From assembly GCA_903911825.1 (NCBI GenBank), contig CAIWFB010000069.1:1-32409 (forward strand): DNA of 32,409 bases, in the 5' to 3' direction. A model generated the notes under the pieces. The model saw nothing but the letters and a program-made list of their open reading frames with translations. It made no database searches and was not told the DNA's origin. The first letter of the stretch is position 1. Each line of letters starts with the position of its first letter. This document shows positions 1 to 32,409 of this stretch, one piece after another. The position numbers were made by a program, and so were the translations under genes. Source of the stretch: an uncultured Verrucomicrobia subdivision 3 bacterium. GTDB taxonomy: Bacteria; Verrucomicrobiota; Verrucomicrobiia; Limisphaerales; UBA11358.

Positions 1-80
1 AGGATAAAGCCCGCAGCACAGACCCGAGCAGCGGGAGTTAGAACGACGGAGGGAGGGGTTTTGGTAGTTTTAGTTTTCAT
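1..80 (-). CDS. Possible 5' end of an unidentified protein, cut by the window edge
   Basis: Reading the minus strand from position 80 gives an ATG and 26 open codons that run off the left edge. The peptide starts MKTKTTKTPPSVVL and is rich in Lys, Thr and Pro. I see no clear Shine-Dalgarno sequence upstream and I do not recognise the family. The base composition differs from the Ig-like gene that follows, and that gene is cut inside a domain just beyond this point, so this could be the end of an inserted element. It could also be chance. Confidence 0.3.
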   Translation of the reverse strand, partial: MKTKTTKTPPSVVLTPAARVCAAGFI

Positions 81-160
81 AGGCAGAGTAGAGTAACCCA
101 GTCACTGACACCGGGTCTCTGCCTTCTCATTCTATCTGGTTTGTTGGCAAATGCGCGGGC

Positions 161-1279
161 GTGCAGCCGATGCGTTACCAATGGCGACTCAACGGCACCA
201 ATCTTCCCGCTGCCACCAACGACCTGCTCACGGTCGCTGGCGACCGCTTGGTCACCGGCCCATTCGGCCCGGTTTCTCCCGGTGTCTATCAACTCATCGC
301 CAGCAACAGCTACGGCGTCGTCAGCAGCAAAACCGTCAAGCTCACCGTGGTTTATCCGCTCAGCGATGCGCTCGATTCCCCGACGGATGGCAAGCAAACT
401 GCGCTCTACAACTGGATCACCACCGGCAGCGCACTGTGGTTCGGACGAACCAATATTTCTCACGACGGCGCAGATGCTGCCCGCAGCGGCGGCATCGGGG
501 CTGCCCAAGAAACCATCCTGCAAACCACCGTCGCGACCAACATCGCCGGACGCTACACGTTCTGGTGGAAAGTTTCCTCGGAAGCATTTTTTGACACGCT
601 CGAATTTCGCATCAACGGTATCCCGCAAACGAGCATTTCCGGTGAAGTGGACTGGCAAGCCGTCAGCATCCCCGTCGCCGCCGGCACGAATATTTTGCAA
701 TGGCGCTACTCGAAAGACATTTCTTACGACGCTGGCTTAGATGCTGGCTGGGTGGATCAATTCGCCTTTTTGCCCAACCCACCAATCATTTTAGTGCAGC
801 CGCAGCCCGCCAGTCAGACCGTAAATTTTGGCGCCACCATTTCACTTGGTGTCACGGCGAGCGGCACCCCGCCCCTGCGCTACTTGTGGAGCCAGAACGG
901 AAATCTCGTCGGCGGCAACAGCCCAACGCTCGTCTTGAACAACGTCGCCCGCGCCCAAGCCGGAACCTATTCCGTAACCATCACCAATGCTGGCGGCTTC
1001 GTCAGCAGCAGTAACGCCATCGTGCACGTCAACGTGCCACAACTCCTCGGCGCACCCAAACTATTGCCGGATGGCTCGCTGCAATTGAGTTCCACCGATG
1101 CGAACGGCGGCTTACTCACTCTGGCCAATCTCGCGAACTTTGAAGCCCAAGCCAGCACTAACCTCGTGGATTGGACGACGCTCCCGGATGCGTTGAGCCT
1201 CACGAACGGCCTACTGCAATTGCAAGATGCGGCGCGCACGAACTTCAACACGCGCTATTATCGCATCGTGGAGCATTGA
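161..1279 (+). CDS. Ig-like repeat surface/secreted protein, N-terminally truncated
   Basis: The reading frame is open from position 92, and the first plausible start is GTG at 161, but that start falls inside an Ig-like domain just before its core Trp (MRYQWRLNG). The first ~35 residues of the domain and any signal peptide are missing. Order of parts: the rest of that Ig-like domain (to ~residue 65); a ~140-residue beta-sandwich-like region with a YTFWWKVSS segment and an AGWVDQFAFLP end; a complete Ig-like domain (~residues 210-290, QPQPASQTVNFG to AGTYSVTITNAGG); and a C-terminal module ending in NTRYYRIVEH. That module type often closes long Verrucomicrobiota extracellular proteins. The role is probably extracellular binding, with substrate unknown. 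The gene is probably a 3' remnant of a longer one. A terminator follows directly. Confidence 0.75.
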   Translation: MQPMRYQWRLNGTNLPAATNDLLTVAGDRLVTGPFGPVSPGVYQLIASNSYGVVSSKTVKLTVVYPLSDALDSPTDGKQTALYNWITTGSALWFGRTNISHDGADAARSGGIGAAQETILQTTVATNIAGRYTFWWKVSSEAFFDTLEFRINGIPQTSISGEVDWQAVSIPVAAGTNILQWRYSKDISYDAGLDAGWVDQFAFLPNPPIILVQPQPASQTVNFGATISLGVTASGTPPLRYLWSQNGNLVGGNSPTLVLNNVARAQAGTYSVTITNAGGFVSSSNAIVHVNVPQLLGAPKLLPDGSLQLSSTDANGGLLTLANLANFEAQASTNLVDWTTLPDALSLTNGLLQLQDAARTNFNTRYYRIVEH

Positions 1280-1296
1280 GTTTATTTGCCCAAACA

Positions 1297-1325
1297 AAAA
1301 CCCCGCCTTCGCTGGCGGGGTTTTC
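1297..1325. terminator. Bidirectional rho-independent terminator
   Basis: The stem CCCCGCC/GGCGGGG has a short loop, with an A-run before it and a T-run after it. It lies between the convergent Ig-like gene (ends 1279) and mpl (ends 1344) and can serve both. Confidence 0.85.
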
Positions 1326-1343
1326 TTTTTCCGGCGAAATGAA

Positions 1344-2741
1344 TCAGCGCCGTTCCAACCGTTGCAGCAATTTTTTGTGGATGTCGCCAAAGCCACCGTT
1401 ACTGAACACCACGATCACATCGCCACCCTGCGCTAGCTTGCTCATGTGCGCCACGATGGCATCCGCGTCCGGCAGATACGCAGTCGGCTTGCCCGTAGCG
1501 CCGATGTCTTGCATCAATTTCTCCGGGTTTAATCGCTCTTCCGGCTTGAGCAATTCCAAACGCGCGATCTGCGAAACCACTACGCCATCCGCATCCACAA
1601 AGGAATCAGCAAGTTCCTGTTGAAAATAATTCCGACGCGTCGTGTTCGTGCGCGGCTCAAAGATGGCCCAAATTTTTTCCTTCGCGTAACGCACGCGCAA
1701 CGCCCGCATTGTCTCGCGAATCGCCGTCGGGTGATGGCCAAAATCATCAATCACCGTCACGCCGCCCGCGATACCTTTGACTTCCATGCGTCGCTTGATG
1801 CCCTTGAACGTAGCGAACGCGCTCTGGATTTGTTTATTGGAAAGCCCGCAATGTTTCGCCGCGCCGATGACCGCAAGCGCATTGCGCACATTGAATTCGC
1901 CGCCCAATTCGAGATGAAATTTGAAGCTGGGAATCTCAAACGTCGTCGCCGTCGGGCCGAAATTGAGATTAAAACCTTGCACTGCATTGTCTGCGCCGAG
2001 ACCAAACCGTTTCACCGGACAATGCGTGACCTTCAACAGTTCGGTGAGATTCGCGTCATCACCATTGCCGAGCAACAAGCCATTGCGCGGCACGAGGCGG
2101 ATGAAGTGCGAGAAGGTTTTCTTAATCGCCGCCAGATTTTCAAAAATGTCGGCGTGGTCGTATTCGAGATTGTTGATGATGGCGACTTCCGGTTGGTAAT
2201 GAATAAATTTGCTGCGTTTGTCGAAAAACGCCGTGTCGTATTCATCACCCTCGATGATGAACCATTCACTGTCCGTAAAGCGCGCGCCTTGCGTGAAATT
2301 ATTTGGAATGCCGCCGATGAGATAACTCGGGTTCAGCCCGTTGTGCTCGAATACCCAAGTCAGCAGCGAGGTCGTCGTGGTCTTGCCGTGCGTGCCGCTG
2401 ACGACGAGCGAGCGTTTGCCGCGAATGAAAAATTCCGCCAGCAACGCGGGTAACGAACAGTAACGGAGCTTGTGGTCGAGCACGTATTCCGCTTCGGAAT
2501 TGCCGCGCGAAATGGCGTTCCCGATGACGACGAGGTCCGGTTTGTAAGCCAGATTGCGCTCGTCGTATCCATTGATGACGGTGATTTTTTTGGCTGCCAG
2601 AAACGAAGCCATCGGTTCATAGACATTTTGGTCTGAACCAGTGACTTGAAAACCTTTGTCGAGCATGGCAGCCGCAGCAGAAGCCATGGCGGTGCCACCG
2701 ATGCCGATGAAATGAACGTTTTTGATCGCGGATGAAAACAT
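1344..2741 (-). CDS. mpl: UDP-N-acetylmuramate:L-alanyl-gamma-D-glutamyl-meso-diaminopimelate ligase (murein peptide recycling)
   Basis: Mpl is a cytoplasmic Mur-ligase that joins recycled L-Ala-D-Glu-mDAP tripeptide to UDP-MurNAc using ATP. The sequence shows the N-terminal Rossmann motif HFIGIGGTAMA (residues ~10-20), the ATP loop SGTHGKTTTTS (~115-125), and the Mpl-typical run EGDEYDTAFFDKRSKF followed by NNLEYDHADIF (~164-200). That run separates it from MurC. The 465 residues match the family (about 455-460). I chose ATG at 2741 because AGAGG lies just upstream and the protein then begins at the conserved domain; a GTG at 2771 would add only ten residues. It is 71 bases downstream of thiE on the same strand. 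Its presence implies a DAP-type peptidoglycan that is recycled. Confidence 0.92.
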   Translation of the reverse strand: MFSSAIKNVHFIGIGGTAMASAAAAMLDKGFQVTGSDQNVYEPMASFLAAKKITVINGYDERNLAYKPDLVVIGNAISRGNSEAEYVLDHKLRYCSLPALLAEFFIRGKRSLVVSGTHGKTTTTSLLTWVFEHNGLNPSYLIGGIPNNFTQGARFTDSEWFIIEGDEYDTAFFDKRSKFIHYQPEVAIINNLEYDHADIFENLAAIKKTFSHFIRLVPRNGLLLGNGDDANLTELLKVTHCPVKRFGLGADNAVQGFNLNFGPTATTFEIPSFKFHLELGGEFNVRNALAVIGAAKHCGLSNKQIQSAFATFKGIKRRMEVKGIAGGVTVIDDFGHHPTAIRETMRALRVRYAKEKIWAIFEPRTNTTRRNYFQQELADSFVDADGVVVSQIARLELLKPEERLNPEKLMQDIGATGKPTAYLPDADAIVAHMSKLAQGGDVIVVFSNGGFGDIHKKLLQRLERR

Positions 2742-2812
2742 TGCCTCTGAAATTACTAACCCCGCCGCCACGGCACAAAGTTTTTCAGAACTTTGGGCGA
2801 AATATTTTCAGT

Positions 2813-3466
2813 TCAGGCAGTCGAATCGAGATGCCGCCGGAATTCTCGGCACGCTTGCGCGATATCCGGCGCATTGAGAATCGCGGAAACAACACAGATT
2901 CGTCTTGCGCCAGTGGCCAGCACGGCGTCGAGCGTTTGCAGATTGACGCCGCCAATGGCAAACCATGGCACAGTTGAATTGGCTTTGGCCCAACGGGCAT
3001 ATTCCAGCGTCACCGGCTTAGCCGTCGGCTTGGTGCCGGTGGCAAAAATCGGCCCAATGGCGATGTAATCCGCTCCCGCCGCCAGCGCACGATGCGCTTG
3101 ATCAGGCGCGTGAGTGGAGAGACCAATTTTAAGTTTTGAATTTTGAGTTTTAAGTTGGTCAACGTGCGTGTGGCCAGCGTCAAAAAAATCTTCCTGGCCG
3201 AGGTGGCAGATTTCTGCGCCCAGTTCCCGCGCGATTTCTAAGTGGTCATTGATGACCAAGGGAATTCCGGCGCGACGCGTCACCGGAAGAATCTTCTCGG
3301 CCATCCGCCGGACTTCGTCGGGCGTAGCATTTTTGGCGCGCAGTTGAATCAAGTCACTGCCGCCATCGCAAAGTTGTTGGGCGACGAATTCGGGCGCACG
3401 ACCGTGCAAATAGGCCGTGTCCACAAAGGGATAAAGTTGGCAATCCGCGAGCGGTTTCACGCGCAC
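2813..3466 (-). CDS. thiE: Thiamine-phosphate synthase family protein (ThiE/TenI)
   Basis: ThiE couples HMP-pyrophosphate and thiazole phosphate to thiamine phosphate on a TIM barrel. Visible motifs are IQLRAKN (phosphate-binding Gln, Arg, Lys), VINDH and CHLGQEDF (Mg-binding Asp residues), IAIGPIFATGTKP and WFAIGGVN. At 217 residues the length is normal. The start is a GTG 12 bases after the stop of the FAD oxidoreductase gene, so it appears to be the last member of the polyketide synthase operon. Residues ~105-114 (LKTQNSKLKI) are encoded by an AT-rich heptad repeat that looks inserted between the GQEDF strand and the GLSTH strand. TenI-like aminase activity cannot be excluded from sequence, but the full set of ThiE residues favours the synthase. 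No thiamine riboswitch was seen upstream. Confidence 0.87.
   Translation of the reverse strand: MRVKPLADCQLYPFVDTAYLHGRAPEFVAQQLCDGGSDLIQLRAKNATPDEVRRMAEKILPVTRRAGIPLVINDHLEIARELGAEICHLGQEDFFDAGHTHVDQLKTQNSKLKIGLSTHAPDQAHRALAAGADYIAIGPIFATGTKPTAKPVTLEYARWAKANSTVPWFAIGGVNLQTLDAVLATGARRICVVSAILNAPDIAQACREFRRHLDSTA
3123..3154 (-). repeat. AT-rich heptad repeat inside thiE
   Basis: On the coding strand this stretch reads as variants of the heptad AAAATTC/AAAACTC/AAAACTT. It is translated in frame as roughly QLKTQNSKLK. The same heptad family forms the leader in front of glmS at 8335-8362, where it is non-coding. Confidence 0.7.
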
Positions 3467-3478
3467 AACTTGCCAGAA

Positions 3479-4522
3479 TCACCGCGTTCGTTCAAACGCC
3501 ATCCGCCGAAACCAATCGCTGCGGGCGGTAAGCGTGACCAGCGGATTTTGTAACGAGGGTGTGAGGACGAGCCGTTGCAACCACTTCGCCCACGCCAAGC
3601 GTTTGGCGAAAGTTACATCACAATCGTGGGCAATTTTCTTTCGGGCTTCGCTCCACGTCATTTCAGCGCGACTCCACTCGGCAAGCGGCGCAATCGCCAG
3701 TTCAGCGGACTCGAAGGCCATGGACATTCCGTTGCCGGTGACTGGGGGAATCATGGTGATGGCGTCGCCCACGGAAATCTCGCTACGCGCCGCCGCTTGC
3801 TGCGGCTGCAATGAAAGTCCGGCGACGGCACAGAGTGAAGACTCATCAAACCCCGCCGCCGCCAAGCGCTGTTGTAACGGTGAATTTGGCAGGCCACCTA
3901 AAAAGGCGCGCCAGTTTTTCGCGGAGCCGAAGTCGCCTGCGCGTTTACGAAACAGGCCGCAGACGTTCACTTCGCCGCCATTGATTTTGCACAAGCCGAC
4001 GTAGCCTTGCGGCGAGACGTGCATTTCTAAATCCGCCGCCAAAGTGACATTTCGCGCATGGATTTTCAGCCCAAACCAACGCGACCCGCCCGGCTCTACT
4101 GCGGCACGACGACCCGTAGCACGAACGCTGCCTTCGTCAAAATTTTCCAACGGTGAGCGTTGACCGGTCTGCATTTCACCACCGATTGAGAGGAACTTTT
4201 CCACCAACGCCGCATCCAAAGTGAAGCGCGAAAGACAAATCGCGGCGGCGGGTAACGGGCGCGGCGCGGTCGATTTGGTCGCAGAAAAAAAAGCCGTGGT
4301 GTGGGCGCTAATTGCTCCGGCGGTGGCGAATAAATCTTGCAAACCAAGTCGGGTGAGCGTGGCTTGGCCGCGTCCGCTGATGAATTCGCCGCAGACGCGG
4401 TGGCGCGGATAACTGCCCGCCTCATGAATCGTCACCGGCACCCCGCGTTGCCGCAAACCAATGCCGAGCGTTAGCCCCGCAAGGCCGCCGCCGATGATGG
4501 TGATGGTTTTGGGGGCGACCAT
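3479..4522 (-). CDS. FAD-dependent oxidoreductase of the geranylgeranyl reductase / aromatic hydroxylase type (SrsC-like position)
   Basis: This is a flavoprotein of 347 residues. It has the N-terminal dinucleotide motif TIIGGGLAGLTLGIGL (~residues 8-23), a PRHRVCGEFIS segment (~40-50) typical of the geranylgeranyl-reductase-like group, and the second FAD motif ISVGDAITMIPPVTGNGMSM (~residues 245-265). ATG at 4522 is chosen because it lies directly before the FAD motif and 2 bases after the stop of the methyltransferase gene; longer starts would overlap that gene. In the polyketide operon it probably hydroxylates or oxidises the ring made by the synthase, as SrsC does in the Streptomyces phenolic-lipid pathway. 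That role is inferred from gene order. A reductase acting on an isoprenoid chain is the alternative. Confidence 0.83.
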   Translation of the reverse strand: MVAPKTITIIGGGLAGLTLGIGLRQRGVPVTIHEAGSYPRHRVCGEFISGRGQATLTRLGLQDLFATAGAISAHTTAFFSATKSTAPRPLPAAAICLSRFTLDAALVEKFLSIGGEMQTGQRSPLENFDEGSVRATGRRAAVEPGGSRWFGLKIHARNVTLAADLEMHVSPQGYVGLCKINGGEVNVCGLFRKRAGDFGSAKNWRAFLGGLPNSPLQQRLAAAGFDESSLCAVAGLSLQPQQAAARSEISVGDAITMIPPVTGNGMSMAFESAELAIAPLAEWSRAEMTWSEARKKIAHDCDVTFAKRLAWAKWLQRLVLTPSLQNPLVTLTARSDWFRRMAFERTR

Positions 4523-4524
4523 TT

Positions 4525-5229
4525 TTAACTCGTTTTTCGCGCGACAAATAAATGGCTGAACGCGCCGACGGTTTGCTCGCTCAGTTCCCAATTCGCTTTA
4601 TCCGGCCAGAGTGAGGAAAGTTCATTACCCGAAAATCCAGCACGCACGCTGACGACAGCGTCGTGGCGCGTCACCTCATTGCAGCCAAGCGCCCCGAGCA
4701 GCGAACTACAAAAAAGCGGCCACGCGGCGCGGCGCGGTTCGAGGGCGATAAATAATCCGGTGCGCCGGGAAATCAAGTGAAGCAATTCGGCAAGTTTGGC
4801 GTCGGCAAAATGATGAAGGAAAAGATTAGTTACGACAACGTCACTGCGAATTGGCGGCCAACTGAAAACGTCGGTGACAGACGCGCTGGCTCGCCAGCCA
4901 AGTTGGTCAAAATCTCTAAGAGTTTTGACGGAAACATTGGGTTGGAGGTCAAGCAATGTGACATCTGCGTCCACAAAAAAAGGCCGTCTGGAAGTCGGCG
5001 GCAAGTTGAGTTTTTTGGCAACTCGTAGCAAAAATTCGCCATCGCCCGCGCCGAGCTCCGTGATTGTTTGAGGTGCGACATTTGGCCAATTTTTCTCCAG
5101 CGCGCGCGCCATGATGGTGTGGTGGCGCATGATCGCATTGATGCGCCGTAAATCACGCCGTGATTGGACGGCGCGCGGATCAGATGGCGCGAGCGTGTCT
5201 AGAATTTCAGGTTGGACGTGGCGATGCAT
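4525..5229 (-). CDS. SAM-dependent class I methyltransferase in the type III PKS operon
   Basis: The 234-residue protein has motif I TELGAGDGEF (~residues 57-66), an acidic motif II in TLLDLQP (~90-96) and motif IV VVTNLFLHHF (~131-140). It then has HDAVVSVRAGFSG, a segment I associate with methyltransferases beside type III polyketide synthases. It begins 12 bases after the synthase stop and ends 2 bases before the FAD oxidoreductase ATG, so the three are almost certainly co-transcribed. The likely job is O-methylation of a phenolic polyketide. SrsB, which fills this place in the Streptomyces operon, belongs to a different methyltransferase family, so the parallel is functional only. No strong Shine-Dalgarno is visible; translational coupling is likely. 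Confidence 0.82.
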   Translation of the reverse strand: MHRHVQPEILDTLAPSDPRAVQSRRDLRRINAIMRHHTIMARALEKNWPNVAPQTITELGAGDGEFLLRVAKKLNLPPTSRRPFFVDADVTLLDLQPNVSVKTLRDFDQLGWRASASVTDVFSWPPIRSDVVVTNLFLHHFADAKLAELLHLISRRTGLFIALEPRRAAWPLFCSSLLGALGCNEVTRHDAVVSVRAGFSGNELSSLWPDKANWELSEQTVGAFSHLFVARKTS

Positions 5230-5241
5230 CGCGGGAAATTT

Positions 5242-6300
5242 TCAGCTCACTTCCAGTAATGCGCCGTGGCAACTAAAACCCGCGCCGAAGGCAGACATCC
5301 ACCAGAGGCCAGCGGGAACCGGTTCACGCAACGCGCGGTCGAGCACGAAATAAACGGTGGGGCTGCTGATGTTGCCGAACTCGTGTAGCACGGCGCTGCT
5401 GTGACGCACGTCGTTTGCGCTTAACTTGAGTTTATCGCGCAGAGCCATGATCACATTACGTCCGCCAGTGTGGAGAATCCAGCCGTTGATTTGCTCGCGC
5501 GGCACCTTCGCTTCGGCCAGCGTGTCGGTAAATAATTGGGCGGCGATGCCGCTGGCGATTTGCGGGACTTGCGGGAGGAGAATGTTGCGCAGCATTCCGT
5601 TTTTATGGCTGAACCGAAGCGTCTCGCGTTCCGCCGGAACCAAGCGCGACGCGGTGTGACGCCATTTCACGCAGCGACAATTCGCCAATGGTCCATTGCC
5701 TAAAACGGCTGCGCCCGCGCCGTCACCAAACAGGCACGCACTGATGAGCACGCCGGGATCGTTGTCCAAATAAAAAGCGGCACTGCAAACTTCGACGCAG
5801 ATGGAGAGAACTTTTTTGGCGCGACCAGCGGTGAGAATCGCTTCCGCCGCGCGAAAATTGGGCAAGGCGGCACCGCATCCTTGCCCGACTAGATCGAGCG
5901 CAAAAATATCCGTCCGCAAACCGAGTTGTTCGGTGACGTAGCTGGTCAGGCCGGGACACAAATAACCGGTGCAAGTGCTGATGATAACGGCGTCCATCTC
6001 CTCCGCTGAGCTTTGCGCGTCTTGCAAGGCGCGTTGCGCGGCGGCGACGGCGAGTGCGGGTGCGTGCCTAGCGAACCGCGCCTGCAACGCGTCGGGCGTG
6101 AGGTCAAAAACTTCCGTGAGCGGGTCGAGCGCGAGATGGCGGGAGCCAATGCCGTTATCGCCACAGAGAACTTTTTTGAGAATGGCGTGCGAGCGCGGCG
6201 TGAGTTGAGCGTAGGGCGCAGATTGACGCAAGGCGTCCCAACATTCGCGCTGTTCGTAGCGAGTGGACGGGGCGGCGGTGCCAAGACCAAGGAAAAACAT
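5242..6300 (-). CDS. Type III polyketide synthase (chalcone/stilbene synthase family)
   Basis: The synthase condenses an acyl-CoA starter with malonyl-CoA units into alkylresorcinol, pyrone or chalcone-type rings. The complete triad is visible: Cys142 in DLVGQGCGAALPN, His277 in GWILHTGGRN, and Asn310 in EFGNISSPTV. FGDGAGAAVL (~residues 191-200) and the C-terminal SAFGAGFSCHGALLE are also typical. At 352 residues the length is normal. It is the first gene of a minus-strand run with a methyltransferase, an FAD oxidoreductase and thiE, an order that recalls srsABC of Streptomyces. A promoter should lie in the short gap 6301-6350, after the phosphofructokinase terminator. Product and starter cannot be read from sequence; a long-chain phenolic lipid or quinone is the best guess. 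Confidence 0.92.
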   Translation of the reverse strand: MFFLGLGTAAPSTRYEQRECWDALRQSAPYAQLTPRSHAILKKVLCGDNGIGSRHLALDPLTEVFDLTPDALQARFARHAPALAVAAAQRALQDAQSSAEEMDAVIISTCTGYLCPGLTSYVTEQLGLRTDIFALDLVGQGCGAALPNFRAAEAILTAGRAKKVLSICVEVCSAAFYLDNDPGVLISACLFGDGAGAAVLGNGPLANCRCVKWRHTASRLVPAERETLRFSHKNGMLRNILLPQVPQIASGIAAQLFTDTLAEAKVPREQINGWILHTGGRNVIMALRDKLKLSANDVRHSSAVLHEFGNISSPTVYFVLDRALREPVPAGLWWMSAFGAGFSCHGALLEVS

Positions 6301-6349
6301 GGGGAATTCTAGCGCAGGTCGGCGGCTTGCGCGAATGGATGATTGAAAT

Positions 6350-6381
6350 AAAAAGCGGCGGCAGAATTACTTCTGCCGCCG
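6350..6381 (-). terminator. Rho-independent terminator of the phosphofructokinase gene
   Basis: The stem CGGCGGCAGAA/TTCTGCCGCCG (6356-6366 with 6371-6381) has a TTAC loop. Read on the minus strand it is followed by CTTTTTATTTC. It lies 17 bases past the end of the phosphofructokinase gene. Confidence 0.88.
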
Positions 6382-6398
6382 ACGTTGAATTACGAAGC

Positions 6399-7688
6399 TT
6401 ATTTCAAGCCCGCCAGGTAAGCGAACCGGGCGTAGAATTGTTCGGGCGTCAGGTTGATGACGGCACCGAGTTTGGTGAGCTGCTTGAGGTCTTCAAAATC
6501 TTCGCGTTCGAGACGAATCATGTAAGCCTGCGCGCATTCGAAGGCTTCGCCGTCCACGTTGACTTTGCGGTTTTGCATGCGGCCGGTCTTGGGGTCGAGC
6601 ATGTCTTCAAACGGCAACGGGTTTAACTTACCGTCCACGAAGCTGATAATAGCGCCGTATTTTTCAGCTTCTGGCGAGCGCAGAAATTTCACGGCGGCGT
6701 AACCAAGGTCGCGGGTATATTCGGCATCGAAGGGAATCGGATCGGCGCAACGGAGTTCGTAGCCTAGATCTTTGTCGATGAAGGCCATCTTGATGCCGAG
6801 CTTCTCGAGGCGCACGGTCAGGAGTTCTTTCATGAGCCGACCGAATTCGATTTCGCCCAAGCGCAGATGACCGTGATCGTCGCGGATGACTTTGCCGAAA
6901 CGTTCGAGCTGGCCGGAGGGCAACGCTGCTACGAGCCCTTTCTCGCCGAGTGATTCGATCAAGCCCTCGGCAAGCACGACGAGGCCGTAATGGGAACCTT
7001 CCGCTTTGCGCTTGATGATGGACCCCATGATGATGTCGCAGACTTCATCCACCGTCACGGTGCGGCCACGGAATTCTTCCGAAATAACGGCCAAGGTAGC
7101 CGCCGAAGCCTTGGCGATGCCGAGGGCGAGGTGACCAGCCGCGCGGCCCATGCTGATGATAAGATACCAACGCGAAGTGGTGCGGGCATCTTCGATCAAA
7201 TTTCGGACGATTTGCACGCCGTAGTGGCGGGCGGTTTCGTAACCGAACGTAGGCGCGGTGCCGGGGAGCGGGAGATCGTTATCAATGGTCTTGGGCACAT
7301 GGGCAACTTTGATTTTGCCACCGCTGCGTTTGGCCACATGGCTGGCAGAGAACGCGGTGTCATCGCCACCGATAGAAACCAGCGCGGTGATGCCGAGCTT
7401 TTCAAACACAGCGAAGATGTTCTTCATCTGCTCTTCGGACTTGGTCGGATTCGTTCGCGCAGTGCCGAGAATGGAACCGCCTTTGAGGTGAATATCTTTC
7501 ACGTCGCGGATGGATAACGGCTTGATCTGCGTGGTGTCGCCGGCGGCGATGTGTTTAAAGCCGTCGCGGAAGCCAATGACTTCGTAGCCTTGATTGATGC
7601 CTTCGATGGTGGCCGCCGCGATCACGCCGTTCAAACCGGGTGCCGGACCGCCGCCAACGAGAATACCCAACCGACCTTTGATGCTCAT
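6399..7688 (-). CDS. pfp: Pyrophosphate-dependent 6-phosphofructokinase (PFP type)
   Basis: The enzyme phosphorylates fructose 6-phosphate, reversibly if PPi is the donor. The 429-residue protein begins with GILVGGGPAPGLNGVI. It carries SIGGDDTAF, where the second Asp replaces the Gly of ATP-dependent enzymes, and VPKTIDNDLP with the Lys typical of PPi users, then MGRAAGHLALGIA for substrate binding. These residues point to PPi rather than ATP. ATG at 7688 is chosen because the conserved domain starts six residues later; the frame remains open upstream without family similarity. It is divergent from the gmhB-like gene, with about 105 bases between them, and has its own terminator. Confidence 0.92.
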   Translation of the reverse strand: MSIKGRLGILVGGGPAPGLNGVIAAATIEGINQGYEVIGFRDGFKHIAAGDTTQIKPLSIRDVKDIHLKGGSILGTARTNPTKSEEQMKNIFAVFEKLGITALVSIGGDDTAFSASHVAKRSGGKIKVAHVPKTIDNDLPLPGTAPTFGYETARHYGVQIVRNLIEDARTTSRWYLIISMGRAAGHLALGIAKASAATLAVISEEFRGRTVTVDEVCDIIMGSIIKRKAEGSHYGLVVLAEGLIESLGEKGLVAALPSGQLERFGKVIRDDHGHLRLGEIEFGRLMKELLTVRLEKLGIKMAFIDKDLGYELRCADPIPFDAEYTRDLGYAAVKFLRSPEAEKYGAIISFVDGKLNPLPFEDMLDPKTGRMQNRKVNVDGEAFECAQAYMIRLEREDFEDLKQLTKLGAVINLTPEQFYARFAYLAGLK

Positions 7689-7700
7689 GTGTTTGATAAT

Positions 7701-7726
7701 GTTGGTTGACCAACCGTAAAGACGGT
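7701..7726. promoter_or_regulatory. Two small overlapping inverted repeats between pfp and gmhB
   Basis: GTTGG-TTGA-CCAAC (7701-7714) and ACCGT-AAAG-ACGGT (7713-7726) are perfect 5-bp arms that share two bases. They lie just upstream of the pfp ATG, in a divergent promoter region. An operator or leader hairpin is possible, but the arms are short enough for chance. Confidence 0.25.
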
Positions 7727-7793
7727 GATGCTGCGCGCAAACCCCAAAAATTTCAATTCCATTCTTGCGACAACCACACCACAATTTGACCGA

Positions 7794-8333
7794 ATGCAAC
7801 GCGCTGTTTTTCTCGACCGTGATGGCACGCTCATCGCGGAAAAAAATTACCTGCACCGGCCGGAAGACGTGGAAATATTTCCCGGCGCGGGCGCGGCGCT
7901 GCGTCAGTTGACGGAGGCGGGCTTCAAGCTGTTCATGGTCACGAATCAGTCAGGCATTGGGCGCGGCTACTTCACGCTGGCCGATGCAGAACGCGTGAAC
8001 GAACGGATCAGCGCCGACTTCGCGCCGGCTGGTGTGCGCTTTGAAAAAATTTACATCGCGCCGGAAGCGCCGGAGCAACCGAGCCGAGGCCGTAAGCCAT
8101 CGCCGCAGTTTTTGTTCGATGCGCGGGATGAATTTGGCCTGGATCTCGCAGCAAGTTTTATGGTGGGCGACAAACTGATCGACCTCGAATGCGGCTGGAA
8201 TGCGGGCGTGCTAAAAAGTATTCTCGTGCGCACGGGCTACGGCGCACGCGTGGAACGTGACGAGGCGGAAAAAATCCAGCGCGCCATCGTCGTGGACGGT
8301 TTACGGGAAACGGCAGAGAAAATTTTGAACTGA
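7794..8333 (+). CDS. gmhB: HAD-IIIA phosphatase, D-glycero-D-manno-heptose-1,7-bisphosphate 7-phosphatase-like
   Basis: GmhB removes the 7-phosphate of heptose bisphosphate in the route to ADP-heptose for LPS. HAD motif I AVFLDRDGTLI (~residues 4-14), motif II FMVTNQSGIGRG (~50-61), the conserved RKPSP Lys (~100) and motif IV FMVGDKLIDLECGWNAG (~120-136) are all present in a normal 179 residues. ATG at 7794 puts motif I right after the start; an upstream ATG at 7725 would add 23 non-conserved residues. The loop that normally holds a zinc-binding Cys/His cluster reads IAPEAPEQPSRGRKPSP here and has no Cys, so the zinc site is missing. It lies 37 bases before glmS, so both may supply sugar precursors for the envelope. 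A histidinol-phosphatase-like role is less likely. Confidence 0.82.
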   Translation: MQRAVFLDRDGTLIAEKNYLHRPEDVEIFPGAGAALRQLTEAGFKLFMVTNQSGIGRGYFTLADAERVNERISADFAPAGVRFEKIYIAPEAPEQPSRGRKPSPQFLFDARDEFGLDLAASFMVGDKLIDLECGWNAGVLKSILVRTGYGARVERDEAEKIQRAIVVDGLRETAEKILN

Positions 8334-8334
8334 G

Positions 8335-8362
8335 ATTCAAAATTCAAAATTCAAAATTAAGA
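8335..8362 (+). repeat. AT-rich heptad repeat in the glmS leader
   Basis: About three copies of ATTCAAA and a variant fill most of the 37-base gap between the gmhB-like gene and glmS. The reverse complement resembles the heptads inside thiE at 3123-3154. Confidence 0.7.
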
Positions 8363-8370
8363 ACTTCATC

Positions 8371-10221
8371 ATGTGCGGCATCATTGGTTACGTAGGGAAA
8401 AAGGCAGCGTCACCGATTCTCCTCGAAGGATTACGGCGCTTGGAATATCGCGGCTACGACAGCGCGGGCATGGCGATTTTGCGCGAGGCGAACCTGCTGG
8501 TGCGCAAAAAACAGGGCAAGATTGACGAAGGTCTGGCGCGCGTGCTGAAGGCGCAGCCGGCCAACGGCAATCTCGGCATCGGCCACACGCGCTGGGCCAC
8601 GCACGGCGTGCCGTGCGATGAAAATTCGCATCCGCATCTCGACGCGGCCGGAAAAATTGCGGTCGTCCACAATGGTGTCATTGAAAATTACGACGGACTG
8701 AAACAGCGACTCGCCAAAGCCGGCCACAAATTCAAATCCACGACGGACACGGAAGTTTTGGCTCATCTCATCGGTGAGAATTACGCCACGCGCGCCGAGA
8801 AAAATAGCGATTCGCTCACACTGGCCGTTTCGGACGCGCTGCGTGAAGTCATTGGCACTTATGGGCTGGCCGTGATCTGCACGGATTTTCCCAATCTAAT
8901 CGTCGGCGCGCGGCGCGGTTCACCGCTCATCATCGGCATCGGCAAAGACGAACATTTTGTGGCGAGCGATGCGAATGCCATCGTCGCTCATACGAAAAAA
9001 GTCGTTTACCTAAACGATTACGATGTCGCCACGATTACCCCCGACCGGTTCGACGTTACCAACCTCGGCACGGAGACGGCTTCGGTGCAGATCAGTAATC
9101 TGGAATTTTCGCAGGAAGATGCGGCGCGCGGCAAACACGCGCACTTCATGCTCAAAGAAATTTACGAGCAGCCGCAGACGGTGCTGAACGCGCTGCGCGG
9201 TCGCTTGGATTTTGAAGGCGCGACGGCGAAGTTCGGCGGGCTGAATATGACGGCGGCGGAATTGCGCGGCATTGACCGCATCGTGATTGCCGCCAGCGGG
9301 ACGAGCTGGCATGCGGCGTTGGTGGGCGAATATCTCATCGAGGAACTGGCGCAACTACCGGTGGAAGTAGAATTCGCGCACGAATTTTGTTACCGGAATT
9401 GTCCGCTGGAAAAAAACACGGTGCTACTGGTGCTGTCGCAGTCGGGCGAAACGGCAGACACGCTGGCGGCGTTGCGCGAAGCGAAGCGACGCGGGCATCG
9501 CGCGCTGGCGATTGTGAACGTGGTGGGCAGCACGATTGCACGGGAAGCGGACGGCGGCATCTACATGCACGCCGGGCCGGAAATCGGCGTAGCCTCGACG
9601 AAGGCATTTGTCTCGACGATCACGATTCTGACTTTGCTGGCAGTGCATTTGGGGCGGATGCGTCAGCTTTCGGCAAAGCGAGCGCTGGAAGTGTTGCGAG
9701 GGCTGGAAGCATTACCGAAGCAGTTGGAAAAAATTCTGGCGCAGAACGATTCGCTCAAAAAATTGGCGAAGAAATATGCGAAGGCAGAGGACTTCTTTTT
9801 TCTCGGGCGCGGCTACACTTTCCCCATCGCGCTGGAAGGCGCGCTGAAGTTGAAGGAAATTTCTTACATTCACGCCGAGGGTTACTCCGCGGCGGAAATG
9901 AAGCACGGGCCAATCGCGTTGATTGACGCGAAGACACCGACGGTTTTTCTGGTGCCGCAGGATGCGATGTATGAAAAAACGCTGGCGAATCTGGCGATGA
10001 TCCGGGCGCGTAAAGGGCCGATTATTGCGATGGCGACCGAGGGCGACAAAGGCATCAAGCGCGTGGCGGAAGATGTTTTTTATCTTCCCAAGACGCTGGA
10101 GCTATTGAATCCGATTCTCGCGAGTGTGCCGCTGCAATTACTGGCCTATCACATCGCCGTGGCGCGCGGTTGCGACGTGGATAAACCGCGTAATCTGGCC
10201 AAGAGCGTGACGGTGGAATAA
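8371..10221 (+). CDS. glmS: Glutamine--fructose-6-phosphate aminotransferase (isomerizing)
   Basis: GlmS makes glucosamine 6-phosphate from fructose 6-phosphate and glutamine, the entry to UDP-GlcNAc for peptidoglycan and LPS. The N-terminal glutaminase starts MCGIIGYVG with nucleophile Cys2, followed by RRLEYRGYDSAG and GHTRWATHG. Two SIS sugar-isomerase domains follow, with IAASGTSWHA (~residues 311-320), LVLSQSGETADT (~352-363) and GALKLKEISYIHAEGY (~490-505). The C-terminus is the classic DKPRNLAKSVTVE. At 616 residues the length is normal and the gene is complete. It follows the gmhB-like gene on the same strand. The leader is too short to hold a glmS ribozyme. Confidence 0.97.
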   Translation: MCGIIGYVGKKAASPILLEGLRRLEYRGYDSAGMAILREANLLVRKKQGKIDEGLARVLKAQPANGNLGIGHTRWATHGVPCDENSHPHLDAAGKIAVVHNGVIENYDGLKQRLAKAGHKFKSTTDTEVLAHLIGENYATRAEKNSDSLTLAVSDALREVIGTYGLAVICTDFPNLIVGARRGSPLIIGIGKDEHFVASDANAIVAHTKKVVYLNDYDVATITPDRFDVTNLGTETASVQISNLEFSQEDAARGKHAHFMLKEIYEQPQTVLNALRGRLDFEGATAKFGGLNMTAAELRGIDRIVIAASGTSWHAALVGEYLIEELAQLPVEVEFAHEFCYRNCPLEKNTVLLVLSQSGETADTLAALREAKRRGHRALAIVNVVGSTIAREADGGIYMHAGPEIGVASTKAFVSTITILTLLAVHLGRMRQLSAKRALEVLRGLEALPKQLEKILAQNDSLKKLAKKYAKAEDFFFLGRGYTFPIALEGALKLKEISYIHAEGYSAAEMKHGPIALIDAKTPTVFLVPQDAMYEKTLANLAMIRARKGPIIAMATEGDKGIKRVAEDVFYLPKTLELLNPILASVPLQLLAYHIAVARGCDVDKPRNLAKSVTVE

Positions 10222-10368
10222 CCATCCAACGATGGGACTCAGAAATGGAGATTTGCTCAGGCATTCACCGGATGGTATTTTGAGCAGGATTGGAGCACAG
10301 TCACGCGAGGCGTTAGCGAGCCTTGAACCATCAAGTTGCTTCCGCAAAATTTAAACAAAAATATTTTC

Positions 10369-11661
10369 ATGAGCAGAATGATTACTGGTTGGCCACGTCT
10401 TTTTTTTATCGCCTTGCTGATGGCAGCGCTGCCGCTGCGGGCACAACTATTTACCCTGCAACATAGTTTTACCAATCCGCCTGATGGAGCCAATCCGCTC
10501 GGGCTGGTTTTGAGCAGCAATATGTTTTACGGAGCAACCGCCAACGGAGGTAGTTTTAGTAGCGGCTCGCTTTTCAAGGTCGGCTTGAACGGGGCAAATT
10601 ATAACAATTTTTATAGTTTCAACAGCGCGACAGACGGCAGTTCGCCTAATGATTTATTGGTCAAGAGCAACTTAATTTACGGGACGACGCAGAACGGCGG
10701 CACCAATGGCTATGGAACCATCTTTTCGGTGACGACGAATGGCGGCGCCTTTACGTTGCTGCGGACCTTCGGAGCCGCGCCAGATGCAGCCTATCCCCGA
10801 GGCGGGTTGGTATTGAGCGGCACGACGCTTTATGGAACCACGACGGGCGGCGGCACCAATGGCAACGGCACGATTTTCAAAATCGGCACTGACGGCTCTG
10901 GGTTTACCATCCTGCACAGCTTCACCAATTCACCCGATGGAGCGTCACCACACGCTGGGTTATGGTTAGACAACGCCACGCTTTATGGCACCTGCTACAT
11001 CGGCGGAGCTTATGGCAATGGTGGCGTTTTTAAAATGGGCACCAATGGCGCTAATTACAGTCTGATTTATAGCTTCTCAAACTATCCAGACGCGCAATTT
11101 TCTGAGGCCAGCCTGATTTTATACAGCAACCGGCTTTATGGCACTTCCACCAGCGGCGGCAGTTCGAATTATGGCGCGATCTTTGGGCTCAACACGAATG
11201 GCACCGGCTACTCCGTGCTCCATAGTTTTACCGGACCGACCTTTGCCCTGACGAATAGTAATGGTTCAACGCCCAGCGCGGGTTTGACCGCTGGAAATGG
11301 CGTCCTGTTTGGGAATTCAACGGGCGGCGGGCCTGGCAACAAAGGCACCATCTTCAAAATTAATCCCGACGGCACCGGGTTTGCCGTGATCCGAGCTTTG
11401 CTCGATACCGCCACCGGCGTAAACCCGCGCGCGCCAATGATTCTGCAGAGCAACGCGCTGTGGGGCACAACTTATACCGGCGGCAGTGATAATCGCGGCG
11501 CCATCTTCAGCCTACAATTGAATCCCGTGATCAGCACTCAACCGCAGAGTGCCACCGTCACTAATGGTTTCCCGGTCAGTTTGTCCGTAGTGGCTACCAA
11601 CGACAGTGGGTTGAATTATCAGTGGTTCTTCAACACCAATTCCGCCCTGAGCGACCAATGA
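10369..11661 (+). CDS. Secreted beta-propeller-like repeat protein, 5' part of a frameshifted gene
   Basis: The protein starts at ATG 10369 with a signal peptide (basic MSRMITGWPR, hydrophobic LFFIALLMAALPL, cleavage near RAQ). Seven repeats of the pattern LYGTT..GG..G.GTIFK each end near LHSF....DGA.P, a repeat family known from Verrucomicrobia and related phyla. Seven copies suggest a seven-bladed propeller (inference). The frame then enters an Ig-like domain (ISTQPQSATVTNG, YQWFFNTNSALSDQ) and meets TGA at 11659. The rest of the same domain continues in the +1 frame from 11657, so the 430-residue product is truncated. The intact gene would have run to 14386. An extracellular adhesion or binding role is likely, with ligand unknown. 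Confidence 0.8.
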   Translation: MSRMITGWPRLFFIALLMAALPLRAQLFTLQHSFTNPPDGANPLGLVLSSNMFYGATANGGSFSSGSLFKVGLNGANYNNFYSFNSATDGSSPNDLLVKSNLIYGTTQNGGTNGYGTIFSVTTNGGAFTLLRTFGAAPDAAYPRGGLVLSGTTLYGTTTGGGTNGNGTIFKIGTDGSGFTILHSFTNSPDGASPHAGLWLDNATLYGTCYIGGAYGNGGVFKMGTNGANYSLIYSFSNYPDAQFSEASLILYSNRLYGTSTSGGSSNYGAIFGLNTNGTGYSVLHSFTGPTFALTNSNGSTPSAGLTAGNGVLFGNSTGGGPGNKGTIFKINPDGTGFAVIRALLDTATGVNPRAPMILQSNALWGTTYTGGSDNRGAIFSLQLNPVISTQPQSATVTNGFPVSLSVVATNDSGLNYQWFFNTNSALSDQ

Positions 11662-11680
11662 CGCGGGCAGTTATACCGTC

Positions 11681-14386
11681 TTGATCACCGACCAAATAGG
11701 CGCCATCACCAGCAGCCCGGCGATTCTGACGGTGGTGGTGGTCTCCAAACCAAGTTTCATTTTGCAACCGCAAAACGTCACCGTGACCAATGGTGGTTCC
11801 GCTAGTTTTACCGTCAGCGCGAGTGGCGATGCCCCGCTTTATTATCAGTGGTATTTCAACACCAATACCCTGCTCGTCAACCAAACGAACACGAGCCTCG
11901 CGTTTGCCAGCGCCACGACGAATAACGTCGGCACTTATCAAGTGGTCGTCACTAATTTTTTTGGCGCCGTCACTAGCAGCCCGGCGCTGTTGACCGTGAT
12001 CACTGCGGTAAAGCCCAGCATTAACTTCCAACCCCAAAGCCTGACGGCAACGAACGGCACCTTTGCCCAATTGACCGTCAGCGCCAGCGGTAGCAGCCCG
12101 CTGTATTATCAATGGTATTTCAACACCAACACTCTGCTGGCTGGGCAGACTGCGACCAATCTGAACTTCGCCAACGTCACGACGAATAACATTGGCGTTT
12201 ATACCGTGGTGATCACCAATGTTGCCGGTGCCATCACCAGCAGTCCGGCCAGCCTGAGCGTTGTCTCCGGTCCCAGCATCACCTCACAACCACAGGGTTT
12301 GAATGTGACGAATGCGGATGCGGCTAATTTCACGGTCACGGTCAATGGCGATAGTCCGCTGAGCTATCAATGGTATTTCAACACCAACACTCTGCTGGCC
12401 GGGCAGACCGCCACCAATCTGTATTTTGCCAGCACCGTCACGAGTAACACTGGTTTTTACACCGTAGTCGTTGCGAATCCGGTGGGGGCGGTCACCAGCA
12501 GTCCGGCGGCACTCAACGTCTCGTCGGCTTCCAAGCCTATCATCACCGCACAACCCGTCGGGCTGACCCTGACCAATGGCGCAATTTCCACCTTCGCCGT
12601 CACGGCAGTGGGCCAGAATCCTCTGAAATACCAATGGTATTTTAACACTAATTTGGTCAGCACGAATCTGCTCGGCATCATTTTGGGCAACAAAACCAAC
12701 AGCACGTTGACGTTCACCAATGTCACGACCAACACCGGCTATTATTCCGTCATCATCACCAACACTTTAGGCAAAGCAACCAGTAGTCCGGCATTACTAA
12801 CCGTCGTTTCCAGACCCGTCATCACGCTCCAACCTCAAAGCGTGACCGTGACCAACGGCGATCCGGTCGGGTTCACCGCCGATGCTATCGGCGCGGGTCA
12901 ACTGCGCTTCCAATGGTTATTCCGCACCAACACCTTGGTTGCGGGGGCCACGAATGCCACGCTCAATTTTACCACCGCCACCACCAATCTGGCGGGCGTT
13001 TATTCACTGCGGGTCACCAATAATTTCGGCGCCGTGACCAGTAGCTTTGCGTTGCTCAACATCATTTCTCCGCCCGCCATCAGCACGCAGCCGCAAAATT
13101 TTGCCGCTACGAATGGTAATCCCGCCAGCTTCTTGGTCGTCGCCACCGGGGGCGGCACGCTCACTTACCAATGGTATTTCAACACCAACAATCCTATCAG
13201 TGGCGAAACCGCACCCAGTCTTAATCTTCCGGCCGTTTCCACCAACGATGCCGGCACCTACACCGTGGTGGTCGCCAACGAACTCGGCGCGATCACCAGC
13301 AGCCCGGCAATTCTCACGGTGTCGCTTAATTCCAAACCTATCATTGTAACCCAGCCGTCCGATCAAACCGTGACTTATAGCAACCTTGCCAATTTTTCGG
13401 TGACGGCGATTGGAAAAAGTCCGCTGACGTATCAGTGGTATTCCAACAATGTCGTGGTCCAAGCATTCGGCGCCGCCAAACGGTTAACGGCCCAAACCAA
13501 TGCCAGCCTCACCTTCACCGCTGGCTTTACCAACGTGAGTTATTATTCCGTCATCGTCAGCAACAGCCTCGGCTTGGCCACCAGCGGCCCGGCGATGCTT
13601 ACGGTCATCGCCGCCCCGCTCATCATTTCCAACCCACAACCGGTCAGCGTGGCCAGCGGCGATGCTGCCAGCTTTAGCGTCGGCGCGCTGGGCGCCAATC
13701 CGTTGAAGTATCAATGGTATTTCAACACCAACTCCGCGCTCACCAACCAGCTCGGCAATCTGCTGGCGGGCCGCACGAACGGCACGCTGGATTTCACCGC
13801 CACCAGCAACGGCTTGGTGGGCCGTTATTCCGTGATCATCACCAACCTCTTCGGGAAAGCCACCAGCAGCCCCGCCTTGCTCTCGCTCGCCGGCGGTTCG
13901 CCGCCCAGCATCACACTGCAACCGTTGAGCCGCACGATTACAAACGGCGCTGCCGTCACATTTCTTTCCGCCGCAAACGGAACCAATCCTTTGAGCTATC
14001 AATGGTTCTTCAACACAAATCAATTCATCGCGGGCGCGACCAATACCACGCTGACTTTCAGCAACGCCAATCAGCCCGGCACCTATTCCATGCGCGTAAC
14101 AAACACCTTCGGCGCCGCCACCAGCACGCCCGCACTGCTCACCGTCGTGGGCCAACCACTGATGCTGACAGCTAGTTTTGATCCTGTCAGCGGCAGCTAC
14201 GCGTTCAGCTACGTTAATCTCGCTGGCAGCACTAATCGTTTGTGGGCCAGCACTAATCTGGCGGCGACAAATTTTTGGCGAGCCATCGCCACGAATGTCA
14301 TGGCGACCAACGCGCTGTGGTTTTTCACGGATGTGAACACGGCCGCAACCAATGCCGCGCGCTTCTATCGTTTCTCAACACCGTGA
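11681..14386 (+). CDS. Ig-like repeat array, 3' part of the frameshifted gene
   Basis: Homology in this frame begins at 11657 (NDAGSYTVLITD), before the nominal TTG at 11681, and there is no signal peptide, so this is not a free-standing gene. It encodes the end of one broken Ig-like domain and then nine complete ones, each with a QPQ..TVTNG strand, a core YQWYFNTN and a G.Y.V.ITN..G..TSSPA end. Two length classes occur: about 84 residues, and about 91 residues in repeats 4, 7 and 8, which carry an extra loop before the T..L.F strand. The last ~75 residues (LMLTASFDPVSGSYAF to ARFYRFSTP) form a C-terminal module like that of the Ig-like protein at 161-1279. Unless the frameshift is an assembly error or is bypassed, this part is probably not expressed as an exported protein. 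Confidence 0.72.
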   Translation: MITDQIGAITSSPAILTVVVVSKPSFILQPQNVTVTNGGSASFTVSASGDAPLYYQWYFNTNTLLVNQTNTSLAFASATTNNVGTYQVVVTNFFGAVTSSPALLTVITAVKPSINFQPQSLTATNGTFAQLTVSASGSSPLYYQWYFNTNTLLAGQTATNLNFANVTTNNIGVYTVVITNVAGAITSSPASLSVVSGPSITSQPQGLNVTNADAANFTVTVNGDSPLSYQWYFNTNTLLAGQTATNLYFASTVTSNTGFYTVVVANPVGAVTSSPAALNVSSASKPIITAQPVGLTLTNGAISTFAVTAVGQNPLKYQWYFNTNLVSTNLLGIILGNKTNSTLTFTNVTTNTGYYSVIITNTLGKATSSPALLTVVSRPVITLQPQSVTVTNGDPVGFTADAIGAGQLRFQWLFRTNTLVAGATNATLNFTTATTNLAGVYSLRVTNNFGAVTSSFALLNIISPPAISTQPQNFAATNGNPASFLVVATGGGTLTYQWYFNTNNPISGETAPSLNLPAVSTNDAGTYTVVVANELGAITSSPAILTVSLNSKPIIVTQPSDQTVTYSNLANFSVTAIGKSPLTYQWYSNNVVVQAFGAAKRLTAQTNASLTFTAGFTNVSYYSVIVSNSLGLATSGPAMLTVIAAPLIISNPQPVSVASGDAASFSVGALGANPLKYQWYFNTNSALTNQLGNLLAGRTNGTLDFTATSNGLVGRYSVIITNLFGKATSSPALLSLAGGSPPSITLQPLSRTITNGAAVTFLSAANGTNPLSYQWFFNTNQFIAGATNTTLTFSNANQPGTYSMRVTNTFGAATSTPALLTVVGQPLMLTASFDPVSGSYAFSYVNLAGSTNRLWASTNLAATNFWRAIATNVMATNALWFFTDVNTAATNAARFYRFSTP
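12107..12399 (+). repeat. Long near-identical direct repeats within the Ig-domain array
   Basis: The same 35 bases (starting TATCAATGGTATTTCAACAC) occur at 12107-12141 and 12365-12399, and the first 24 recur at 13709-13732. They encode the YQWYFNTN core of successive Ig domains. Such blocks can drive recombination, copy-number change and assembly errors. Confidence 0.8.
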
Positions 14387-14405
14387 AGTAATTTGGCGGA
14401 AAATT

Positions 14406-14438
14406 AAAAAGCCGCCCGATTTAGTCGGGCGGCTTTTT
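14406..14438. terminator. Bidirectional rho-independent terminator
   Basis: The stem GCCGCCCGA/TCGGGCGGC (14411-14419 with 14425-14433) is flanked by AAAAA and TTTTT. It lies between the convergent Ig array gene (ends 14386) and scpB (ends 14460). Confidence 0.9.
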
Positions 14439-14459
14439 CTGCAAGTAATCAGCGCTCGT

Positions 14460-15158
14460 TTAGGGCTGCGCTTCCGAAGCTGTCGGATCGGGTGCCACTT
14501 CAACTTTAGTTTCATCCGCCAATTGCAATTGTTCCGGCGCGGCCGTGGCCAAACCCGCATCCGCCGTGAGCGGCGCGACGGGTTTTTCAATCGGGATACG
14601 CCGCAATTCATCCGCTGCCGGCAAATCTTCCAAACCGCGCAGACCAAAATATTCCAGAAACAACGGCGTGGTGTTGTAAAGCGCCGGACGCCCCACGACT
14701 TCCGCGCGACCGCTCTGTTCCACGAGACCGCGCTCCAAAAGTGTTTGCATCGTGCCATCCACATTGACCCCGCGCACCTGCTCGACTTCCGCGCGCGTGA
14801 TGGGCTGGCGATAAGCGATGATGGCCATGGTCTCCAACGCGGCTTGTGAGAGGCGCGACGGGCGGTTTTTGACGCCGACAAGCGCCTTGAGCCAGGGCGA
14901 AAATTCCGGCTGTGTGACGAACTGCCACGCGCCCGCGATACACGCGAGGCGATAGCTGCGCGCGGCGGTTTCGTGGTCAGCGGCGAGCTGTTCGAGGGCG
15001 GCAGTCACGTCGTCGTCTTTGATTTTTTTAAATGACTTAGCTTCCTCGGTGGTCTCTTCCGCAATGGCGGCGGTGACCAAGAGGTCGCGCAGTTCTTTCA
15101 CACTCACTGGCTTTTGGGCCGAGAAGAGCAGCGATTCCAAAATGAATTTCAGTTCCAT
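14460..15158 (-). CDS. scpB: Segregation and condensation protein B
   Basis: ScpB is the winged-helix kleisin-associated subunit of the SMC-ScpAB condensin that compacts and segregates the chromosome. MELKFILESLLFSAQKPVS at the start, SQAALETMAIIAYRQPITRAE (~residues 105-125) and VRGVNVDGTMQTLLERGLVE followed by GRPALYNTTPLFLEYFG (~128-165) are diagnostic. The 232-residue protein has a ~50-residue low-complexity acidic/Ala-rich tail beyond the conserved core. It starts 9 bases after the stop of scpA, the usual gene pair. Confidence 0.94.
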   Translation of the reverse strand: MELKFILESLLFSAQKPVSVKELRDLLVTAAIAEETTEEAKSFKKIKDDDVTAALEQLAADHETAARSYRLACIAGAWQFVTQPEFSPWLKALVGVKNRPSRLSQAALETMAIIAYRQPITRAEVEQVRGVNVDGTMQTLLERGLVEQSGRAEVVGRPALYNTTPLFLEYFGLRGLEDLPAADELRRIPIEKPVAPLTADAGLATAAPEQLQLADETKVEVAPDPTASEAQP

Positions 15159-15167
15159 GCTAAAAGT

Positions 15168-16145
15168 TTATTGCGGTTTTTCTTGGTCGCCTGCATCGCC
15201 ACTGTTGTCCTCATCCTCATCATCGTCCTCATCATCGTCCTCGTCCTCATCATCGTCCTCGTCCTCGTCATACTCATCTTCGTCTTCGTCTTCCACCGCT
15301 TCTGACTCGGCTGCTTCGGTTTCGGCAGCGGATGGTTCAGCGTCAGCAGCGACGGGTTCTGCTTTGATGGGAGATTCAGGATCGGGAGCAGCGTATGTTT
15401 CCGCCGAGGGTGAGGGCGCGACCGCTTTGCCGATTTCAATTTCCGCAAAGGGCTCCGGCTGAAGGCAGGCGAGTTGCTTCAAGCGGATCAATTCCAGCAG
15501 CGCAAGAAAAGTGCAAACGACTTCGGCCCGGTTGGCGGCCTGCGCGAACAGATCGGAAAATTTCACCGCGGTGCGTTCGGTGATCGTCTTGAGAACGAAC
15601 TCCATTTTTTCACTGACGCTCCATTTGTCTTCGTAAATCTCGCGGGTTCCTGCGGTCTTGTCTTGAAAGCGTTTGAGCACCGCATTGACGGCGTTGAGCA
15701 GGTCGAAGATACCGACTTCCGGCTTCGGCGGTTCTGGTTCCGCGTGAAATTCAATTTTTCCCGGCAGGCGCGGATAGATATTTTCCTGACGTTCTTCAAA
15801 CGTCTGCAATTGCGCGGCGGCATCTTTAAATTTTTTATATTCAACGAGCTGGCGGATGAGTTCCCAGCGCGGATCCACGCCTTCGTCCTCTTCTTCCACG
15901 GCCACTTGCTGCTCCACCGGCAACAGCTCGCGGCTCTTGATATACATGAGCGTGGAAGCCATCACGAGAAATTCGCCCGCGACTTCCAGATCGAACTGGC
16001 GCATCAACTCGACGTATTCGATGAATTGCTTGGCGAGCTTGGTGAGGTTGACTTCATAGATGTCCACTTCCTCTTTCTTGATGAGATAGAGAAGCAAATC
16101 GAGCGGGCCTTCGAAGACCTCAAACTGGACTTTATATTCAGCCAT
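15168..16145 (-). CDS. scpA: Segregation and condensation protein A with a long acidic tail
   Basis: ScpA is the kleisin that bridges SMC heads. The N-terminal motif VQFEVFEGPLDLLLYLI (~residues 6-22), KEEVDIYEV and EFLVMASTLMYIKSRELLP (~56-74) bind the SMC neck. The C-terminal winged helix is at ~200-245 (FSDLFAQAANRAEVVCTFLALLELIRL). ATG at 16145 gives 325 residues and begins right at the conserved core; 19 residues further upstream are not conserved. The last ~75 residues are unusual: Ala/Glu/Pro-rich and then almost pure Asp/Glu, encoded by a CTCATC/GTCCTC-type microsatellite. Most ScpA proteins lack such a tail. It could act as a nucleic-acid mimic or solubility tag (inference). Confidence 0.93.
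   Translation of the reverse strand: MAEYKVQFEVFEGPLDLLLYLIKKEEVDIYEVNLTKLAKQFIEYVELMRQFDLEVAGEFLVMASTLMYIKSRELLPVEQQVAVEEEDEGVDPRWELIRQLVEYKKFKDAAAQLQTFEERQENIYPRLPGKIEFHAEPEPPKPEVGIFDLLNAVNAVLKRFQDKTAGTREIYEDKWSVSEKMEFVLKTITERTAVKFSDLFAQAANRAEVVCTFLALLELIRLKQLACLQPEPFAEIEIGKAVAPSPSAETYAAPDPESPIKAEPVAADAEPSAAETEAAESEAVEDEDEDEYDEDEDDDEDEDDDEDDDEDEDNSGDAGDQEKPQ
15208..15293 (-). repeat. Trinucleotide microsatellite coding for the Asp/Glu tail of ScpA
   Basis: The plus strand reads as repeating TCC, TCA, TCG and TCT units for about 86 bases, which on the coding strand are GAG/GAC/GAT/GAA codons. Because the unit is three bases, length changes would keep the frame. Confidence 0.85.
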
Positions 16146-16251
16146 GAAACGGAGGCAAAGCGTAGAACGAAGCCTGCGCGTTGGCAATGTTGGAACGCCC
16201 ATGCCCCGCTAATTGCTCGACGCGCTTAGCCATTTTTGCCAAGCTTCAGCT

Positions 16252-16581
16252 ATGGATTCGAGCGAGCGCGAAATTTTTTATTACCTCAAGACATGGGGTA
16301 AGGAATTTGTCAGCGGCAAGGAAGTCTGCCGCCGCGCCGGCACCAAGAAACAATACAACGACAATAACGACTGGGCCAAACCCATCCTTCAAAGCATGAC
16401 TGAACGCGGCATCCTCGAAAGCGATGCGCTCGGTCGCTACCGCCTTAAGCCGGTCGCCAAAAAACACGGGGCTGGACGCTGGGTCTCGCCCGAGATTGAG
16501 AAAATTCTAAAAGAAAAGGGCGTGGACGTAGAAATTCAGGGTGACGAAACGGGCGCGGATGAACATTACGAGCAACTCTGA
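16252..16581 (+). CDS. Small winged-helix-like protein, function unknown
   Basis: The 109-residue protein resembles a winged helix-turn-helix: an N-terminal helix EREIFYYLKTWG, a turn-helix SGKEVCRRAGTKKQYNDN, a helix KPILQSMTERGIL, and a wing strand ESDALGRYRLKP. The C-terminal third is charged (PEIEKILKEKGVDVEI). ATG at 16252 is preferred over 16213 because similarity to a helix fold starts there. It is divergent from scpA, and its TGA overlaps the ATG of the transporter gene (TGATG at 16579-16583), so the two are coupled. A DNA-binding regulator or a structural domain is possible; I do not recognise a named family. Confidence 0.68.
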   Translation: MDSSEREIFYYLKTWGKEFVSGKEVCRRAGTKKQYNDNNDWAKPILQSMTERGILESDALGRYRLKPVAKKHGAGRWVSPEIEKILKEKGVDVEIQGDETGADEHYEQL

Positions 16582-17498
16582 TGCTCGCTGCCCTGCTCAC
16601 TACGTTGCTCTTCGCAACTTCCGCCATCTGCGGCTACCGCTCCTCCAAACAACTCGGCGGACTAGAAGCCAATTTCTGGCGCATCACGCTGGCCACCATT
16701 TTCCTCACCGTCTGGGCTTTCACGTTCGGCACCGGTTTTGAAGGCGCGCCGGTTTGGTTCATGTTGAGCGGCTTACTGGGCATCGGCCTCGGCGACACCG
16801 CCTATTTTCAAGCCCTGCCCCGCCTCGGCAGTCGCCGCACCGTGCTCCTCACGCAATGCCTCACCGCCCCGTTCGCTGCGTTCATCGAATGGGCCTGGCT
16901 CGGCACCAAATTAAATCTGCCGGAAATCCTTTGCATCGGCGTCATCCTCGGCGGCGTGGCCATCGCGCTAAAGCCGGATGACCACGTGAAAATTTCTGCC
17001 CGCGATTGGAAAATCGGTCTCTTCGCCAGCACGCTTGGTGCGATCGGGGCCGCGTTCGGCGCCGTGCTCATCCGCAAGGCTTTTGCAGTTGCGGATGCTG
17101 GTGGTTTTCATCCCGATGCGGGCACGACCGGATATCAACGCGTCCTCGGCGGGATTCTCATTCCCACCATCGGCGTGTTGGTGCTGAAATGGAAATCGGC
17201 CCACGCGCACGGCCCCGCGTTCTCCGGCGACACCTTGCTCATCTCCAAAAACAAATGGGCGCGCGTCTGGCCGTGGGTCTTCGCCAACGCGCTCGCCGGA
17301 CAAACGCTCGGCGTCACCTGCATGCAATGGGCGCTGCACACCACGCAAGCCGGCATCGTCACCGCCATCATCGCCACCACGCCCATTTTTCTGCTGCCGC
17401 TGACGCGCATCATTGAGAAAGAAAAAATTCACCTCCATTCTCTCATCGGCGCGCTGATTGCCGTCGGCGGGGTGATTGGGTTAACCTTTTTCCGGTAA
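16581..17498 (+). CDS. EamA/DMT-superfamily membrane transporter
   Basis: This is a multi-pass inner membrane protein of 305 residues with about ten hydrophobic helices in two repeats. The first half runs from MLAALLTTLLFATSAICGY to ILGGVAIAL, the second from KIGLFASTLGAIGAAFGAVL to IGALIAVGGVIGLTFF. Motifs such as FWRITLATIFL, GIGLGDTAYFQAL and TTQAGIVTAIIATTPIFLLPL are typical EamA helices. A soluble loop of about 40 residues lies between helices in the second half. The substrate cannot be predicted; the family exports metabolites such as amino acids or nucleotide sugars. It is translationally coupled to the upstream winged-helix-like gene. Confidence 0.86.
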   Translation: MLAALLTTLLFATSAICGYRSSKQLGGLEANFWRITLATIFLTVWAFTFGTGFEGAPVWFMLSGLLGIGLGDTAYFQALPRLGSRRTVLLTQCLTAPFAAFIEWAWLGTKLNLPEILCIGVILGGVAIALKPDDHVKISARDWKIGLFASTLGAIGAAFGAVLIRKAFAVADAGGFHPDAGTTGYQRVLGGILIPTIGVLVLKWKSAHAHGPAFSGDTLLISKNKWARVWPWVFANALAGQTLGVTCMQWALHTTQAGIVTAIIATTPIFLLPLTRIIEKEKIHLHSLIGALIAVGGVIGLTFFR

Positions 17499-17509
17499 AT
17501 ATTTAACCG

Positions 17510-17872
17510 ATGAATCCTGAACTCGACGCTGCCGTTGAATCGCTAGGCTTAGAAAAATTCAAGCGCCATATCTTTCTCTGCACCGACGCGGACGAGCCCA
17601 AGTGTTGCCCGCGTGAACAAACCCTCGCCTCGTGGGACTTTCTCAAACAACGCCTCAAAGAATTGAACCTCGTCGGTGCCAACCCGCTGGTCTTCCGCAG
17701 CAAAGCTAGTTGCCTGCGCGTCTGCACGCGCGGCCCCATCGCTGTCGTTTATCCCGAAGGCATTTGGTATCACAGTTGCACGCCGGCTGTGTTGGAACGC
17801 ATCATTCAGGAACATCTCATCGGCGGAAAACCCGTGGCGGAATTCACCTTTGCCGAGAATTCTTTGGGTTAG
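17510..17872 (+). CDS. Thioredoxin-like [2Fe-2S] ferredoxin
   Basis: This 120-residue single-domain ferredoxin has the thioredoxin-like fold. Cluster ligands are visible in [15 protein letters not shown] (Cys24 and Cys32 or Cys33) and [13 protein letters not shown] (Cys68 and Cys72), and the C-terminal signature is [14 protein letters not shown] followed by [13 protein letters not shown]. It acts as a small cytoplasmic electron carrier; partner unknown. It starts 11 bases after the transporter stop on the same strand. An inverted repeat follows its stop. Confidence 0.9.
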
Positions 17873-17881
17873 TTTTTTGTT

Positions 17882-17965
17882 GTGTCGCGCGAAGACCTCG
17901 AAGGGGGCGAAGTAAGACCAGCCGAAGAATTTTCCTACGTCCACTTCGCGGCCTTCGCGCGACAC
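17882..17965. repeat. REP-like two-part inverted repeat between ferredoxin and FHA genes
   Basis: The outer arms GTGTCGCGCGAAG (17882-17894) and CTTCGCGCGACAC (17953-17965) are a perfect 13-bp match. The inner arms GCGAAGT (17907-17913) and ACTTCGC (17943-17949) add 7 bp, around a ~29-base centre. There is no T-run, so it is a large hairpin element rather than a classic terminator. Confidence 0.7.
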
Positions 17966-18032
17966 CTTCTTTCATTTTCCCGCTCGACTTTATTTTCCCG
18001 TCCACGCAACTTGGCGGCTTCAGGGCAATCTC

Positions 18033-18641
18033 ATGGCGCGACTCATCATTCAAACCGAAGGCCTCGGCCAACAAGCCGTCGAACTCCGCATGGGCGTGAA
18101 CCGCGTCGGGCGCGGCCCAGATTGCGAAGTGCGGCTACCGCACGCCTCTGTTTCTACCTTACACGCCGAACTCGCGCTCACGAACGACGGTGTGTATCTC
18201 CACGATTGCAACTCCACCAACGGCACCTTCATCAACCATGAACCGCAAGCCGAAGCGTGGCTGACACCCGGCCAACTCATTCGTTTTGGCAGCGTGGAAT
18301 TGTTCGTGGAATCTACCGAAGCCATTGTTGCCATTCCGCAATTCGACCGCACAGAACCCGTCAAGCCCGCGCCCGTGATTTTAGAAAGCGGCCTGACCTC
18401 CTGCCCGCAACATCCCGAACGCGCCGCCACCTTTCGCTGCCCCAAATGTCAGGAACACATGTGCAACGGCTGTGTGCGCGTGCTGCGACTGAAGGGACGT
18501 CCGCCGCATTACCTTTGCCGGATTTGCAGCCACCACTGCGACCGCATCCAAGACAATACCCCGAAGAAGAAGAAAGGTTTCTTTGCCCTGCTCCAAGAAA
18601 CCGTGAAGCTGAAATTTACGCATCCGAAGGATAAGGAATAA
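18033..18641 (+). CDS. FHA-domain protein with a C-terminal B-box-like zinc finger
   Basis: The 202-residue protein joins two modules. The N-terminal FHA domain (~residues 5-95) has GVNRVGRGPDCEVRLPH, STLHAELAL and CNSTNGTFIN, the phosphothreonine-binding loops. Residues ~124-169 hold a Cys/His cluster (Cys124, His127, Cys136, Cys139, Cys144, Cys147, Cys162, Cys165, His168, Cys169) spaced like a B-box zinc finger. The tail is basic (PKKKKG). No membrane segment is evident. It would read phosphorylated partners; no Ser/Thr kinase is in this window. It ends convergent with hemH. Confidence 0.83.
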   Translation: MARLIIQTEGLGQQAVELRMGVNRVGRGPDCEVRLPHASVSTLHAELALTNDGVYLHDCNSTNGTFINHEPQAEAWLTPGQLIRFGSVELFVESTEAIVAIPQFDRTEPVKPAPVILESGLTSCPQHPERAATFRCPKCQEHMCNGCVRVLRLKGRPPHYLCRICSHHCDRIQDNTPKKKKGFFALLQETVKLKFTHPKDKE

Positions 18642-18658
18642 ACCCCGAGCGACGGAGC

Positions 18659-18707
18659 AGCGCTATTTGTAGCGCTAAAGGGCCAAACCATCAGTCTTAA
18701 AAGACTG
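18659..18707. other. Two small hairpins between convergent FHA and hemH genes
   Basis: AGCGCTA-TTTG-TAGCGCT (18659-18676) and CAGTCT-TAAA-AGACTG (18692-18707) are perfect short stems in the 76-base convergent gap. Neither has a good T-run, so termination is possible but not shown. Confidence 0.4.
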
Positions 18708-18717
18708 CCAGCAAAGG

Positions 18718-19725
18718 CTACTTCAAAAAAGCCTGCGCCATCTTTTCCAACGCCGTCACCCACGCGGGATGTTCGTTCATGCAGGGGATGCGCGTGAATT
18801 CTTTGCCGTTGCCAGCCATGAATTCTTCGCAGCCACGCATGCCGATTTCTTCGATGGTTTCCAAGCAGTCGGATACGAACGCGGGGCAGATGACGAGCAT
18901 GCGCTTCTTGCCTTCGTTGGGCAGGCGCGCCAGTTCGTAATCGGTGTAAGGCTTGAGCCACGGGTCTTTGCCGAGGCGCGATTGAAACGAGACGGAATAC
19001 TTTTCCTTCGGCACGCCCGCGAGTTTCACGAATTCGCGCGTGGTGGCGAAACATTGCGCACGGTAGCACGTCGCGTGCGCGGGGCTGGCCACTTCGCAGC
19101 AATTCTCCACCTTCAAGCAATGGCAACCGGTCGGGTCAGACTTACGTAAATGGCGTTCGGGAATGCCGTGGTAGCTAAACAGCAGATGGTCGTAGTCCTT
19201 CAGATAATCTTTCGCGCTAGCGACGAGCGCGGCGATGTAATCGGGATGATCGTAATACGGCGCCTGCACAGTGATCTTCATTTGCGGCGCGAGTTTCTTG
19301 GCAACTTCCTCCACGCGCACGACAGCGGTTTCGTAGCTGGACATCGCGTAATGCGGGAAGAGCGGGATGAGCAACACTTCCGTGGCACCTTTGGCCGCGA
19401 GTTTTTTCACCGCGGATTCGATACTCGGATTCTGATAACGCATCGCCAGTTCCACCGGCACGGTGAGGCGCTCTTGCAACAATTTCTGGACGTTGCGGCT
19501 GCTGGTGACCAGCGGTGAGCCATCTTTGGTCCAAATCTTTTCGTAAGCTTCGCCAGATTCGTGCGGACGTTTGATGAGAATCATCCCGACAATCAGGCGG
19601 CGCAACGGCCACGCGACGTCAATGACGCGTCCATCCATCAGAAATTCATTCAAATATCGACGCACATCGCCGACGGCGGGCGAATCAGGTGAACCAAGAT
19701 TGACCAGGAGAATTGCTTTACTCAT
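18718..19725 (-). CDS. hemH: Ferrochelatase
   Basis: HemH inserts Fe(II) into protoporphyrin IX, the last step of the protoporphyrin branch of heme synthesis. Visible are AILLVNLGSPDSP at the start, RYLNEFLMDGRVID, PLFPHYAMSSYET, the catalytic His186 in LLFSYHGIPERH, FQSRLGKDPWLKPYTD and FVSDCLETIEEI with its conserved Glu residues. Length is 335 residues. A cluster of Cys (201, 203, 209, 210, 220, 225) lies right after the catalytic loop and may bind a metal or cluster. It follows hemY on the same strand with a 65-base gap that holds a short repeat. Confidence 0.95.
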   Translation of the reverse strand: MSKAILLVNLGSPDSPAVGDVRRYLNEFLMDGRVIDVAWPLRRLIVGMILIKRPHESGEAYEKIWTKDGSPLVTSSRNVQKLLQERLTVPVELAMRYQNPSIESAVKKLAAKGATEVLLIPLFPHYAMSSYETAVVRVEEVAKKLAPQMKITVQAPYYDHPDYIAALVASAKDYLKDYDHLLFSYHGIPERHLRKSDPTGCHCLKVENCCEVASPAHATCYRAQCFATTREFVKLAGVPKEKYSVSFQSRLGKDPWLKPYTDYELARLPNEGKKRMLVICPAFVSDCLETIEEIGMRGCEEFMAGNGKEFTRIPCMNEHPAWVTALEKMAQAFLK

Positions 19726-19736
19726 AAAAATTCAGC

Positions 19737-19766
19737 CACAGATAAACACAGATGGACACAGATTCA
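19737..19766 (+). repeat. Three tandem decamers CACAGATNNA between hemY and hemH
   Basis: CACAGATAAA, CACAGATGGA and CACAGATTCA follow each other without gaps. They sit just upstream of the hemH start (gene on the minus strand), so they fall in its leader. Confidence 0.75.
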
Positions 19767-19790
19767 AAAACTCTTTTCTGAAAATCCAAT

Positions 19791-21149
19791 TTAGGAAGAT
19801 GCGCCTACACGTTCCGCGATATTGCAGCCAGACACGATGGCGTCACTCAAAGAAACACCATCGCGATAGCTGCCGGCAAAATACAAACCAGGCGCACGGG
19901 CTTCGATGGCTTTGAACTGATCACGGTAGCGTCCGTAGCCGACGTTATATTGCGGAATCGCGCGGGGCCAGAACGCGGTGTGCGTGAAAACGGGTTCACC
20001 ACGCACACCCAGCAGTTCACGCAGGTCGGCACAGGTCAGCGCGACGAGTTTTTCCGGCGACAACTTGGCGAGTTCCGGCTGGCGTTCGCCGCCAATGTAG
20101 CTCGTCAGGACGACATGCCCAGCAGGGGCGCGATTCGGGAATAGCGCTGAGGAAAAAATCGTGCCGAGCATATTAAATCCTTCCTGCCGCGGGATAAGCA
20201 TGCCGAATCCGCTCGCCGGATGCGCCACGTCTTCTCGCCGAAAACCCAACACCACGCTCGCCACGGGCGGATAACGGATTTCTGAAAAGGCGGACAGGTC
20301 AATCGTCGCTCCCACTTCGATCTGCAAATCCGCCAACCGATACGCGGTGCCGCAGTAGATCACGGCGGCGTGTTCGGCCTCGCCGCCTGCGGTGGTCACG
20401 CGCCAACCGGTATTGATCTTGGCAAGTCGCGTGACGGGCGAATTTAATTTCACCACCTCACCAAGTTGCGCTGCGAGGGTGTCCGGCAATACTTGCAGAC
20501 CTTCGTCGAAGGAAAATTTGGGAGCGCGATCTTTGGCAACTTCACCAGATTTTTTCCGGTCACGCGCGCCGAAGATCTGGCCCTTGATCATCGAGCCGTA
20601 GTTATCTTCCAGCGCCTTGAGCTTGGGAAACGCGTGCGTCAGCGACAATTTGTGCGGGTCACCGGCATAAATCCCGGCAGCCAGTGCATCCACAGCGCTA
20701 TCCAGAAATTCCTGATTGAACCGGCGCACGACGAATTGCGCGATGCTTTCCTCTACGCCATCGCGACGCGGCGCACGGAACGGCTCCCGCAGCACGGCGA
20801 ATTTGGAACCCCACGAAAACAGTTTGGTCGTGAAAAACCCGAGCGGCGAACCGGGCATGGCAATCGGCTGACGATGCCGCACGACGTAGCGGGCTTCGGC
20901 GTGCGGATCGGTAGCCAGTCGGCGACCGGTCAAACCGGCGTCTTGAATGAGCTGCGCGATCTTGGGAGATGTTTCAAGAATGGTGTTCGGCCCCTCCTCC
21001 GCCAGAAAACCATTGCGACGACGGGATTGGATGACGCCGCCCACGCGACCACCCGCTTCGTAAACCGTCACGGCCACGCCACGCCGTTGCAGATAAAAAG
21101 CCGCCGTGAGTCCCGCGATGCCGCCACCGATGATTGCTACAGATTTCAT
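19791..21149 (-). CDS. hemY: Protoporphyrinogen oxidase, oxygen-dependent type (HemY/PPOX)
   Basis: The enzyme oxidises protoporphyrinogen IX to protoporphyrin IX with FAD, just before HemH in the pathway. The N-terminal FAD motif is VAIIGGGIAGLTAAFYLQRR (~residues 4-23), followed by YEAGGRVGGVIQS (~35-47) and EEGPNTILE. The central LDALAAGIYAGDP-type segment reads AVDALAAGIYAGDPHKLSL (~150-170). The C-terminus has the family-typical PGLYFAGSYRDGVSLSDAI (~420-440). Length of 452 residues is normal. It is the upstream gene of a hemY-hemH pair, which explains their likely co-expression. The 57-base gap before it (21150-21206) contains a small CGCCA/TGGCG hairpin. Confidence 0.94.
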   Translation of the reverse strand: MKSVAIIGGGIAGLTAAFYLQRRGVAVTVYEAGGRVGGVIQSRRRNGFLAEEGPNTILETSPKIAQLIQDAGLTGRRLATDPHAEARYVVRHRQPIAMPGSPLGFFTTKLFSWGSKFAVLREPFRAPRRDGVEESIAQFVVRRFNQEFLDSAVDALAAGIYAGDPHKLSLTHAFPKLKALEDNYGSMIKGQIFGARDRKKSGEVAKDRAPKFSFDEGLQVLPDTLAAQLGEVVKLNSPVTRLAKINTGWRVTTAGGEAEHAAVIYCGTAYRLADLQIEVGATIDLSAFSEIRYPPVASVVLGFRREDVAHPASGFGMLIPRQEGFNMLGTIFSSALFPNRAPAGHVVLTSYIGGERQPELAKLSPEKLVALTCADLRELLGVRGEPVFTHTAFWPRAIPQYNVGYGRYRDQFKAIEARAPGLYFAGSYRDGVSLSDAIVSGCNIAERVGASS

Positions 21150-21206
21150 TAAGCATCGCCAAGATGGCGTCCCTGCTGCGAGTTGTCCAGTGAACAGGCT
21201 GAAGAA

Positions 21207-21977
21207 TTAAAAACGTAGATGTTTCACCGTCAGTCCGCCGTGAATGAGTTGCTTCAGCGAATCAATCCCGATCTGTAAATGCTTGTCTAAAAACACCTGC
21301 GTCACTTTCTCATCGCTCTTCGCCGTCTTCACACCGTCGGGCGTCATCGGTTGATCCGACACGAGCAGCAATGCGCCCGTCGTGATTTCGTTGTGGAAAC
21401 CCGTGATGAAAATCGTCGCCGTTTCCATATCAATCCCGATGCAGCGAATTTTTTTAAGATACTTTTTGAAGGCATCATCATGTTCCCACACGCGGCGGTT
21501 CGTCGTATAGACCGTGCCGGTCCAATAATCGCGCTTGTGATCACGAATCGTCGTAGAGATGGCTTTCTGCAAACTGAACGCGGGTAACGCGGGAACTTCC
21601 GGCGGATAATAATCGTTCGAAGCTCCCTCGCCGCGAATTGCCGCGATGGGCAAGACGAGCGAACCGAGTTTAGCGACGTGTTTCAAGCCACCGCACTTAC
21701 CGAGAAACAATACGGCCTCGGGATGAATGGACGACAACAAATCCATGATCGTCGCCGCGCTCGCGCTACCCATGCCAAAATTGATGATGGTGATGCCATT
21801 CGCCGTGGCGTTCGGCATTGGCTTATCTGCGCCACGAATCGGCACCTTGTGCCACTTGGCAAACATCTCGACGTAGTTATTGAAATTGACGAGCAGGATG
21901 TGCTTGCCGAAGTCTTTGAGCGGGGTGCCGGTGTAACGTGGAAGCCAGTTGGCGACGATTTCAGCCTTAGTTTTCAT
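21207..21977 (-). CDS. amn: AMP nucleosidase-like purine nucleoside phosphorylase family protein
   Basis: This protein closely matches the short AMP nucleosidase form known from Bacteroidetes, which splits AMP to adenine and ribose 5-phosphate. Visible are EIVANWLPRYTGTPL at the start, ITIINFGMGSASAATIMDLL (~residues 78-97), VLFLGKCGGLKHVAKLG, PIAAIRGEGASNDYYPPEVP (~125-145), GTVYTTNRRVWEHD, the nucleoside-binding IGIDMETATIF (~195-205) and the C-terminal GLTVKHLRF. ATG at 21977, with an AAGG nearby upstream, gives 256 residues; a longer start adds 23 non-conserved residues. It is divergent from the epimerase gene with 192 bases between. It probably balances adenylate pools. Confidence 0.88.
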   Translation of the reverse strand: MKTKAEIVANWLPRYTGTPLKDFGKHILLVNFNNYVEMFAKWHKVPIRGADKPMPNATANGITIINFGMGSASAATIMDLLSSIHPEAVLFLGKCGGLKHVAKLGSLVLPIAAIRGEGASNDYYPPEVPALPAFSLQKAISTTIRDHKRDYWTGTVYTTNRRVWEHDDAFKKYLKKIRCIGIDMETATIFITGFHNEITTGALLLVSDQPMTPDGVKTAKSDEKVTQVFLDKHLQIGIDSLKQLIHGGLTVKHLRF

Positions 21978-22169
21978 ACCTTGTCCGAGGGTTTTCACAT
22001 AGAACCTACGCCATCGCAAGCGTAAATCATCAACCGATTTTGCCACAGCTTAGCCTGACGCCGGGCAAAAAATTGACCGCAAAATTATCTCAAGCCCGTG
22101 GCCACTGTTTTCAACAATTGAATTCCTTGCACGCTCGACACTGCCCTCAGCACTGGTTAGTTTTGTAGC

Positions 22170-23123
22170 ATGAATTTTCTCGTCACCGGCGGCGCGGGCT
22201 TCATCGGCTCGCACGTTTGCGAACGCCTGCTCCACGACGGCCATAGCGTCTGGGCATTGGATGAGCTGAATGATTTTTACGACCCGCAACTGAAGCGCGC
22301 CAACATCCGCGCAATCCAGGCGCTGGCCAAACCGTTTGAATTTTTTCAGGGTGATTTGTGCGATGCCGCTGCGGTCAACGGATTGTTCGGTTCCGTGAAG
22401 TTTGATCAAGTGATCCACCTCGCCGCCCGCGCCGGAGTGCGCCCGAGCTTGGCCCAACCTGCGCTCTACCAACGGGTGAATGTGGAAGGCACCGTTAATC
22501 TCCTCGAAGCCGCGCGCCAGCACGGCGTTAAGAAAGTCACACTCGCCTCCTCGTCGTCGGTTTATGGGGTGAATGCCAAGATGCCCTTCAGCGAGAGCGA
22601 CCCGATTTTCACGCCGGTTTCACCCTACGCCGCCAGCAAGCTCGCCTGCGAGGCGCTTGGCCACACGTATCATTACGTTTACCAGATGGATGTGGCAATG
22701 GTGCGGTTTTTCACCGTCTATGGCCCACGCCAACGACCGGACTTGGCCATCCATAAATTCACGCGATTGATTGAGGACGGCCAACCAATTCCCGTTTTCG
22801 GCGATGGCAGCACGGCCCGGGATCACACGCATGTGAACGACATCGTTGCCGGCGTAATGGCCTGCACGCAACGCGAGTTTGGCTACGAGATTTTCAACCT
22901 CGGCGAATCACAGACGGTAAAATTATCCGCGTTGATTGCCCTCATCGAAAACGCGCTGGGTAAAAAGGCGATCATCGACCGCCAACCGCTCCAGCCCGGC
23001 GATGTGCCGGTCACGTTCGCGGATATTTCCAAAGCGCAGAAATTTCTCGGCTACAATCCGCAAGTGAAGGTGGAAAAAGGAATTCCACTTTTTGTTGATT
23101 GGTTCCGTAAAAACCGGCAGTAA
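22170..23123 (+). CDS. NAD-dependent nucleotide-sugar epimerase, UDP-glucuronate 4-epimerase-like
   Basis: This extended short-chain dehydrogenase/reductase of 317 residues has the NAD motif VTGGAGFIGSH (residues 5-15), ASSSSVYG (~126-133), the catalytic YAASK (Tyr153, Lys157), RFFTVYGPRQRPD (~180) and STARDHTHVNDIVAG (~212-226). The DELNDFYDPQLKRANI segment (~31-46) resembles UDP-glucuronate/UDP-galacturonate 4-epimerases. The product would feed surface polysaccharide. It is divergent from the AMP nucleosidase-like gene and is followed 20 bases later by a hypothetical gene on the same strand. A UDP-glucose 4-epimerase activity is the alternative. Confidence 0.88.
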   Translation: MNFLVTGGAGFIGSHVCERLLHDGHSVWALDELNDFYDPQLKRANIRAIQALAKPFEFFQGDLCDAAAVNGLFGSVKFDQVIHLAARAGVRPSLAQPALYQRVNVEGTVNLLEAARQHGVKKVTLASSSSVYGVNAKMPFSESDPIFTPVSPYAASKLACEALGHTYHYVYQMDVAMVRFFTVYGPRQRPDLAIHKFTRLIEDGQPIPVFGDGSTARDHTHVNDIVAGVMACTQREFGYEIFNLGESQTVKLSALIALIENALGKKAIIDRQPLQPGDVPVTFADISKAQKFLGYNPQVKVEKGIPLFVDWFRKNRQ

Positions 23124-23143
23124 TAAGCGCGTCACAAGGAATC

Positions 23144-23725
23144 ATGAGCAACCCAAAAATAACCCGCCCGTCGCTGAAGGAAGCGCTAGCCGTCTGGAAC
23201 GACTGCCTTGCCCAGCAAACCTTGCCGACGAATACTCTTTGGATTTTTGCCGAAAACCTGTGCATCGAACATTCCCGCGCGACGCCAGGCAGTTATCGCA
23301 TCGGTTTTCAGACCAAGTTCACGCCGCCGGATGAACAAGCGCTGGAAGTGGCTTTCGATCATTTCGCCGCCACGGATGCGCGACTAGTTTTCTATCGCCT
23401 GGGCTCTTCGCCGCGCGGTTCCGTATGCGTGCTGTTATGCGATCCGTGGTTTGAGGAGAAAAGCGCCCGCGACGGCTTCGAACGCCGCGATGACTGGGGA
23501 ATTTCCTTTTACTCTGGGCATCCCGGCGACATCGAGGAAGTCACTGATTTGACGCGCTGGGTGCGTCGCGTGAAACGCGACCGCGCCTTCCATGATTTTG
23601 ATTTTGCGATGTCACTGGAAACCGTGGACGAAATCATCATCCACGGCCGCGCGCTGCAACCTTACGAACGATTTGCGGATCGGATGATCAATCGGCTACG
23701 CCGGATTCTGGGGAACCCGCAGTAG
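23144..23725 (+). CDS. Hypothetical soluble protein of 193 residues
   Basis: I do not recognise a family. The protein has no signal peptide or membrane segment. It is rich in aromatic and charged residues, with segments LWIFAENLCIEHSR (~32-45), RLVFYRLGSSPRGSVCVLLCDPWFE (~79-103, two Cys) and ISFYSGHPGDIEEVTDLTRW (~119-138). It starts 20 bases after the epimerase stop, so the two are probably co-transcribed. It ends 3 bases before the convergent DUF4197 gene. The ATG and the codon use are ordinary for the region, which supports a real gene. Confidence 0.7.
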   Translation: MSNPKITRPSLKEALAVWNDCLAQQTLPTNTLWIFAENLCIEHSRATPGSYRIGFQTKFTPPDEQALEVAFDHFAATDARLVFYRLGSSPRGSVCVLLCDPWFEEKSARDGFERRDDWGISFYSGHPGDIEEVTDLTRWVRRVKRDRAFHDFDFAMSLETVDEIIIHGRALQPYERFADRMINRLRRILGNPQ

Positions 23726-23728
23726 GAC

Positions 23729-24502
23729 TCACTTCGCCGCCGCACCGAAAACTTGCTTCAACAAATCCGTCGTGCGCGCCAGCGGATTTTCACGGATGCG
23801 TTTTTCCTCCTCGGCCACCATCGTGAATAGCCCATCCAGCGCTTTGTTGGTGACATACGCGTCCACATCCAGGGCGTCGGTGCCAAGATAGCTATTCGCC
23901 AAGCCACCGAGCGCGCCGCCAACACCGCTGCTGCCGCTGACCTTGCCGATCATATTTTTGTAAGCTGCCGTCACCCCGGTTTTGGCCGTGGCGGCTTTGA
24001 CGATGGGATAAAATTTCGCGTAAAGATTCGTCTGCGTCGTGCGGCGGAAAAACTGCGTGGCCGCATTGTTCGTGCCGGTGAGGATGGACTTCGCATCTTC
24101 AATGGACATCTGTTTCACCGCGTCGCCAAACACCGCCGCCGCTTCGGGCACGGCTTGTTCCGCCGCGTGATTCATCGTCGTCACGAATTCATCCGCCAGC
24201 TTGTCTTGCTTGAGTGCGCGCAACGTTTTTTCGACCGACTGCAATTTTTCCGGCAGCGGAATCTTCACCGCCACGTTCGTGAGAAAGCCGCCGTCGTGGC
24301 CGAGTTGTTTGATGGCGTTTTGCAAACCGTTGCCGAGCGCTTCTTTGAGACCACCGGCCATCTGCGTTTGCGAAAGCGCCCCGAGCGCGGCGCTGCCCGC
24401 CGCGGAATTCGTAGAACTTTTTAATCCCAACGCGTCCAACCAGCCAGCCTGAACCGTGCTAATGGCAATCGTAAACGCGAGGGCTAAGATAATTTTTTTC
24501 AT
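23729..24502 (-). CDS. DUF4197-family exported protein
   Basis: The 257-residue protein starts with a clean signal peptide (MKKIILALAFTIAISTVQA, cleavage before GWLD). The mature part matches the DUF4197 pattern: ALGALSQTQMAGGLKEALGNG (~40-60), GFLTNVAVKIPLPEKLQSVEKTLR (~71-95), INHAAEQAVPEA-like MNHAAEQAVPEAAAVFGDA (~110-128), SIEDAKSILTGTNNAATQFFR (~133-153) and TNKALDGLFTMVAEEEKRIR (~215-235). It is periplasmic and predicted helical; the biochemical role of the family is not known to me. ATG at 24502 is chosen because the signal peptide begins there; the frame upstream is open but has no family similarity. No operon partner is on this strand. Confidence 0.85.
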   Translation of the reverse strand: MKKIILALAFTIAISTVQAGWLDALGLKSSTNSAAGSAALGALSQTQMAGGLKEALGNGLQNAIKQLGHDGGFLTNVAVKIPLPEKLQSVEKTLRALKQDKLADEFVTTMNHAAEQAVPEAAAVFGDAVKQMSIEDAKSILTGTNNAATQFFRRTTQTNLYAKFYPIVKAATAKTGVTAAYKNMIGKVSGSSGVGGALGGLANSYLGTDALDVDAYVTNKALDGLFTMVAEEEKRIRENPLARTTDLLKQVFGAAAK

Positions 24503-24690
24503 AAGTGAATATTTGTAGCGTTCCGTGGCGCACAGGCAAACAGCCGCGCGAGGCGTGGTCAAGGTTTCTTCTAGTCTTCCAATATATCGAGCGTGTCCTG
24601 TCTCTGGCACTGATTGTCTCAAACCAGGGCGCTTGGTAGGGATTCACCGCATAGACGCGTTGGCTTGGCTTATGCTAAAAGATCAGGTGT

Positions 24691-24852
24691 ATGAATACCG
24701 AGTTTATCGTGCAGCAAAAAAGCGGGGTCAATCAGATCTCTTTCCTACCGCCGCATAAGGCCGAAGCAAAACCTTTTGGTTTCTTGGATGCCACGCTGGT
24801 CGTGGCCTTCATGGCGGCGTTTGTGGGGTTGGTTTTCCTGCTCGCGCACTAA
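24691..24852 (+). CDS. 53-residue protein with a single C-terminal membrane helix
   Basis: A short reading frame starts at ATG 24691, four bases after a good AGG core (GATCAGGTGT), and ends at TAA 24850-24852. The N-terminal half is polar (NTEFIVQQKSGVNQISFLPP, then HKAEAKPFG). The C-terminal half is one hydrophobic helix (LDATLVVAFMAAFVGLVFLL) ending in AH, the layout of a tail-anchored or small bitopic protein. It converges on the mlaD-like gene 34 bases later. No family is recognised. Its size is below common gene-calling cutoffs. The ribosome site plus a clean helix support it. Confidence 0.62.
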   Translation: MNTEFIVQQKSGVNQISFLPPHKAEAKPFGFLDATLVVAFMAAFVGLVFLLAH

Positions 24853-24885
24853 CGATTTCCTTCCAAACCGCCGCCGCCGGAACCA

Positions 24886-26139
24886 TCACTTGGCTTTTGT
24901 CGGCGGCGCGTTGGTGGCCTTCACTTTGAAGGCTGACCGCAACAGCCAGTGCCGCTTCAAGCCCTGCATCAAATCATCGGCATCCATTACCGTCTTAGAA
25001 ATTCCCCCCAACATATTTGAGTTCGCCTGAACTTGCACATTGAGATTGCTAGTGATGTTCGCGACGTTTTCTAGCGTCAACCCGATCTGCGCCGTGAGTT
25101 GATTCAAGTTCGTATCAACGCTGACAAGCAAAGTATTCGCGTTCGTCAAAGCCGTCTGCACTTGGAAATCGCCATTCGTCCCGAGCGCCCAAGTCGCGAG
25201 CCCGCCCGGCTCGCGCAATTGACTACTGATCAGCGCAAAGTTCGTGACCATCGGCTGTGCGGCGACGATGGTGGTATTCAGATTGGAAGTCGCATTCGCC
25301 GCGTTATCCAAAACCGCGAATAGCTTATTTGTCATCGCAAGAATGTTCGGCAACGCCGCCTGCACTTGCAAAACCATCGCCTGCAATTGGTCGCCGATGG
25401 GCGCCGTTTCCGATGCCCGCAACCAAGCCGTGTCCGTTTTCGCTTCAAAATTGACGTAACGGCGCGGACGATTATCCCAAGAAGCCACGATGCGATTATG
25501 GTTTACCTTGTTGTCATAGACGAACACCCCGTTGGTATTCAGCGGCAATTCTGCGATGCGTTGCACGTTGGAAATCGTCAGCATCGTGTAAGCGCCATAG
25601 ATCAAATTGGATTGGGCATCTAGCACGTCTTGGTATAGTTGCCAGCGGTCATTCTCCGGTGTGATGAGTTGTTGCAATTCCGGAATAGTTTTCCAAGCGC
25701 CGGGCTGGGTGACGCAAATGGCCGGTCCATTGGTGCCACGCGTGACTTCGAGTTGGCGCTTACCCAGAAAATCAGCGGCATTCACCTTCACATAAGAACC
25801 GTCACGCCAGATGCGGCGGAAATATGGATCCACCACCTCGAACTCCACCTTGACGTTATATTTTGAGTAAGGTTCTTGGGGGTCCACTTTGGTGATGTTG
25901 CCGATGGCAAAACCCATCATCACGACGGGATCGCCCACGTTCAAGCCAGTTGAACTTTGGACGTAAATATGAAACGGCGCCTTGATCTTGAACCAGCCCT
26001 TATGCTCGGCCGTGTGGTAGATGTAGTAGCCAAAACCAAACAGCAACAGCGCGGCGGCGATGAACACAAACCAGCCCACGGCGCGCTCCATCTTGTTGAG
26101 GCGCGTCCGTAATTGCGGAGTCAGATCTTGCAGCGGCAT
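24886..26139 (-). CDS. mlaD: MCE/MlaD-family substrate-binding protein of a lipid ABC transporter
   Basis: MlaD-type proteins are anchored in the inner membrane and pass lipids between the permease and the outer membrane. One membrane helix lies at ~residues 20-42 (GWFVFIAAALLLFGFGYYI). It is followed by the MCE domain (~50-130) with IYVQSSTGLNVGDPVVMMG and GNITKVDP. The rest is a long Asn/Thr-rich helical region with repeated TSNLN segments, ending near HWLLRSAFKVKA. At 417 residues it is much longer than E. coli MlaD (about 180), like the longer MCE proteins of other phyla. It is last in a permease-ATPase-MCE operon, 12 bases after the ATPase gene. Confidence 0.88.
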   Translation of the reverse strand: MPLQDLTPQLRTRLNKMERAVGWFVFIAAALLLFGFGYYIYHTAEHKGWFKIKAPFHIYVQSSTGLNVGDPVVMMGFAIGNITKVDPQEPYSKYNVKVEFEVVDPYFRRIWRDGSYVKVNAADFLGKRQLEVTRGTNGPAICVTQPGAWKTIPELQQLITPENDRWQLYQDVLDAQSNLIYGAYTMLTISNVQRIAELPLNTNGVFVYDNKVNHNRIVASWDNRPRRYVNFEAKTDTAWLRASETAPIGDQLQAMVLQVQAALPNILAMTNKLFAVLDNAANATSNLNTTIVAAQPMVTNFALISSQLREPGGLATWALGTNGDFQVQTALTNANTLLVSVDTNLNQLTAQIGLTLENVANITSNLNVQVQANSNMLGGISKTVMDADDLMQGLKRHWLLRSAFKVKATNAPPTKAK

Positions 26140-26151
26140 AAAATTCTTTCG

Positions 26152-26940
26152 TCAGAGTGTTGTTCCGTCCGGCTCGGCGAGCAATTCTTTTACGGTGCTA
26201 TGCTTCGCGTATTCCATGGCATCGCTGGAGCCGAGCACAGTGAAATTCTTCTCATCCACCACGGCAAATTTGCGCCGGGGATTTTGCCAAACGCGCAATT
26301 CACTCGTCGTCACCACCAAGGTCATGGGGAGCCCGCCAAACTGCGCGTGGCCGCGTCCGAGTTGCTCCAGAAATTGCAGCATCCAGGCGCGATGCCGTCC
26401 ATCCAAGCCGCCCAGCGGATTATCCAGCAACAGCAATTCCGGCTGTAAGATCAAGGCCCTTGCCAGCGCGGTTCGCTGCCGCCAATTCGCCGCCAGATTG
26501 TTGGGGAGCGCCGTGGTGAACGGAACCAGTTCCAGCAATTCCAGCAATACTTCCACCGCGCGCGCGGTATCCGCATCGGAGAGATCTTTTTGGTAACGCA
26601 ACGGCAGCGCTACATTTTCTGCCACCGTGAGTTGATTGAATAATTTTCCGCCCGCAAACACCAAGCCCACACGCAAGCGATCAGCCAGTTGCGCTTCGCC
26701 AAATTCCCGCGTTTCGCAGCCGAACACGCGGCAACTGCCACGCAGTGGCGTGATCAATCCGGCGGCATGCATCAGCAGATCGGTCTTGCCGGAATGTTGC
26801 GGCCCCGCGACGACCCAAAATTCGCCCGGCTGCACTGACCAATTCACTTCTTCCAAAACAGCAATCGAAGCGTCGCGCAACGCTCCGATGCGTGCGCTGG
26901 TCATTTCGATGACAGCTGGATTGAAAGTGGTTTCGTTCAC
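26152..26940 (-). CDS. mlaF: MlaF-like ABC ATPase with degenerate catalytic motifs
   Basis: By position and fold this is the nucleotide-binding subunit of the Mla-like transporter (262 residues). Walker A is present but atypical (AGPQHSGKTDLL, ~45-56). The Q-loop Gln is replaced (VFAGGKLF, Ala96). The signature LSGGQ is LAANW (149-153). Walker B is LLLLDNPLGG, with Asn174 in place of the catalytic Glu. The switch His is replaced in LVVTTSE (~208-214, Thr). ATP binding may survive, but hydrolysis by the usual mechanism should be weak. It starts with GTG overlapping the permease stop by 4 bases (26937-26940), so it is translationally coupled. The frame is intact, so it is probably a divergent functional subunit rather than a pseudogene. 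Confidence 0.84.
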   Translation of the reverse strand: MNETTFNPAVIEMTSARIGALRDASIAVLEEVNWSVQPGEFWVVAGPQHSGKTDLLMHAAGLITPLRGSCRVFGCETREFGEAQLADRLRVGLVFAGGKLFNQLTVAENVALPLRYQKDLSDADTARAVEVLLELLELVPFTTALPNNLAANWRQRTALARALILQPELLLLDNPLGGLDGRHRAWMLQFLEQLGRGHAQFGGLPMTLVVTTSELRVWQNPRRKFAVVDEKNFTVLGSSDAMEYAKHSTVKELLAEPDGTTL

Positions 26941-27797
26941 GTCAGGAGATACATCACGATGAAAATCGCATCAATCAAGACGCAGACCACGACGCCTTGA
27001 GTCACGGCTTTGACAGCCACGCGCGAGACATCTTCTAAACGCAGCGGTTGAGCCAGCCCGTGATAACAAGTCACGACCGCGATAAAAAACCCGAACGCCA
27101 CCGTCTTCAACGCCAGCAACGCGAAGTCTAGCCAGTTCAATGCGCCCGCGATCTGTTTCAGATAATCACCCGGCGTCAACGGCACGTCTTGCAAGAACGC
27201 GAACAGATAGCCGCTGCCGAGTGCGCCGAGAATGAGATAGATCGTCAGCGAAAAGATTCCCAGCGCCATGCCGATGACGCGGGGCACGATGAGATAATGC
27301 ACCGGATCAATGCCCAACGCTTCGAGCGCTTCCACTTCGCCGAGGGCGCGAGCCGTGCCGAGTTCGATGACGTTTGCCGTGCCCACGCGGGCCAGCACCA
27401 ACATTGCAGTGAGCAACGGACCGAGTTCGCGCACGATGACAATGACCATGGTGGAACCCAGAAAATCAATCTGCCCGACGCGCGCCAAAGCAGAAACAGT
27501 TTGGCCCACGACGACAAACCCCAGCGCCAACGCCACAAAGATGAACAGCGGCATCAGCGCCGCGCCCGAACGGGTGATCTCCTGACGCACTCGCGGCTGA
27601 ATGACGTTGCGCGCTACGCCGAATTTCTTGAGAATAACGCTTAACGTGATGAGCGCAAAGGCTCCCAGCCCTTGCACGGTGAGCAGGCCGAGGAATAATT
27701 TTCGCCCGAGCCGATCCGTGTAAGATTTGGGCACGGCCGCGCGGCGAAACACTTGCGTGTTCGCTAGTTCAAACGCTTTTTCCAGATTACCGCGCAC
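26937..27797 (-). CDS. mlaE: MlaE-family ABC transporter permease
   Basis: This inner-membrane permease of 286 residues belongs to the MlaE/TTG2B family, which moves phospholipid or related lipids with MlaF and MlaD. There are about five to six hydrophobic helices: ~35-55, ~85-107, ~113-137, ~168-195 and ~225-285. The family signature IVRELGPLLTAMLVLARVG (~120-138) is followed by ELGTARALGEVEALEALGIDP. An N-terminal cytoplasmic helix of about 30 residues precedes helix one. The start is a GTG at 27797 with no strong ribosome site; the first helices would tolerate a later start. It is the first gene of the operon and is divergent from ligA with 74 bases between. Confidence 0.9.
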   Translation of the reverse strand: MRGNLEKAFELANTQVFRRAAVPKSYTDRLGRKLFLGLLTVQGLGAFALITLSVILKKFGVARNVIQPRVRQEITRSGAALMPLFIFVALALGFVVVGQTVSALARVGQIDFLGSTMVIVIVRELGPLLTAMLVLARVGTANVIELGTARALGEVEALEALGIDPVHYLIVPRVIGMALGIFSLTIYLILGALGSGYLFAFLQDVPLTPGDYLKQIAGALNWLDFALLALKTVAFGFFIAVVTCYHGLAQPLRLEDVSRVAVKAVTQGVVVCVLIDAIFIVMYLLT

Positions 27798-27820
27798 GAG
27801 ATTAGGTTAGCACACCTTAA

Positions 27821-30331
<2,511 letters not shown>

Positions 30332-30333
30332 CA

Positions 30334-30687
30334 ATGAAAGCCAACTTACTTGCCAAGAGCAGTTCAGTAGAACCATACAATGTCGAGTTCATGACGGACG
30401 GTGGTTCCTTGCGGGTTTTCTGCCACTGCCAAGCGGGAGTTCTTCAACGGATGTGCAAACACAAGCTTGCTCTCATCCAAGGCGACACCAAGATGCTTTT
30501 TGATCCAAATCAGGCTGCCTTGCTCTCTGAAATCCACTTGTGGCCCGAATTTGGAAATCTGAAAGCACACCTACAGGAATACGAAAAGCAATTGTCAGAG
30601 ATTGAATCCGCTCAAAATATATTGGCCAAGAAAGAAAAGGCTATTAAAGCAGAGTTTGCTCGCGGCTTGAGCCATGGCTTTAAATAA
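30334..30687 (+). CDS. Small SWIM-type zinc-finger-like protein downstream of ligA
   Basis: The 117-residue protein starts 2 bases after the ligA stop. Near the N-terminus it has the CxCx(n)CxH pattern of SWIM fingers: Cys30, Cys32, Cys41 and His43 in VFCHCQAGVLQRMCKHKLAL. The second half is a probable coiled coil (~residues 75-108, LKAHLQEYEKQLSEIESAQ onward). SWIM domains bind DNA or proteins; the function here is unknown. Its composition is AT-rich like the 3' third of ligA and unlike the flanking genes, and a relic of a ligA tail lies 17 bases beyond its stop. It therefore probably arrived together with the present ligA tail. Confidence 0.75.
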   Translation: MKANLLAKSSSVEPYNVEFMTDGGSLRVFCHCQAGVLQRMCKHKLALIQGDTKMLFDPNQAALLSEIHLWPEFGNLKAHLQEYEKQLSEIESAQNILAKKEKAIKAEFARGLSHGFK

Positions 30688-30703
30688 ATACTAGTTGGCA
30701 TCT

Positions 30704-30766
30704 AAGGCGCAGGAACTGGGCGTGAAGATTTTGGACAAAGCGGAGTTTTGGGGACTGGTTTCATAG
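30704..30766 (+). pseudogene. Relic of a ligA 3' end (BRCT C-terminus)
   Basis: Twenty codons plus TAG read KAQELGVKILDKAEFWGLVS, which aligns with [19 protein letters not shown] near the end of LigA. The 15 bases CTGGGCGTGAAGATT are identical at 30716-30730 and 30239-30253. An in-frame stop (TAG, 30692-30694) and no start lie just upstream, so it is not expressed. It is probably the tail of the original ligA gene. Confidence 0.8.
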
Positions 30767-30819
30767 GGCCATGGTTAATTTGTATAGACCCCGTGCGGCG
30801 CAAGTTTGTATAAAACGTT

Positions 30820-32409
30820 ATGAAACGAATCCTTCCCGTTGTCTTCGCCTGGCTCTCGTTATTCTTGCTCACCGGTTGTTTTGATACGCAGCAAGAGTTC
30901 ACGCTCAATCCCGATGGCTCGGGCAAGGTGGTGATCACGTCGCTGTGCGCGCCGTTTCAGATGGACATGGCGGGTGAGAAGAAAACGCCGGAGCAGAAGC
31001 TGGCGGAGTCGGTGAAAAACCTGTTTGAGAACACGAAGGGCGTGGCGGGCTGGCGCGATGTCACCTATCAGCAATTGGAGGACGGCCGTTTGCGCTTTCA
31101 GGGCACGGCGTATTTCGCGGATCTGAATAAGGTAGAATTCAACGGGCTGGCGGTGATGGAATTCACGTTGGTAAAAACGAATGGCGCTTTGGTGTTGTCC
31201 ACTTCGATGAAGAAGGATGAAAAGAAAAAGCCGGCGCCGGCCAAACTTTCGGAGTCGGAGATGACGGCTAAGATCAAGGAGGCGCGGGCGAGTTTCCAGT
31301 CAGGCAAGCCGATGTTGTCAGGTTTTCTGGCGGGATTGCAGCAGAGCATCACGTTCCATTTGCCGGGTGCAGTGAGCGAAGTGGCGAATTTCAAGAAGTC
31401 GGCGGCGGGTGATCTGCAGATCAGTTTTGCGGGCACGAACATGATCGCGGCGATGGAATCGCTGGTGCAAAACGACGATTGGTGGCGCAAGCAATTGGCG
31501 GTGAGCGATAACGTGATGCAGGACGGGGTGGAGATGGATGATGAGTTCAATGAGAAGTTGTTCGGCCAACGCGCGCCAGTGCGGGCAGTCATCGCGGCGA
31601 GTGGCGCGGCGAAGTTCGATTACGCGGCGGAAGTGGCCGTGGCGCGGAAAGAATTTGCGGCATTGCAGAAAAAATTGGATGCCGCTGACGCTGGCTCCAC
31701 AGCGACGTCGGATGCGCCGCCAGCGCAGGGTGGTGATTTTAAGACTTTGAAAGTAGCGGGTTTTCGCTGGGTGTTTCCGAATGGCGACAAAGACGAATTT
31801 GAGATGCGGCCATTCAATGAATCGCCCGGCTATGCGCTGGCCGTGGTGGGGGAATTGCCCGGCGCCGTGCTCGAAGTAAGCGAAGGCAAAGTGACATCGG
31901 CAATCGCGGCGGATGGTTCGGATATTTTACCAGAGAAGGAATGGGATCGTAAAATCAACCATCCACGTTTGGCCAAAGACCGGACGCGGGTATTGTTCGA
32001 GGTTAAAGTTGCGGCTCCCGGTGTAGACGTGAAAGGTTTCAAAGAAATCGCGGGCACGCTGGAATACACCGTGGGCTCGGGCACGACGAATGTTGACTTG
32101 GGCATCACGGAATTGAGAGCGGGCGCGCAAGGCACGGCGTTGGGCGCGGCGATCAAGGAAATTAAACCGAGCTTTGGCAACAAAGGCGGACAAGACCTGG
32201 AAGTGGACTTGAACTTGGCCCCGTCAGAATTGATTTCTATGACGTTGGTCGCTGCCGATGGCACGGAAACGGTGCTGAAATCAAATGGCTACGGCGGCTA
32301 TGGTCGGAAATTTTCGATGACGTTTCAAAGCAAGACGGATTTCCCGGTGACTGGTCGTTTGGTGGCGAAGCTGCATGCCGAGGTGAAGCATTATGAGATT
32401 CCATTCAAG
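30820..32409 (+). CDS. Predicted lipoprotein, 3' end beyond the window
   Basis: ATG at 30820 opens a frame that stays open for 530 codons to the right edge. The N-terminus is a lipoprotein signal (MKRILPVVFAWLSLFLLTGC, lipobox LTGC, Cys20 to be acylated). The mature part begins with a LNPDGSGKVVIT strand, as in lipoproteins whose N-terminal domain describes a beta-rich fold. A Lys-rich linker (KKDEKKKPAPAK) is followed by a helical and then a beta-rich region, with several G-D-F/K strands and a GYGGYGRKFSMTFQS segment near the edge. I do not recognise a characterised family. It would be periplasmic and membrane-anchored. GC content returns to the regional norm here. Confidence 0.8.
   Translation, partial: MKRILPVVFAWLSLFLLTGCFDTQQEFTLNPDGSGKVVITSLCAPFQMDMAGEKKTPEQKLAESVKNLFENTKGVAGWRDVTYQQLEDGRLRFQGTAYFADLNKVEFNGLAVMEFTLVKTNGALVLSTSMKKDEKKKPAPAKLSESEMTAKIKEARASFQSGKPMLSGFLAGLQQSITFHLPGAVSEVANFKKSAAGDLQISFAGTNMIAAMESLVQNDDWWRKQLAVSDNVMQDGVEMDDEFNEKLFGQRAPVRAVIAASGAAKFDYAAEVAVARKEFAALQKKLDAADAGSTATSDAPPAQGGDFKTLKVAGFRWVFPNGDKDEFEMRPFNESPGYALAVVGELPGAVLEVSEGKVTSAIAADGSDILPEKEWDRKINHPRLAKDRTRVLFEVKVAAPGVDVKGFKEIAGTLEYTVGSGTTNVDLGITELRAGAQGTALGAAIKEIKPSFGNKGGQDLEVDLNLAPSELISMTLVAADGTETVLKSNGYGGYGRKFSMTFQSKTDFPVTGRLVAKLHAEVKHYEIPFK

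Follow-up and report, generated by a model that had tools for sequence, protein, structure and literature searches.

The nucleotide-binding domain (NBD) of a putative MlaEFD-type MCE lipid transporter, encoded in the window analysed here (the whole stretch of DNA, 32,409 nucleotides long), is probably a conserved pseudo-ATPase. With moderate confidence, we propose that it acts as a non-hydrolysing scaffold in a transporter whose flow would be independent of ATP and presumably downhill. The protein has the Walker A motif GxxxxGK[S/T] and the Walker B Asp, and lacks the signature motif, the catalytic Glu, the Q-loop Gln and the switch His. The system occurs in Verrucomicrobia subdivision 3, a large group of bacteria from soil and water, and is of a kind that connects the two membranes. 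Among the open-access papers searched, we met with no description of a degenerate MlaF, nor of an MlaE-MlaD pair that lacks MlaF.

An intact operon with an altered MlaF-like subunit

The mlaF-like gene (Table 1) starts with GTG, contains zero internal stops and shares 4 nt with the mlaE stop, and mlaD starts 12 nt after it. Pfam recognizes all three genes (ABC_tran, 2.1e-19; MlaE, 1.8e-47; MlaD, 5.2e-10), in agreement with the first-pass annotation, which had placed an intact frame inside an mlaE-mlaF-mlaD operon. The three components by which an Mla transporter is recognized, namely an MlaE-family permease, an MCE-domain MlaD and an MlaF-type ABC subunit, are thus present, and we read the operon as an MlaEFD-type MCE transporter with lipid as its presumed substrate. 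The AF2 model of MlaD contains a TM helix and an MCE domain and is of low confidence past about residue 260; close to its C terminus, MlaD carries a motif like GLKRHWLLR that is common to the MlaD proteins of loci L198, L205 and L212. A gene for a DUF4197 protein (23729-24622, 1.9e-74) lies downstream of the operon on the same strand, and a 901-aa ORF of the window (11681-14386) encodes about nine immunoglobulin-like domains.

The AF2 model of the MlaF-like protein has a mean pLDDT of 93.3 (51 sequences in the alignment). Its top Foldseek match in the PDB is the MlaF of E. coli MlaFEDB (6xbd_I, TM 0.79, 23% identity), and in a second structure comparison MlaF chains again come out on top (7ch8_J, Z 28.9, rmsd 2.1 across 240 residues), with other ABC NBDs trailing by only one to two Z units. 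By these fold matches the protein, as modelled, is an NBD and resembles the MlaF type most closely. The NCBIfam family PRK11831, the MlaF equivalog (curated cut-off 441 bits), is outside the best 25 families listed for it; a canonical paralogue from the same genome scores 207.5 bits against this family, so that the cut-off is uninformative for the phylum.

We assigned the active-site residues by alignment with E. coli MlaF and the two canonical paralogues of the same genome (Table 1). The first-pass annotation had named three substitutions, Ala96 for the Q-loop Gln, LAANW for the signature and Asn174 for the catalytic Glu, and all three are borne out. It was also right about the loss of the switch His, but not about the residue found there: Ser213 aligns with the His, and the Thr that it had named (Thr212) is one residue off. 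Walker A is retained, as had been claimed, in the sense that GxxxxGKT is present, but the customary S48-G49 is replaced by Q-H. The D-loop Asp180 is also retained.

Table 1. Positions of the operon genes and of the residues discussed in the text
Feature	Positions	Strand	Evidence
MlaE permease, 286 aa, divergent third Mla operon	26937..27797	-	Pfam MlaE 1.8e-47
MlaE coupling-helix region TARALGEVEALEALGIDPVHYLIVPR	27279..27356	-	alignment; conserved with degenerate NBD, lost in NBD-less operons
Degenerate MlaF-like ABC NBD, 262 aa	26152..26940	-	ORF, Pfam, alignment, AF2 model
Walker A GPQHSGKTD, residues 46-54, GK[S/T] retained	26779..26805	-	alignment
Ala96 at Q-loop Gln position	26653..26655	-	alignment
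Tyr116, invariant in degenerate clade, mostly Arg in canonical paralogues	26593..26595	-	column conservation
LAANW (149-153) replacing LSGGM signature motif	26482..26496	-	alignment
Walker B Asp173 kept, Asn174 replacing catalytic Glu	26419..26424	-	alignment
Ser213 at switch-His position	26302..26304	-	alignment
MlaD, 417 aa: TM helix, one MCE domain, inserted region, about 150 residues of predicted helix	24886..26139	-	Pfam, AF2

The substitutions are conserved across the clade

Of 146 genomes drawn from the order, 114 have a match to the divergent MlaE at E 1e-25 or better, nearly always a single one. We collected 151 orthologous NBDs from beside this MlaE: 108 in genomes of the order, a further 27 in the genus, and another 16 obtained through a search of the class. 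Where the genomes have names, they are for the most part MAGs with a Verrucomicrobia label, in many cases subdivision 3, Pedosphaera or Limisphaerales; most sequences in this study come from MAGs, and the genomes are drafts. SGG occurs in the signature of none of the 151 orthologues, the Q-loop Gln in 11 and the switch His in 6, while position 174 holds Glu in 9 and Asn in 105. As many as 126 are devoid of all four features that serve hydrolysis, namely the Gly-Gly of the signature, the Gln of the Q-loop, the catalytic Glu and the His of the switch. Walker A retains GK[S/T] in 142/151, and the Walker B Asp173 is present in 150/151. In the canonical MlaF loci of the same order, Walker A, the Q-loop Gln, DEP and the signature are intact in 30/30 (LSGG in 28, ISGG in L007 and L030). 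Because the same positions are altered across the orthologues and intact in every one of these canonical loci, the losses are far beyond chance.

Two other patterns were observed. Locus L205 (genome G154) is intermediate, with the Q-loop Gln and catalytic Glu kept, the signature lost, and a Walker A that reads GPAGAKKS. The MlaF proteins of loci L270-L278 (Fibrobacter and relatives) have an altered signature (LSVGM, LSTGM or LSAGV), with Walker A, Q-loop Gln, catalytic Glu and switch His all intact.

Does this pattern mark an ordinary mlaF that has recently lost its function, in an operon that is itself being lost? As decay would have it, nearly all close pairs show a higher rate of evolution in MlaF than in MlaE, often by a factor of two to three. 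However, the dN/dS of MlaF is 0.10-0.42 over the 14 closest genus pairs, hence below 0.5 in each (MlaE, 0.08-0.22 over the same pairs where both are measurable), the frames are open, and the same losses are found across genus, order and class. The first-pass annotation had suggested asking whether relatives conserve the substitutions, and had regarded canonical residues in close relatives as the sign of decay; we looked for such residues and found the substitutions to be clade-wide. The degenerate mlaF is under purifying selection and is not decaying, and we rejected decay as next to impossible.

The clade has also gained conserved residues of its own, a further point against decay. Columns that are invariant in canonical MlaF vary in the degenerate clade, where Tyr116, Trp34, Trp42, Trp186, Trp218 and Pro113 are new near-invariants and Lys52 and Asp173 rank among the most conserved columns. 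Tyr116 is part of the helix that follows the Q-loop (residues 106-117 of the AF2 model), and we take this helix to face the permease, MlaE, by analogy with ABC NBDs generally. The consensus of this segment is ENxxLPLRYH, and the window protein reads ENVALPLRYQ.

Conserved substitutions could in principle reflect a re-invented ATPase, in which an acidic Q-loop residue stands in for the Walker B Glu, aided by a signature Arg and an acid at the switch position, so that hydrolysis persists. An acidic Q-loop residue is found in 83/151 orthologues and Arg at the first signature Gly in 81/151, and acids at both the Q-loop and the catalytic position are rarer than expected (Fisher p 5e-4), yet the apparent swap between these positions has no support when phylogenetically independent pairs are used (median p 1). 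The tree shows 14-26 changes of each of these states, and neither acid is present in the window protein. We consider such a replacement extremely unlikely.

Relatives without a P-loop or without an NBD

In another class of the phylum, where 80 of 146 genomes were matched at 1e-25 or better (the weaker of these 80 being counted by E-value alone), the gene between mlaE and mlaD still encodes an ABC protein (Pfam ABC_tran up to 3.6e-10; 99.7% by hhalign against the window family). A P-loop is present in 0 of 39 aligned rows of these remnants and an Asp at the Walker B position in 2 of 39, the rows being 9 from a first search and 30 loci from a second, with genomes partly overlapping. ENITLxQRHH, the counterpart of the Tyr116 segment, is among their best conserved segments. 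A P-loop-less ABC remnant also lies beside MlaE in a MAG labelled Gammaproteobacteria (Ww576; L280:4232-4957); either the label is wrong or this type of remnant is wider than the phylum.

Within the window's own class, two genomes (G172 and G199) have no mlaF between mlaE and mlaD: the coordinates show the mlaD start overlapping the mlaE stop (ATGA). A whole-genome profile search found no degenerate MlaF elsewhere in either, only generic ABC matches (3e-37 at best), and the same search detected the degenerate MlaF of two other genomes at 1e-85 and 3e-84. A mislaid mlaF is thus disfavoured in these two drafts, which belong to one genus, are 95 and 99% complete, and are the basis of the NBD-less state described here. 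Two further loci with MlaE alone on its stretch (L225 and L226) were dropped as NBD-less candidates, since each genome has a degenerate MlaF elsewhere and the operon is split.

In E. coli, MlaE makes its contact with MlaF through the coupling helix (PMC7790496). This helix is conserved where the operon encodes a degenerate NBD, while in the NBD-less MlaE proteins it is deleted (L198) or scrambled (L202), so that nature has supplied an evolutionary control. In a quick MlaE tree, with long branches and selective sampling, all sampled MlaE proteins with degenerate partners fall on one side of a branch that separates them from the canonical ones (SH-aLRT 98), which suggests a single origin of the degeneration.

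These observations also bear on whether a canonical MlaF from another Mla operon pairs with the degenerate subunit on the window MlaE and completes the ATP site in trans. The genome has three MlaE genes, and the search for a second, canonical MlaF that the first-pass annotation had called for did turn up two, both of which sit beside an MlaE of their own. Among matches identified down to the third-best, the genome shows no orphan canonical MlaF; the third-best is the CysA of a CysPTWA-like operon (C223). Heterodimeric ABC exporters in which one site is degenerate are a familiar class, TM287/288 among them (PMC5216877). In the present case, however, the degenerate subunit has lost both its Walker B Glu half and its signature half, so both composite sites of a mixed dimer would be incomplete, and the NBD-less relatives have lost the coupling helix and hence the docking site for any NBD. 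Such pairing is very unlikely in our judgement.

A transporter that may have given up its motor

We propose that the degenerate NBD has the fold of an NBD and would dock on the coupling helix of MlaE, and that it probably still binds nucleotide through Lys52 of Walker A and Asp173 of Walker B. With the signature serine-glycines, the Q-loop Gln, the catalytic Glu and the switch His absent from each half of the presumed homodimer, a canonical composite ATP site should be unable to form or fire, and hydrolysis would be absent. The remaining role of the NBD would be structural, holding the MlaE dimer in one conformation. Diffusion down their chemical potential, or some other gradient, would then carry lipids between the inner membrane and the long MlaD. 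Degenerate ABC sites can retain residual activity.

Mutations in E. coli MlaF give a measure of individual losses. Lys47, Thr48 and the signature Ser146 hold the ATP phosphates, and E170Q alone lowers ATPase activity by ~80% and impairs growth (PMC7784689); K47R abolishes both ATPase activity and function (PMC5016091). Lipid transfer from MlaD to MlaC can occur spontaneously without ATP, and hydrolysis is reported to suppress it (PMC10212509). Taken with the motif losses in the presumed homodimer, this transfer leads us to expect a downhill, ATP-independent flow.

The conservation of the Walker A Lys and the Walker B Asp nevertheless exceeds what a passive scaffold alone needs, and nucleotide binding therefore probably still matters in the window's clade. 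The NBD pair might bind and release ATP without hydrolysis, or with very slow hydrolysis, to open and close MlaE, so that flow tracks the nucleotide level. Both GK[S/T] (142/151) and the Walker B Asp (150/151) are under strong constraint, and Lys52, Ser/Thr53 and Asp173 are kept in the window's clade, as such gating would demand. On the other hand, 151/151 orthologues lack the signature residues between which a dimer sandwiches ATP, and related lineages that lack the P-loop or the NBD keep MlaE-MlaD, which means that the group as a whole cannot have gating as its core mechanism. We regard it as unlikely, if still worth considering. Among the three options that the first-pass annotation had offered, passive or non-hydrolytic movement is thus favoured, on account of the Walker-A-less relatives and the operons in which mlaE and mlaD stand with no NBD gene; gating by ATP binding might apply in the window's own clade, and a heterodimer is disfavoured.

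The non-hydrolysing scaffold may be one stage of a stepwise abandonment of the motor, in which catalytic and signature residues went first, then nucleotide binding, and then the NBD together with the coupling helix, leaving a passive or ion-gradient-driven lipid channel between the membranes. Other lineages would be further along this path, having lost Walker A or the whole NBD and coupling helix. We give this scenario an even chance.

Whether Mla and other MCE complexes need ATP, and in which direction lipids move without it, is openly debated (PMC10212509). Bacteria that carry canonical and apparently ATPase-dead Mla systems together, and their NBD-less relatives, are natural versions of the mutants on which that debate turns. 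If the proposal is confirmed, an MlaE-family ABC permease can be useful without its motor.

Comparison with known systems

It is instructive to compare the operon with MlaFEDB of E. coli, P. aeruginosa and A. baumannii (PDB 6XBD, 7CH8, 7D06). Both have MlaE, an MCE-domain MlaD, an NBD of the MlaF fold and a conserved coupling helix; the window NBD differs in lacking the signature, Q-loop Gln, catalytic Glu and switch His, its MlaD is long, and no mlaB or mlaC gene was seen in the operon. The minimal MlaEFD of Veillonella parvula is likewise encoded by a three-gene operon, with an MlaD of 419 aa against 417 aa here and, in both, a long helical region after the MCE domain (in the window MlaD, within the low-confidence part of the AF2 model). 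As differences, the V. parvula MlaE and MlaF are said to resemble those of model diderms closely, and the C-terminal beta-barrel of its MlaD, a long protein proposed to bridge the envelope, is not seen in our low-confidence MlaD model (PMC10665443).

PqiABC and LetAB carry out MCE-protein lipid transport without an ATPase, as we propose here, with the difference that the window operon keeps the ABC permease itself. To our knowledge, the inner-membrane partners PqiA and LetA are unrelated to MlaE. Heterodimers of the TM287/288 type have, like the window system, lost catalytic residues in an NBD that is still under selection; they keep one complete ATP site, whereas both would be incomplete in the presumed homodimer (PMC5216877). 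SbmA and BacA, of the SLiPT family, have no relation to MCE systems and differ in being proton-driven peptide importers, but they provide a precedent for an ABC-type transmembrane domain that works without NBDs (PMC13316013).
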